This document shows, piece by piece, positions 1 through 64,000 of a stretch of DNA of 64,000 nt. The position numbers and the translations under genes were made by a program. Position 1 is the first letter of the stretch, and each line of letters starts with the position of its first letter. Source of the DNA: an uncultured Clostridia bacterium (GTDB lineage Bacteria > Bacillota > Clostridia > Oscillospirales > Acutalibacteraceae); the NCBI GenBank assembly GCA_946493765.1, contig CAMMAZ010000001.1:62001-126000 (forward strand), written 5' to 3'. The notes beneath the pieces were generated by a model. That model made no database searches, was not told the DNA's origin, and worked only from the letters and a program-made list of their open reading frames with translations.

Positions 1-489
1 CAGGAGGTCGACCGGCTTGCCGATTTATTGGCACAGGAATATGATGAAAAAAGCGCTGGGTTTCAGCTGATCCGGTTAAATCAGAAATTGCAGCTTTGTT
101 CCAGACCGGAATATTTTGACTATGTGCGTGACATACTGGAATTAAAACGGAACACGCCGTTATCACAGGCGGCTTTCGAGGTGCTTTCGGTGGTTGCCTA
201 TAACCAGCCGGTCACCAAAAGTGTCATCGAACAGGTGCGCGGCGTGGATTGCTCCGGCGTGATCGCAAGCCTTTGCGAAAAAGGTTTGATCGAAGAAAAA
301 GGGAGACTGGATCTGCCCGGCCGTCCGCTATTATACGGCACGACAGACGATTTTCTGCGATGTTTTTCCATGCGGGATTTATCCGACCTTCCCCCGTTGC
401 CGGAGGATCCGGAGTCTTCAGAAGAAACGGAAGATTCTAAAGAATCCACGGTACCTGTAAACACAGATGAGGATTTGTTGCAATCATGA
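1..489 (+). CDS. scpB: Segregation and condensation protein B (5' end cut by window edge)
   Basis: Frame is open from base 1 (QEVDRLADLLAQEYDEKSAGFQLIRLNQKLQLCSRPEY...); winged-helix ScpB-like LSQAAFEVLSVVAYNQPVTKSVIEQVRGVD and GRPLLYGTTDDFL. Confidence 0.88.
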   Translation, partial: QEVDRLADLLAQEYDEKSAGFQLIRLNQKLQLCSRPEYFDYVRDILELKRNTPLSQAAFEVLSVVAYNQPVTKSVIEQVRGVDCSGVIASLCEKGLIEEKGRLDLPGRPLLYGTTDDFLRCFSMRDLSDLPPLPEDPESSEETEDSKESTVPVNTDEDLLQS

Positions 490-1106
490 TCGCTGTTTGG
501 ATTTTGCTTTTTATTTTCTTGGTTTTAGTGTTGGCGCTTTTTGCAAAGATTCAGATTCTCGTTTCTTATGAAAAAGAATTGCAAATCAAATTGAAATTTG
601 GCTTTTTGCGCTTCACCCTGCTTCCCGCCAAAACAAAAAAGAAAAAGCGGACAAACCGGAAAAAAGCGACTAAGACAGATGAAAAGGTCTCCAAAAAAAA
701 TGAGCCGGGGGTCAAACCGGATTATATGAAAATGCTAAAAAACATCCAAAACGCAATCTCCCCTTTTATTGAAATATTTAAAAAGTTCAAACGCCATGTT
801 ATCATTGATCCTTTTCGTCTGCGGGCGGTGATGGTATCCGACGACGCTGCGGCGCTCGCCATACAGTACGGTGCGGTCTGTTCTGTGTTATATCCGGCAT
901 TGTCAATGATGAACAACTGGTTTGATGTCAAAAACATGCAGGTCGATTTATCAGTCGATTATTTAAAAACAGATTTTGAATTGTTTTTCAAAACCGGTGT
1001 TCAGTTTCGGCTGATTTATGCATTGCATGCGGTATTTGGGTTATTAAAACAACTTGTGATATTCCGACAAAAATTTATGAAAACAAGAAGGAAGGAAGAA
1101 AAATGA
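486..1106 (+). CDS. DUF2953-like membrane-anchored protein
   Basis: N-terminal TM segment, Lys-rich linker; position between scpB and gerW. Confidence 0.6.
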   Translation: MIAVWILLFIFLVLVLALFAKIQILVSYEKELQIKLKFGFLRFTLLPAKTKKKKRTNRKKATKTDEKVSKKNEPGVKPDYMKMLKNIQNAISPFIEIFKKFKRHVIIDPFRLRAVMVSDDAAALAIQYGAVCSVLYPALSMMNNWFDVKNMQVDLSVDYLKTDFELFFKTGVQFRLIYALHAVFGLLKQLVIFRQKFMKTRRKEEK

Positions 1107-1495
1107 GCGAAAAAATTAAAGAGATGATGGATGTAACGCTTGAAAAAATTAAGGCAATGGCAACTGCGGATACCATTATCGGCAACCCGATCCACGTCGA
1201 GGATACCACGATTCTTCCGGTTTCCAAAGTCACCTATGGATTTGCATCCGGTGGATCCGATTTTGCGGCGAAAAACCAGCCCGGGAAAGATCTATTTGGC
1301 GGCGGTGGTGGCGCCGGTATGACAGTGACACCGGTCGCTTTTCTTGCCATTCACAATGACAATGTAAAAGTGCTGTCAATCGATCAATCCGGCGATGGCA
1401 ATGCAATCGTAAATTTAATTCCGGAGTTGTTTGATAAGGTGACGTCTTTATTTAAAAAGAACGAAAAAGATAAGGACACATCCGAACAGAATTAG
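1103..1495 (+). CDS. gerW: GerW/YtfJ family sporulation protein
   Basis: IGNPIHVEDTTILPVSKVTYGFASGGSDF and Gly-rich GGGGGAGMTVTPVAFL motifs. Confidence 0.88.
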   Translation: MSEKIKEMMDVTLEKIKAMATADTIIGNPIHVEDTTILPVSKVTYGFASGGSDFAAKNQPGKDLFGGGGGAGMTVTPVAFLAIHNDNVKVLSIDQSGDGNAIVNLIPELFDKVTSLFKKNEKDKDTSEQN

Positions 1496-1534
1496 TAATG
1501 AATCATCACCTGCCGCATATACTTTTATCGGCGG

Positions 1535-2665
1535 GTGATGATTTTGATCAAAAAAATACTCTGTTTTTTCTGTGCTTTATGTTTAGTCGTCCCCTATTGC
1601 AGAACACGCGCTTTGTCGGTTTCAGCACAGGCTTATGTGTTGTATTGTCCATCGACAAGTGAAGTTGTTGCATCCGGAAACGCTACAAAGCGTATGTCAA
1701 TGGCCAGTACAACCAAAATCATGACAGGCCTTTTGTTATGTGAAAGCGGCGATTTGGACAAAACTGTCGCAATCAAAAAAGAAATGGTGATGGTGGAAGG
1801 TACCTCTGCCGGTTTGCGCGCCGGCGATGTTATTTCCCGAAAAGATCTGTTATATGGTCTGATGCTGGAATCCGGAAATGATGCAGCAAATGTGATCGCT
1901 TATGAAATCGGAGGCAATAAAGAAAATTTTGCAAAACTGATGAATCAAAAAGCGGCACAGATCGGCATGAAAAACACGAATTTTATCACACCCAGCGGAT
2001 TGGATGATGAGGCGCATTATACAACCGCTTACGATATGGCATTGCTCGCAGCTTATGCGATGCAAAATGAGGATTTTAAGCAAGCAGTTGGATCTAAAAA
2101 TTATACCGCCGTTTACAACGATGGTAACAGTACCGTTACCTATTATAACCATAACCGGCTGCTGAGAAGTCTGGACGGCTGCGAAGGAATTAAAACCGGA
2201 TTTACGAAAAAATCCGGTCGTTGCCTGGTGACCAGTTGTATGCGCGACGGCCTGCGTCTGATTGCCGTGACGTTAAATGCACCGGATGATTGGAATGATC
2301 ACAAGCAACTTTATACATATGGATTTGATTGCTATCAAAAAACAGAATTGACCTATACCCTGCAGTCAACGATTTCAGTTGCCGGCGGTGAAAAACAAGA
2401 ACTTGCCATTACGGCAGATGCAGTGGAGGTTTATTTAAATCAGGGAAACACGAAAAATATTTCTTATCAGATCTTTCTCCCCTCCTTTGTCTTTGCACCA
2501 GTCAAAAAAGGCGATGTGTTGGGACAAATCGTTTTTAAGTATGGGGATCAGATCGTTGCAACGGCTGCCATTCAAAGCACTGAAGATTGTGCATCGGTCA
2601 AAATGATAGAAAAAAATTATTGGGATTTGCTGTTGGAGAAACTGCTGTTATTGCTATCCCTATAA
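1535..2665 (+). CDS. D-alanyl-D-alanine carboxypeptidase (serine-type PBP, DacF-like)
   Basis: SxxK (MASTTK), SGN (LESGNDAAN) and KTG (GIKTGFT) motifs; signal sequence. Confidence 0.92.
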   Translation: MMILIKKILCFFCALCLVVPYCRTRALSVSAQAYVLYCPSTSEVVASGNATKRMSMASTTKIMTGLLLCESGDLDKTVAIKKEMVMVEGTSAGLRAGDVISRKDLLYGLMLESGNDAANVIAYEIGGNKENFAKLMNQKAAQIGMKNTNFITPSGLDDEAHYTTAYDMALLAAYAMQNEDFKQAVGSKNYTAVYNDGNSTVTYYNHNRLLRSLDGCEGIKTGFTKKSGRCLVTSCMRDGLRLIAVTLNAPDDWNDHKQLYTYGFDCYQKTELTYTLQSTISVAGGEKQELAITADAVEVYLNQGNTKNISYQIFLPSFVFAPVKKGDVLGQIVFKYGDQIVATAAIQSTEDCASVKMIEKNYWDLLLEKLLLLLSL

Positions 2666-2692
2666 ATATTGGATTAGAAAAGGAAAGAAAAA

Positions 2693-3451
2693 ATGAAAAA
2701 CGAGCCAGTAAGACTGCAAAAATATTTGTCACAATGCGGTGTCAGTTCCAGGCGGAAAGCCGAAGAGCTGATCTTGCAGGGCAAAGTTTTGGTCAATGGA
2801 AGAAAGGCCGGTATCGGCGATAAAATCATTCCGAATAAAGACAGGGTGACTGTATCTGGAAAACCGATCAAACAAAATAAACAACGTAGATACATCGTCC
2901 TGCATAAACCAAGAGGCTTTGTCACAACCATGCATGATGAATTGGATCGAAAATGTATCACCATGCTGATCAGGGATGTTGGCGAGCGAGTTTATCCTGT
3001 AGGTCGGTTGGATCGCAATTCCGAAGGAATGTTGTTGTTGACAAACGATGGTGAATTTGCTAATTTAATGACCCACCCTTCCTGCCATGTCCCGAAAACT
3101 TATCGTGTAACGGTGCGGCCGCCGTTTACCGATGAACATTTGACCCGGTTGATCGAAGGTGTCACATTGGACGACGGCTATAAAACCCAACCCGCAGATG
3201 TCAGTGTGGCTGTGCAGGAAGAAAACCGGGTTGTCTTTTTGATTACGATCTATGAGGGAAAAAACCGGCAGATCCGCAGAATGTGCGAGGCATTAGGACT
3301 GGAGTTGATTCGTTTAAAACGTATTGCGATCGGCGACGTGCGTCTTGGTATGCTTCCGCAGGGCAAGTGGCGTGAACTGAATGAACAGGAAATTCGCGCG
3401 CTTTATTCCTATGCAAAACGGGAAAACACAAAAGAAAGGAATCGAAAATGA
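2693..3451 (+). CDS. rluB: 23S rRNA pseudouridine synthase, RsuA/RluB family
   Basis: S4 domain RLQKYLSQCGVSSRRKAEELI plus VGRLDRNSEGMLLLTNDGE. Confidence 0.88.
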   Translation: MKNEPVRLQKYLSQCGVSSRRKAEELILQGKVLVNGRKAGIGDKIIPNKDRVTVSGKPIKQNKQRRYIVLHKPRGFVTTMHDELDRKCITMLIRDVGERVYPVGRLDRNSEGMLLLTNDGEFANLMTHPSCHVPKTYRVTVRPPFTDEHLTRLIEGVTLDDGYKTQPADVSVAVQEENRVVFLITIYEGKNRQIRRMCEALGLELIRLKRIAIGDVRLGMLPQGKWRELNEQEIRALYSYAKRENTKERNRK

Positions 3452-3792
3452 TTAAAATTGAACTGGCAAATGCCGACATGAAAGAAAAATTAAAACTGAA
3501 AAACGAAGCGTTTATTGTGACGCAAAAGGACGAGCTGCTCGGCTTTTGTGCTTTTGCATTAACACCGCCCGAAGTTCAGATTGAAAGGGCAGATTGTGAA
3601 GATATGGGCCTGTTGGACGGTCTGATCCGCCAAACGATGAGCTATGCGCTTGATCATGATTGCCGTTATGCTTTGTTTGAAAAAGATGTAAAACAAAAGG
3701 CGGTTTTGTTAAAAATTCTAAAAGAATACGAACAAAGTCTGGATATTTTAACTTTTTTTACAAACCTTAATCATTGCGAAAACATTTTATGA
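3448..3792 (+). CDS. Hypothetical protein
   Basis: ORF with ATGA overlap to rluB; no recognised motif. Confidence 0.5.
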   Translation: MIKIELANADMKEKLKLKNEAFIVTQKDELLGFCAFALTPPEVQIERADCEDMGLLDGLIRQTMSYALDHDCRYALFEKDVKQKAVLLKILKEYEQSLDILTFFTNLNHCENIL

Positions 3793-3800
3793 AAATTCTA

Positions 3801-3829
3801 TTGACAAGTTGTCGGAAAATTGCTATAAT
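3801..3829 (+). promoter_or_regulatory. Sigma-A-type promoter of tRNA-Lys
   Basis: TTGACA - 17 nt - TATAAT. Confidence 0.8.
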
Positions 3830-3844
3830 AATGCTTGTCGCTAT

Positions 3845-3920
3845 GAGTTATTAGCTCAGTTGGCAGAGCACCTGACTTTTAATCAGGGTGTCCGGGGTTC
3901 GAATCCCCGATAGCTCACCA
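3845..3920 (+). tRNA. tRNA-Lys (anticodon TTT), CCA encoded
   Basis: Acceptor GAGTTAT/ATAGCTC, T-loop GGTTCGAATCC, anticodon loop ACTTTTAAT, terminal ACCA. Confidence 0.95.
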
Positions 3921-3953
3921 AAAGTCCTGAAACAATCCTGTTTCAGGACTTTT
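3921..3953 (+). terminator. Intrinsic terminator after tRNA-Lys
   Basis: AAAGTCCTGAAACA...TGTTTCAGGACTTTT hairpin. Confidence 0.85.
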
Positions 3954-3962
3954 GCACAAAAC

Positions 3963-4062
3963 ACAGAGTAGAAAATTGCGCGTTAAGTGTCGCCTGAACG
4001 GGGAGTTGTCGGGCGAACGAAAAGGCAAAAGCCTTGCGGTGCTTTTTTCGCATCCCGCTGGT
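3963..4062 (+). promoter_or_regulatory. Tetrahydrofolate (THF-I) riboswitch
   Basis: AGAGTAGAAAATTGCGCGTTAAGTGTCGCCTGAACGGGGAGTTGTCGGGCGAACG...GCGGTGC...GCATCCCGCTG matches the THF riboswitch core as recalled; sits upstream of a folT-like gene. Confidence 0.87.
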
Positions 4063-4080
4063 AAATAAGAAGTGGCAGAT

Positions 4081-4120
4081 CTCCTTATTTTACTAAGCGA
4101 AAAAATAAGGAGGTTTTTTT
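4081..4120 (+). terminator. Expression-platform terminator of the THF riboswitch, carrying the SD sequence
   Basis: CTCCTTATTTT (4081-4091) pairs with AAAATAAGGAG (4102-4112), then GTTTTTTT; TTG start at 4122. Confidence 0.85.
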
Positions 4121-4121
4121 A

Positions 4122-4670
4122 TTGCATATTTCATCCAATACGATTCAAAAGAAAAAAATCGCAATTGCAACCGAAACAGTCACCACCATTGCGATTTTGA
4201 CCGCACTGTCGATTATTTGTTCGATGTTTTTAACGATCCGAGGCGGAACAATGATGAAGTTTTCCCCTACCTTTGTTATTGTTGCACTGGCTGCCAGACG
4301 CTATGGACCGCTTGGCGCCGGATTGGTCGCTTTTTTATCTGATCTGATCCAATTTTTCATGTTTCCGTCGCTTGGATTCAGTGTTGGAATCTGTTTGTCC
4401 GGTGTGTTAAGCGGTTTATTATTTGGATTTATTTTTTATAAGAAAATCAATATGCCGCGCATTTTGCTTGCCACTGTTTCCACACAAGTGCTTTGCAGTC
4501 TTGGTATCACAACATTAACCATGGTTTATATTGAAAGATGGTTTCCTCTGACTCCCCTTCTCTATTTCCGGTTGCTGCAAACTGCTATCATGATACCGGT
4601 GACGATCATTGTTTTATATTTGCTGTTTGTTAAGATTGATATTGCAAAACTGACCAAAGTCGTAAAATAA
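4122..4670 (+). CDS. folT: ECF transporter S component, folate-type (FolT-like)
   Basis: ECF S-component-like hydrophobic protein (FSPTFVIVALAARRYGPLGAGLVAFLSDLIQFF) under a THF riboswitch; TTG start. Confidence 0.85.
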   Translation: MHISSNTIQKKKIAIATETVTTIAILTALSIICSMFLTIRGGTMMKFSPTFVIVALAARRYGPLGAGLVAFLSDLIQFFMFPSLGFSVGICLSGVLSGLLFGFIFYKKINMPRILLATVSTQVLCSLGITTLTMVYIERWFPLTPLLYFRLLQTAIMIPVTIIVLYLLFVKIDIAKLTKVVK

Positions 4671-4681
4671 AAATAAGATAA

Positions 4682-4714
4682 AAAATTCCGGAGACCAAAT
4701 CTCCGGAATTTTTT
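4682..4714. terminator. Bidirectional terminator
   Basis: AAAAATTCCGGAGACCAAATCTCCGGAATTTTTT. Confidence 0.85.
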
Positions 4715-5723
4715 ATTTTTCTTTCCTATTTTGTTCTTTAGATTCCACAGCGGTCTGATCATTAAATACAGGTTCTTCTTCAAACACAGACCGATGCACC
4801 ATTTTACCGTTATGATAAACAAATTCGGGCAATTCTCTTTTTTCCTCTTGCGCCGCATAGTCGATTTCATCCGATTCAATCTTTTTCAGTCCAGCTGCAG
4901 TTTCCTCCGGATGTTTTTCATAATACGGATCCAGAATATATCTTTTAATGGAAGGAAATACAAAAAAAGCGATGGTATAAAAAATAAAACCGAAAAACAG
5001 CAACATCACAAAGGCGATACCAAGTCCCCACAAAAGCGCGTTAGCGCTGACAACCATTCCATAAATCAAAAGTGCTGTCAAGCCAATCCAAATGAGCAAG
5101 ATAACAGATAAAAGTAGATTCCTGAAAAAGCATAAAAAGGCGAAAATCAGTGAATTTTTCAGAATTTCATATAACCTTAGCTTTAAAGTTACCGCCATCA
5201 TATAGGCATAGTAGCTTGCAAATACAGCCACGACAGCGACAAAAACACTCACGCCAAGACCAATAATGCCCATGATTTCCGATCCGGGAGATGCAGAATA
5301 AAACGGAATCGCAACAGATAGCGCAATAATTAAAACATATTGCAGCAAAGCAATCAACGTGCATTGCTTCCAATTGGAAACATACGCCCTTTTCAGATCT
5401 TCCAGAAAAAAGCCTGGTTCTTCTCTGACATATTCCCTGCACATTTTTGTGACTGCACCGATCACGCCACCCAAAAGAATTGTCGGAAGGAAAGCAATCA
5501 ACGTTAAAACAAAATCATACAAATTCACACTTTTCAGTGGCTCTGCGATACCGATTGCAGAAAACAGCATCGGCAACAAATTGCCGATCCCAACTGATAA
5601 TAAAGCAACGATAATCACTGCGGTAAAAAAAATCACATTGAGCATCAAAATTTTAAAAAATTTGTCTTTATAAATTTCGAAGTATTTAAAAATTGAATTT
5701 TTTTCTAATGTTTGAATCGCCAT
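4713..5723 (-). CDS. Multi-TM membrane protein (DUF624/YesL-like, tentative)
   Basis: Six or more hydrophobic segments, acidic C-terminal tail. Confidence 0.5.
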   Translation of the reverse strand: MAIQTLEKNSIFKYFEIYKDKFFKILMLNVIFFTAVIIVALLSVGIGNLLPMLFSAIGIAEPLKSVNLYDFVLTLIAFLPTILLGGVIGAVTKMCREYVREEPGFFLEDLKRAYVSNWKQCTLIALLQYVLIIALSVAIPFYSASPGSEIMGIIGLGVSVFVAVVAVFASYYAYMMAVTLKLRLYEILKNSLIFAFLCFFRNLLLSVILLIWIGLTALLIYGMVVSANALLWGLGIAFVMLLFFGFIFYTIAFFVFPSIKRYILDPYYEKHPEETAAGLKKIESDEIDYAAQEEKRELPEFVYHNGKMVHRSVFEEEPVFNDQTAVESKEQNRKEK

Positions 5724-5763
5724 TTTGTCTCCTGTTTTTTATTTAAAATTTAATCTTTTGTTT

Positions 5764-6651
5764 TTACTGCCCTGCTTTTGGATGAAATTTTTTATAAGAC
5801 GCATCATATTTTTGCTTAATAATCTGTGCATATACCTGTGTGGAAGATATTCCGGAATGCCCTAACATATCTTTAATATCTTTAATGCCGGCACCGTTTT
5901 CCAGTAAATGTGCCGCAAAGGAATGGCGCATGGTATGTGGGGTAATGGATTTTTCAATACCGGCGCTTTGTGCATACCCTTTAATGATTTTCCAGAATCC
6001 CTGTCGGGTCAGACGTTCTCCGTTCATGTTTAAAAACAGTGCTTTTTCCGACCGATTGGATACCAATACCGGGCGGACGCGAACCAAATAATCTTCCACG
6101 GCCTTAACCGCGCTCTTATAAATCGGTATAATACGATCATTCTTTTCAGAAGTACAATGCAGCAAATTAACCTGCAGATTCACATTATCCAAATTCAGAT
6201 CAATCAGCTCGCTGACCCGAACACCGGTGGCATATAATAACTCTAGCATTGCCTTATCCCGGCATCCGCGCAGTGTCGTAATGTCCGGCTGCGCCAAAAG
6301 CGCATCCACTTCCCTTTGGGATAAAATTTCCGGCAGCTTTTTTTCGACTTTTTCCAGCACAATATTTTTTGTCGGATTTTGATCGCATTGTCCATCAAAA
6401 ATTAAAAATTGATAAAAACAACGGATAGAGGCTAAAACACGTACCAAAGTGGCATTCGTCTTACCTTGTTTTTTTAAAACATCTAAATACGTTTGAATAC
6501 ATTCCTTATTACATGAAGGTGCCCCCACCTCGTTTTCATCCAAATATTTTAAAAATTTGGATAAATCACGTCGGTAGGAATCCAACGTATTTTTTGATGC
6601 GTTTTTGGTATTGACCAAATAGTCTGAAAACGCCTGAATCAAATCCGTCAT
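5764..6651 (-). CDS. xerD: Site-specific tyrosine recombinase XerD
   Basis: Core phage-integrase fold: LYATGVRVSEL, HTMRHSFAAHLLENG, LGHSGISSTQVYAQI. Confidence 0.88.
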   Translation of the reverse strand: MTDLIQAFSDYLVNTKNASKNTLDSYRRDLSKFLKYLDENEVGAPSCNKECIQTYLDVLKKQGKTNATLVRVLASIRCFYQFLIFDGQCDQNPTKNIVLEKVEKKLPEILSQREVDALLAQPDITTLRGCRDKAMLELLYATGVRVSELIDLNLDNVNLQVNLLHCTSEKNDRIIPIYKSAVKAVEDYLVRVRPVLVSNRSEKALFLNMNGERLTRQGFWKIIKGYAQSAGIEKSITPHTMRHSFAAHLLENGAGIKDIKDMLGHSGISSTQVYAQIIKQKYDASYKKFHPKAGQ

Positions 6652-6669
6652 TTTTACAAATCCTTACCA

Positions 6670-7302
6670 TTAAAATTTAAAGAAATCAAAGAAAACAGAG
6701 GACATAATCGAGTCTACAACAGCGGCTAAAAAGATAAAAACCAAAAAGAAAATAAACCGGTAGGAATACTTTTTAAAATCCGCAAGAAGCCCGCCGGTTT
6801 TTGCGTTGTTTTTACCAAACATCCGGCACATCAGCAAAGAAAAACGAAACGTTTCTCTGCAGGCAAAAATATAAACATAGGAGGTGATCAACAGCCCCGG
6901 CAATAAAATTAAAGAATAAAAGCCGATTCCGCCGGATACATATACGGCATAAAGATAACCGGACAAAAGACCAGAACGGTATCCATGATAAAAAATAATG
7001 AAAAATGCTGCAGCGCATCCGACAGTGCTCATGCCGCAAATATAGCATGTTGCTAAAACCAACAGATAAGAAGAAAGAGAATATAAAAAAGCAGTAAAAA
7101 ATTTTTGTTGCGCCCTGGTTTCATAAAAATCATTGAAAACCGCACGAATTCCATAAAAAGAATCGTCACTGCTCAACTGTATCGACCATGCGCCGGCAAT
7201 AATGCCGATCATCATCACCAACGTCAAAAGCATCAGTGAACGGTTTTGTTTGAGATAACTGTTGCAGCTGCTGATTTTATTATAAAAAACGACCGACTCC
7301 AT
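6670..7302 (-). CDS. spoIIM: Stage II sporulation protein M
   Basis: SpoIIM-like multi-TM protein next to xerD; start at MESVVFYNK (7302) preferred over the longer ORF to 7338. Confidence 0.78.
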   Translation of the reverse strand: MESVVFYNKISSCNSYLKQNRSLMLLTLVMMIGIIAGAWSIQLSSDDSFYGIRAVFNDFYETRAQQKFFTAFLYSLSSYLLVLATCYICGMSTVGCAAAFFIIFYHGYRSGLLSGYLYAVYVSGGIGFYSLILLPGLLITSYVYIFACRETFRFSLLMCRMFGKNNAKTGGLLADFKKYSYRFIFFLVFIFLAAVVDSIMSSVFFDFFKF

Positions 7303-7356
7303 CACTTTACCACCTTGTCCTTTCGATTGGTAAAGCATATGATGGACAAGAAAAAT

Positions 7357-8166
7357 TTATTCCTGTTTTCCGAGCGCCTTAGACCGATCAAAACAAGCCT
7401 TAACCGCGTCTTTGATCACCTGATCAAATCCATTTGCCGCAAAGCTTTGCAGTGCCGCATAGGTCGTGCCATTTGGAGAAGTAACCATATCCGTTAATGC
7501 CTGTGCAGAAAGACCACTGTTTTTCAACAATTCGGCGCTGCCGATTAATGTTTGACAAAACAACTCCATCGCCTTTTCATAAGGCAGACCAAGCGTTTGC
7601 GCTTCCTCACAAACATTTTTGGCAAACTGGAATACGTAAGCGGGGCCGCTGCCACTGACGGCAGTCACAGCGTCCATTTGACTCTCTTCACAAACAACGG
7701 TGATCCCAGCCGTTTGAAAAACGCTTTGTGCATATTGAAATTCCTGTTCACAAACCGGAGGTAAACAACAGATACCTGTCGCGCCTTTCCCCTGCAGCAA
7801 CGGCGTGTTCGGCATCACACGGATCACTTTGCAGTCCATTCCAAAAGCCTTTTTAATCGAGTCAATCGAAAGACCTGCAACCACACTGACGATGCATTTA
7901 TCCGCTGTCATACCCGATTTGATTTCATCAATCACCTGATAGGCGATCTGCGGTTTGACCGCCAAAAAAATCATATCGCTCTTTTCAACCGCCTGCGCAC
8001 CGGTCTCACAAATATGTGCGCCCTTTTCCCGGTATTTTCCCAAAGAATCTTTGCGCACATCAAATAGAAACAACGCATCCGGACGAATAAAGGAAGCACG
8101 CAGCATTCCGCCAAGAACGGCGCCTGCGATATTACCACCGGCGCCTATTACACCTATTTTCATCAT
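7357..8166 (-). CDS. proC: Pyrroline-5-carboxylate reductase
   Basis: GVIGAGGNIAGAVLGGM Rossmann motif; VSGSGPAYVFQFA; SPNGTTYAAL. Confidence 0.93.
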   Translation of the reverse strand: MMKIGVIGAGGNIAGAVLGGMLRASFIRPDALFLFDVRKDSLGKYREKGAHICETGAQAVEKSDMIFLAVKPQIAYQVIDEIKSGMTADKCIVSVVAGLSIDSIKKAFGMDCKVIRVMPNTPLLQGKGATGICCLPPVCEQEFQYAQSVFQTAGITVVCEESQMDAVTAVSGSGPAYVFQFAKNVCEEAQTLGLPYEKAMELFCQTLIGSAELLKNSGLSAQALTDMVTSPNGTTYAALQSFAANGFDQVIKDAVKACFDRSKALGKQE

Positions 8167-8448
8167 TTCATCCTTTTATGTAAATTGAATAAAATTATTA
8201 TAACAAAAACAGAAATAGATTGCAAGTGAAAAAACATCTTTCTCTAGGATTTATACAAGATGCCTTTTTTATGTCAATTTCTTTATGTTAAGTGCATAAA
8301 TTTTATGTACACCGTTTATGTATACCACAACTTGTAGTGATGTAAATGTATTATGTATACCATTTGCCCGGAAAAATTAACCGGCATTTTTAAATGCCGG
8401 TTATGAAATGTGCTTATTCTGAACGTTTATTTTGAAAAGAAAAACAAG

Positions 8449-9594
8449 CTAATGTTTTTCTTTCATCTTTGCTCTTGCGATTTTCTGCATCGCATCGATC
8501 AGATACTGCGCTTCATAAGGCGAGGTAAAAACGGAAGGCGCAATTCTGACTGTCCCCTGCTCTGTTGTGCCGAAGGCTTTGTGCGCCAAAGGAGAACAAT
8601 GCAGTCCGGCACGGACAGCGATATTTTTTTCACTTAACTGCTTTGCTGTTTCCTCACTGTGTTTTCCACGTATATTCAAGGACAGCACCGGTACAAACCT
8701 GCTGTCCGGGAACGGCGTGTAGAACTCGATATTCGGCTCTTTTTGCAGCGCCCGGTAAATCATTTGGATAATATCCGTTTCGTGCCGATAGATTTTATCG
8801 CCGCGGCACCGAACAAAATCCAGACCGGCAGAAATTCCCGCAATACCCGGTACATTGACTGTTCCGCTTTCATATTTATCCGGGGTAAAATCCGGTTGTT
8901 CCGGTAATTGAGATAAACTGCCTGTTCCGCCGTAAATCAAGGGACGCGGTAGATGATCTGTGATAAGAATCCCCGTTCCCATCGGCGCATATAACCCTTT
9001 ATGCGGCGCAACACACAAATAATGACATCCGATTTTTTCAATGTCAACAGGAATTGTTCCGGCCGACTGCGCGGCGTCGATTATAAAAATCAGTTTTTGC
9101 TCTGCACATAATTTTCCGATCTTTTCGACCGGTAAAATTCGACCAAACACATTAGAAGCATGCAGGCAAATGATCGCTTTTGTATTTGGCTGAATACACT
9201 GCCGGAAATTTTGAAGTGTTTGTGTGTCGTCTGTTGAAATTTCGGCGATATCAAAGCTGATTCCCTTTTGCTGCAGCGCATAAACGCTTCTGTAAACCGC
9301 ATTGTGTTCCAAGGAGGAGATAATCACATGATCACCGGGCTGAAAAAGTCCCTGAATCACGGTGTTTAGCGCTGCTGTGCAGCTGGATGTGAAAACAACA
9401 TCCTCCGGACTGGCGGCATTGAAATAATCCGCTATCTTTTTTCTTGTTTCATAAATCATTGCGGCGCATTCCATCGACATTTGATGTCCGCCCCTGCCGG
9501 GGTTTGCCGCATATTTTTGCATTGCATTGTTCACTGCATGGATCACACACTGCGGTTTGGGCGATGTGGTTGCAGCATTATCGAAATAAATCAA
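8449..9594 (-). CDS. Cysteine desulfurase family / class V aminotransferase
   Basis: YFDNAATTSPKP; PLP-Lys region CVAPHKGLYAPMGTGIL; GLHCSPLAHKAFGT. Confidence 0.9.
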   Translation of the reverse strand: MIYFDNAATTSPKPQCVIHAVNNAMQKYAANPGRGGHQMSMECAAMIYETRKKIADYFNAASPEDVVFTSSCTAALNTVIQGLFQPGDHVIISSLEHNAVYRSVYALQQKGISFDIAEISTDDTQTLQNFRQCIQPNTKAIICLHASNVFGRILPVEKIGKLCAEQKLIFIIDAAQSAGTIPVDIEKIGCHYLCVAPHKGLYAPMGTGILITDHLPRPLIYGGTGSLSQLPEQPDFTPDKYESGTVNVPGIAGISAGLDFVRCRGDKIYRHETDIIQMIYRALQKEPNIEFYTPFPDSRFVPVLSLNIRGKHSEETAKQLSEKNIAVRAGLHCSPLAHKAFGTTEQGTVRIAPSVFTSPYEAQYLIDAMQKIARAKMKEKH

Positions 9595-9815
9595 TTGCCG
9601 TCTTCCGCAGATGAAATTTGGATTCCGTTTTCTTTGAGAATTTCCTCTGCTCTGGTCCGACTGCTGTCAATAATCAAAATGCTGAATCCGCAACCACGAG
9701 AATTCAGACTGTTAGACCCTCTTTCCACATAGGCTGTGATTCCATAGTCCTTTAAAATGTCCCTTGCTCGCATCGCTTTGTTGACCGAGCCTATAAAAAT
9801 CAGTTCTTTTTTCAA
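9591..9815 (-). CDS. DUF3343 protein (putative Se/S carrier-like)
   Basis: Short protein with GSVNKAMRARDILKDYGI and SRGCGFSI; 4-nt overlap with the cysteine desulfurase gene. Confidence 0.8.
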   Translation of the reverse strand: MKKELIFIGSVNKAMRARDILKDYGITAYVERGSNSLNSRGCGFSILIIDSSRTRAEEILKENGIQISSAEDGN

Positions 9816-9887
9816 TCAATCATCCCTAACTTCAAAATAAATAAGCCCCAATACATATTATGCATCGGGACTTATTTTGTTTGAAAG

Positions 9888-10361
9888 TTATTGGTTATCT
9901 ACTAAAACGGCAGCTTTTGCGGCAATTCCCTCCTGTGTGCCGGTAAATCCCAGCCCTTCCTCAGTGGTTGCTTTCACACTAACATCGGTGATTTTTAAGC
10001 TGCATGCCGCGGCGATATTCTTTCGCATTTCATCGATGAAGGGGCGCATTTTCGGTTGTTGCGCAATAATGACCGCGTCGATATTCACAATCAAAAAGCC
10101 ATGTGATTTAATGTGTTCCACTGCTGTTTTTAATAATTGCAGGCTGTCGGCGTCTTTATATTGCTGATCTGTGTCTGGAAACAGCACGCCGATATCCCCT
10201 AAAGCGCAAGCGCCCAAAATGGCGTCGGTTATCGCGTGCAGCAAAACGTCTGCGTCCGAATGTCCCAGAAGCCCTTTTTCAAACGGTATCCTGACCCCGC
10301 CGAGAATCAGCTTCCGGTTTTCGGTTAATCGATGAACATCGTATCCTATACCAATCCGCAT
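9888..10361 (-). CDS. ispF: 2-C-methyl-D-erythritol 2,4-cyclodiphosphate synthase
   Basis: [42 protein letters not shown]. Confidence 0.95.
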
Positions 10362-10383
10362 TTTATTTTCTCCTTTTATAAAA

Positions 10384-11454
10384 TTATAGAAGATCGCACA
10401 ATATTGCATTTTGCACCAAAAAGCCTTTTCGGGTCAGTGCAATTCGATCACCCTGCATTTGCATCAACTGATGTTTTTCCATTTTTCTGCATGTATCCAA
10501 AAATCGTTCCGGAGCCTTTAAGCCGCGTTTTATACATTCGGACAGCCGGATACCTTCTTTTAAACGCAGTCCCAGCATGATATATTCCTGCAAAAGATAG
10601 GCCGGTTCGTCTTCTATCATTTCTCCGCCGTTGATAAAATACTGGATATCCCGCGGGAAAAACATGCGTTTTCCGTTAAAAAAAGAATGCGCGGCAGGAC
10701 CAAGACCAATATAATCCTCCAGCTTCCAATATAATAGATTGTGTCTGGAATGAAAGCCCGGCTTTGCAAAATTGGAAATCTCATATTGCTCAAATCCGGC
10801 GCTTTCCAATGCGTCGCATAAAAACAAATATAAATCAGCCACACGGTCGTCATTGGGAAAAAGTGTTTTTGAAAGGTTTGCGAACGGTGTTTTCGGCTCG
10901 ATTTTCAGCATATAAGCGGAAATATGCGTCAAAGGCAGAGCTGCACAAAAAGCAATCGTTTCCGCCAATGTTTTTTCCGTCTGTTCCGGCAACCCCAACA
11001 TGATATCTGCTGACAGATTATGAATGCCGCTGTCAAATGCCGCTAAAACCGCTTGTTCAAAATCCTTCGCGGAGTGCTTTCTTCCCAAAAAGCGCAACTG
11101 TGCAGGATTGGCCGACTGCAACCCAAGTGAAACACGGTTGACACCCGCTGCCTGAATTTGTTTGAAAAAATCCGGATGATACACATTTGGGTTGCATTCC
11201 ACCGTGATTTCGGCATTTTTCTTATCGTTGATATGCGATAATAGATCTGCGATCCGATCGCCGCCGATGATGGACGGCGTTCCGCCGCCAAAATAAACGG
11301 TATCAAAACAACGATTTTTCAGTTCCTTTCGGTTTTTCAACGCCGTTACATACCGGTCGACTTCTTCCCGGTTAAAGGGCAGAGAATAAAAATCGCAGTA
11401 ACCGCATTTTACAGCGCAAAAAGGAATATGCAGATATAGCCCTGTCAAATGCAA
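10384..11454 (-). CDS. hemW: HemW-like radical SAM protein
   Basis: [40 protein letters not shown]. Confidence 0.9.
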
Positions 11455-11561
11455 ATCTCCCTTTCTGTTCAGGCTTTTTATTTATTTTAAATCAAATTTA
11501 TGTTTTTGTCCATAAATATTTGCATTTTTCCCGGATTTTGCCGGATAATAGAATAAAAACC

Positions 11562-11590
11562 TTGACTTATTTTCAAAATGGATTTAAAAT
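11562..11590 (+). promoter_or_regulatory. Sigma-A-type promoter upstream of the RNase J gene
   Basis: TTGACT - 17 nt - TAAAAT; implies a 5' UTR of roughly 150 nt. Confidence 0.6.
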
Positions 11591-11753
11591 AAATAATAAT
11601 ATGTTGTGGAATTATTTATTTTATATATAAAAAATTCAACACCGAGATTTCTGTTTGGCCCGTTGCTAAAAACAGAAACAAAAACTTAGGTTTGAGTGCG
11701 GCTGCTCTTACCTTTGTGTTTTGGTGCTTAAAATTCTGATTGGAGGTATCTAT

Positions 11754-13622
11754 TTGGCAAACCAAAAACAAACGTCAAAATCAAAAACAGCTGAAAAGCC
11801 GGCTAAAAAAAGCCCGGCAGCGCAAACAAAGAAAAGCGCTTATAAAACAACGGCAAAACCAAAACAAACTGCGGCCTCAAAAAAAGTATCGGGACAGTCC
11901 GGAAATAAAACCACTAGAAAAACAACCGCGCAAACGAAAAAGAAAGTAATCGACAAAACACCGAAAACGCCGCTGCGGATCATTCCGCTTGGCGGATTGG
12001 ATGAAATCGGGAAAAACTGCACGGTTTATGAATATGAAGATGAGATGATCATTATCGATTGCGGCATGGCGTTTCCGGATGATGAAATGCCGGGCGTCGA
12101 TATTGTGATTCCCGATATTTCTTATATTGTTAAAAATAAAGATAAAATCAAAGGTTTGTTCGTCACCCACGGGCATGAAGATCATATCGGCTCTATCCCC
12201 TATCTGTTGCGGGAAATCAACATCCCGGTCTATTCCACAAAATTGACGCTGGGACTTATCAACGGCAAATTAAAAGAACACGCTTTGGATAAACGCGCAA
12301 AGCTGATTGAAAAGAAAGCCGGCGACGTTGTCAAGGCCGGAAAGTTTTCAGTGGAATTTATCCATGTGAACCATTCGATTCCCGATGCGGTCGCTTTTGC
12401 GATCCGCACACCGGTCGGCGTTATCCTGCATACCGGGGACTTTAAAATCGATTCAACACCGATCGACGGCGGTATCATTGACCTTGCAAGAATTTCAGCG
12501 CTCGGCAATGAGGGGATTTTAGCGCTTCTGTCCGATTCGACCAACGCGGAACGTCACGGATTTACCATGAGTGAAAGAACAGTTGGCGAATCCTTTTCGC
12601 AATTGTTCAAAAATGCCGCAAAAAACCGAATTATTGTTGCAACCTTTTCATCCAACATTCACAGAATCCAGCAGATTATCGACGAAGCGGTGAAATGCAA
12701 ACGAAAAGTCGCCGTCAACGGTCGTTCCATGATCAATGTGGTGACGATTGCACGTGAACTCGGCTATCTGCATATTCCGGACGGTGTGCTTATCGAAATC
12801 GAAACGATCAATCGGTATGCACCGGAACAATTGGTTTTGATTACTACCGGTTCGCAGGGCGAGCCGATGTCCGCTCTTTTCCGCATGTCCCAAGGCGATC
12901 ATAGAAACGTTTCCATCAAGCCGACCGATACCATTATCATCAGTGCAAGTCCGATTCCGGGTAACGAAAAAACGGTTTCCAACGTTGTCAACAGCCTGAT
13001 GAAACTGGGCGCACACGTGGTATATGAAAAAATGTATGACGTGCATGTTTCCGGGCACGCCTGTCAGGAAGAGCTGAAAATGATGCTGGCGCTTGCAAAA
13101 CCGAAATTTTTCATTCCGGTGCACGGTGAACAAAAACAGCTGCGCCGCCACAGCGAAATGGCGATGCAGGTTGGCATTCATCCGAAAAATATCACCATTG
13201 CCAGCAACGGCAAAGTGATCGAGCTTATGCCGAATTCCGTGAAAATCAATGGCGCTGTGCAGTCCGGACGCGTGCTGGTCGACGGGCTCGGCGTCGGTGA
13301 TGTGGGCAGCATCGTTTTGCGGGATAGAAAACATCTGGCGGAAGACGGTATTATCATTGCCGTGATGACGGTGGATTCCGCTTCCGGCGATATTGTTTCC
13401 GGACCTGAGATCATCTCCAGGGGCTTTGTGTATGTCCGGGAAAGTGAAGAATTGATGCAGGAAGCAAAATATATCATCGAAAAGTCTGTTGCTTTTTCCT
13501 ATCATGCCAAACATGTGGACTGGAGCACTGTGAAATCTAAAATCAGGGATGATTTGTCCCGGTTTTTATATGAAAGAACCAAACGCAGCCCGATGATCCT
13601 GCCGATCATCATGGAAATTTAA
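11754..13622 (+). CDS. rnj: Ribonuclease J with a Lys/Thr/Ala-rich N-terminal extension
   Basis: SD GGAGGT then TTG start (LANQKQTSK...); metallo-beta-lactamase FVTHGHEDHIGSIPYLL and beta-CASP. Confidence 0.93.
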   Translation: MANQKQTSKSKTAEKPAKKSPAAQTKKSAYKTTAKPKQTAASKKVSGQSGNKTTRKTTAQTKKKVIDKTPKTPLRIIPLGGLDEIGKNCTVYEYEDEMIIIDCGMAFPDDEMPGVDIVIPDISYIVKNKDKIKGLFVTHGHEDHIGSIPYLLREINIPVYSTKLTLGLINGKLKEHALDKRAKLIEKKAGDVVKAGKFSVEFIHVNHSIPDAVAFAIRTPVGVILHTGDFKIDSTPIDGGIIDLARISALGNEGILALLSDSTNAERHGFTMSERTVGESFSQLFKNAAKNRIIVATFSSNIHRIQQIIDEAVKCKRKVAVNGRSMINVVTIARELGYLHIPDGVLIEIETINRYAPEQLVLITTGSQGEPMSALFRMSQGDHRNVSIKPTDTIIISASPIPGNEKTVSNVVNSLMKLGAHVVYEKMYDVHVSGHACQEELKMMLALAKPKFFIPVHGEQKQLRRHSEMAMQVGIHPKNITIASNGKVIELMPNSVKINGAVQSGRVLVDGLGVGDVGSIVLRDRKHLAEDGIIIAVMTVDSASGDIVSGPEIISRGFVYVRESEELMQEAKYIIEKSVAFSYHAKHVDWSTVKSKIRDDLSRFLYERTKRSPMILPIIMEI

Positions 13623-13641
13623 AAGACAGGAGTTAAAAAAC

Positions 13642-13989
13642 ATGAAAGCAAGATTACCAAAAGAATATCAATCCAAAAGTCAGGGCGAACTCTTAAAACA
13701 AGCGCAAAAAATGCAGGAAGATATGACGGCCCTGCAGGCAGAACTGGATGAACGGGAATTCACAGCATCCGCCGGCGGCGATATGGTCACGGCAACCGTT
13801 AACGGCAAACACGAGATCAAATCGCTTAAAATCAGCCCCGAACTGCTGCAAGAGGCGCAGGAAGATGCGGAAATGCTTGAAGATCTGATCATCACAGCCG
13901 TCAATCAGGCGGTCAAAACCGCAACGGAAACTTCCGATGCAGAACTTTCCAAAGTGACCGGCGGATTGAATATTCCCGGCCTGTTTTAA
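13642..13989 (+). CDS. ybaB: YbaB/EbfC nucleoid-associated protein
   Basis: LLKQAQKMQEDMTALQAELDEREFTASAGGDMVTATVNGKHEIKSLKI. Confidence 0.92.
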   Translation: MKARLPKEYQSKSQGELLKQAQKMQEDMTALQAELDEREFTASAGGDMVTATVNGKHEIKSLKISPELLQEAQEDAEMLEDLIITAVNQAVKTATETSDAELSKVTGGLNIPGLF

Positions 13990-14031
13990 CACGTTTTAAT
14001 ACTTTAAAAATAAAAGGATAGAAAAACAAGT

Positions 14032-14634
14032 ATGGCCTATCATGTTCCTGCTTTGCAGAATTTGATCGATAAATTCGCATCCCTTCCCGGCATCGGTCGA
14101 AAATCTGCACAGCGTATTGCGTTTCATGTTTTAAATCTGCCGGATGACGCGATCAAAAGTTTTTCCGACGCCATTTTGGAAGCGCATGAGAAAATTCATT
14201 GCTGTAAGATCTGTCAGACATTGACCGATTCCGAAATTTGTTCGATCTGCGCGCAAAATGACCGGGATAAATCCATCATTTGCGTGGTGGAAAGTCCGCA
14301 GGATGTCATGGCATTTGAGCGTACCAAAGAATATAACGGAACTTATCATGTGCTGCATGGTCTGATCTCTCCAATCGATGGTGTCACACCAGACCAATTG
14401 AAAATCAAAGAATTGTTGGTTCGGGTGACGGAAAACGATATTGAAGAAGTGATTATGGCGACCAATCCAACGGTAGAGGGTGAAGCGACCGCTATGTATA
14501 TCTCCAAACTTTTAAAGCCGTTTGGCGTGAAGGTCAGCCGGCTGGCATATGGGATTCCGGTCGGCGGCAGCCTGGAATATGCGGATGAAGTCACCCTGAT
14601 GCGCGCGTTGGAAGGCAGAAATATTTTAGAATAG
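14032..14634 (+). CDS. recR: Recombination protein RecR
   Basis: LIDKFASLPGIGRKSAQRIAFH; CxxC...CxxC zinc finger; Toprim. Confidence 0.96.
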   Translation: MAYHVPALQNLIDKFASLPGIGRKSAQRIAFHVLNLPDDAIKSFSDAILEAHEKIHCCKICQTLTDSEICSICAQNDRDKSIICVVESPQDVMAFERTKEYNGTYHVLHGLISPIDGVTPDQLKIKELLVRVTENDIEEVIMATNPTVEGEATAMYISKLLKPFGVKVSRLAYGIPVGGSLEYADEVTLMRALEGRNILE

Positions 14635-14655
14635 AAAGGAAGGTGCCGGTGGAAT

Positions 14656-15123
14656 ATGGCAAACAAAACAAACAGCGCAGTTATTGCACAAAATAAAAAA
14701 GCCTATCATGATTATTTTATTTTGGATCAATATGAAGCCGGCATCGAGTTGCTTGGCACAGAAGTCAAATCGCTGCGCTGCAACGGCGCCAATTTAAAAG
14801 ACGCATGGTGCCGCATTGTGAACGGCGAAATCTTTATAAACGGTATGCATATCGCGCCCTATGAAATGGGAAATATATTTAACAAGGATCCGTATCGCGT
14901 GCGGCGGCTATTGATGCACAAAAAGGAAATCAACAGTCTTTTTGGAAAAGTAAAACAGGAAAGTCTCACGCTGATTCCTTTGTCTGTGTACTTTAAAGGC
15001 TCTAAGGTAAAAGTATGCGTTGGCCTTTGCAAGGGTAAGAAAATTTATGATAAACGCGAAGTGATGGCCAAAAGAGACGCAAAACGCGATATCGACCGTG
15101 CACTCAAGCAAAGAAACCAGTAA
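14656..15123 (+). CDS. smpB: SsrA-binding protein
   Basis: NKKAYHDYFILDQYEAGIELLGTEVKSLR; next to tmRNA. Confidence 0.96.
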   Translation: MANKTNSAVIAQNKKAYHDYFILDQYEAGIELLGTEVKSLRCNGANLKDAWCRIVNGEIFINGMHIAPYEMGNIFNKDPYRVRRLLMHKKEINSLFGKVKQESLTLIPLSVYFKGSKVKVCVGLCKGKKIYDKREVMAKRDAKRDIDRALKQRNQ

Positions 15124-15189
15124 ATCCCGCTTGCAAACGTTTGTTTTTTGTGTTACAATGAATTCCCCTTTTCGGGGTAGATTGATTAT

Positions 15190-15539
15190 GGGGGCGTAAA
15201 GGTTTCGACGGGGATTTTGCATCATGATTAGCGAGCAGCGGTGCGGTACCGCTTTAATCCGCCGCAATTTTATAAATTAAACAACAACAATAAAGTTGCT
15301 TTAGCAGCCTAAGTGCTGCTCGTTCCCACCGGGAGGACCACGGCCCGGTGCGGGGCGTCAAACAGTGGTGCACGTGCGTTTGAGAGAACACTGTATCAAA
15401 CCATGAATCAAAGTGTTACCGCAGCCACAAGCCCGTTAACCGGCGTGTGATTGCGGGAAATTTAATCGGTTAACTGCGCTCGGAGAAGGTCATGAGAATA
15501 GATTTTCGGACGGGAGTTCGACTCTCCCCGCCTCCACCA
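15190..15539 (+). ncRNA. ssrA: tmRNA (one-piece)
   Basis: GGGGGCG acceptor pairs with CGCCTCC before ACCA; GGTTTCGACGGGG start; GGGAGTTCGACTCTCC T-arm; tag frame ends ...NNNNKVALAA* (stop 15310-15312). Confidence 0.95.
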
Positions 15540-15778
15540 GCGGCAAGCTGCCTCTCCCAAGACGCGCACCTCATTTTCGTGGGGTGCGTTTTGTTTTGTG
15601 CCCGCGTTTGGGGCAGATATCTTTTTTGCCAACGCTTCCCACGTCGGAGCAAAGTTCGCTTTGCTCCTCCTACACGCTAAAAAGTCACACTCTGTTCACC
15701 TGCTCGGTTGTAAACGCCCTCGCAACGGTTCGCTGTCGCTACCAACTTTTTGCGAGTATGAGAGTTCAGCTCCCACCG

Positions 15779-15880
15779 CCGAAATGCTGAAAATATCTTT
15801 TTTATTTTCCTTTAGAGAATACAGAACCGTTGAGAAAGCGGCGGTTTTTCTTACATTTCGTATGTTTATGCGGTTTATTT
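15779..15880. repeat. Imperfect repeat, copy 1 (post-tmRNA)
   Basis: Shares TTTTTTATTTTCCTTTAGAGAA[T/C]AC[A/G]GAACCGT..AGAAA.CGGC.GTTTTTCTTA with 17553-17655. Confidence 0.8.
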
Positions 15881-15971
15881 TTCTGTCCATCATTGCCTTA
15901 AAAGCAAAAGAATCTCTTTTAATTTTTTCGAGAATTTTAAAATCAGCTTTTCTATAATATCTCCAAAATAA

Positions 15972-16018
15972 AAAAGCGCATGATTATTGAGGCTTAACCT
16001 CCCGCAATCATGCGCCGA
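15972..16018 (-). terminator. Terminator of the lipoprotein gene
   Basis: GCGCATGATT...AATCATGCGC stem; T-run on the minus strand. Confidence 0.8.
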
Positions 16019-16035
16019 ATTAATTATTTATTTTA

Positions 16036-16542
16036 TTATTGTTGAGTTGGTTTTTCACAAACTATTTTTAAAACCTTTGCTTCAACTATATCGTATTTGC
16101 TAGAAACCATAACGTATGTGCTTTCTTCTGAAATATATTCTCTGCTATAAATATAGTTATTTTGAGCTATTTCATCGCCAACTAAATCTCCTTTTTCATT
16201 ATAAAATCCAAAATAAATTTGACGATAAAAATATTCATCATACTCGTCTACATATTTTTGTGTAGTTTTAGAAGTGAATGTCATTTCTCCTGAAAAATAC
16301 CCCTCCTCATTTTTGCATGAAGATATGTCTATATTGCTTATAATCATATATTCATTGTCAGGTTCAAGCGTTATTTGCTCATTTTGAGGATCCGTCTTTT
16401 CGGTTGTTTCTGTAACATCGTCATAACCATTAGAAGTTTCGGACATGCTGCTTTCGGAATTTTTGTTTTCATTATCATTTTTACAAGCGGTTGAAAACAA
16501 CATTAAAATCGCCATTATAACCAATAATATGCTTTTTTTCAT
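16036..16542 (-). CDS. Small lipoprotein, function unknown
   Basis: MKKSILLVIMAILMLFSTAC lipobox; Ser/Thr/acidic linker; start at 16542 after an AGAGGGGA SD. Confidence 0.7.
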   Translation of the reverse strand: MKKSILLVIMAILMLFSTACKNDNENKNSESSMSETSNGYDDVTETTEKTDPQNEQITLEPDNEYMIISNIDISSCKNEEGYFSGEMTFTSKTTQKYVDEYDEYFYRQIYFGFYNEKGDLVGDEIAQNNYIYSREYISEESTYVMVSSKYDIVEAKVLKIVCEKPTQQ

Positions 16543-16556
16543 AGTATAATCCCCTC

Positions 16557-16652
16557 TCATTTTATGTCTTTTAAAAGCTGCCATAGCACAACAAAAGGGA
16601 GAGCTAATATGCTAATTATTGCTATTAAGCAACCGCTTCTATCTTTTTTCAT
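16557..16652 (-). CDS. 31-aa hydrophobic small protein (MKKDRSGCLIAIISILALPFVVLWQLLKDIK)
   Basis: Read from the complement; SD AAGGGAGAG upstream of ATG at 16652; immediately upstream of the lipoprotein gene. Confidence 0.5.
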   Translation of the reverse strand: MKKDRSGCLIAIISILALPFVVLWQLLKDIK

Positions 16653-16860
16653 GTGTGACTCTCCCTTCTTTTTTCTTAATTATATCACGAACAAGATCGT
16701 AATGCAACCATTTTGTACCAAGTTGTTCTGCCAATACCCAATTTTTCGCAACATTGATTGACAGTCAACTCTCCTCTTTTTTGTTTTTTCAGATACTTTT
16801 TGCAGAATATCAGTTCTTTTCTAGGCTTTGCGTTTTTATTAAACTTTTGAAACTTTAATC

Positions 16861-16967
16861 TTGACAGCAGGTAGTTTTTGTGCTATCCTAATCTCAAAGT
16901 CAGATAGCTTTAACGGTGTGGGCAATTGCAGCCCTCTTCGCGTTAATAGTTGTCTGACTTTTTTATA
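16861..16967 (+). ncRNA. Candidate short structured RNA: promoter, nested hairpin, T-run
   Basis: TTGACA (16861) - 17 nt - TATCCT (16884); AAAGTCAGATA (16896-16906) pairs with TGTCTGACTTT (16951-16961) then TTTT; inner TTAACG/CGTTAA and GGGC/GCCC. Confidence 0.5.
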
Positions 16968-17127
16968 TTTTCGGATTTTGATACAAACCCTTTTTCATGA
17001 TATGTGATAGAAAAAACAGAAAAACAATGTGGGTTATTAAAAATATATACAAAAACAGTAAAAATTTTACACAATAGGATTTAAATCCAGATAGATCAAT
17101 AAATCTAAAATTTTATTCAAAATATCC

Positions 17128-17156
17128 TTGACAAATATTTCTAATCACTATATAAT
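17128..17156 (+). promoter_or_regulatory. Promoter, cdd leader copy 1
   Basis: TTGACA - 17 nt - TATAAT. Confidence 0.8.
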
Positions 17157-17179
17157 ACTATACGTCGACAACATTGCAC

Positions 17180-17220
17180 AAGAGGGTCGTCGGAGAATTC
17201 CGGCGGCTCTCTTCCTTTTT
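17180..17220 (+). terminator. Leader hairpin/terminator-like element, copy 1
   Basis: AAGAGGGTCGTCGG-AGAATT-CCGGCGGCTCTCTT, stem with three G-U pairs, followed by CCTTTTT. Confidence 0.7.
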
Positions 17221-17290
17221 AATTGACAGTTTTATTCTTTTCTGTTATCGTTATATCATATCGTTTTAAAGAGTGAAATGAGGTTTTAAA

Positions 17291-17590
17291 ATGAAATTTG
17301 AAGCATTAATCGATATTGCCAAAAACACGTTAAATCCCAGGCAATTGTCTGAGAATGCAGAGGCCGGTTCTGTTGCCGCGGCATTGGTAACGGATCAGGG
17401 CAACGTTTATCGCGGCGTGTGCATTGATGTTCCCTGCTCCATGGGATTTTGTGCCGAACATGCGGCGATCGCGGCAATGATCACAGCCGGAGAAAGCAGG
17501 ATTGAAAAGTTGGTTGCTGTTTGCGAGGATGGAGATATTGTCGCTCCAACCTTCGAAATCTCAAAAACTCTTTTTTTTATTTTCCTTTAG
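17291..17590 (+). pseudogene. cdd: 3'-truncated cytidine deaminase (lacks the PCxxC zinc site)
   Basis: Matches 25253-25630 up to EDGDIVAP, then diverges into [13 protein letters not shown]. Confidence 0.9.
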
Positions 17591-17655
17591 AGAACACGGA
17601 ACCGTCAAGAAATCGGCAGTTTTTCTTATGTACCGTATATTTATGTGATTTTTTC
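17553..17655. repeat. Imperfect repeat, copy 2 (at the truncated cdd junction)
   Basis: Aligns with 15779-15880. Confidence 0.8.
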
Positions 17656-17890
17656 CAATATTCATAACGGATTTGGTGTGACTAAAACGCTCATTTTGCA
17701 CTATAAAAAGTTACACGAAATCGTACTGAAGTTTCATGGAAAAATTAGTCAGTACATATTAAAGACGCGACTTCCAAATCTGCAATAGAAACCTAAAAAC
17801 AACAGTTTATTGGCGTATTCATTCTCGCTTATGATGATTGACTGCATTCATCCAGAATCTACAATCCAATTTATATATAATTCTTACATA

Positions 17891-18874
17891 CTACTTGTTT
17901 ACAACTTGTCCTAATATCATTTGTTCGCTTTTATACAAATGACGTATAACATCAATGAGCTGTGGTAACAAAGCTGCTTGTTTCGTATAATTATATTTTA
18001 ATGATAACAAACGTAAATTTTCAGATGCTTTAACGACATCGTTTTCATAAGACGAAAAAATGCAGGGTTCAATATACTTGCATTCAGCCAGCCGCTTCAG
18101 CCGTTTGCACATGCAAATTTTATGTTCTTTCACTGTTAAAAAAGTTCGTGCATCAAGCTGATCCACAATAAGATCGCCATCCAAAACCATTTGGACATAT
18201 TTCTCGAGCATTATCATAGTAATGATTCCACAAATCAAACCCTGTTTATCTTTGCAATCAGGTGTGATACTATGAAGATATTTTTTTATTCCGAAATATA
18301 TATGATCAATTTCTAAGGGGATGCTGATTTCTTCAATACATTTTATCCCCAATAATTCCCCTTGATAATTTACATATTCCGAATGAAACCCTTTATAAAA
18401 ACTCTCTTGCGGTATCTCTAATAAGCCAAAATGCCGATCAGATTTATAGGCTGCGATCGTATAGGTTTTCTGTTTATTATTTAAGCCTAACAGAATACCG
18501 TCATGGCTTAAATGACAATTATTTTCATCCCCTTTGTTTTGAATATAATAATCGTCCACACCCATGAAATTCACATAAAATCCACTTTCTAGCATTGCCT
18601 GTATGTTTTCACCCACACTGTACCGTGCAAATTGATTTATGATTCCCGATTTTTGTAATACTGAAATGTTCCATGCATGCGTATTTTCAACGATAATTCC
18701 CGGAGATTCTTCTTTTCCTGTTAAAAATTTATCATTGCATAAAAGCTGAATGCAATTATTAAAATACCAATTATCAGATGTTGGATTGTTTTGGAGTACA
18801 ATACAAGCGGCAGCTTTCCAATGATATGCACTAAACATAGGGGTATGAAAGGGCAATTCAATTTTATTTTTCAT
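17891..18874 (-). CDS. 327-aa protein of unknown function in a peptide-maturation-like operon
   Basis: ATG overlaps the upstream stop; HAWNISVL...CHLSHDGILLGLNNKQKTYTIAAY suggests a BtrH_N/papain-like fold (weak inference). Confidence 0.6.
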   Translation of the reverse strand: MKNKIELPFHTPMFSAYHWKAAACIVLQNNPTSDNWYFNNCIQLLCNDKFLTGKEESPGIIVENTHAWNISVLQKSGIINQFARYSVGENIQAMLESGFYVNFMGVDDYYIQNKGDENNCHLSHDGILLGLNNKQKTYTIAAYKSDRHFGLLEIPQESFYKGFHSEYVNYQGELLGIKCIEEISIPLEIDHIYFGIKKYLHSITPDCKDKQGLICGIITMIMLEKYVQMVLDGDLIVDQLDARTFLTVKEHKICMCKRLKRLAECKYIEPCIFSSYENDVVKASENLRLLSLKYNYTKQAALLPQLIDVIRHLYKSEQMILGQVVNK

Positions 18875-20270
18875 TTATGGCTGTTCCTCCTGACGACAAA
18901 CAATTTATAATCTGTAAATACATTTTATTCATATCATCAGGTTCCCCCAAACGATAAACCGGCAATCTAAATAACTCATAAAATTTACAACATAAGTTGC
19001 TGAATTCATCTTCTGATAGTTCTCTCTTTTTTCCATAATAACCAGACGTTCCGTCGAAATTGACGAGTGGAAATATTACTAATCCAATAACGTGACAATC
19101 AACACCGCCTTCAATAAAATTAATGGTTCGCTTAATACAATTAAGCCCATCGTCTGCATTCACACATAATATTACCAAGTCTGGCTGCAACCCTAAAATA
19201 AATTCATATTGTCCTAATGGATATGTATTTAAATTTCCTTCATAACTCGTAATCATTCCAGATTGTGTGCCACCGATAATAATATCAACACCTGACTGAG
19301 ATATTTCATTTGTTTTATGATTAATATATTCAATAGTTTCATGCCGACTGATGCTATTCGAGTGATGGAATCCATAGTGAAAGCATTCGTCCATTCCAAA
19401 CAAATATGCCGTAGGCTCTGTTCCGATTTGTCCTACTTTATATTGATCTTGCAAAAACAATTTCCGTAATTGCAGTTGTAATGAAAATTTCCCCTGCTTC
19501 GGACCAGTACCACAGACACATACTGTAGGGGTCATGTGACGAAAAAGTTTGCCGTAAGGGATATGATAAACATCTTCTTTTGTAATCTTCGGCGTAAAAT
19601 ACCGATGGCGGTTTTCAATTTCGATAGTATCGGAAATATCCTCAAACGAATAAATGAATTTATGTTTTTTTTGAAGATTGCTAATCAGTTCGTACCAATT
19701 AAATCGACCCTGCAATAGATAGGATAACTCATAGCAATGTCCAATAATGATCGTATCAAAGCTGTCCCAGTCCAGATTCTGAATGTCCTTGATCCTATTT
19801 TGGCTTTTGAAAGGCATATTCAACACCTGATAGGGATACCTCCCTACATTTCCTGAAAATTTTACGTCATAGACATCAATGATATTAATCCGCAAAAGTT
19901 CCTCAAATCTGATTAGACTATGCATTTCTTTGTTAAATGGAAATATAACCGCATTAGTTGGCATATGGGGTAAGGTGGTATTCTGAACAGATCGTTTATG
20001 CTGCATCAACGGAGGAAGTATGGATCTTTGTTTTAGTTTTTGCCGTACCTTTATCAAACTTAACGGCATAGCAAATTGTGAAATGATTCCAGTCACGTTT
20101 GCACAAGCAAAACTATTCCCCGCAAGAAATGTGTAAGACATGTCTTTCCAAGGAACTCTCTGTAAACTTCCTTTAGCACCGATGTCAACATACGCATCAT
20201 CCAGATAAATTAAATCATTCGGTTTAATACACCGTTCGTCGGAATAAATGGAATCGATGATCATCGCCAA
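18864..20270 (-). CDS. Chimeric protein: subtilase-like C-terminal remnant plus P-loop (DUF1611-like/TIGR04066-like) domain
   Basis: GNSFACANVTGIISQ resembles the subtilase Ser motif; CGTGPKQGKFSLQLQLRKLFL...VGQIGTEPTAYLFG resembles the DUF1611-type P-loop. Confidence 0.6.
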   Translation of the reverse strand: MAMIIDSIYSDERCIKPNDLIYLDDAYVDIGAKGSLQRVPWKDMSYTFLAGNSFACANVTGIISQFAMPLSLIKVRQKLKQRSILPPLMQHKRSVQNTTLPHMPTNAVIFPFNKEMHSLIRFEELLRINIIDVYDVKFSGNVGRYPYQVLNMPFKSQNRIKDIQNLDWDSFDTIIIGHCYELSYLLQGRFNWYELISNLQKKHKFIYSFEDISDTIEIENRHRYFTPKITKEDVYHIPYGKLFRHMTPTVCVCGTGPKQGKFSLQLQLRKLFLQDQYKVGQIGTEPTAYLFGMDECFHYGFHHSNSISRHETIEYINHKTNEISQSGVDIIIGGTQSGMITSYEGNLNTYPLGQYEFILGLQPDLVILCVNADDGLNCIKRTINFIEGGVDCHVIGLVIFPLVNFDGTSGYYGKKRELSEDEFSNLCCKFYELFRLPVYRLGEPDDMNKMYLQIINCLSSGGTAINEK

Positions 20271-21093
20271 ATGTGCTGTTATAGAAATCGTAATATTCCT
20301 TTAAATAATGCGGCATCGTCATTTCACAGGTAAGATTAGAACGAATCAAAATTTTCATTGTTCTTGTATTAACATGATTCTTGATATAGAGTAAGTTATT
20401 AATAATTGTATCAAACGTGAGGCGATTTCCAGCTAAAACTCTGTATTCATTGTGCGTCTTTTTGATACCATCAACCGTTACTGTGATCTCCGTAACTCTG
20501 CTTTTAATTAATTTATCGATATTTGCGGGTGTCAACAAGTACCCATTCGTAGTAACATTTGAAGAATATGGTTTTTTAGCTTTACGGCACAAAGCAATCA
20601 CTTTGTCAGAAACCTCTTCAATTGCTGCAATATTCAACAGGGGTTCTCCGCCAAACCAATTGATTCTAACACCACAGTAATTAGAAATATTTTTTGCTAT
20701 ATAATTGACAATTCCCTCTTTTGTTTCATCGGATAAAACATCTTTTTGAAATTCCAGCGCACAATATTTGCATCGAAAATTACAATCTTTTGTTGTGTGA
20801 ACTACTAAAACTAGGTAAGGACTCATCATACGCTTCATATATAAAAAATTGCGCGCCTCAATTTCGTTTACGCAGTCATCTACAAAATATCCACGTTTTG
20901 TCAGTTCACCAAATATTGCATGATAGTCCATTGATGAACTAAAATCATTGTCTAGCCAATGTAGAACAGGATCAGAATTTTCCCTCTTAATTTTACAAAT
21001 GCTTTCTATACCTCTCAGGCCATTAAATAATAATAGATTGCGATCTTCGTCATAGTCGATAATATTAAACATGGAAGCTTTCAATATTTTCAC
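20224..21093 (-). CDS. Radical SAM peptide-maturase-like protein, apparently truncated at the C terminus
   Basis: TKDCNFRCKYCALEFQ (CxxxCxxC), INWFGGEPLLN, TVTVDGIKKTHNEYR; ends at RFHLFRRTVY* with no SPASM Cys cluster. Confidence 0.8.
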   Translation of the reverse strand: MKILKASMFNIIDYDEDRNLLLFNGLRGIESICKIKRENSDPVLHWLDNDFSSSMDYHAIFGELTKRGYFVDDCVNEIEARNFLYMKRMMSPYLVLVVHTTKDCNFRCKYCALEFQKDVLSDETKEGIVNYIAKNISNYCGVRINWFGGEPLLNIAAIEEVSDKVIALCRKAKKPYSSNVTTNGYLLTPANIDKLIKSRVTEITVTVDGIKKTHNEYRVLAGNRLTFDTIINNLLYIKNHVNTRTMKILIRSNLTCEMTMPHYLKEYYDFYNSTFGDDHRFHLFRRTVY

Positions 21094-21108
21094 ATCCCCA
21101 CTTGGTGT

Positions 21109-22902
21109 CTAATTATAGTATTTTGCTTGTTGATCAAACATTTTCCTGTATATTCCATTATAACTTCGTAACTGTTCATGCGTACCGCTTTCAACAATTC
21201 TTCCATGATCAAATACTGCGATAGAATCACAAAATTGACACGACGAAAGACGGTGTGAAATATAAATCACCATTTTATTTTCTGTCAGATCATTAAAATT
21301 CTGATATATTTCATGTTCGGCCATCGGATCTAACGACGCTGTCGGTTCATCCAAAATTGCAAATGGGGATTCGAGATACCATGCACGAGCAATCGCTATT
21401 TTCTGCTGTTCACCACCGGAAGGTTCAAATCCGCATTCATCAAAACTTTTATATATCGAGGTATTAAAGCCATTAGGCAATGATGCCACTTTGTTTTTTA
21501 AACCCAAACGTTCAGTTAGAAAGTCAAGCCTATTTTGGTTAACTTCTTTGTTAAGGCAAATATTTTCTTTCAGAGAAAAGGTGAATAATTTAAAGTCCTG
21601 AAAAACAACAGAGAATAGTTTCATATATTTAGCCGAATCATACTCACTGATATTTGTGCCATCCAATAAAATTTCGCCTTCGGTCACCGGATATAAGCCA
21701 CATAACAATTTTATAAATGTTGTTTTCCCTGCTCCATTTGCGCCTACAATGGATAACTTTTCATTCGAATGAATACATATCGAAATATTTTCAAGCGCAT
21801 ATTCCTCAGAACGAGGATATCGAAAAGATACATTCTTAAATTCTATCGTATGTTGCTTTGTTTCTTGCACTTTTTTCTTTCCTTTTTCAAGACAACTGAA
21901 ATTTTTCATAAACGCAACATATTCATGAGCATATCGGCATCGTTTATAAATATCCTGTATTCCTCCTATAATAGATTGTAAAGACCCGTTAAAATTCTGA
22001 CTGGAGGTTAACAACATTGTGAAATCACCAATAGTGATCATTTTAGTCAATGCTAGAAGTCCAATATATATGTATATAATTCCATCATACACGCCACTGA
22101 ACATATTTTTCACAAAGTCATATCTAAATAATTCGTCCGCCTCCTTATGAAATATTTCCGATAAGTCTTTATTGTATTGATTCGCTTTGTTTACCATCAT
22201 TTCCTCAGCATTATATAGACGAATATCCTTACCGTATTTAAAATCTGATAACTGAGAAAATACATAATCAAAGCCACGGTTCATTTTGGAAAGTTGATCG
22301 TAGTATTTCAACCCAACGTTATTCCTTTTTGCCTCAAATACTGATATTAAAAAAACAAACAGTACAATAACGACTAATACCAAAGGGGCTTTTAAAGCCA
22401 GAACCGATATGACTCCAACTAATATTACAAAGGAGGAAATTATATTTTTAATACAGCCGACTATACCACCAACACCACCCGAATACCAATCCATCCCAGT
22501 TTTCGCTCTTTGTAGGCCATCCAGGATTTGAGGATCCTCCGTATATTCAAATTTCATCTTCATTACATGCAAAGATAATTGCTGATTGAAATAGCGTTCA
22601 AACAAATCATCTATGTTGGACATGGCAGTAGAGATGATAGACAACAAATATGATAACCCTATGTTACCCAGCACTAACACAATTAAATACGTAATAATCA
22701 GCTTTAAGTTCATATTTCCAATCAACTCATCAATCAAAAACTTTGGAAAGAAGATGTTAATAAAAGGATGTATTATGCTTAAAATAATATCTAAAGCTGC
22801 AAGAAGAAAATAGCTCGGTTTATAACGAAATGCTTTAGGAAATAAATAATAAACTGTATCCAGCGTCAACGTGATTGCTTGTTTATTTATTCGCTTTTTC
22901 AT
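21109..22902 (-). CDS. ABC transporter, fused TMD and ATPase (exporter)
   Basis: Walker A VGANGAGKTTFIKL; signature SGGEQQKIAIARA; FAILDEPTASLD. Confidence 0.92.
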   Translation of the reverse strand: MKKRINKQAITLTLDTVYYLFPKAFRYKPSYFLLAALDIILSIIHPFINIFFPKFLIDELIGNMNLKLIITYLIVLVLGNIGLSYLLSIISTAMSNIDDLFERYFNQQLSLHVMKMKFEYTEDPQILDGLQRAKTGMDWYSGGVGGIVGCIKNIISSFVILVGVISVLALKAPLVLVVIVLFVFLISVFEAKRNNVGLKYYDQLSKMNRGFDYVFSQLSDFKYGKDIRLYNAEEMMVNKANQYNKDLSEIFHKEADELFRYDFVKNMFSGVYDGIIYIYIGLLALTKMITIGDFTMLLTSSQNFNGSLQSIIGGIQDIYKRCRYAHEYVAFMKNFSCLEKGKKKVQETKQHTIEFKNVSFRYPRSEEYALENISICIHSNEKLSIVGANGAGKTTFIKLLCGLYPVTEGEILLDGTNISEYDSAKYMKLFSVVFQDFKLFTFSLKENICLNKEVNQNRLDFLTERLGLKNKVASLPNGFNTSIYKSFDECGFEPSGGEQQKIAIARAWYLESPFAILDEPTASLDPMAEHEIYQNFNDLTENKMVIYISHRLSSCQFCDSIAVFDHGRIVESGTHEQLRSYNGIYRKMFDQQAKYYN

Positions 22903-24758
22903 GATTGTTTTTGCTCCTGATTCCTATAATATTGTGCCTGTACCTCAAACAGCTGATAATACTCACCTTTTTTCCGAATTAAGTTTTCATGTGTATCATA
23001 TTCTTTTAAGATGCCGTCAGAGAAAAGCGCTATTGTATCACAAAAGCGTGTGGATGCTAGTCTATGTGAAATATAAATGGCTGACTTTGCTCCAATGATT
23101 TGATCAAAATTTGTATACACCTGATATTCAGCCAGTGGGTCTAAAGCAGATGTTGGTTCATCTAATATAATCACGGGAGCATCCTTATACAATGCTCGGG
23201 CAAGCGCTAACTTTTGCTTTTCACCTCCCGATAAATCAATTCCATCATCATGGAATATCTTTAACATTTGGGAAGCTATTCCGTTGGGAAGTGAATGCAA
23301 TTTATCTTTAAGCCCCACCTTTTCCGCTGCTTCTATTGCCTTGGCTTCATTAGTTTTTTCAGGTATTTTCATCGATATGTTCTCCGATAAGGGAAATGCA
23401 AACACTTCAATGTCTTGGAAAACTGGTGCAAACAATGCGTAATATGATTCTTTACTAAATGTATTGATATCAATTCCATTCAAATAAATACGCCCTTCAC
23501 TTGGCGTATATAAACCGCATAAAAGCTTTATAAAAGTAGATTTACCGGCACCATTTAAACCGACAACAGCCAACCGGGTTCCTGAAGAAATCGTTAATGA
23601 AAGATTTTTCAGTGCATATGTATCTTGCCCTGGATATTTAAAGGAAACATTTTTAAATTCAAAAACATATTGATTCTGCTGCGGTACTTCTTTTCCTCCA
23701 CCTTCTTTACCGAATGCTAAAAAATTTCTAAAATCATTTATCTGACGAGATTGCAGACGCAAATTCGCTATATTTGATAGAAGTGATCCAACCGTATTAA
23801 AAAAAGTACGTATTGTTCCAAGATATAATGTAAAATTTCCAATACTTAAGCTTTTATATAATACGTTATAAATAAGCCAGATATATATAATTCCTTCTTG
23901 AAAAAGTGCTGCAATTTGGTTTAAACCAGTTGCCTTTAACCACCGTTTTTTCGATTCGCTGATTTTATCATGAATTTCACTATCAATTTTTTTATGTTTA
24001 TCCAATAAATATTCTGATAAATTAAATACCCTAATATCCTTTGCGTAAGAAAAATCCTGTTCAACCCCGGCGATATAACCCTGTTCTCGGAATTTTTCAG
24101 AAAGAGTATCCCATGTCTTTATTTTATCCATTTTTTTTGTACGATCTGTGATAATATAACTTATAACAGCTAAGATTAATATAAATCCTAATATCAGAGG
24201 GTTTAAAAACGATATAATTGTAATAGACATAATAATTTTACAGGTGCTGGTAAACAAACCTTGTATGGACCTTAAAAAACCTTCTACACCATCTGAATTA
24301 CCTTCAGTAGCTTTCTCCGCCCTTTGTGAAAGATCCAGCACAGCAGGGATTTCGAGGTTTTCATAATCCATATTTAAAAGCTTTTTCATCCTAAGTGGGA
24401 TAAAACTCATTCGCGCATGAATAATTCTCCACCAATTCTGAAAATTTAAAAAACTGTCTACTTCCATTAAAATGATTTCTGCTATTACAATAAAAATTAA
24501 AGAATATATAAACGATGAGACACTCACATTATTTGTAACTTGATCAATGACTATTTTTGATAAAAATAGCCATATAAAAGTAATAAAAGTACCTACAATC
24601 GCCTGTATAACCATCATCGGTACGAACGCTTTTTGGTTCCTATATACCTGTTTTAATACAAATAAAATATTGCTAAATATAGAATATTCTTTGGTTATTT
24701 CACTTGACTTTTTATATGACATTGTTTTTATAACCCGCCTTCGTAAGATGTATTCCAT
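22899..24758 (-). CDS. ABC transporter, fused TMD and ATPase (exporter)
   Basis: Walker A VGLNGAGKSTFIKL; SGGEKQKLALARAL; VIILDEPTSALD; start could be the internal ATG at 24722; 4-nt overlap with the next ABC gene. Confidence 0.92.
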   Translation of the reverse strand: MEYILRRRVIKTMSYKKSSEITKEYSIFSNILFVLKQVYRNQKAFVPMMVIQAIVGTFITFIWLFLSKIVIDQVTNNVSVSSFIYSLIFIVIAEIILMEVDSFLNFQNWWRIIHARMSFIPLRMKKLLNMDYENLEIPAVLDLSQRAEKATEGNSDGVEGFLRSIQGLFTSTCKIIMSITIISFLNPLILGFILILAVISYIITDRTKKMDKIKTWDTLSEKFREQGYIAGVEQDFSYAKDIRVFNLSEYLLDKHKKIDSEIHDKISESKKRWLKATGLNQIAALFQEGIIYIWLIYNVLYKSLSIGNFTLYLGTIRTFFNTVGSLLSNIANLRLQSRQINDFRNFLAFGKEGGGKEVPQQNQYVFEFKNVSFKYPGQDTYALKNLSLTISSGTRLAVVGLNGAGKSTFIKLLCGLYTPSEGRIYLNGIDINTFSKESYYALFAPVFQDIEVFAFPLSENISMKIPEKTNEAKAIEAAEKVGLKDKLHSLPNGIASQMLKIFHDDGIDLSGGEKQKLALARALYKDAPVIILDEPTSALDPLAEYQVYTNFDQIIGAKSAIYISHRLASTRFCDTIALFSDGILKEYDTHENLIRKKGEYYQLFEVQAQYYRNQEQKQS

Positions 24759-24761
24759 TAT

Positions 24762-24854
24762 CTATTTATAAAATAATTTTTTATAGACTTTTCTGATTAC
24801 GAGTCTGCCTCGATATTTTGATAAGTTATTCTTTTTAAAAATTTCGTTTTTCAT
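24762..24854 (-). CDS. 30-aa very basic small ORF (MKNEIFKKNNLSKYRGRLVIRKVYKKLFYK)
   Basis: Read from the complement; lies between a minus-strand promoter (TTGACA - 17 nt - TAAAAT, about 24.90-24.93 kb) and the ABC genes; SD is weak. Confidence 0.4.
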   Translation of the reverse strand: MKNEIFKKNNLSKYRGRLVIRKVYKKLFYK

Positions 24855-25092
24855 CGTTCCAGAATTGTGAATTAATCCCTTATCCAATTATTGTCATTTT
24901 ACTCAATGATTTGTATTTTGTCAACAGTATATTTCATTTTTTTATATTTTTTTGTAATTATTGAATTATCTGATTTACTGTCACTATTAAGTTTTGGAGT
25001 TACACGAATATCTAAAAATTTGTTTTTTCTCTATGCATAAATTTTAAAGCTCAAGAAATTTAAAAGAATTTTAAAAGATATTCAAAATACTA

Positions 25093-25121
25093 TTGACAAA
25101 TATTTCTAAGTGATATATAAT
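25093..25121 (+). promoter_or_regulatory. Promoter, cdd leader copy 2
   Basis: TTGACA - 17 nt - TATAAT. Confidence 0.8.
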
Positions 25122-25141
25122 ATACATCGACAACATTGCAC

Positions 25142-25182
25142 AAGAGGGTCGTCGGAGAATTCCGGCGGCTCTCTTCCTTTTT
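25142..25182 (+). terminator. Leader hairpin/terminator-like element, copy 2
   Basis: Same sequence as 17180-17220. Confidence 0.7.
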
Positions 25183-25252
25183 AATTGACAGTTTTATTCT
25201 TTTCTGTTATCGTTATATCATATCGTTTTAAAGAGTGAAATGAGGTTTTAAA

Positions 25253-25630
25253 ATGAAATTTGAAGCATTAATCGATATTGCCAAAAACACGTTAAATCCC
25301 AGGCAATTGTCTGAGAATGCAGAGGCCGGTTCTGTTGCCGCGGCATTGGTAACGGATCAGGGCAACGTTTATCGCGGCGTGTGCATTGATGTTCCCTGCT
25401 CCATGGGATTTTGTGCCGAACATGCGGCGATCGCGGCAATGATCACAGCCGGAGAAAGCAGGATTGAAAAGCTGGTTGCTGTTTGCGAGGATGGAGACAT
25501 TGTCGCCCCCTGTGGCAGATGTCGGGAATTCATGTATCAGATCAACAAAGAAAATTTGCGAACAAAAATCATGCTGGCTAACAAAGTCGTGACGCTAAAC
25601 GACTTATTACCGCATATTTGGAAAGACTGA
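25253..25630 (+). CDS. cdd: Cytidine deaminase (intact copy)
   Basis: [10 protein letters not shown] and PCGRCREF zinc-binding motifs. Confidence 0.88.
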
Positions 25631-25647
25631 TCTACTGATTGCACAAA

Positions 25648-25684
25648 AAAATAAAACCGCCTGAATGGCGGTTTTATTTTTTAT
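25648..25684. terminator. Bidirectional terminator
   Basis: AAAATAAAACCGCCTGAATGGCGGTTTTATTTTTT. Confidence 0.85.
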
Positions 25685-26415
25685 CAGCTTAAAAAAATTC
25701 CAGTTAGAACAAAATCTTCGACCTTCAACACACGATTGTTTGTTTTTATTTTTTCAAAGCATACCCTGTGATAACCGCCCTGCTGGCACAGCGCGGCAAA
25801 AAAATCAAATCGGTTGATGCCAGGCGGAAATTGCCTGCATAATTCATAATTCAACTCCAGGCAATCCCGATCAAACCAAAGGCGTGTCTGCTCGTCGCCG
25901 ACAAAAATCGTCAGCTTATCCGGCACGATTTTTAAAGTGTATCCCCCGCTTGTCTCACACAAAACCAAAGCTGTTCCAAACTGCTCCATCACTTCCTCCG
26001 AAACAGACTGGTAAATATCTTCACAAGCAGTCATCACTTTCACGGTTCCCGCAAATGCCGGCAGTTCTTTGACAAAGTCAACGTAGTCTGCGTTGGTGTC
26101 TTCCACACACACTACCATTTTATTCGCGTTTTCTTCCCCTGTTTTTAATATTTTCAAAACGGTGTTGCGCATCATCATTTGCAAAAAATGGGTTGCATTA
26201 AAGACTTTGACACCGCAAAATCCGGATAAAACATCCATGCTTTCCGGTAAAAGAATGCTGTCTGTCCCATCCAGCTTTTTAGCGATCTTATCATAATGCA
26301 TTTTTCCAGCAACAGTCACTTTTAAATAGTTTGTGTTGCAGATTTTTTTCTTTTCCACTTTGACTTTTCTTTCAAACAATCCCCTTTTCGGATGTACGCA
26401 CAAAACAGCAAACAT
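25684..26415 (-). CDS. Hypothetical protein
   Basis: Complete ORF with a strong SD (AGGAGGG); no recognised motif. Confidence 0.6.
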   Translation of the reverse strand: MFAVLCVHPKRGLFERKVKVEKKKICNTNYLKVTVAGKMHYDKIAKKLDGTDSILLPESMDVLSGFCGVKVFNATHFLQMMMRNTVLKILKTGEENANKMVVCVEDTNADYVDFVKELPAFAGTVKVMTACEDIYQSVSEEVMEQFGTALVLCETSGGYTLKIVPDKLTIFVGDEQTRLWFDRDCLELNYELCRQFPPGINRFDFFAALCQQGGYHRVCFEKIKTNNRVLKVEDFVLTGIFLS

Positions 26416-26441
26416 AACCTATACCCTCCTACATGAATTTA

Positions 26442-26470
26442 TTGTAAAAGGTGTAAATTTATGCTATAAT
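26442..26470 (+). promoter_or_regulatory. Promoter of the WYL regulator gene
   Basis: TTGTAA - 17 nt - TATAAT. Confidence 0.6.
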
Positions 26471-26492
26471 TTCTAAAAAGGGGGTTGATTTT

Positions 26493-27482
26493 TTGGCTAA
26501 GGGAAAAAATCAAAAGCTGAAAATTTTGTATCTTTTGAAAATATTAATGGAGAACACCGACGAAGAGCATCCTTTGACGGTCAATCAAATCATCGAACTG
26601 CTCAAAGGTTATGATATCGATTGCGAACGGAAAACGGTTTATAGTGATCTTGAATTGTTAACGGTTTTCGGCGTTGATATTATGTGTGTCAAATCAAAAT
26701 CCACCGGCTATTATATCGCAAGCCGCAACTTTGAACTCGCTGAACTGAAACTGTTGGTGGATTCGGTGCAGTCCTCCAAATTTTTAACCCACAAAAAATC
26801 CAATGCGCTGATTAAGAAAATCGAAACGCTGTGCAGCCGGTATGAGGCCAATCAGCTGCAGCGTCAGGTTTTTGTTGCAAATCGCATCAAAACGATGAAT
26901 GAAAGCGTGTATTATACCATTGACAAAATTCACAATGCCATTCATAACAATGTGCAGATCCGGTTCAAATATTTTCAGTATAATGTGAAAAAAGAGCGCG
27001 TGTTTAAAAAAGGCGGTAATTTTTATGTTGTCAGCCCCTTTGCCATGCTTTGGGACAATGAAAACTACTATCTGGTCGCGTTCGACGCCGAATCAGGCAT
27101 TATCAAACATTACCGTGTCGATAAAATCATGCATGTCGACATTTTAAAGCAACCGCGCGAAGGATTGGCACTATTTGAAAAAATCGACCTTGCCGCCTAT
27201 TCCAACAAAATTTTCTCTATGTTCTCAGGGGAAGAACAGTGTGTGAAGCTGCGGTGTGAAAATTCTTTGATCAGCGTTGTCATTGACCGGTTCGGTAAGG
27301 ACATCACCGTCATTCCCGACGGAGAAAATCATTTTACCTTTCACGCCGATGTGATGATCAGCCCGCAGTTTTTCGCCTGGATTTTCAGTTTAGAAAACAA
27401 GGCGGAGATTCTCTCTCCGCCTTGTGTGATCGATGATTTTAAAACGCATCTGCGTCAGGTATCGCAGTTGTATCATCCATGA
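26493..27482 (+). CDS. WYL-domain transcriptional regulator
   Basis: N-terminal HTH (LTVNQIIELLKGYDIDCERKTVYSDLELL); WYL core VVSPFAMLWDNENYYLVAFDAESGIIKHYRVDKI; TTG start. Confidence 0.88.
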   Translation: MAKGKNQKLKILYLLKILMENTDEEHPLTVNQIIELLKGYDIDCERKTVYSDLELLTVFGVDIMCVKSKSTGYYIASRNFELAELKLLVDSVQSSKFLTHKKSNALIKKIETLCSRYEANQLQRQVFVANRIKTMNESVYYTIDKIHNAIHNNVQIRFKYFQYNVKKERVFKKGGNFYVVSPFAMLWDNENYYLVAFDAESGIIKHYRVDKIMHVDILKQPREGLALFEKIDLAAYSNKIFSMFSGEEQCVKLRCENSLISVVIDRFGKDITVIPDGENHFTFHADVMISPQFFAWIFSLENKAEILSPPCVIDDFKTHLRQVSQLYHP

Positions 27483-28896
27483 TAATGGCGTTCATCACCG
27501 CCGCCATCTTTTTCCGATCTTCCTTTTGCAGAATATAGGACATGTTCGACGGCTTTTCCGGATCCCATTCAAAAGAACAATCATCATGCAGATTCATACT
27601 GCCGCTTTGCACTTCAAAGAAACGGCTACAGCCGAAAACAGCGTACAAAACGGTGCTGGGATCGGCCGTGTGATGATCCCAATTTTCCCCGTATCGTCCT
27701 CTGTGCAGCTCATAAGCGCGGCGCAGAGGATTTTCTTTTGGCAGATCATGAAAATCGTCACCAACATAAATATTATGTCCGATTTCCCGACCCACAAAGG
27801 TAATTTTGCCGGGAAAATTTTGAATTGCATACAGCGCTGGCTGTGGATCTCTTGTGAAATTCACATTGTCGGCAGCGCTGTCGTCCGGGAAATTGCCGCC
27901 CATGCAGACCCATTCGGCAACCTTTTGTTTGACCAGTGTCTGCCCGTCGAGCTCGGAATATGCATCCGGCTGGCTTTTTAAAAGTGTTTCCAAATTTGTC
28001 ATATAACCGATCGTCACCAAAACGACCGAATGATCCTGCGCATCTGCCAATGCCTTTCGCATGACTTCAACCGCATCCGGAGCGTCGTCGTTTGACTGCA
28101 AAGTGTGCGGGAATTCTGCGCTGACCTTATCCAAAAAGCAGGAGTCCGGCCGGTAAGCCCCCCGTCCGTTTTTAGGCGCACCCACCGGAATATCCGCCCG
28201 GTTATAATAGGTGTTGACAGCCTGCACCACCGGCGCCGACATCGGGTATTTAGACGACACCGTCATGCCCAGTATTTTCGCATAGCCGTGTTTTTCCAGA
28301 TTTAACAGCATCGCCAGCGCTGCAACGTCGTCACAGTCGGTCAGCATATCGGTGTCCAGCAAAATTGGCACCGGACGCTGTTTTTCACGGCAATAAAAGG
28401 CATCTCGTTTGGCCTCCAGCTCCCGATCAAACACCGACCAGGCGGCACCGATATGATTTTCGCTTTCCAGTTCGTCGATCAGCCCTAAAGAAATGGCATG
28501 CCGGCCGCCGGAAAACGGTGTGTTGAGAAAAATATCTACTAATTTTACCGCCAAAGTATCCGAAACAAATTTGCCGCCCAGACACAGGACATTGGCGTTA
28601 TTATGTTCCCTTGTCAGCCTCGCCGTTTCCTCAGATGAAACGACTGCGGCACGCACGCCCTTGTATTTATTGGCTGCCATGCTCATACCAAGACCTGTGT
28701 TGCAAATCAAAATACCGAAATCCGCTTCTTGATTCGCAACTGCGTTCGCGACCTGCCCCGCATAGTAAGGGTAACGCACAATTTCCGTGCTGTCGCTGCC
28801 TACATTGATGACGTGATGCCCTGTATCCTCCAAATGCCGCATGATCACTTTTTTTAAATGATAACCGCCGTGGTCGTTTCCGATAAATATGTTCAA
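27439..28896 (-). CDS. Fusion: RpiB/LacA-LacB-type sugar-phosphate isomerase plus nucleoside hydrolase
   Basis: N-term IGNDHGGYHLKKVI...FGILICNTGLGMSMAANKYKGVRAA; C-term PILLDTDMLTDCDDVAALAML. Confidence 0.85.
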   Translation of the reverse strand: MNIFIGNDHGGYHLKKVIMRHLEDTGHHVINVGSDSTEIVRYPYYAGQVANAVANQEADFGILICNTGLGMSMAANKYKGVRAAVVSSEETARLTREHNNANVLCLGGKFVSDTLAVKLVDIFLNTPFSGGRHAISLGLIDELESENHIGAAWSVFDRELEAKRDAFYCREKQRPVPILLDTDMLTDCDDVAALAMLLNLEKHGYAKILGMTVSSKYPMSAPVVQAVNTYYNRADIPVGAPKNGRGAYRPDSCFLDKVSAEFPHTLQSNDDAPDAVEVMRKALADAQDHSVVLVTIGYMTNLETLLKSQPDAYSELDGQTLVKQKVAEWVCMGGNFPDDSAADNVNFTRDPQPALYAIQNFPGKITFVGREIGHNIYVGDDFHDLPKENPLRRAYELHRGRYGENWDHHTADPSTVLYAVFGCSRFFEVQSGSMNLHDDCSFEWDPEKPSNMSYILQKEDRKKMAAVMNAIIMDDTTAIPDADAF

Positions 28897-28917
28897 TTTG
28901 AAACCCCTCTTTTTTAA

Positions 28918-29847
28918 TTAAAGATATTGCTGCACAAACCGTTCTACTTCCGCTTCATTTTTGCCGTCCGGCATTTTGGAAGTTTTATAAAGCGACCAGT
29001 GTTCGGTGTGTTCCGCCGTTTCTCCGGGTTTGAGCGTTTGAATTGGACTTAATGTTTCCATTTCCAGAATGTCCTTGGAGGTGTAGGTTTCAAAGGAAAC
29101 GCCAAAGTCATCATATACCGCGTTTTGATCATGGGTATATTGGTTGACAAACACGGTATCCTCCAGCACATAAAGCGCGGTACCTGCATGGTTGTCAAGT
29201 CCCAGCTTAAAATTAGCCTGTGCTGACGGATCCTGTTTTAACGTGATATATTTTTCACCCCAATGAACCCTGTGATCCGCCAGATTGGTATAAGGCCATG
29301 CGACAATTCTGCGGTTCGGCAAAAGATAGGTATCCAGCGTGTTGTTCGGAATGATCTCCAATCCGCCCTGGTTTAAAACAGACAGCGCCCAGACCGATAA
29401 TGTTTTCTCCGCGTCGGATATGTTCTTGATAAAATGGCGAACTTCGATTCGCCCGTACTCTTCCATGGTGACCTGCATTTGCATCTGCACGCCATTTTGC
29501 GTTTGCGGTTCCTGTGTGAAAATCGCACCGTTTTCCAAAAGTGTGTATTCCACAGGATTGTTGTCCGGATAATAAGTGTTCGGCATTTTTTCCGGAGAGG
29601 CCCATAAGCGATGCCCACCGAAATTGACCCATTTGGCGCCCTTATAATAATGTGTTTCCATGCTGGGATGCGTTGTGATGACCTCGAAAGTATCGTCACT
29701 GAACATCATGTTCACACCGCCAACAAACCCGCAGCGGATGATTCGCGGTCCCATATCGACGGTGACAAACACCTCTGCTTCCCCGTTGGAGATCGCAACA
29801 CATTTGCCAAATTTTTGATAATCTGTTGTTTTTACTGTGACTGCCAT
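28918..29847 (-). CDS. DUF4380-like protein (mutarotase-like fold)
   Basis: MGPRIIRCGFVGGVNMMF; GAKWVNFGGHRLWASPE. Confidence 0.7.
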   Translation of the reverse strand: MAVTVKTTDYQKFGKCVAISNGEAEVFVTVDMGPRIIRCGFVGGVNMMFSDDTFEVITTHPSMETHYYKGAKWVNFGGHRLWASPEKMPNTYYPDNNPVEYTLLENGAIFTQEPQTQNGVQMQMQVTMEEYGRIEVRHFIKNISDAEKTLSVWALSVLNQGGLEIIPNNTLDTYLLPNRRIVAWPYTNLADHRVHWGEKYITLKQDPSAQANFKLGLDNHAGTALYVLEDTVFVNQYTHDQNAVYDDFGVSFETYTSKDILEMETLSPIQTLKPGETAEHTEHWSLYKTSKMPDGKNEAEVERFVQQYL

Positions 29848-29877
29848 TCTCTTTTTTCCTTTCTTTATGTAGCAATT

Positions 29878-31101
29878 TTAATTTTCACCCTTTTGAGGGA
29901 CCAAAGCATTGTAAATTGGATTGAAAGTTTTGGTTTGTGTGTCATAGAAGCCAAATCCGGAACAGAATTCCCAATAGCTCCATGCGAAATCATATTTTTC
30001 CGCCGTTTCCCGTACACATGTTGTCCAGCGCACTCTGGATTCCATATCGGCAACAAGACCATAGGCGCCGAATTCGCCAAGCAGCACCGGGATACCGGTC
30101 TCTTCGCTCCAAGCCTTGATGTTTTGAAATGTCCAGTCGATCTGGTCGCGTTCTTCTTTTGTATTATTCCAGGTAATGCCGGATAAATCGCTGGTGCCGG
30201 ACGTCCAGGACGCGCCCTGATGCGTAAAGTTAAAAGGTTCATAATAATGAAATGTCACAATCAGATGTTTGTCATTTTCCGGTAATTCAATCAACGGCAA
30301 ATTACCTGCATTGCTGTAATTGGTTCCGGTTACGATCAGGTCTCGTGTCGGATTGGTTTTACGAATCAGCGCGATGCATTCTTTCTGCAATGCATTCCAT
30401 TGATCAACGTCCAGATTGCGGGAGGGCTCGTTTAAAAGCTCAAACACAACGCTATCCGGCATGTGCTGATACCTGCTTGCAAGCTGTTCCCACATCTTTA
30501 AAAACAGCTCCTTATTCGTCTGTGGGTCTTCCATTAACGCATCAAAATGGTGAATATTAAAAATAACACCCAAATGATTGTCAATACAAGCATTTAACAC
30601 ATGGTCCATGCGCTGCAAAAAAGTTTCGTCAATATTACCGGACGAATCAATATATGCGGAAAATCGAACCGGAACACGCACAAAATCAAAACCGGCTTCG
30701 GCAATAACCTTCAGATATTCATCCTCTAGCCGGTAGCCGCCGGCTCCCTCAGATTCTGCTTCCAACATATTTCCCATATTGACGCCACGCCGCCATCCTT
30801 TTGGAAAGGATGCGTCAATTTCTTCGGTATATGCTGAAATATCGTGCTTTGCGATTTTTAATCGCAACCATAAAACATCAGCCGCATTGATTTTACCGTC
30901 ATTATTAAGATCAGCCGATTTCGCGACATGTCGGTCAAATCCCGCCACAAACTGTCGCAACAGCAAAGAATCCCGGGAATTGATTTTTCCGTCATAATTG
31001 ACATCTCCGGGAGCAATGGCGCTGGTCGGTACAAAAAGAGTTCCGAACAAAAGAACAAAGGATAATACAATGGATAGTATTTTAAATCGCGTTTTACACA
31101 T
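29878..31101 (-). CDS. Secreted GH5-type glycoside hydrolase with an N-terminal type I dockerin
   Basis: Signal peptide; GDVNYDGKINSRDSLLLRQFVAG...ADLNNDGKINAADVLWLRLKIA; catalytic VFELLNEPSRN and VLLGEFGAYG. Confidence 0.9.
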   Translation of the reverse strand: MCKTRFKILSIVLSFVLLFGTLFVPTSAIAPGDVNYDGKINSRDSLLLRQFVAGFDRHVAKSADLNNDGKINAADVLWLRLKIAKHDISAYTEEIDASFPKGWRRGVNMGNMLEAESEGAGGYRLEDEYLKVIAEAGFDFVRVPVRFSAYIDSSGNIDETFLQRMDHVLNACIDNHLGVIFNIHHFDALMEDPQTNKELFLKMWEQLASRYQHMPDSVVFELLNEPSRNLDVDQWNALQKECIALIRKTNPTRDLIVTGTNYSNAGNLPLIELPENDKHLIVTFHYYEPFNFTHQGASWTSGTSDLSGITWNNTKEERDQIDWTFQNIKAWSEETGIPVLLGEFGAYGLVADMESRVRWTTCVRETAEKYDFAWSYWEFCSGFGFYDTQTKTFNPIYNALVPQKGEN

Positions 31102-31213
31102 GGGAGCCCCTCCTCCTGCTTTTATAGTATTATAGCATTTTTAGAAAATTGTTGCAATCCTTTTTCCTTCGCCGCACTGCACAAAATTCCAGCGTTTTCT
31201 GCTGCGAAAGCAA

Positions 31214-31250
31214 CAAAAAACGCAGACTTTAAAAAGTCCGCGTTTTTTTG
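31214..31250. terminator. Terminator downstream of ftsH
   Basis: AAAACGCAGACTTTAAAAAGTCCGCGTTTTTTT. Confidence 0.85.
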
Positions 31251-31251
31251 T

Positions 31252-33156
31252 TTATTCATTTTCTTGTGTTTGCGTGCCGGAACCCAGTTCTTTTTCATTA
31301 TCCAGTGATTCCATGATAGTTTTGAATTCCTCGCCCTCGATTTTTTCTTTCTCAAACAATGTGCTTGCCACAACAGACAGTTTTCTCATGTTTGCTTTTA
31401 AAATTTCGATGGCTTTATTATATTGCGTTACCAAAATATTTTCAATTTCTTCATCAATTAAAGAAGAAGTCTTTTCTGAATAATTTGGTGTTGAACTGAA
31501 ATCGCGACCCAAGAACACTTCGTCGTGGTTGTTTCCCAATGAAATCGGTCCGATTTTACTGGAAAATCCATATTTCGTGACCATATCACGCGCGATTTCC
31601 GTTGCTCTTTGAATATCATTGGAAGCACCGGTACAAACATCGTCCTGCGTCAACGCTTCCGCCGCACGGCCACCTAGCAGTGAACAAATCTGTTCAAACA
31701 GTTGATTTCTGGAAACATGCTTGTTATCGTCGGTTGGGATATACATGGTATATCCCGCCGCCAAACCACGCGGAATGATGGATATCTGATGCACCGGATC
31801 CTGTGTGGGCAGATAATAGGAAACGACTGCATGCCCCGCTTCATGATAGGAAGTGATCCACTTATCACGATCTGTGATAACATGAGAACGTTTTTCCGTT
31901 CCCATCACAACCTTGATCGTCGCTTCTTCGATATTGGACTCAGTGATCGCTTTCTGTTTATGGCGCGCCGCCAGTAATGCTGCTTCATTTAACAGGTTCT
32001 CAAGATCCGCACCGGTAAAGCCGGCAGTGGATTTGGCAATCGTTTTTAAATTCACATCCGGACCGAGCGGCTTGCCTCTGGCATGAACCTTCAAAATCTC
32101 TTCACGGCCTTTTACATCCGGATAATTCACCGTGACCTGCCGGTCAAAACGACCCGGACGAAGCAGCGCTTTATCCAAAATATCCGGCCGGTTGGTCGCC
32201 GCAATAATGATAACGCCTTCATTGGCGCCAAAACCATCCATTTCAACAAGCAGCTGGTTAAGCGTCTGTTCCCGCTCGTCGTGACCGCCGCCAAGTCCTG
32301 CACCACGCTGTCTGCCAACCGCATCGATCTCATCGATAAAAACGATCGCGGGCGCATTTTTCTTTGCCTGTTCAAACAAGTCACGCACACGAGATGCACC
32401 GACGCCGACAAACATTTCCACAAAGTCGGAACCGGAAATTGAGAAAAACGGAACACCCGCTTCACCGGCGACCGCCTTTGCCAGCAATGTTTTACCGGTT
32501 CCGGGAGGGCCGACAAGCAAAACACCGCGCGGAATTCTTGCGCCCAGTTCGTTAAACTGTTTGGGATCCTTTAAAAATTCAACAATTTCTTTGAGTTCTT
32601 CTTTTTCCTCATCTGCACCGGCAACATCTGAGAACATGGTTTTCTTTTTCTCATCGGCGGAATTTTTAAATTTCGCCTTTCCAAAACTCATTGTTTTGTC
32701 GCCACCGCCCAATGAGCCCATACGTCTGGTGATCAAAACGAAGAAGATAATCATAATCGCGATCATCAGGAATGTGGGTAACAGGCTAATCAGCCACGAT
32801 CCCTTGCCGCCTGGGGTGTAATCATACTCCATGGCGAGTTCGCTCTCTGTATATGCTCCCGACTCGATCAGGTCTTCACGAATCTGCCGCAAATCATAAA
32901 TAAACAGTTGCGCATCCGGAACCTCATATTTCAAAATTTTATTCGGATCAGACCGCAATGTGTACTCCAATGCACCACTGGTCAGATTCAGATCATAGGA
33001 AGCCACTTTATTTTCGCGGAATTCGTTAAGTATTTCCGAATACTTCTGTGTGTCGGGAGACAGATTGGTTCCCCAATAGGTCGCAATCATTAAAACGATT
33101 AACAGCGGGATCGCAACATATAACAGCACATTTTTAAAGTTTTTTATAACAATCAC
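31252..33156 (-). CDS. ftsH: ATP-dependent zinc metalloprotease FtsH
   Basis: [33 protein letters not shown]. Confidence 0.97.
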
Positions 33157-34475
33157 TCCTGCTCATTCGTTATCTCGATTAACAAAATCTTTTTGGTCGT
33201 TTCACTGACCGCCGCCGTTTCGCTGACGCCGAATCTTTCACACCAAAAAACCTGTGTTTCGTCTGCAATCACAGCAAGACGGAAACGATCGTCACACGGA
33301 ATTTTCTGTTCATTGAACAATTTTTTTAAAGATTTTGTGCATTTTCGGTTCCACAAACGAATGGAATCTCCATCCCTTTTTGACCTTAAAACAGAACATG
33401 CGCTTATTTTATCATAGTCAATTTGATTTTTGAATAACAAATTGTGAACATTTTCAAATTCATCTTTTTTTTCAATGATTTTGATCCGATATGTCTGATA
33501 AGGGGTGGCGCATATTCCCTCCTTTAGCGGCAGACAAAACGGCTCTGCTTTCAGAGGACGCCCGACCCGCACGGTTTGTTTTTCAATCCAAAAGAAATTG
33601 TCATTTGGCAGTTGGCACTTACCTTTACCGGCGATCAGCACCTGCAGCGCCTGCTGCAAATGCTTGCTTTCCAAAGGAACGCCAATACCTTTGCACAATG
33701 ATTTGATATACCGTTTTAACACCGGCACAGGCTGCATTTGCAGTTGTTGTAGCGATGCACCCGAACGCAAAAGCGCATCTGCCGTCTTTTGGATAAATGC
33801 TTCGTCCTCCGCTGCATTACGGGAAAGGGCGGTAACGGACTGCAAAAAAGCCGGGTTGATCTGCTTGAGCACCGGCATCACATGATGCCGGATTTTGTTG
33901 CGCGTATATATATCGGAAATATTGCTGGAATCCAAAACAAAAGAAAGATGATTGTCCTTTAGGTATTGCATGATTTCGTCGCGGGAAACATAAAGCAGCG
34001 GACGAATAATATGATCTCTTTGCAGCGGGATACCCTGCATTCCATTCGTTCCGCTGCCTCTGATCAGATTCAAAAGCACCGTTTCCGCCAAATCATCCTG
34101 ATTATGTGCCGTTGCGATTTTACCGGCATCATCCAGAGAAGCAAAACATGCATACCTTGCATTGCGCGCGGCAAGTTCGATTCCCTGTTTAGTATCTGCC
34201 GCAATTTTATGAATATCAATCATAAATATTTTTAAGGGAATCGCCAAGTTATCACAAAAATCCTTGACAAATGCCATATCCCGGTCAGATTCCGCGCCGC
34301 GCAGACAATGATTGACATGCACGGCTTTTACTGTAATCTGCAGCGTTTGCGATAAAACAAAAAGCGCATGCGTGAGCGCAACCGAATCAGCGCCGCCGGA
34401 CAATGCGACGGTAACGGTGTCCCCGCTATGCAGCAATTTGTGTTCCCAAATGGTATCTAAAATCTTGTCTATCAT
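33153..34475 (-). CDS. tilS: tRNA(Ile)-lysidine synthase
   Basis: [18 protein letters not shown]-loop; [21 protein letters not shown]. Confidence 0.95.
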
Positions 34476-34481
34476 TTATCT

Positions 34482-35864
34482 TTACCCGATAGAATCATCA
34501 TGAAAATAATCCGGTGTGGTAAAACGCGTAAACTGCGGATCCCATCGAAGTTTGGCGGTTCCAACTTCACCATGCCGGTTTTTTGCTACAATACATTCCG
34601 CCTCATTGATGTCAATTTCTTCCGGATTGTCGCTTTCCGATGCATAATAACCCTCGCGGTAAATAAACAAAACAATATCTGCATCCTGTTCAATGGAGCC
34701 GGAATCACGCAACTCAGTCAGTTGCGGCCGGTGATGCCGTCCGTTTGCGTCCTTTGCACCACGCGATAGCTGTGCGCAGCAAACGACCGGAACCATCAAT
34801 TCCTTTGCCATGATTTTTAAACTTCTGGTGATTTCGCTGATCTCCTGCACACGGTTGCCCAGATTGGAAGTCGGTCGAACCAAACCCAGATAGTCGATCA
34901 CAACCAGATCCACATTTTTGATCCGGCGCACCCTGGCTTTGATTTCCGGCACTGTAATGTTGGAGGTCTCGTCGATGTAAATATTCGTTCCGCATAAAAG
35001 ATCGCTTGCCTGCGCAAAGCGAACCCAATCGTCCGGGTCGAGCTGTCCGGTCCGCAGCTTAGTCGAAACGATGGAGCCCTCGTTTGCAATCAACCGTTCA
35101 GCTAACTGTTCCCTTGTCATTTCCAGTGAAAAAAAGCATACTGTTTTTTTCTCATTGAGCGCCACATTTCTGGCAAAATTCAACGCCATACTGGTTTTAC
35201 CCATACCGGGACGCGCACCGAGAATAATCAGATCGGACTTATGCAGACCGGTCGTGATCTTATCCAAAGCGGAAATACCGGTCGGAATACCGGTAAATTC
35301 TTCTCGGTATTCCTCTTTGCTCAGCTTGTCCACGCGATCCATCGTTTCGCCGGTGATGATCTCGCTGATGTGTTTCAGCCCCGTTGTTTCCCTGCCCTGC
35401 CGGATCTCATAAATGCGCTGTTCGGCGGAATCCAAAAGCAAGGATGCGTCCACGTCGCCCATGGAGGCTTCGTTGATAATATCACGGGACGCTAAAATCA
35501 ACGCCCGAATATAATATTTTTCCTTAACGATTTTTGCATAGGATTCGATATTGGCGGATGTCGGCACCGTCTGGGCTAAAGTTAATAAATAGCTTTTTCC
35601 GCCAGCGTCGTCATATACACCTTGTTTTTTTAATTCTTCCAGCAGCGTCACAGAATCGATCGGCTTTGAAAAATTGCTCATATTCAGCATGATGGAGTAG
35701 ATCGCCTGGTGCTGCGGAAGATAAAAATGCTCCGGCTTTATAAGATCCGTTAAAACCGACATGCAGGGCGGATCGATCAGCACGGCGCCAAGCACGGATT
35801 GTTCCGCTTCCAGCGAAAACGGCAGAACCTGCCCATCGTCATTGATTAAATTCTCATTCGCCAT
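34482..35864 (-). CDS. dnaB: Replicative DNA helicase
   Basis: PFSLEAEQSVLGAVLID; LIILGARPGMGKTSMALN. Confidence 0.97.
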   Translation of the reverse strand: MANENLINDDGQVLPFSLEAEQSVLGAVLIDPPCMSVLTDLIKPEHFYLPQHQAIYSIMLNMSNFSKPIDSVTLLEELKKQGVYDDAGGKSYLLTLAQTVPTSANIESYAKIVKEKYYIRALILASRDIINEASMGDVDASLLLDSAEQRIYEIRQGRETTGLKHISEIITGETMDRVDKLSKEEYREEFTGIPTGISALDKITTGLHKSDLIILGARPGMGKTSMALNFARNVALNEKKTVCFFSLEMTREQLAERLIANEGSIVSTKLRTGQLDPDDWVRFAQASDLLCGTNIYIDETSNITVPEIKARVRRIKNVDLVVIDYLGLVRPTSNLGNRVQEISEITRSLKIMAKELMVPVVCCAQLSRGAKDANGRHHRPQLTELRDSGSIEQDADIVLFIYREGYYASESDNPEEIDINEAECIVAKNRHGEVGTAKLRWDPQFTRFTTPDYFHDDSIG

Positions 35865-35898
35865 ACCGGATCCATACCTTTCCCTTCAACATCCCGAT

Positions 35899-36342
35899 TT
35901 ATTGGGGAACGACCGCAACGGTCATTGTAGCGCTGATCCCCTGATACAATTTTATATTAATCTTATAGCTGCCGAGTTCCTTGATCTCCGGCGCCGTGAT
36001 TTTCCGTTTATCAATTTTTACAGCAAACTGCTGTTCCAGGGTTTCTGCAATCTCCTTTGTGGTTACCGCACCAAACAAACGACCTGCATCACCTGCTCTG
36101 GCGGACACTTTAACAATCTTTCCTTCCAGCTTTTGCGCCAGTGCTTTGGCGGCGGCTTCTTCTTCAGCTTTATGATGGGCGATCGCTGCGTTTTTATTGT
36201 TGAATTCATTCATTGCCTGATTGGTCGCTTCGATCGCAAGGCCTTTTGGCAGCAAAAAATTGCGGGCATATCCGTCGGATACATTTTTGAGTTCTCCGGC
36301 CTTTCCAACGCCTTTGACATCTGCTTTAAAAATAACTTTCAT
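35899..36342 (-). CDS. rplI: 50S ribosomal protein L9
   Basis: [36 protein letters not shown]. Confidence 0.97.
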
Positions 36343-36362
36343 CTTTTTTCCTCCTGATTCCG

Positions 36363-38345
36363 TCAGACCTGACGGCTTTGCAATGATTTGATTTTTGAAA
36401 TTGCTTCGATCAATTCTTTTTTCGCCTCGTCAAACTGATGACATTTCAACTGTGCTGCCGCCATCGTCTGATGTCCGCCACCGCCCAGCTGTTCCATGAT
36501 AATCTGCACATTGACCTTACCGTAGCTGCGGGCGGAAATGTTAATTCCATCGTTCGTGTGATACATCACAAACGACGCATTGACCCCTTCGATGGACAAT
36601 AATTCATCTGCCGCTTGTGAAGACGCAATCCGCGCATATTCTCCCGTGTTTTCACAGCTGGCAATCGCACAACCGTTGACCAAATGGGCGTTTGATACGA
36701 TTTCGGCACGGATTTTATAGGTCAGCATCGAATCATCAAACAGTTGTTTCACTTCCACCGGATTCGCACCTTGTCCCCGCAAATAAGCAGAAGCCTCAAA
36801 GGTTCTCTGTGCAGTACGCAGCACAAAATTTCTGGTATCCAGCATAATACCGGCTAACAATGCTTCCGCCTGCACTTTTCCAACCAGATCATTGCCCATA
36901 TACTGTAAAAGCTCCGTGACCATTTCACAGGCACTGGAGGCAAATGGCACATGATAAAACAAAAGCGCGTTATCAATATAATCTACTGTTTTGCGATGAT
37001 GGTCAATAACAACCACCGTCGGCGCTAATTCATAGATCCGTTTATTTTCCGTGAAAGAAGCGCGGTGCGTATCGGTTATGATCAAAAGCGTTTTGCGGTC
37101 GATCAACTGCTCTGCTTCTTCCGGTTCTACTAAATAGGCGTCCGTTTTATCCGATTTCGTTACATAATCAATCAATGAACGTGCCAGTGATTTTTCACGA
37201 TTCACGACAATTTTCACAGGCTTATTCATCTTGTTGACCGCGTGGTACAAGGCATAGGCCGATCCGAAACTATCCATATCCGAATAGCTGTGCCCCATAA
37301 TCAGTACATTATCGCTATTGGCGATTAATTTCGCTAAAGTTGCCGCAACAACCCTAGCTCTCACCTTACTGTTAGACTGTTCTGTTTGTGCCACACCGCC
37401 AAAAAATTCAAAATCGTCTTTATTTTTAATAACCGCCTGATCGCCGCCGCGACCGAGCGCCATATCGATGGCCTGCCGGGCAAATTCCACACATTCGCCA
37501 AGTGTGTCTCCACCGACGCCTACGCCGATCGACAACGTCACGCCGGTTCTGTCTCCGACATTCAGTTCCCTTACTTTTGAAAGCACTGGGAATTTATCGT
37601 TTAAAATACGATCATAATCATTTTTTTGCAAAATCATGACATATTCGTCATTGGAAATTTTCTGAAAATAGCCGCCAACATTGTCGTTTGAGGTTTCGAT
37701 CTGCCGTTCAATTGCACCGATAATCTCTGTTTTACGGCTTTCCGGAGCGTTTTTTAAAATAAAATCCAAACCATCCACTCGAATGAACATCACACAAGGA
37801 CGGGTTTCTTTATATTTTTTCGTCAATTCAAAATAAAAGGTGTTGTCGATGAAAAAATACATTTTCTGATCCACAGACTGTGAAAACTGATAAGCATAAA
37901 CATTAAACCGTTTGCCGCGGTATGTGATAGAGACCTGCCCTTTTTCATCGAGCGTGCGCAATGCATCCTTTGAAAACAGAAACGATTGATTTTCAGCATA
38001 AATTTCCCCGCTGCGCAGCACATTACGGCGAAAGCTCTCATTGTACCAAACAACTTCTCCATAGCTGTTCACGGTGACGACCGGCAACACAAAATTATTC
38101 AGCGAATCGGATCCTGCGTTTTCCACCGACTTTGCCGCTTGAGTAAGATAACGGTATATACTGTGCCGCAGTCTCCAAAAGCAGACAACGGCAACGCCAA
38201 CGCAAACCAAACAAAACAATAATTCAATGAAAAAAAGGTTCAGCGGCAGATAAAAATAAGACAATAATGCCGAAATAATACTGAACAGAATTAAAATGTC
38301 CAGAACCGGCACTGCCGTGAAAAACCATTTTCGTTTCAAAGTCAT
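36363..38345 (-). CDS. gdpP: DHH phosphoesterase, GdpP/YybT type
   Basis: TM, PAS/degenerate GGDEF, DHH region VVIDHHRK; next to rplI and dnaB. Confidence 0.92.
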
Positions 38346-38409
38346 TCTCCTTTTTTGTAAAATGAACGGACAAATTCATTGATTTCACAAATAAATAATA
38401 AAACAGATT

Positions 38410-40020
38410 TTATTCGATCTCAATATCGGCGCCGTCCATCCTGTGAATAAAAGCGTCCAGTGGATCTTTCAGAACATCGGATGCTTTTTCAGCGTTGCTT
38501 TTTTTCTTATAAGGCCGCAATTTATATTTTTGACCGGTGATTGCAAACACCGCATTTTTGATATCCTCTCTGTAGCGTGGTCCGGTGTTAACTAATGTTG
38601 CAAACATGGAATTCGGCGCATCGATATACAGCCAATCCCCGCTGATATAAGCAACAGAATCATTCATCACGCCATGGATCATTTGTGATGTTTCCTTTAA
38701 TTTTGCCATCACTTCCGGCCATTTATCGAATAAAACGGGTTCTCCGTCTGTTTTTGGAGACTGCGCATTCGGTTGTTTGATTTGGTCAGCGACCGGCACC
38801 GGGATTTGTGCCTGCGGCTGCGCTGCCTCTTCTTTTACATCTACATCGGATTTTTGTGTGACCGGTGCCGCTTTTAGGTGCAGAACACGATCTTCTAATG
38901 CGCTGATTCGTTTTAGCAACGCTGTAAGGGATACGTCGGCTGCCGGATTGCAAAGACGAAGCAACGCTGTTTCTACTGACGTACGTTTTGCGGCGCCACG
39001 CTTACATTTTTCCAAACAGTCACCAAACGTTTCTACTGCGTATAAAATGTTTTCAAATTTTATACGTTCCGACTGTTCTTTGATTTGCGCCAGCGTCTCA
39101 CTTGTTGCAGTGATCAATTTTTTATAATCTTTTGTTGTTTTTGCAACCATTAAATCCCGATAATGAGAAATGAGTTCGGAACACAGCCGTTCCATATCGC
39201 AGGACGCGGCATACAGTGCGTCGATATCCTGCAAAAGCCCGGCGGCATCCGCTTTCTCAATTTTGTCCACAATTGCAAATAAATAACTCTTGTCCACCAG
39301 ACCGGCGCATTCGGCGACGGACTGTTCAGTGACCGTCCCACCGGTTCCGGCGCACAGATCCAACATGGAAACTGCGTCACGCATGCCGCCGTCTGCAAGC
39401 TTTGCGATCAATGCAAGACCGTTTGCATCATATTGAATCTTCTCCTGCTCGCAGATATAGCAAAGCCGTTTTTCGATCGCTTCTGCGGAAATACGGTTAA
39501 AATCATAACGCTGGCATCTGGAAATGATCGTTGCCGGAATTTTGTGCACTTCTGTGGTCGCCAAAATAAAAATCGCATGTTCCGGCGGTTCTTCGAGTGT
39601 TTTTAAAAGCGCATTGAATGCGCCGGGTGAGAGCATATGCACCTCGTCAATGATATAAACCCTGTATTTGGCTTTGGCAGGCATGTACTGCACATTATCC
39701 CGCAGATCGCGAATGTCGTTTACACTGTTGTTAGAAGCGGCATCAATTTCAACAACGTCCAAAACACTGCCGGAATCGATTCCTTTGCAAATTTCACAGG
39801 CATTGCAAGGATCGCCGTTGTGCAGCGCAAGACAATTCACTGCTTTCGCCAATATTTTTGCGCTGGAGGTTTTTCCGGTTCCACGCGATCCCGTGAACAA
39901 ATAGGCATGTGAAATCTTCCCGGAAGCCACTTGTGCTTTCAGTGTCGTTGCGATATGTTCCTGTCCGCAGATGTCCGAAAAGGTTTGCGGACGGTATTTT
40001 CGATACAACGCCTGATACAT
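38410..40020 (-). CDS. dnaX: DNA polymerase III subunit gamma/tau
   Basis: YRKYRPQTFSDICGQEHI; FTGSRGTGKTSSAKI; EVHMLSPGAFNALLKTLEEPPEH. Confidence 0.96.
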   Translation of the reverse strand: MYQALYRKYRPQTFSDICGQEHIATTLKAQVASGKISHAYLFTGSRGTGKTSSAKILAKAVNCLALHNGDPCNACEICKGIDSGSVLDVVEIDAASNNSVNDIRDLRDNVQYMPAKAKYRVYIIDEVHMLSPGAFNALLKTLEEPPEHAIFILATTEVHKIPATIISRCQRYDFNRISAEAIEKRLCYICEQEKIQYDANGLALIAKLADGGMRDAVSMLDLCAGTGGTVTEQSVAECAGLVDKSYLFAIVDKIEKADAAGLLQDIDALYAASCDMERLCSELISHYRDLMVAKTTKDYKKLITATSETLAQIKEQSERIKFENILYAVETFGDCLEKCKRGAAKRTSVETALLRLCNPAADVSLTALLKRISALEDRVLHLKAAPVTQKSDVDVKEEAAQPQAQIPVPVADQIKQPNAQSPKTDGEPVLFDKWPEVMAKLKETSQMIHGVMNDSVAYISGDWLYIDAPNSMFATLVNTGPRYREDIKNAVFAITGQKYKLRPYKKKSNAEKASDVLKDPLDAFIHRMDGADIEIE

Positions 40021-40088
40021 CGAAAAACCTCACAATCAAAAGGCCGCACACTTCCCGCTTTCGTAATCATTTTATTAGCGCGGCCCGC

Positions 40089-40243
40089 AAAAAAACTCAT
40101 GCTCTTAAGTCTGCGGACGAACAGGTTTACTGCGGCGCACGGAAGGTGCCGCTTAATGCTGCTCGGTTCCCCGCCTGACATGGTTCACGGCGTCCCGTCG
40201 CACAGGACCCGAAAGTCCGCATACTTAAAAGCACGAGTCGCGA
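40089..40243 (-). ncRNA. ffs: Signal recognition particle RNA, small type
   Basis: CTCGTGCTTTTAAGTATGCGGAC pairs with GTCCGCAGACTTAAGAGCATGAG then T-run; apical GTGAACCATGTCAGGCGGGGAACCGAGCAGCATTAAGC; upstream of dnaX. Confidence 0.88.
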
Positions 40244-40309
40244 TTTATTCATAATTTCCACTTGGATTTATTCACAATTTTCATTTATTATAATACAAAA
40301 CAGGACTGA

Positions 40310-41698
<1,389 letters not shown>

Positions 41699-41735
41699 AC
41701 ACCGGCAAAACGCCGGTTACATAAAACGACGGACA

Positions 41736-41764
41736 TTGACAAAACCGGCATTTGACGATATACT
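41736..41764 (+). promoter_or_regulatory. Promoter of the ABC transporter operon
   Basis: TTGACA - 17 nt - TATACT. Confidence 0.7.
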
Positions 41765-41791
41765 AAAATTTACATCCATAAAGAGAAAAGA

Positions 41792-42505
41792 GTGACTGTT
41801 TTGGCTGCATTTGTACAATTCGAACATGTGAAAAAAATCTATAAAATGGGTGAAATCGAGATCGAAGCGCTGAAAGATGCCACATTTACCATTGACAAGG
41901 GTGAAATTTGTGTGATCGTCGGCGCTTCCGGCGCGGGGAAAACCACGCTTTTGAACATCTTAGGCGGAATGGACACGTTAACCAGCGGCAGCGTTTTTCT
42001 AGACGGTGCTGAAATTTCCGGTTATAATCAACGGCAGCTGACCGAATACCGCCGGTATGACATCGGCTTTGTTTTTCAGTTTTACAATCTTGTGCAGAAC
42101 CTGACTGCACTGGAAAACGTGGAACTTGCAAGCCAGATTTGCCGTGAACCACTGGATGCAGCGACTGTTTTGGAAGAAGTTGGGCTCAAAGACAGAGTCG
42201 CTAATTTTCCTGCGCAGCTTTCCGGCGGCGAACAGCAGCGTGTTGCCATTGCTAGAGCGTTGGCGAAAAATCCGAAACTATTGCTTTGCGACGAACCGAC
42301 CGGCGCATTGGATTACAACACCGGAAAAGCGATTTTAAAGCTGCTGCAGGACACCTGCAAAAAGAACGGGATGACGGTGGTGATCATCACCCACAATTCC
42401 GCACTGACCGCCATGGCGGATCGTGTGGTTAAAATCAAAAGCGGGACAGTCGTTTCCTGTGAAAAAAATCAAAACAGAACGCCCATTGAACAGATCGAAT
42501 GGTAA
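41792..42505 (+). CDS. ABC transporter ATPase (MacB/LolD-like)
   Basis: [34 protein letters not shown]; start may be TTG 41801. Confidence 0.93.
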
Positions 42506-42526
42506 CCGGTAAGGGAGGCAGTCAAA

Positions 42527-45505
42527 TTGAAAGCGATTCACAAATCCTCGCTTCGAGAAATCAAAAACAGTCTCGGCCGGTTTCTTTCTATTTTTGCCAT
42601 TATCATGCTGGGGGTCGGTTTCTTTTCGGGATTAAAAGTCACAAAAAGTGCGATGGTCACCACAGCTGACCAATATCTCACCGAGCATCATCTCTATGAT
42701 TTTCAGTTGATTTCCACACTCGGTTTCACGTTGGAACAGGTTGATGCATTTGCGGAATTGGATGCGGTCGATCATGCTGAGGGCGCATATGCTGCGGATG
42801 TGCTTTGCGCCGATTCGGACGGTTCTGTTGTTGTTTTAAAGGCAGAAAGCATTTTAGAAAATATCAATCAGCTCGATATTGTGGAAGGTGAAGCGCCGCA
42901 AAATGCAAACGAATGCGTGTTGGATGCACGTTATTTTGATGCGTCTTACATAGGCACACAAATCGAGCTTTCCGACGATAACACCGCCGACACAAAAAAT
43001 TCCTTTGCATACAGCTCTTATCTGGTGACCGGTATTGCAAATTCTCCGATCTATCTTAGCCACGACCGCGGCAACACATCGCTGGGCGACGGAACCGTTG
43101 CCGGTTTTATGTATCTTTTGCCCGAAGGCTTTGATATGGAGGCATTCACCAGCGTTTATCTGACCGCTCCGTATGACGCACAGATCTATTCCGATGCCTA
43201 CAACGACTGGATCGATTCCCTCAAAGCCGGTGTAGAGGATATGTGTGAAACAGAAAGTCTGTCCCGGTATGATTCCATTATTGCGGATGCAACGGCAGAA
43301 TATAATGACGGTTACGCAACCTATCAAGAAAATCTGGAAGAATATCAAACACAAAAGGAGCAGGCGCAACAAGAACTGGACAGCGCATTGCAGCAGATCA
43401 ATGATTCCGAAGCACAACTCGAAGAATCCGAACAAACATTATCTGCACAGCGAACACAGCTCGAAGAGCAGCAAACACAGGTGCAGGACAACCTGACCGC
43501 CGCCAATTCCGGCATGCAAGAGATTTTAGCGGGAATCGAGCAGATCGATGCGTCTATTGCCGCCGAACAAAATGGGCTGGATACTGCGCAGTTGACACAG
43601 CAAAAACAGGCGCTGCAGACGCAGCAGGAAGCACTGCAGGCGCAAATCGATCAGCTGCAGACGGCTTTGAATGAAATCACCGCAGGTTTTACGCAACTGG
43701 AAAACGGTGAACAGCAGCTGCAGGATGGCAAAACGCAGCTTGAGGAAGCAAAAGCGGAATATACTGCTGCCAAAAAAGAAGCGGATACAGAATTTGAAGA
43801 GGCACAAGAACAGTTAAATGATGCCAAACAAGAACTGGACAGCGCCAAAGCAGATATTGAAGGCATTGAGAAACCGGATACTTATGTGTTGACCAGACAG
43901 GAAAACGTAGGCTATGTCAATTTTGAAAACGACGCTTCCATTGTGGAAGGCGTTGCCAATGTCTTTCCAATCTTTTTCTTCTTTGTTGCAGCGCTGGTTT
44001 GTATGACTACTATGACCCGTATGGCGGATGAAAAGCGCGGACAAATCGGCGTGCTGAAAGCGCTTGGCTATTCCAAGCGTTCCGTTGCGATGCAATATGT
44101 TTTTTATTCCGGATTCGCGGCGGTCAGCGGATGTGTTGCCGGCTTTTTCATTGGGTCTTTTCTGTTTCCTTATCTCATTTGGTACGCTTACGGTATTTTA
44201 TATGGCTTCGCGCCGATTGTTTTTGTGTTTGACCTTCCCCTGTTTTTGATTTCTTTGGCAGTTTCTCTGATTTGTTCGGTTGGCGCTACTTTGTTTTCCT
44301 GCATGGGTCAATTGTCTGAAAACGCTGCGGAAATTCTGCGGCCAAAAGCGCCGAAAGCTGGAAAACGCGTATTTCTGGAAAAAATACCGATCATCTGGAA
44401 ACGGCTGAAATTTCTGCACAAAGTCTCCTACCGAAACATTTTTCGCTATAAAAAACGGTTTATTATGATGCTGGTCGGCATTGGCGGCTGTACTGCCCTG
44501 CTTGTTACCGGTTTTGGGTTGCAGGATTCTATTCAGAATATCGTGAATTATCAATATGACGAAATATCCGTTTATGATTATGAAGTGAGCTTTTCCGATC
44601 CATTGTCTGAATCGCAGCAACAGGAATTCGCTGCACTCTCGCAGGAATATGCCATTGTGCATAAAGGGTCTTATGACATCACAGCAGCCGACTCCAAAGA
44701 CAACGCATATCTGATTGCCAGCGATTCTGATCTTGGCGGTTTGATCGACCTGCATGAAAAAGACCGAAAAATTGAATTTCCGAAAACCGGTTACGTTGTT
44801 GTTACCAGAAAACTGGCGGAAGATAACGATATTTCTGTCGGTGACACCATTACAATTACCGATACCAATTATAAGGAAATGCAGTTAACCGTTTCGGATA
44901 TCTGCGATAATTACGTTTATAATTACATTTACACGGACCTGCAATCCTGCGAAGACGGGTGGGGCTACACCCCGGATTTGAAAACGGCTTATGCCAACGG
45001 TAAAGACGGCATCACAAGCGCGGATTTTTCTTCCCTTTCTTTTGTCAATAATATCACGATCAGCCAAACCGTTAAAAATATGGTGACCAACACACTGGAC
45101 AGCATGAATTATATTGTCCTGCTGGTCATTATTTGTGCGGGCGCGCTGGCCTTTATCGTGCTGTATAACCTGACAAATATCAACATCACGGAAAGGATTC
45201 GAGAAATCGCAACCATTAAAGTGCTGGGATTTTACAACCGGGAAACGGCCGCCTATGTGTTCCGGGAAATTTTGATTTTAACGGTGCTGGGATCCGCAAT
45301 AGGTTTGCTGGCCGGAAAGTTTTTGCATGCCTTTGTTATGTCTCAGATCAAAATCGACATGATTTATTTCGATCTGCGCATCACCGCATTGTCGTATATT
45401 CTCTCTTTTGTTATGACGCTTTTGTTTGCCGCATTTGTCAGCTTCGTCATGTATTTCAAACTTCAAAAAATCGATATGGCACAATCCATGAAGTCAATTG
45501 AATAA
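42527..45505 (+). CDS. FtsX-family ABC permease with a large extracellular coiled coil
   Basis: Two FtsX-like TM modules; Gln/Glu-rich heptad region in the middle. Confidence 0.9.
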   Translation: MKAIHKSSLREIKNSLGRFLSIFAIIMLGVGFFSGLKVTKSAMVTTADQYLTEHHLYDFQLISTLGFTLEQVDAFAELDAVDHAEGAYAADVLCADSDGSVVVLKAESILENINQLDIVEGEAPQNANECVLDARYFDASYIGTQIELSDDNTADTKNSFAYSSYLVTGIANSPIYLSHDRGNTSLGDGTVAGFMYLLPEGFDMEAFTSVYLTAPYDAQIYSDAYNDWIDSLKAGVEDMCETESLSRYDSIIADATAEYNDGYATYQENLEEYQTQKEQAQQELDSALQQINDSEAQLEESEQTLSAQRTQLEEQQTQVQDNLTAANSGMQEILAGIEQIDASIAAEQNGLDTAQLTQQKQALQTQQEALQAQIDQLQTALNEITAGFTQLENGEQQLQDGKTQLEEAKAEYTAAKKEADTEFEEAQEQLNDAKQELDSAKADIEGIEKPDTYVLTRQENVGYVNFENDASIVEGVANVFPIFFFFVAALVCMTTMTRMADEKRGQIGVLKALGYSKRSVAMQYVFYSGFAAVSGCVAGFFIGSFLFPYLIWYAYGILYGFAPIVFVFDLPLFLISLAVSLICSVGATLFSCMGQLSENAAEILRPKAPKAGKRVFLEKIPIIWKRLKFLHKVSYRNIFRYKKRFIMMLVGIGGCTALLVTGFGLQDSIQNIVNYQYDEISVYDYEVSFSDPLSESQQQEFAALSQEYAIVHKGSYDITAADSKDNAYLIASDSDLGGLIDLHEKDRKIEFPKTGYVVVTRKLAEDNDISVGDTITITDTNYKEMQLTVSDICDNYVYNYIYTDLQSCEDGWGYTPDLKTAYANGKDGITSADFSSLSFVNNITISQTVKNMVTNTLDSMNYIVLLVIICAGALAFIVLYNLTNINITERIREIATIKVLGFYNRETAAYVFREILILTVLGSAIGLLAGKFLHAFVMSQIKIDMIYFDLRITALSYILSFVMTLLFAAFVSFVMYFKLQKIDMAQSMKSIE

Positions 45506-45569
45506 AAATAATAACCTGCATTTTTTCGGATAAAATAAAAGAAAAGGTATGACGCTTGGGAGAGATAAA

Positions 45570-45842
45570 ATGAATCCAAAGGAATATCGATTTGATGCTG
45601 TCATTTTAAAAGTCCCGGATATCGACGGGGCTTATATCGAATTTCCCTTTGATGTGAAAAAAGAATTTGGAAAGGGCCGTGTCAAAGTGCATGTCACATT
45701 TGATCATGAGCCTTATGACGGCTTATTGGTTCGCATGGGAACGCCGGGACATATTATCGGCATTCGGAAAGATATTCGCCAAAAAATCAAAAAGCAGCCC
45801 GGTGACGTTGTGGCGGTCACGGTGCGGGAAAGAGAAACGTAA
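45570..45842 (+). CDS. DUF1905-like protein
   Basis: [46 protein letters not shown]. Confidence 0.8.
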
Positions 45843-45879
45843 TACTTTTATGCGCTAAATTTTTAAAGAATGATGAAAT

Positions 45880-45920
45880 AAAAAGTTCCGGTTTTTCAAA
45901 TGGAAAACCGGAACTTTTTT
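45880..45920. terminator. Bidirectional terminator
   Basis: AAAAAGTTCCGGTTTTTCAAATGGAAAACCGGAACTTTTTTT. Confidence 0.9.
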
Positions 45921-46162
45921 TAATCGATCATCTCATAAAGCATCGCAGCATCTTCTTTTCTGGTATATTCCTTCACGTCGGTCACCCTTGCTTTAAAAGG
46001 TTTTTGACCGAATGCAATCTCAATGACATCCCCCACCTTGATATCATAAGATGCCCGCGCAGCTTTTCCGTTGACAAGCACTCTGCCTGCGTCGCAGGCT
46101 TCATTTGCAACGGTCCGCCGTTTGATGATTCTAGAAATTTTTAAAAATTTATCCAATCGCAT
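45920..46162 (-). CDS. S4-domain RNA-binding protein (RqcP/YlmH/HslR-like)
   Basis: MRLDKFLKISRIIKRRTVANEACDAGRVLVNGKAARASYDIKVGD. Confidence 0.85.
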   Translation of the reverse strand: MRLDKFLKISRIIKRRTVANEACDAGRVLVNGKAARASYDIKVGDVIEIAFGQKPFKARVTDVKEYTRKEDAAMLYEMID

Positions 46163-46908
46163 TATTGTTCTCCATGTACGATTTTATGTACTTCTTCCCT
46201 GATCAATTGAATCAATTGTTCATCAGCATCGTCGGGCAAAAATGTATTTTGACGGATGTCCGCATTCAAAATACATTCATACCATGTTGCAGCAGCGGCA
46301 TATCTTCCATAAGTCTCACTTAAATGATAACCATCGCGGCAAAGAGACAAACCGCCGTTTTGATAATCAAACGGTTTTAATGTCCGCAAATGCTGGATCA
46401 CATCGCCGCAGGGAATGATCTGTGTGTGCAGCGTGTCCGCCGCTTTTTGATAGCAGGCTTTCAACGCATGATACATTTTCAATTGATCGCAGTCATAAAC
46501 CGGAAATGCGCCGTGATCGCTGTCGATCTCATAGCTCCAGGTTTCATGAATCAACTGTTTCGCACCCGGACATAACTGCTTTGCATATTCCGAAACCTTT
46601 GTCAGATAAGGATAATAGGTCTCCTCTACCCCGCTGTCGTTGCTTGCCTGCTGCAAGGTGATATAATCCCATTTTTCTTCCAACAAAGCGTCTTTGATCG
46701 ATGTTTTTTTCGATCCTTCCGCACCGTTCAATTCATAATCATATGCGGCTTCGTCCTTTTCGATGTTTTCCCAATGGCGGATAAGCGGACAGCCACCAAT
46801 AAACAAATTCACTGTTTTGGTTTCGATTCCTGCACTCTTTGCGATCCGATGAAAATATTTGAGTGCATCATGTGAAAAGCTGTTTCCGATTGCGAGAATT
46901 TTCACCAT
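46162..46908 (-). CDS. DUF4886/SGNH-like protein
   Basis: KILAIGNSFSHDALKYFHRIAKSAG; C-terminal DGYHLSETYGRYAAA. Confidence 0.8.
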   Translation of the reverse strand: MVKILAIGNSFSHDALKYFHRIAKSAGIETKTVNLFIGGCPLIRHWENIEKDEAAYDYELNGAEGSKKTSIKDALLEEKWDYITLQQASNDSGVEETYYPYLTKVSEYAKQLCPGAKQLIHETWSYEIDSDHGAFPVYDCDQLKMYHALKACYQKAADTLHTQIIPCGDVIQHLRTLKPFDYQNGGLSLCRDGYHLSETYGRYAAAATWYECILNADIRQNTFLPDDADEQLIQLIREEVHKIVHGEQ

Positions 46909-46929
46909 TTTATATTCACCCTTTCATTG

Positions 46930-46968
46930 CAAAATCGGCCCGAAAAAATCGGGCCGATCCTCTTTTAA
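46930..46968 (-). terminator. Terminator of the HU gene
   Basis: ATCGGCCCGAAAAAATCGGGCCGAT. Confidence 0.75.
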
Positions 46969-46973
46969 CAAAC

Positions 46974-47258
46974 TTATTTCGCAACAGCGTCTTTAAAAGC
47001 TTTTCCGGCTTTGAAAACAGGCAGTTTGGAAGCCGGGATTTCGATTTTTTCTTTTGTGCGCGGATTCAGGCCGGTTCTTGCATTTCTTTCACGGACTTCA
47101 AAAGTGCCGAAGCCCACCAGAGAGATCTTGTCGCCTGCTTTCATGGTTTCTACAACAGTGTCGATAACTGCCGCAACCGCTTTGTCAGCGTCCTTTTTGG
47201 ACAAACCTGCTTTTTCAGCCACTGCGCTTACCAATTCTGTCTTGTTCATACTAAACAT
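46974..47258 (-). CDS. hup: HU family DNA-binding protein
   Basis: MNKTELVSAVAEKAGLSKKDADKAV; GFGTFEVRERNARTGLNPRT. Confidence 0.95.
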   Translation of the reverse strand: MFSMNKTELVSAVAEKAGLSKKDADKAVAAVIDTVVETMKAGDKISLVGFGTFEVRERNARTGLNPRTKEKIEIPASKLPVFKAGKAFKDAVAK

Positions 47259-47323
47259 CCTCCAAAATAAAATAGTTTTTAATATTATTTACCGGCTACA
47301 TAAGATAACCGTTAAATGCATGA

Positions 47324-48118
47324 TTATTGTTTCACTTCGTCCCACAAAGCATCCAATTCTTCCAGCGACGCTTCTTTCATATCGATTCCTCGATCTTTGA
47401 CAAGGGATTCTACCTTTTCAAAACGACGAATAAACTTGTCCGTCGCGCTTTGCAGCGCCTGTTCCGCATCGATCTTTAAAAAACGGGAAACATTCACCGC
47501 CGCAAACAGCAAATCGCCGAATTCCTCATAAACCTGACAAGGACAGCCGTTTTCCATCGCGTCTTCCAATTCAGATAGTTCTTCTCCGACCTTTAAAAGC
47601 GGTTCATAAACGTCTTCCCAGTCAAAATTTGCTTTCGCAGCGCGCTTTTGCACTTTTGCTGCACGCAGCAAACCCGGAAAAGCTTTGGGAACGCTTTTGA
47701 GCGTGTCGGTATAGGTTTCCTGTCCCTTTTCCTGCATTTTGATCTTATCCCAGTTGTCCAGCACCTTTTCGGTGGTTTTGGCCACAGTATCGCCAAAAAT
47801 GTGCGGATGCCGCAAAATCAGCTTTTTACAGATACCGTCGGCTACACTGTTAAAATCAAAAGACTGCTTTTCCTTTTCGATCTGCGCATGGAAGACAACC
47901 TGCAAAAGCACATCGCCCAGTTCCTCACGCAGCGCCGCATTATCTTCTCTGTCGATCGCATCCGCGACTTCATAGACCTCTTCGATAAAATTGTTGCGGA
48001 TCGACGCGTGCGTTTGCTGCTTATCCCAGGGACAGCCGTTTTCAGAACGGAGCAACGCCATGATCTGCAATAGATCGTCTATATTATATTCTGATTTAAA
48101 TGTGAAATCCTGATTCAT
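47324..48118 (-). CDS. mazG: Nucleoside triphosphate pyrophosphohydrolase MazG
   Basis: LRSENGCPWDKQQTHASIRNNFIEEVYEVADAI; duplicated MazG domains. Confidence 0.93.
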   Translation of the reverse strand: MNQDFTFKSEYNIDDLLQIMALLRSENGCPWDKQQTHASIRNNFIEEVYEVADAIDREDNAALREELGDVLLQVVFHAQIEKEKQSFDFNSVADGICKKLILRHPHIFGDTVAKTTEKVLDNWDKIKMQEKGQETYTDTLKSVPKAFPGLLRAAKVQKRAAKANFDWEDVYEPLLKVGEELSELEDAMENGCPCQVYEEFGDLLFAAVNVSRFLKIDAEQALQSATDKFIRRFEKVESLVKDRGIDMKEASLEELDALWDEVKQ

Positions 48119-48160
48119 TATTTTATAGAACTCCGTCCTGTCGTTATCAACTCTTATATT

Positions 48161-49912
48161 TTACCCTAAAAGGTGCAGTTTTTCAAGTACTTTTATCACT
48201 TTTTCTCCTTTGGGCAGTAAAATCAGATCATTTTTGGTAATTGTTTTCAAACAAAACAGAACGATCATGTATAAAATGACGGAAAAAATCCCCGAAATCA
48301 GAAAAGATGTGAAAATTTTAAACCCAAAATATCCCGCTAAACACCAATTATACAGCAACTTTGCGCCGATCGCAGCGGCTGCGGCACTAACAGCCGGTTT
48401 CACTAAAACCGATAACGCGTTCACAAACACACCGGAATACCGGCACAGACAGATAAAATCAAGCAGCAGAACCACCGCATAACAGGCCAGTGTGCTGTAA
48501 GCCGCACCCATAATGTTAACAGACGGATTTTTAACCAACATCCAATTCATAACAAATTTGACGGCAATACCGATCAATAGGTTGCGCACCGGAACAGTCT
48601 GTTTATCGATCGCTTGCAACATGCTGGTCAACGGCACGCAAATAGCGGATAAAATGCCTGCGATCGAAAGCCATACCAATAATTTGGCGGAAACTTCTAT
48701 TTCCGCCGTCTGCCCGGAAAATAAAAGCTGCAGTGTGGGTTTGGACAAAACCGACAGCACAAAACCGACCGGCATCACCAAAACACTGGTCACACGCAGC
48801 ACCGATTCAATATTCAGTTTAACGGCCTGCCTGTCATTTTCACACCATGCTGCCGTTAAATTCGGCAGCACGCTGACGCCGATCACCGATGTGACGGATG
48901 GTAAAAGATTATAAAACGAATAGGCATATCCTTTGTAGCATCCATAAAGAAATGTCGGCAGACGGTTGGAATCGAAATCCTGCAGCACGCCGCCAAATCC
49001 GGCAGATACCGTTTGCGGCGATGTTAAAACCGCCTGGTTTAAACTGTTTTGCACCGTGATCAGATCAATGAGTCCGGAAACATTCTGTGCCAAAGCCCCT
49101 AAAACGACCGGCAGTGCAAACAAACACAGCGTTTTCATATTTTTTGCATCGGAAAAGGCTTTTGGCGCCGTTTGCAGCTGCTGCTTGGTGAACGGATGGG
49201 AAAAACGGTGCCGGATCGCCATATATATTGTGCTGATGAATGTGCCGAGTGTGACACCGCCGATCGCCGCCGCAGCGGCATAGGGCAGCAGTGTTTCAAA
49301 CGCTGCATTTTCTGTCGGCATATCGATGCCAAACACTTTGCCTGTATTGGTATAACTTTGCATGCCAATCCGCAGTACAACGCTTGCGCCCAAATAACCA
49401 AACAGCAGTTTGCCGACCGCCTCGATCACCTGAGAAATAGCGGTGGGATACATATTGCGCAATCCCTCATAGTAACCACGGTAGCAAGCCGTGATACAAC
49501 AAAAAAGCATGGATGGTGCAATCACCAGAATGCTCGGCAGAATGCCGCTGTCTTTAGCAATATAGGATGCAAACGGATATGCGGTTGTCAAAATCAGCAT
49601 AAAACCGGCAAGTCCGGTGATCAAAAAAGCTGTCTTTGCAGCGCGAAGACAGCTTTGCACATCATTATACCGGCGCTTGCTGACATTGGCCGACACGATC
49701 TTGGAGATCGCCGCCGGCAATCCCGCCATTGCAATGGTGTAAATCGGCGCATAGATCTCATAGGCGCTCATATAATAGCCCATCCCGGTGCCGCCGATCA
49801 ACCGGCTTAAGGGAATCTTGAAAAAAGCGCCGATACATTTGACCAGCGCCGCGGAAACCAATAAGATCAGCGCCCCATGCAGCGCGCCCTGTTTTTTAGA
49901 TTGCATGCACAC
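48161..49912 (-). CDS. MATE/MOP-like polysaccharide exporter, SpoVB/MurJ-like
   Basis: LHGALILLVSAALVKCIGAFFKIPLSRLIGGTGMGYY; multi-TM. Confidence 0.85.
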   Translation of the reverse strand: MCMQSKKQGALHGALILLVSAALVKCIGAFFKIPLSRLIGGTGMGYYMSAYEIYAPIYTIAMAGLPAAISKIVSANVSKRRYNDVQSCLRAAKTAFLITGLAGFMLILTTAYPFASYIAKDSGILPSILVIAPSMLFCCITACYRGYYEGLRNMYPTAISQVIEAVGKLLFGYLGASVVLRIGMQSYTNTGKVFGIDMPTENAAFETLLPYAAAAAIGGVTLGTFISTIYMAIRHRFSHPFTKQQLQTAPKAFSDAKNMKTLCLFALPVVLGALAQNVSGLIDLITVQNSLNQAVLTSPQTVSAGFGGVLQDFDSNRLPTFLYGCYKGYAYSFYNLLPSVTSVIGVSVLPNLTAAWCENDRQAVKLNIESVLRVTSVLVMPVGFVLSVLSKPTLQLLFSGQTAEIEVSAKLLVWLSIAGILSAICVPLTSMLQAIDKQTVPVRNLLIGIAVKFVMNWMLVKNPSVNIMGAAYSTLACYAVVLLLDFICLCRYSGVFVNALSVLVKPAVSAAAAAIGAKLLYNWCLAGYFGFKIFTSFLISGIFSVILYMIVLFCLKTITKNDLILLPKGEKVIKVLEKLHLLG

Positions 49913-49975
49913 ACCCGCCTGTTTTCAGCATCGAACAAAACTGCCATGCTCTATTTTACGGCGGATATGCGAATT

Positions 49976-50662
49976 TCATGACTGCATTTGCAGGGCGCGG
50001 TGCACGATTTGCATCAGATTATCTTTCTTTTGTTCATTTTCCTTTGTATAGCTTTCCGGTGCGTTTTCGTCCGCATCGTCGGATATGCAGCGCAAAGCGA
50101 CAAATGGAATCCCCATTTTGTGGCACACCTGCGCGATCGCGGCAGATTCCATGTCGCAGCATCCTGCATTGAACCGCTCTTTTAAAAATTTCTTTTTTGC
50201 ACTGTCGCTGACAAACATATCGCCGGTCACAAGCACACAGGGTTTCAACTGCGGGCAGGCGCGCATAAACTGATCGAAAAGCGTCGGATCCGGCGTGAAA
50301 TGTGAGACTGCCTGCGGTTTAAAACTGATTTCATAGCCCATCGGGGTCAGATCAAAATCATGTTCGATATATTTTGTGCCAATAACAAGGTCATTTTTAT
50401 AAACGCCGTGAATCGCACCGGACAAGCCGAAATTAATGACGGCATCCACCTGATCCTCACAGCAAAGCGCAGCGGCGCCAAACGCAGCATTGACCTTGCC
50501 GATCCCGCAAAGCACAGCAATTACTTCAATATTATTTTCAAGACAAAACTTTACATATGCATTGCCATGCCGCTCAAACGCACTGCCGCCCATTTCTTTT
50601 GCACACTGCTGGACCGGTTCAAATTCACAGTCGTCCGCAATTACAAGTCCAAATTTTTTCAT
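49976..50662 (-). CDS. MTA/SAH-nucleosidase-like protein
   Basis: CGIGKVNAAFGAA; INFGLSGAI; DMESAAIAQVCHKMGIPFVALRCISD. Confidence 0.87.
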   Translation of the reverse strand: MKKFGLVIADDCEFEPVQQCAKEMGGSAFERHGNAYVKFCLENNIEVIAVLCGIGKVNAAFGAAALCCEDQVDAVINFGLSGAIHGVYKNDLVIGTKYIEHDFDLTPMGYEISFKPQAVSHFTPDPTLFDQFMRACPQLKPCVLVTGDMFVSDSAKKKFLKERFNAGCCDMESAAIAQVCHKMGIPFVALRCISDDADENAPESYTKENEQKKDNLMQIVHRALQMQS

Positions 50663-50695
50663 ATGAGTCTCCTTTTATGTAAACACAGCTTAAGA

Positions 50696-50731
50696 TAAAA
50701 GGAAACAGTTTAAAAACTGTTTCCTTTTAAA
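50696..50731. terminator. Terminator
   Basis: AAAAGGAAACAGTTTAAAAACTGTTTCCTTTT. Confidence 0.75.
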
Positions 50732-50740
50732 ACTAAAAAT

Positions 50741-51097
50741 TCAGAATTTTTGACCACAGCCGGAACAGAAAGCGGAACCGGCCGGATTTTTCACGCCGCA
50801 GCGGTCGCAGACAACGCATTTTTTGTTTTCTGCGATTTTATCCTCCAGCTTTTTGATTTCCTCTTGTTTTTTCTCGATAGCGCAGCAAAGCGACTCGGCT
50901 TCATCCTGCACCTGTGCGTCTTCTGTTTTCATCCGATAATATAATTTACCAAGCGCTTCATAATCTTTTGCGAGTTTTGCGTTTAAGTTGGAAACGGAAA
51001 ATTTCAGTTTCTGCACTTCGATCATATCTTCTGTTTTCTGAACGGCGGAATCCAGCACGTCTTTTGCTTTCACAACGGTATCTTCAAATACACCCAT
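50741..51097 (-). CDS. Zinc-ribbon protein with coiled coil
   Basis: C-terminal CVVCDRCGVKNPAGSAFCSGCGQKF; start MGVFEDTVVKAKD at 51097. Confidence 0.8.
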   Translation of the reverse strand: MGVFEDTVVKAKDVLDSAVQKTEDMIEVQKLKFSVSNLNAKLAKDYEALGKLYYRMKTEDAQVQDEAESLCCAIEKKQEEIKKLEDKIAENKKCVVCDRCGVKNPAGSAFCSGCGQKF

Positions 51098-51150
51098 TTC
51101 TTTTCGCTCCTTTCGAGATAGTTTTATTATACGTTTTTTAAAGGTAAAAA

Positions 51151-52587
51151 TCAAGTAGCAGTATAAAATGCGAGGATTTTTTCTTTTCGCCTTTTCATTT
51201 CATCAAAGCCGCTGATATATTCATATGGATATTTATAATTAAAAATGCGCTGGATTTTCTCACCGTTTTCGCTGACCAGCTTGGTCGATGCACCTGCGCC
51301 GACGGCAAGAATCGTCTGCATCTCTTCCATGATAAAAACGTTGTAATAGCTTTCATAGCCGGGTTTTGCCCATCCTATATTTTCATTATTGCCCGCCATG
51401 GCGCTTTGCCGGTACATGTAATAGGGCCGGTATCCCGCCTTTGCTAATACAGTATGTGAAAAGGAAAGCATTTGTGAGACCGCATCATCCTGCGGCCGGT
51501 ATTGCGCCTGCCCCTGATAGACAAGCCGGGAGGAACGTTTGACCGCCAGCGTGTGCACCGTCACACAAGCCGGATCCAATTTTATAATTTCCGCAATCGT
51601 ATTTTGAAAAGATGCGACGCTTTCTTTCCCCAGTCCTGCGATCAGATCGGTGTTGATGTTATCAAACCCCTTTTGCACCGCCATGTCATAGGCACGGTAG
51701 AAATCTTCTTTTGTGTGATTGCGCCGGATTTCCTTTAAAACCGCGTCGTTGAGTGTTTGCGGATTGATGCTGATGCGCGTTGCACCGGCATCACGCATGA
51801 CATCCAGTTTTTCCGGTGTGATGGTGTCGGGGCGTCCGGCTTCGATGGTAAATTCCAACAAATGCTCTGTTTCAAAATTTTTATGCACCGCATCACACAC
51901 CTTTTGCAGCGCTTGTGCGGATATGGCTGTCGGCGTTCCACCGCCGATATAAACCGTCAGCAAACGAAGACCCAGCTGTCTTGCAATTTTGCCGGTGTGT
52001 TCAATTTCCTCGCATAGCCGGTCGATATAAGAAGGGATCAGCTTTGCGGATTTTTCTACATCATGTGAAATAAAGGAACAGTAACTGCAGCGGGACACGC
52101 AAAACGGAATCGATATGTAAAGGCTGAAAGTGTTTTCGCCTAAATACTGCAACAGGCGTTCCTGATTTTGCAGCGTTTGTTTTGCAAGCTGAAATTTTTC
52201 GTCCGTGATTAAAAATTTTTCTTTGAAAATCTGTTCGGCCTTTTCCCAGCCGTTTTGCAAGACCAGGCGGCGCAGCAGCTTCACCGGCCGCACACCGGTT
52301 TGAATGCCCCATGCCGGCCGGATGCCGGTGCGCTCGCACAGCAACAAGAACAGCATCTGACACAGCAGGCGTTCACAGTCGTTTTCACCCTCTGCACGTT
52401 CTGTTTGTTTAGTCGTCACATTCTGATAAAACAAAGTAACCGAAAGCGCCAATCCGTCCTTTTGCGCGGTGATCTGCGCCGTATCAAATGCCTTTTCGGT
52501 GGTCACGCGCTCGCCCGGAAAAAACAATTTGATGATGTTTTCCAGCTCATATTTATAGCTGTTGCCAATTAAACACAACCGGATCAT
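51151..52587 (-). CDS. hemZ: HemZ-type coproporphyrinogen dehydrogenase (radical SAM)
   Basis: LYISIPFCVSRCSYCSFIS; YIGGGTPTA; INPQTLNDAVL. Confidence 0.9.
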   Translation of the reverse strand: MIRLCLIGNSYKYELENIIKLFFPGERVTTEKAFDTAQITAQKDGLALSVTLFYQNVTTKQTERAEGENDCERLLCQMLFLLLCERTGIRPAWGIQTGVRPVKLLRRLVLQNGWEKAEQIFKEKFLITDEKFQLAKQTLQNQERLLQYLGENTFSLYISIPFCVSRCSYCSFISHDVEKSAKLIPSYIDRLCEEIEHTGKIARQLGLRLLTVYIGGGTPTAISAQALQKVCDAVHKNFETEHLLEFTIEAGRPDTITPEKLDVMRDAGATRISINPQTLNDAVLKEIRRNHTKEDFYRAYDMAVQKGFDNINTDLIAGLGKESVASFQNTIAEIIKLDPACVTVHTLAVKRSSRLVYQGQAQYRPQDDAVSQMLSFSHTVLAKAGYRPYYMYRQSAMAGNNENIGWAKPGYESYYNVFIMEEMQTILAVGAGASTKLVSENGEKIQRIFNYKYPYEYISGFDEMKRRKEKILAFYTAT

Positions 52588-53210
52588 ATATACCTCGCCA
52601 AGGGATTCATCAGCCGTTCATTTTGCAGTGTTGTGGTTTCCTGGTGTCCCGGTAAAACCAGATAGTCCCCCTCAAGCTGCGTCAAACGATAAAAGGAATC
52701 CACCATCGAAGAAAAGCTGCCGGTTGGAAAATCGACCCGTCCATAACTGCCGCAAAACAGGGTGTCGCCGGAAAACAATGTCTTCTCCGCCAGATAACAA
52801 ACAGATCCGTGCGTATGTCCCGGCGTGGAAATGACCTTTATTTTTGTTTGGCCAAGTTCGAGTGTGTCCCCATCCGCTACGAATTGATCGGCTGCCAGCG
52901 GCAAAAACGGCTCATTATAGCAGCCCATTTGGTTATACAAATTCGCATCCGGATTTTGCAGCCGTTCGGCTTCGTTTTCATGCACATAAAGTTTGGCGCC
53001 GGTCATTTCCTGCACCGCATGCACACCCATGATATGGTCGATATGCGCATGTGTGAGCAAAATCATATCCACCTGCATGCCTTCCAATGCTTTTAAAAGC
53101 TGTTTAGAGGCAAAGCCCGGATCGATCACTGCGCAGCGCTCTGTTTTCTCATCCGTTACAATATAGCAGTTTGTCGCCAAAGGGCCTAACGCCAAAGACT
53201 GTACCGTCAT
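52584..53210 (-). CDS. MBL-fold hydrolase (glyoxalase II-like)
   Basis: LLTHAHIDHIMGVHAV; STPGHTHGSVCYL. Confidence 0.92.
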   Translation of the reverse strand: MTVQSLALGPLATNCYIVTDEKTERCAVIDPGFASKQLLKALEGMQVDMILLTHAHIDHIMGVHAVQEMTGAKLYVHENEAERLQNPDANLYNQMGCYNEPFLPLAADQFVADGDTLELGQTKIKVISTPGHTHGSVCYLAEKTLFSGDTLFCGSYGRVDFPTGSFSSMVDSFYRLTQLEGDYLVLPGHQETTTLQNERLMNPLARYI

Positions 53211-53221
53211 GCTTTTCCTCC

Positions 53222-55408
53222 TTACAATCCCGTTCTTTCGATCGAATAAACACTTTCGATTTTAGAAAGCCTTGTGATGATATTTTTTAAATGATCCAGA
53301 CTTTCGATGCTGATGGTGATCATGATTTCACAGTTGCCGTCCTTTAATTCCCGTGCGTTGACGGTGTGCAGTGCCAGGTGCATATTAGCCAGCGCAACAG
53401 TGATGTCCGCCAGCAGCTGCGGACGGTCGATGGCGTTGATCTTCAACGTTGACTGGAACGTCTTGTTCGGCTTTCCGGTCCATTTCACACGAATCCAGCG
53501 TTCCGGTTCATCACAGGTCGTCATATCGCGGGGCACATTGCTGCAATCGCGTTTATGCACCGAAACCCCGTGCCCTCTGGTGATATATCCGATGATCGGA
53601 TCGCCCGGCAGCGGGTTGCAGCATTTGGACAGCTTGATTAAACAATTGTCCGTACCGTCCACCACAAGACCCTCATCGCTGTTTTCTCCGATCGTGTTTT
53701 TGGAAATCAGGTCATTGATGTCCAGTTCTTCCGGCGTCTGTTTCGCCTGTCGGAATTCCTCCTTGATACGCGGCATAAGCCGTGAAAGGATGATGCCGCC
53801 GTAGCCGATCGCGGCATAAAAATCATCCACTGTTTCGCAATGCTGACGCTTTGCAATGCTTTCCAGCAATTCATTCATTGCGTCGTTGGGCAGAATAATG
53901 GAATTGCGTTTGAATTCGCGTTCGACCTCTGCCTTGCCCTGTTCGATATTTTCCGGACGGCATTCTTTTTTGAACCAGGAACGAATCTTGTTGCGCGCTT
54001 CCCCTGTTTTGACGATTTTGAGCCATTCACGGTTGGGGCCGTGCGGCTGCGCGCTGGTCAAAATTTCGATGATTTCTCCTGTTTTGATCTGGTAATCCAG
54101 CGGAACAATCCTGCCGTCCACCTTGGCGCCGACCATTTTGTTACCGACGGCGGAATGAATCGCATAAGCAAAATCGATCACGCAGGAGCCCATCGGCAGT
54201 GAGATCACATCGCCCTTGGGAGTCACTGCAAAAACATCGTCCTGTGACAGATCCGATTTGATCGAGGTAACAATATCCTCAACATCATCGCTTTCTTTCT
54301 GGTTATCCAGCAGCTGGCGCACCCAGCTTAAGCGTTCCTCCAGCTTGATGTCGTTTTTATGGATGCCCTCTTTGTATTTCCAGTGCGCGGCAATACCGAA
54401 TTCCGCAGTACGGTGCATTTCCGCCGTGCGGATCTGCACTTCAAAGGGGATCCCTTCCCTGCCGATCACAGTGGTATGCAGCGACTGGTACATGTTCGGT
54501 TTTGGCGTGGAAATATAATCCTTGAACCGCCCCGGGATCGGACGGAACATATCATGGATAAAACCTAAAATATTATAACAGTTGGCAACGGTATCGGTGA
54601 TGATACGCACTGCATAAATATCATAAATTTCTTCAAATGCTTTTCCCTGCATGTACATCTTACGGTAGATGCCGTGAATCGATTTGACGCGCCCTTCCAG
54701 ATGAATATCCGGCACCTCCGGTTTTAACCGTTTTTCAATGCGGTCGATGATGGAACGCAGAAGGTTTTCCCGGTATTCTTTCTGGGAATTGAGCGACTGT
54801 TCGATATCCGCATAAGCGACGGGATCCAGATACCGGATCGCTAAATCCTCCAATTCCTCCTTGATCGCCCGGATACCGAGGCGGTGCGCGATCGGCGCAT
54901 AAACCTCCAGCGTTTCCCTGGATATGTCCCGGCGTTTTTGTTCCGGCAAGGCCGAAATGGTCCGCATGTTATGCAGCCGGTCCGCCAATTTAACGATGAT
55001 CACGCGAATATCGTCCGCCATGGCGATCAGCATTTTCCGGATATTTTCCGCCTGCGCTTCTTCTCTGGTGATATAGGGGATCTTTCCGAGTTTTGTGACC
55101 GCGTCCACCAAAACCGCAACGTCGTTTCCGAATTTTTCCCGCACTTCGTCGATCGTCACTTCTGTATCCTCGACAACATCATGCAAAAGCGCCGCCACGA
55201 CCGATTCGGAATCCATACCCAGTTCGATCAGGATGATTGCCACCGCGGTCGGATGATTGATATATTTCTCGCCCGATTTGCGAAACTGTCCTTCATGGGC
55301 GGCGGCGGCAAAATCATATGCCTTTTGAATAAAATCGATTCTGTAATTTTTATTGGTTTTTTCGATCGCCGCGACAATGTCATGAAAAGTATATTCTTTA
55401 AACGGCAT
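53222..55408 (-). CDS. relA: RelA/SpoT bifunctional (p)ppGpp synthetase/hydrolase
   Basis: HD (AALLHDVVEDT), synthetase (YDIYAVRIITD), TGS and ACT domains. Confidence 0.96.
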   Translation of the reverse strand: MPFKEYTFHDIVAAIEKTNKNYRIDFIQKAYDFAAAAHEGQFRKSGEKYINHPTAVAIILIELGMDSESVVAALLHDVVEDTEVTIDEVREKFGNDVAVLVDAVTKLGKIPYITREEAQAENIRKMLIAMADDIRVIIVKLADRLHNMRTISALPEQKRRDISRETLEVYAPIAHRLGIRAIKEELEDLAIRYLDPVAYADIEQSLNSQKEYRENLLRSIIDRIEKRLKPEVPDIHLEGRVKSIHGIYRKMYMQGKAFEEIYDIYAVRIITDTVANCYNILGFIHDMFRPIPGRFKDYISTPKPNMYQSLHTTVIGREGIPFEVQIRTAEMHRTAEFGIAAHWKYKEGIHKNDIKLEERLSWVRQLLDNQKESDDVEDIVTSIKSDLSQDDVFAVTPKGDVISLPMGSCVIDFAYAIHSAVGNKMVGAKVDGRIVPLDYQIKTGEIIEILTSAQPHGPNREWLKIVKTGEARNKIRSWFKKECRPENIEQGKAEVEREFKRNSIILPNDAMNELLESIAKRQHCETVDDFYAAIGYGGIILSRLMPRIKEEFRQAKQTPEELDINDLISKNTIGENSDEGLVVDGTDNCLIKLSKCCNPLPGDPIIGYITRGHGVSVHKRDCSNVPRDMTTCDEPERWIRVKWTGKPNKTFQSTLKINAIDRPQLLADITVALANMHLALHTVNARELKDGNCEIMITISIESLDHLKNIITRLSKIESVYSIERTGL

Positions 55409-57428
55409 ATTGATTTTCTCCTTTCGATAATTTTTGGAACAGCGCCGAATCGTTCAAATTCACCTTCTGTGCATTTTCGATCCATTCGATCTTAATTTCA
55501 CCGCTGTTTTTCAGTGTGATCAGATTTTCTTCCGATAAAATATCCAGCATCAATCGCAGCCGGCAGATATCCTGCGTTCCAAAGACTTTGCAAATTGTTC
55601 TTTCATCCCCGAAAATCTGTTTTTTGCGCCGGATAACACGATAAACCTCTCCCAATTCTTCGCGGGTCAGCGGCGGCATTTGCGGCGGCTGTCCGTTCAT
55701 CTGATACGCTTCATAGGCACGGATACCCGCAAAAACCGCTGTGTCATCCAACTTTGACGGCCGCATTTCCTTGATAATAACCGACAGGCTTTCCTGTCCG
55801 TTATATGTATTGACATCTAAGGTAACAGCAAAATCCGCAATGTCCCCAATGGTATATGAAAACTCTTCCTCTGTTTTAAAAAACAGCATGGCCGTGATCG
55901 CCGCATTGTCCCGGCGCAGTTCCAGCCGCAGATGTTTACCACCGCCGACCGGAACGATTCTTTGGATCTGCATCGCATAGAGTCCATAAACCGGCTGCTC
56001 GTTTCCCTGTCCAAACGGCTGCAAAAGCTGCTGCGCCAGGGCGTTGGAAACGGACAGGGCGGCAGGATTCAGCTTGCAGCACAATTCCAGCGGCAAAAAC
56101 GGCATCGGATGATATAGCGCCGCCGCTGCCGCTTGAATTTGTTGTATCAATTGGGGGAGCTGTTGTGCCGAAACTGTAATGCCGGCTGCCAGATCATGTC
56201 CGCCGAATTTGACCTCTTGCCCGCAGCTGTTTTTTAATATAGAATAGATCGAAACACCGGAATAACTGCGTGCCGAACCTTTGGCGATCCCGTCTTTTAT
56301 CGAAAAAACAATGCAGGGTTTGCCAAAACGCTGCATCAGTCTTGCCGCAACGATCCCTGTGACACCGTGATGCCAGTTTTCCCCGACCGCAATCAGAACC
56401 GGCGCAAACAAAACTTTCGGATCACCTTCAATAAACGCGATCGCCTCTTCACAAATTTCTGTTTCCTGTGTTTGCCGCTGCACATTCACTTCGCAAAGCC
56501 GTTCGGCATAAGCCGCTGCATCCTCCGAGGTTTGCGCCAGCAAAAGATCCATTGCAAGCTGCGGCGTCTGCATCCTGCCCGCAGCGTTCAGGCGCGGCGC
56601 AAGCGCAAAAGCGACTGCTCCTGCTGTCAGCAGGCCGTTTTTTATGCCCGCCGCCTCGATCAGTGCGCATAAACCTTTGTTTTGCATGTGTTTGAGCCCG
56701 AATTTAACGATCATCCGGTTGTCCATGCGCAGCGGCATCACATCGGCAATCGTGCCGACGGTGACCAAATCCGCGTAATCCGGCAGCATTTCTTCGCAGG
56801 AAACCCCTGCGATCGCGCAGGCAGTCAAAAAAGCAACGCCGACGCCCGCATAGTCGGTGAAATCACAAAAGCAGTCTTCCCGTTTGGGATCGACCACTGC
56901 AACCGCGTCCGGCAGTTCTTGCGGCGGCAGATGATGGTCGGTGACAACGGTATCGATACCGAGCGAATTGGCATAAGCGATCTCTTCAACCGCCGCTATG
57001 CCGTTGTCCACTGTGATGATCAGTGAAACACCGGCGGCTTTCAACATATCGATCGCATCTTTCGACATGCCGTAGCCCTCATCCCGCGTCGGCACATGAT
57101 AGCGCACGTTGGCGCCAAGATCGGATAAAACGGAATACATCAATGCGGTGGACGTCACCCCGTCGGCATCATAATCGCCGAAAACGGCGATGGATTCATC
57201 TGTCTGCAATGCCTTTTGCACACGTTCGACCGCTTTGTCCATATCCGGAAGTGAAAACGGATCCGGCAGATCGATTTCAAAGGATAAAAATTCATCCGCC
57301 TCCATCGGGTCTTCGATTCCTCTGGCGCACAGCAAAAACGCGGTAAAATGATTCAAATCGCATTCCTGCGCCAATTCCACCGCTTTTTGCTTATCGACCT
57401 GTTTTAGTGTCCACGCTTTGATTGCCAT
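55398..57428 (-). CDS. recJ: Single-stranded-DNA-specific exonuclease RecJ
   Basis: IAVFGDYDADGVTSTALM; VTDHHLPP; WHHGVTGIVAARL. Confidence 0.95.
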   Translation of the reverse strand: MAIKAWTLKQVDKQKAVELAQECDLNHFTAFLLCARGIEDPMEADEFLSFEIDLPDPFSLPDMDKAVERVQKALQTDESIAVFGDYDADGVTSTALMYSVLSDLGANVRYHVPTRDEGYGMSKDAIDMLKAAGVSLIITVDNGIAAVEEIAYANSLGIDTVVTDHHLPPQELPDAVAVVDPKREDCFCDFTDYAGVGVAFLTACAIAGVSCEEMLPDYADLVTVGTIADVMPLRMDNRMIVKFGLKHMQNKGLCALIEAAGIKNGLLTAGAVAFALAPRLNAAGRMQTPQLAMDLLLAQTSEDAAAYAERLCEVNVQRQTQETEICEEAIAFIEGDPKVLFAPVLIAVGENWHHGVTGIVAARLMQRFGKPCIVFSIKDGIAKGSARSYSGVSIYSILKNSCGQEVKFGGHDLAAGITVSAQQLPQLIQQIQAAAAALYHPMPFLPLELCCKLNPAALSVSNALAQQLLQPFGQGNEQPVYGLYAMQIQRIVPVGGGKHLRLELRRDNAAITAMLFFKTEEEFSYTIGDIADFAVTLDVNTYNGQESLSVIIKEMRPSKLDDTAVFAGIRAYEAYQMNGQPPQMPPLTREELGEVYRVIRRKKQIFGDERTICKVFGTQDICRLRLMLDILSEENLITLKNSGEIKIEWIENAQKVNLNDSALFQKLSKGENQYAV

Positions 57429-57434
57429 ATGATT

Positions 57435-58520
57435 TTAATCCTCGATTATCCTTTCCATCGTTGGAGAAACCGACAGCAGCGGCATATCCACCATAACAAA
57501 ATCTCCCGGCTTGATACCGCTGTTTTTGACGTCGATCAATGTATACTGATTGCCGATCCTGCCGAGCACCGGCAGCTTTTGTCCGTTAAAATCAACGACC
57601 GGCTGTTTTTTATAATTTCTAACGGCAGACAGCCAATTTCGCAAAATGTCTTTGATATAAAAATTGTCGTCCCGGTGGCAAATGCCGAATCCATGGTGGT
57701 AACCAAGCTGGATCACAGCCGCCGTTGTATCCGCCGGACAATGATATAGCATGGAATAGCCGGATGTGTCGCCTTTTTTCAAATTTGCAATATCGACGAC
57801 CGGCGCTTTGACCTTGCCGATTTTTTTCAGCGGCACTGGGGACGAAACGCTGATCCGCCCGGTCAATGCGGAACCGATCCGCACCGCGTCCAATCTTGCA
57901 TTTTCAAATCGCAGCGCTGCGGCGGAATTGGCAATATGCTTCATTCCCACCTGCACGCCGTTCTTTTGCAGCAGCTCCACGACCGCCATAAACCGGCCAT
58001 ATTGCAAAGCCGTGTTTTGATTACCCTTTTCAAAGGAAGCGGCAAAATGCGAATAAATTCCCTCGAATGCAATACCCTCCACGTCATAAATCGACCGAAT
58101 GGCATCCAATTCCGACCAACGCAGACCAAACCGGCCCATACCGGTGTTGATCTTCACATGCGCACGCACCGGGATCCCATTTGCAGCCGTGACTACAAAC
58201 CTGGCGTTTTCCACGTTCGTGACTGTTAAGATCACGTTATTTTCACACATTTTCTGCAATGTCTGCACATTTGCAACCGGCGCCATCAATAAAATATCGA
58301 CATCGTGATAGCCACATTCCCGAATCTGCAGCGCTTCTTCCGGTTCGGAAACGCCGAAAAAACGGATGCCGGCATCATACCACGCCCGGACAGCGATGTC
58401 GATACCGAGCCCATAGCCATTGCATTTGACAACCGCAATGATCGGTGTGTGCAGATAATCCCGCAGCATCACCGCATTATCCAGCAAATCCTGCCGGGAG
58501 ATCAGCAAACTGTTTCCCAT
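57435..58520 (-). CDS. alr: Alanine racemase
   Basis: PIIAVVKCNGYGLG; HVKINTGMGRFGLR. Confidence 0.92.
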   Translation of the reverse strand: MGNSLLISRQDLLDNAVMLRDYLHTPIIAVVKCNGYGLGIDIAVRAWYDAGIRFFGVSEPEEALQIRECGYHDVDILLMAPVANVQTLQKMCENNVILTVTNVENARFVVTAANGIPVRAHVKINTGMGRFGLRWSELDAIRSIYDVEGIAFEGIYSHFAASFEKGNQNTALQYGRFMAVVELLQKNGVQVGMKHIANSAAALRFENARLDAVRIGSALTGRISVSSPVPLKKIGKVKAPVVDIANLKKGDTSGYSMLYHCPADTTAAVIQLGYHHGFGICHRDDNFYIKDILRNWLSAVRNYKKQPVVDFNGQKLPVLGRIGNQYTLIDVKNSGIKPGDFVMVDMPLLSVSPTMERIIED

Positions 58521-58527
58521 GTCTTCC

Positions 58528-59550
58528 CTACCTCAATATTTTTTGTCCCACATCTACCATTTTTTTGACCAAAGGTTTAAACACAATTTCCGCTTCTCCC
58601 GCAAATTCGACCAATTCACCGGAAAAACCCTTTTTGAAACGATACAGGCCATACAACGGATTATCCTCGCTTAAATCGCCGGAAACACCGCGAAAATCAT
58701 AGATCCGGCAATGTTTTTCGACCGCCCACTGGATCATGCGCCACTGCAAAAGGTAGTTGGGCATGGTGTTGCGGTGGGCGTTGGAGCTTGCGCCGTATAG
58801 ATACCAAACCTTATCGCCGTAATAAATCGCGATGGTGCCGGAGATGATCTCTCCGTTCAGCTCCGCAACATAAAGCCGCAGATTTTCCGGATGCATCACG
58901 TCATACATATGTTCAAAATACCACAACGGACGGATACCGAAATGATCCCGTTCTCCCGTTTCCACCATGATCTCATGAAACCGGGGCAAATCCTCCCTGG
59001 TGCCCAGGCGAACCGTCACGCCCTTACGTTCCGCCAATCGGATATTATAACGTGTTTTGGAGTGGAACGCGCTGAAAATCTCCTCTTCCGTTTTATTTTC
59101 AATGTTCAGGCGGAAAACAAAGTTCGGCTGCACACCGTCGAAGTTCTTGCCGGCAGGCAACAGTGTCAGCCCCGCATACCGTGCAGAATTTTTGTAGTTT
59201 TCGTCGTCTGCGCGATAACCGGGATCACAGCGAAAAATATAGCCGCGGCGTTCTTTCGCCACCTGCCTTGCAGCGTCGATTAAGTCTTTGAACGCTTCTT
59301 TATTATCCGTATCGCAAACCGGTCCGCGCGGCGCATATAAATAGTAATATGGCAGATGCGGCACTTTGCGGATCAGCAGCAGCATGCTGCCGCGCACTCT
59401 TCCTTTTTCATCACGGCTCAAAACACGCACGCTGTCCCAATCCTTTTTCACTTTCGCCCAAACGCTGGCCTGCAAAAAATTTCCGTCCGGATGAGAGGAA
59501 GCGTATTGTTCATAAGCGTCCTGTGTCTGCTCCGTCACAAATTCATACAT
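58528..59550 (-). CDS. FemAB-family peptidoglycan aminoacyltransferase
   Basis: FLQASVWAKVKKDW; YAPRGPVCD; YDFRGVSG; start MYEFVTEQTQ at 59550. Confidence 0.9.
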   Translation of the reverse strand: MYEFVTEQTQDAYEQYASSHPDGNFLQASVWAKVKKDWDSVRVLSRDEKGRVRGSMLLLIRKVPHLPYYYLYAPRGPVCDTDNKEAFKDLIDAARQVAKERRGYIFRCDPGYRADDENYKNSARYAGLTLLPAGKNFDGVQPNFVFRLNIENKTEEEIFSAFHSKTRYNIRLAERKGVTVRLGTREDLPRFHEIMVETGERDHFGIRPLWYFEHMYDVMHPENLRLYVAELNGEIISGTIAIYYGDKVWYLYGASSNAHRNTMPNYLLQWRMIQWAVEKHCRIYDFRGVSGDLSEDNPLYGLYRFKKGFSGELVEFAGEAEIVFKPLVKKMVDVGQKILR

Positions 59551-59666
59551 TATTTTTGTCTCCTTTAAACATTTTTTATCGACACAAACATATACTGATA
59601 TTACGATATTGCCGCTGCACTGCACGGTCAAACCGTGCTTTGTGTCTTCGGGAAAGGTCGATTATT

Positions 59667-60536
59667 ATGATTCTCAGCTTGAAAAACATGCGCAGCTGTC
59701 TGTTGCTTTTTTTATGCTGCGGCATTTTATTCGCAACCGCCGCGGGGATGACCTCCCTGCACAGCAGCGCCGAAAAGGGCGGCGTACAGCTGCCGATTTT
59801 GATGTATCACCATATTTTGAAAGACACATCCAAACAAAATAAATACACGATCAGCCCCAAAGAATTTGAAAGCGACCTGCAATATATCAAAGAAAACGGC
59901 TATAAAACCGTTACCGTGCAAAATCTGATCGATTACTGTGAAAACGGCAAAGCTTTACCGGAAAAACCCATCATGATCACTTTTGACGACGGCTACGAAA
60001 GTGTCTACGCTTACGCGGTACCGTTACTGCGCGAGTATGAAATGTGCGCCGTTGTAAACATTATCGGTAAATACACAGACCTTTATTCCGAATCGGATGA
60101 TCACAGTGTGAATTACACGCATATCACCTGGGAACAGCTGAAAGCCTGCCTGGAAGACGGAACACTGGAAGTGGCAAGCCACACCTATGACATGCATACC
60201 AATCAAGACGGCAGAAACGGCATTAAAAAGAAAAAGTCGGAATCCGACAGCGAATACCGCAAAGCCATTACCGAAGACTTAACACAGCTGCAAAACAGAG
60301 CGCAGGAAATGCTTGGCGTTCAGCCAGTCGCCTTTGCCTATCCTTTCGGTCAGATTTCCAAGGAAACGCTGCCGATTTTAAAGGAAATCGGATTCAAAGC
60401 AGTGTTCTGCTGTTGGGAAAAGGTCAATGTTTTAACAGGCGACAGTGAAGAACTTTACCATTTGAACCGATTCAATCGGCCGCACAATACTTCAACAAAA
60501 TCCTTCTTTGCATCCATAGAAAAACAAATGACCTAA
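59667..60536 (+). CDS. Secreted polysaccharide deacetylase
   Basis: LPILMYHHI; IMITFDDGYESVYAYAVPLL; FAYPFGQ; signal sequence from ATG 59667. Confidence 0.93.
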   Translation: MILSLKNMRSCLLLFLCCGILFATAAGMTSLHSSAEKGGVQLPILMYHHILKDTSKQNKYTISPKEFESDLQYIKENGYKTVTVQNLIDYCENGKALPEKPIMITFDDGYESVYAYAVPLLREYEMCAVVNIIGKYTDLYSESDDHSVNYTHITWEQLKACLEDGTLEVASHTYDMHTNQDGRNGIKKKKSESDSEYRKAITEDLTQLQNRAQEMLGVQPVAFAYPFGQISKETLPILKEIGFKAVFCCWEKVNVLTGDSEELYHLNRFNRPHNTSTKSFFASIEKQMT

Positions 60537-60680
60537 TACATTTTAGAATACCATTTTTTTCGCATTTTTGCAATGGATTTTTAAATATTTTTAAAAAAAT
60601 CTAAAAAGCTTTTAAAAAGCATTGACTGTTGTGTATTTATCGGGTAAAATAAAGATACAAACAGCAAAGGAGCCAAGCCA

Positions 60681-60974
60681 ATGCAGGATGAATACAGTCC
60701 GGATCTGATTTCCCTTTCGGATGAAGAAGGCAATGAGTATAATTTTGAAGTGTTGGACGCCATTGAAACAGATGACGGCAGATATGTTGCACTGACACCG
60801 GCCGCGGATGCGGAAGATATCATGGCGGACGACGGCAGCCTGATCATCATGAAAGCGATTGAAGAAGACGGAGAAAATTATTTTGAAGAAATCGAAGATG
60901 ACGACGAATATGAAACGGTTGCAGACATGTTTGTCAGCCGATTGCAGGATTTCTTTGAGATCGACGAACAATAA
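60681..60974 (+). CDS. DUF1292 protein
   Basis: PDLISLSDEEGNEYNFEVLDAIE...DDGSLIIMKAIEEDGEN. Confidence 0.87.
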   Translation: MQDEYSPDLISLSDEEGNEYNFEVLDAIETDDGRYVALTPAADAEDIMADDGSLIIMKAIEEDGENYFEEIEDDDEYETVADMFVSRLQDFFEIDEQ

Positions 60975-60979
60975 TAGAT

Positions 60980-61180
60980 TTGCCTGCCCTGTGCGTGTAT
61001 TGACAGCGCTCATATAACCCTACAACGAATATTCGGGAGTTCGGCCTCCGGCGGCGGGTCCTGCAGGCCTCCCCGTTTCTTTGGAAGCGGGACGTTGGAA
61101 GCGCAAAACCGCTGGGAGAACACCCACCTGCCAATTTGCAGGTTATCATTTCGCGTTGTTTTTACGGCAGGGCGGGGTTT
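60980..61180 (+). ncRNA. ssrS: Probable 6S RNA
   Basis: Closing stem CCTGCCCTG (60983-60991)/CAGGGCGGG (61168-61176) then T-run; central GTTCGGCCTCCGGCGGC...GGCCTCCCCGTTTCTTTGGAAGCGGGACGTTGGAAGCGC resembles Clostridial 6S as recalled. Confidence 0.7.
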
Positions 61181-61292
61181 TTTTAACAAAATAACCAAAA
61201 ACACAGGTTGATTTTCTCATCCTGTGTTTTTGATTTTCTATTGAAAAAATGGAAATTTTCCTGTATAGTATAAGGCAGGAAAGGAAGGGTGA

Positions 61293-62162
61293 TTGATTTT
61301 GAAAAAAGTTATTTTGATTTTATTATGTTTTTGTCTTACCTTGTGTTCGGCGGCGTGCGGGGACGCGCAGAATGATGCAGCGGACACAACAACCGCGGCG
61401 GACACAACGACAAGCGATGGATATAAACTCGTGTTTTCCGAGGAGTTCGACGGCGATTCGCTCAACACCGATATCTGGGGCTATGAAATCGGCTTTATCC
61501 GCAACAACGAACCGCAGTATTATACCGACCGGCCGGAAAATGTGTCGGTGCGGGACGGCAATTTGGTGATCACCTGCCAACAGGAGAATTACATTGCGGA
61601 CGACGGTACCCCCGCCTCTTTCACTTCCGGCAGCGTCAACACCCAAAAAGGATATTCTTTCACCTATGGAAAAATTGAAATGCGCGCAAAGCTCCCTGTC
61701 AGCGAATGTGAGGCCTGCTGGCCTGCGTTCTGGCTGCTCGGTGTAAATGAAGGATGGCCATATGGCGGCGAGATCGACATTGTGGAGATGTATGGCACCA
61801 ATTACAACCGTTATGAAGCGAATATCCACTGGTCGGATCCTTCGTTGTCGGATGAATATGGCGGACACGTTCACTTTTACTCGCCTGCCATTGGTCGTCA
61901 AATTGCAAAAGAATTAAGCGAACCGCTTGGAAATGATTGGCACACCTATGGTATGGAATGGGATGAACAAAAAATGGAATTTTTCTTTGACGGTGAATCC
62001 ATCGGATCCTTTGATATTACCGGTGCGGAGATGACCGAGTTGCACACCCCGCAATATATTCTTTTGAATCTTGCGCTCACGCAAGAAGGTGATACCACAC
62101 CGCTTTATAACGGTGAAAAATTGGAATATCTGATCGATTATGTGCGGGTTTATCAAAAATAA
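61293..62162 (+). CDS. GH16-family glucanase lipoprotein
   Basis: Lipobox LCSAAC; catalytic GGEIDIVEMYG; TTG start. Confidence 0.92.
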   Translation: MILKKVILILLCFCLTLCSAACGDAQNDAADTTTAADTTTSDGYKLVFSEEFDGDSLNTDIWGYEIGFIRNNEPQYYTDRPENVSVRDGNLVITCQQENYIADDGTPASFTSGSVNTQKGYSFTYGKIEMRAKLPVSECEACWPAFWLLGVNEGWPYGGEIDIVEMYGTNYNRYEANIHWSDPSLSDEYGGHVHFYSPAIGRQIAKELSEPLGNDWHTYGMEWDEQKMEFFFDGESIGSFDITGAEMTELHTPQYILLNLALTQEGDTTPLYNGEKLEYLIDYVRVYQK

Positions 62163-62309
62163 ATAGAAAGATTATTTTCAAAAGCTGGTTGCTAAAAAGG
62201 CGCCGGCTTTTATTCTTACTAAGAAACTTCTGTTACGATTATATAGTTTACAATTTATTCACAAACAGCCTTTCGATTATTGCTATAATATAGTAGGAAA
62301 ATTAAATAA

Positions 62310-62402
62310 AGTGAACAAAGGCAAACTGTCAGAAATGGCAGGACGCAAAATCGTGGGCCTAAGGTCGTCCTTTTATAAAGGCGGCTATGGTTGCCAGACT
62401 GC
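62310..62402 (+). promoter_or_regulatory. GEMM (c-di-GMP-I class) riboswitch
   Basis: GGCAAACTGTCA-GAAA-TGGCAGGACGCAAAATCGTGGGCCTAAGG...GGCGGCTATGGTTGCC matches the GEMM core. Confidence 0.88.
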
Positions 62403-62441
62403 TCCTTTATCTAAGTTTTGAATTTAGAGAGGAGTTTTTTT
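62402..62441 (+). terminator. GEMM expression platform: terminator with SD in the 3' arm
   Basis: CTCCTTTATCTAA pairs with TTTAGAGAGGAG (one bulge), then TTTTTTT, A, ATG. Confidence 0.75.
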
Positions 62442-62442
62442 A

Positions 62443-63354
62443 ATGTTGAAAAAGAAGTGGTTCGCATCCGTTGTCACAGTGATTCTGGTGATTTCCTGCA
62501 TGTTGTCGGTCACACCGGTCTTAGCTTCAGCCGAACAAACTTTGGCACAGGTTTATATCCGCACGGACGGTAATCCTGTCGCTTATGATGAGGATCCGGA
62601 TGCCAGTGTCTATGATTTTAAAACACAAAGCTATTTAACAACCGCTGAAGCATGCTATAGTCTGGATGGTGTGGAGGATCGCCTTGTGCGTGTGCCCTCT
62701 ATCCCGGTTGAGGAAGGCAAGACCATTCTTTGGTATGAAATTGTAAAAGTAAACGGCAAATGGCGTCTGCATGGTGTCATCACCGATATAGAGACTGAAG
62801 ATCCGGATGTGGGAGAAGAGACAGGCAAAACGATCGAACTGGGAATCGTAACGCCTAAAAAAATGTCTGTTCGGTTTGAGGATGGAAAAATCTATCAAAG
62901 CGGCGACTCGCTGAAAATTGAGATCGGCAAGACCTACAAGTTCCAAATGTGTTCTAATAACTGGGACAATGATATTTATGATGATAACGGAAACGGTTTG
63001 TGCGGAACAGTAGTATACAGTGTGCGGGTTTCCAACCGCTACGACGAGCGCAGCTATGATGAAGACAGCAAGACATTTGTTCTTCCTAAAGGCGATCCGG
63101 TTCTTCGCACAGATGTCAACTCCTGCTTTATGGCTTATCGCTATCACTTCACCAAAGGCGATTACAATAAGCAGACCGGTATTGAAAATGTTGTGAATAC
63201 ACCGCTTGAAAGTCTTTCTGTGAACCTGCCGCTCGGTTCCACCATTTCCTCCGATGCTTATATCGACTACAACCAAATCGCATCGGCAAATGTATTTATC
63301 GAACGCGGCGAAGATTTGTCTTTGTCCTATACTGATTATTATTGGGAATATTAA
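62443..63354 (+). CDS. Secreted protein of unknown function under GEMM control
   Basis: Signal peptide MLKKKWFASVVTVILVISCMLSVTPVLASA; no recognised domain. Confidence 0.75.
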   Translation: MLKKKWFASVVTVILVISCMLSVTPVLASAEQTLAQVYIRTDGNPVAYDEDPDASVYDFKTQSYLTTAEACYSLDGVEDRLVRVPSIPVEEGKTILWYEIVKVNGKWRLHGVITDIETEDPDVGEETGKTIELGIVTPKKMSVRFEDGKIYQSGDSLKIEIGKTYKFQMCSNNWDNDIYDDNGNGLCGTVVYSVRVSNRYDERSYDEDSKTFVLPKGDPVLRTDVNSCFMAYRYHFTKGDYNKQTGIENVVNTPLESLSVNLPLGSTISSDAYIDYNQIASANVFIERGEDLSLSYTDYYWEY

Positions 63355-63365
63355 AGAAAAAGTAA

Positions 63366-63400
63366 CAAGGACCGGATCCAATGATCCGGTCCTTATCTTT
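63366..63400. terminator. Terminator
   Basis: AAGGACCGGATCCAATGATCCGGTCCTT. Confidence 0.8.
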
Positions 63401-63409
63401 ATAAAAAAG

Positions 63410-63598
63410 TTATTTCATGCTGTTTTCATAAGATTCGATCATTTTCTTAACCATCTGACCGCCAACGGAACCAGCCTGACGCGAAGTCAGATCGCCGTTG
63501 TAACCATTCTTAAGATTAACGCCGACTTCAGAAGCAGCTTCCATCTTAAAACGGTCCAGAGCTTCTCTCGCCTGCGGCACTAAAGACTGTTTTGCCAT
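63410..63598 (-). CDS. Alpha/beta-type small acid-soluble spore protein
   Basis: EALDRFKMEAASEVGVNLKNGYNGDLTSRQAGSVGGQMVKKMIE. Confidence 0.93.
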   Translation of the reverse strand: MAKQSLVPQAREALDRFKMEAASEVGVNLKNGYNGDLTSRQAGSVGGQMVKKMIESYENSMK

Positions 63599-63762
63599 TT
63601 CTCTTTCACTCCTTTTTAAAAGGTTTATTTGCGTTTGCAATATTATTGTTATCGCTGCATTCTTTTTTATGATTAAAAAAAATTGGATTTTTAAAAGTTA
63701 ATTTCTTGTAAAAAAATGAATCCGGCGACGTTTTTCAAGCAACTATTTTGGGCAAAAATAAT

Positions 63763-63800
63763 GATGACAGACCAAAATCTCTGCCATCATTTTATTTTTG
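63763..63800 (-). terminator. Terminator of the 47-aa ORF
   Basis: ATGATGACAGACCAAAATCTCTGCCATCAT with flanking A/T runs. Confidence 0.6.
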
Positions 63801-63809
63801 CAAATCTTT

Positions 63810-63953
63810 TTATTTTGCGTTATATTCTTCGGCAATCTTTTTCAACTGCTCCAAAGACTGAATTTCAACGCCGCTTTGCATGATCGTTTCCTGCACATAG
63901 CTTGGCAGCGAATCAAAAAACTGGCACAATTCTGCATTATTTTTAAAATCCAT
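63810..63953 (-). CDS. 47-aa small protein (MDFKNNAELCQFFDSLPSYVQETIMQSGVEIQSLEQLKKIAEEYNAK)
   Basis: Read from the complement; SD-like AAGGGGT upstream; own terminator. Confidence 0.55.
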   Translation of the reverse strand: MDFKNNAELCQFFDSLPSYVQETIMQSGVEIQSLEQLKKIAEEYNAK

Positions 63954-64000
63954 TTTAAAATCAACCCCTTTTTGATGCTAGTATGTGCTGATTTTAAAAA

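Follow-up and report, generated by a model that had tools for sequence, protein, structure and literature searches.

The window, the whole stretch of 64,000 nucleotides that was analysed, carries a RiPP (ribosomally synthesised, modified peptide) cluster whose sequence indicates with high probability that a single internal deletion of about 1.2-2.2 kb inactivated it. This size was estimated from approximately 163 missing maturase codons, approximately 153 missing S8 codons and an intervening gap as found in relatives. The case is an ordinary kind of gene decay in a known cluster type, and it exemplifies how a peptide-maturation cluster can die: the middle of the pathway is deleted and two innocent-looking ORFs are left behind. 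Annotation would label one remnant a short radical SAM protein and the other a TIGR04066 protein, and genome miners counting such loci as producers would be misled.

According to the ORF list of the window, the cluster forms a run of five genes on the minus strand. Two intact ABC transporters of the permease-ATPase fusion type (619 aa, 22899..24758; 597 aa, 21109..22902), each matching Pfam PF00005 over the full model, are followed by the 5' part of a radical SAM/SPASM peptide maturase gene (289 aa, 20224..21093), the 3' part of a gene for an S8 protease-TIGR04066/DUF1611 P-loop fusion (468 aa, 18864..20270, TTG start at 20270) and a gene of intact length for a 327-aa protein (17891..18874). 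The two partial frames overlap by 47 nt; their positions, sizes and start codon are those given in the original prediction. Upstream of the cluster, a consensus scan located a promoter-like site on the same strand (TTGACA-17-TAAAAT, 24896..24924; 11 of 12 matches), a likeness that is not evidence of function. The remaining cluster genes are full length with their motifs intact and contain no further stop codons or frameshifts, and the ABC transporters, the P-loop domain and the 327-aa gene look undamaged. The 327-aa protein has no match in Pfam and NCBIfam scans; a relative in locus L009 is 28% identical over residues 3-327 and weaker ones occur in L010, L030, L031 and L035. Such weak full-length relatives adjoin the S8/P-loop gene in some of the related clusters.

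The 289-aa frame, which ends in ...FGDDHRFHLFRRTVY*, contains a Radical_SAM domain (PF04055) with an intact CxxxCxxC motif, whose cysteines (C104, C108 and C111) are invariant among the aligned relatives. It matches only the N-terminal halves of SPASM maturase models (TIGR04463, 1-241/438; Clo7bot, 1-247/440). Its TIGR04463 score of 143 bits is below the curated cut-off of 525, as are those of two intact relatives (151-198). A profile built from 22 longer relatives (409-499 aa), with the window sequence excluded, matches the remnant at positions 8-289/451, and homology stops at residue 288, nearly the last one; in relatives with a complete N-terminus this end falls at about 280-308. The SPASM half, a GG motif following the final core strand and seven near-invariant C-terminal cysteine columns are absent, which bears out the earlier observation that the frame stops without a C-terminal cysteine cluster. 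In an AlphaFold2 model (pLDDT 90.9), the last predicted strand spans residues 281-287 and the model ends just after it, suggesting that the radical SAM core may fold, albeit without auxiliary clusters. By both sequence and fold, the closest solved structure is the thioether-forming SCIFF maturase CteB (5WHY/5WGG), which has a SPASM domain, whereas the remnant has none. An assignment of the core to viperins by PADLOC was rejected, the matches being weak and at superfamily level.

The 468-aa frame shows the reverse picture. A profile of 29 full-length S8/P-loop relatives (587-645 aa, measured stop to stop), again excluding the window sequence, matches it at 154-603/604, with homology beginning at residue 8, equivalent to approximately residue 155-185 of intact relatives. 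The E-values of the two profiles (about 1e-99 and 1e-149), calculated for a target set of two sequences, are far beyond chance. The frame retains the Ser motif GNSFACA, which aligns with the invariant S192 of the intact relative L008, and lacks the subtilase Asp region and any counterpart of two L008 residues, H45 (the His of GHGTA) and N131 (the oxyanion Asn). In agreement, only the C-terminal end of the QhpE subtilase model is matched (140-193/219). The original prediction of a late S8 segment with its Ser motif and without the Asp and His regions was thus correct, but the protein is not a plain protease remnant: it represents the C-terminal part of an S8-TIGR04066/DUF1611 fusion. Residues 107-459 match TIGR04066 at 3-360/361 (E 7.7e-24; 84 bits, below the cut-off of 200), the PF07755 match exceeds its cut-off (26.6 vs 25), and GTGPKQGKF aligns with an invariant GTxxxQGK, so that the P-loop domain is complete. 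The intact L008 protein (L008:5563-7380) folds as a subtilisin domain followed by DUF1611 (TM0796 2G0T and 2OBN), and its S8 domain matches the QhpE model at 2-195/219 with a score of 110, below the cut-off of 165. Shine-Dalgarno sites were found neither before the TTG at 20270 nor before the ATG at 20264 of the 468-aa frame; thus, production of the P-loop domain may be poor although the domain itself is intact.

With the 468-aa protein as query, a scan of 85,462 species genomes of bacteria and archaea yielded 32 loci, and a scan of the 148 nearest available genomes gave a further three strong matches, which lie in a single genome (L025 and L002 carry the same protein). Identity to even the closest relatives is only about 41-50%. 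The uninterrupted order of radical SAM, S8 and P-loop that the original prediction proposed to look for is present in 14 relatives, in which an intact radical SAM gene lies directly upstream of an intact S8/P-loop fusion gene with a gap of 210-1254 bp. An acyl-carrier-like ORF occupies 13 of these 14 gaps (12 by profile; the one in L008 was read directly), and in L015 such an ORF immediately precedes the radical SAM gene. In eleven of the gaps there is at least one short ORF with cysteine and a ribosome-binding site, in most cases of the form MKKLxKP...VxLY...NCxC. Gene order varies among the relatives, several of which carry ABC genes between the radical SAM and S8/P-loop genes.

Very short Cys-rich precursor candidates of 24-35 aa (MKKLxK[KP]...VxLY...C) were noted between the radical SAM and S8/P-loop genes of L011, L015, L021, L022, L030, L034 and L037; a comparison of three of them with NCBIfam gave no relevant match. 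The intact relatives form a consistent group, defined by the S8/P-loop fusion, the carrier and short MKKLxK-type Cys-rich precursors. Since the members tested fall under the NCBIfam curated cut-offs, the group may merit a model of its own. Split frames also occur in related clusters, affecting S8/P-loop genes in L016, L025 and L039 and ABC genes in L009 and L039; these are either frameshifted genes or metagenome assembly errors.

At the boundary between the two remnants, per-codon scores switch from radical SAM to S8/P-loop at 20229..20250 on the minus strand, a stretch of about 22 nt in which one alignment gives way to the other. Because the profile ends and the per-codon cross-over coincide, both truncations arose in a single event or fall on one point. 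The original prediction that one deletion took the SPASM half together with the protease N-terminus is supported by the relatives, as 22 radical SAM proteins run past the break and 29 S8/P-loop proteins have the N-terminus. None of the S8/P-loop homologues among the relatives is truncated at the break point of the window; for two frames of 504 aa the N-terminus is present in a different frame, and the alignment of L028 (552 aa) reaches upstream of the break. Accordingly, L016 and L025/L002 were rejected as further truncations, since their S8 N-terminus is kept in a neighbouring frame (frameshifts). A search of the whole source genome for the missing S8 N-terminus and SPASM half returned no match, and the same queries do score in a control genome (G055). 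The only other radical SAM matches to TIGR04463 in the source genome belong to a separate locus at C1:167-170 kb.

An identical appearance would result from a short-read mis-assembly in which the genes are intact in the organism and the assembler skipped 1-2 kb, through a strain mixture or a collapsed repeat. The genome is a draft of 64 contigs, and the cluster lies between near-identical repeats of about 390 bp, in a region that is difficult for short reads. However, the junction itself is in single-copy sequence, approximately 2.7 kb from the nearer repeat and within a 174-kb contig, and none of the other contigs carries the missing pieces, though this would also hold for a mis-join that lost sequence. 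We consider such an artefact improbable, but it is the main reservation about the deletion. Still less probable is a succession of two or more deletions, affecting the radical SAM end, the intergenic genes and the S8 start, that met at one point. It would explain why the MAMIIDS of the 468-aa remnant resembles the start of full-length relatives (M..IIDSG; the IIDS match is at D12), as if the radical SAM gene had been fused to the start of S8 by a first deletion and the remainder had been lost in a second. Yet the bases encoding MAMIIDS score strongly as radical SAM sequence (FGDDHRF, about 17 bits) and radical SAM similarity extends beyond them (LF-R-V), so that the likeness to the Asp motif is probably a coincidence of sequence. 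One event is also simpler, and we infer a single one.

It is highly unlikely, to a slightly greater degree, that the two proteins are a conserved compact variant, in which a radical SAM enzyme without SPASM and a P-loop protein without protease work as a pair. In favour of it, both frames are open, the fold prediction for the radical SAM remnant is highly confident up to and including the last strand, and no part of the P-loop domain is missing; nonetheless, conserved homologue pairs of 289 and 468 aa were sought and none was found, with no homologue among the relatives sharing these ends. Moreover, the frames overlap exactly where the parent-gene homology changes, as an out-of-frame deletion gives, and the second ORF has no Shine-Dalgarno site.

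Under the single-deletion reading, and by analogy with the relatives, the ancestral transcript would have comprised, in order, two ABC genes, a radical SAM/SPASM gene, an acyl-carrier-like gene, a Cys-rich precursor gene, the S8/P-loop gene and the 327-aa gene. The radical SAM enzyme would put thioether-type cross-links on the precursor cysteines, the S8 domain would remove the leader, and the ABC proteins would export the product. The deletion would then have joined radical SAM codon ~281-288 to remnant codon ~8-14 of the S8/P-loop gene out of frame, taking with it the SPASM iron-sulphur domain and the Asp, His and oxyanion Asn of the protease. To judge from the relatives, whose order is not uniform, the carrier and precursor genes were probably lost in the deleted stretch as well, in which case the original prediction underestimated the extent of the removed DNA. 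With a maturase lacking SPASM, a protease lacking Asp and His, and no precursor found, the product is most likely no longer made. The inactivation is most likely recent. The lack of other stops or frameshifts in the cluster suggests either a recent deletion or continued use of the genes that remain. A non-producing yet protected strain, which lost the maturase, carrier, precursor and protease and kept the ABC pair, the P-loop domain and the 327-aa protein as possible protection against the same peptide made by neighbours, is a conceivable but rather unlikely outcome.

The functions present in the relatives of the locus, namely a radical SAM maturase, a TIGR04066 protein, an acyl-carrier-related protein, a subtilase, an ABC transporter and a Cys-rich precursor, are the same set as in SacP23/CLI_3235-type clusters (TIGR04068 radical SAM, TIGR04066, TIGR04069 carrier and subtilase; PMC10731318). 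The SacP23 cluster, which has radical SAM, TIGR04066, carrier, subtilase and ABC genes, yields an antibacterial product in B. subtilis, and immunity has been proposed as a candidate function of its TIGR04066 protein (PMC10731318). Unlike in the SacP23 type, the subtilase and TIGR04066 of the relatives form one polypeptide; in the window, moreover, the radical SAM protein and the subtilase are both truncated, and neither carrier nor precursor was found. TIGR04463, Clo7bot (TIGR04334) and CefB (NF038107) are among the best family matches of the remnant and of intact relatives and match from the N-terminus, but all scores are far under the curated cut-offs and the remnant ends half way. The QhpD-QhpE pair of quinohemoprotein amine dehydrogenase maturation likewise combines a thioether-forming radical SAM enzyme with a cytoplasmic subtilisin-like leader protease; it differs in its substrate and in having no P-loop fusion, and the locus has no redox-enzyme operon.

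A profile search of the window for an acyl-carrier-like gene gave no match that stands out, and a profile of nine relatives' precursors found nothing convincing there. Elsewhere in the genome, the best carrier match was rejected, as it is the carrier domain ending an adenylation protein of about 550 aa in another cluster. Between the promoter-like site and the first ABC gene lies a Cys-free, Lys/Arg-rich ORF of 30 codons, MKNEIFKKNNLSKYRGRLVIRKVYKKLFYK (24762-24854, minus strand); several relatives have a precursor at the equivalent position, and this ORF could be a divergent precursor. Outside the window, the source genome contains a second natural-product-like locus (L071, G000:C1:158000-174417), which adjoins ParA/ParB-like genes and encodes two radical SAM proteins (476 and 433 aa), a stand-alone carrier protein, two ABC transporters, an adenylation-carrier protein and carboxylase-like genes.

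The cluster is located in a low-GC stretch (0.25-0.38 vs about 0.45) that starts approximately 400 bp past the tmRNA gene, a setting that looks like acquired DNA. No integrase was noticed in this stretch. Searches of plasmids and IMG/VR gave no match, and a phage search gave a single weak match, to a faecal contig that carries no annotation. The S8/P-loop gene was sought in three genus mates without a match. A copy of the tmRNA 3' end beyond the far edge of the low-GC stretch, of the kind expected after site-specific integration, was sought within the window, and no match of at least 11 bases was found. Nor could an empty site be defined in the genus mates, where smpB-tmRNA synteny is kept and the downstream sequence differs. 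For the tmRNA gene itself (15190-15539, plus strand), the tag given by ARAGORN, AARSHREDHGPVRGVKQWCTCV, is implausible; the ending of a normal tag, ...NNNNKVALAA*, is read in another frame.

The near-identical direct repeats of about 390 bp that flank the cluster consist of a promoter end, a terminator-like hairpin and the first ~86 codons of a cytidine deaminase gene, which was not found in any of the three genus mates. Repeat comparison placed the left, truncated copy at 17155..17548 and the right one at 25117..25510, both on the plus strand; the latter is the start of an intact 125-aa deaminase gene (25253-25630), identified by Pfam. A further repeat of 90 nt, at 15790-15879 and 17565-17654 (plus strand; 81% identical), has its second copy beginning just past the break of the truncated deaminase copy, and a pattern derived from it found no other close copy in the genome. 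Each deaminase-start copy carries a perfect-consensus promoter (TTGACA-17-TATAAT) and a terminator-like hairpin of 15 pairs.
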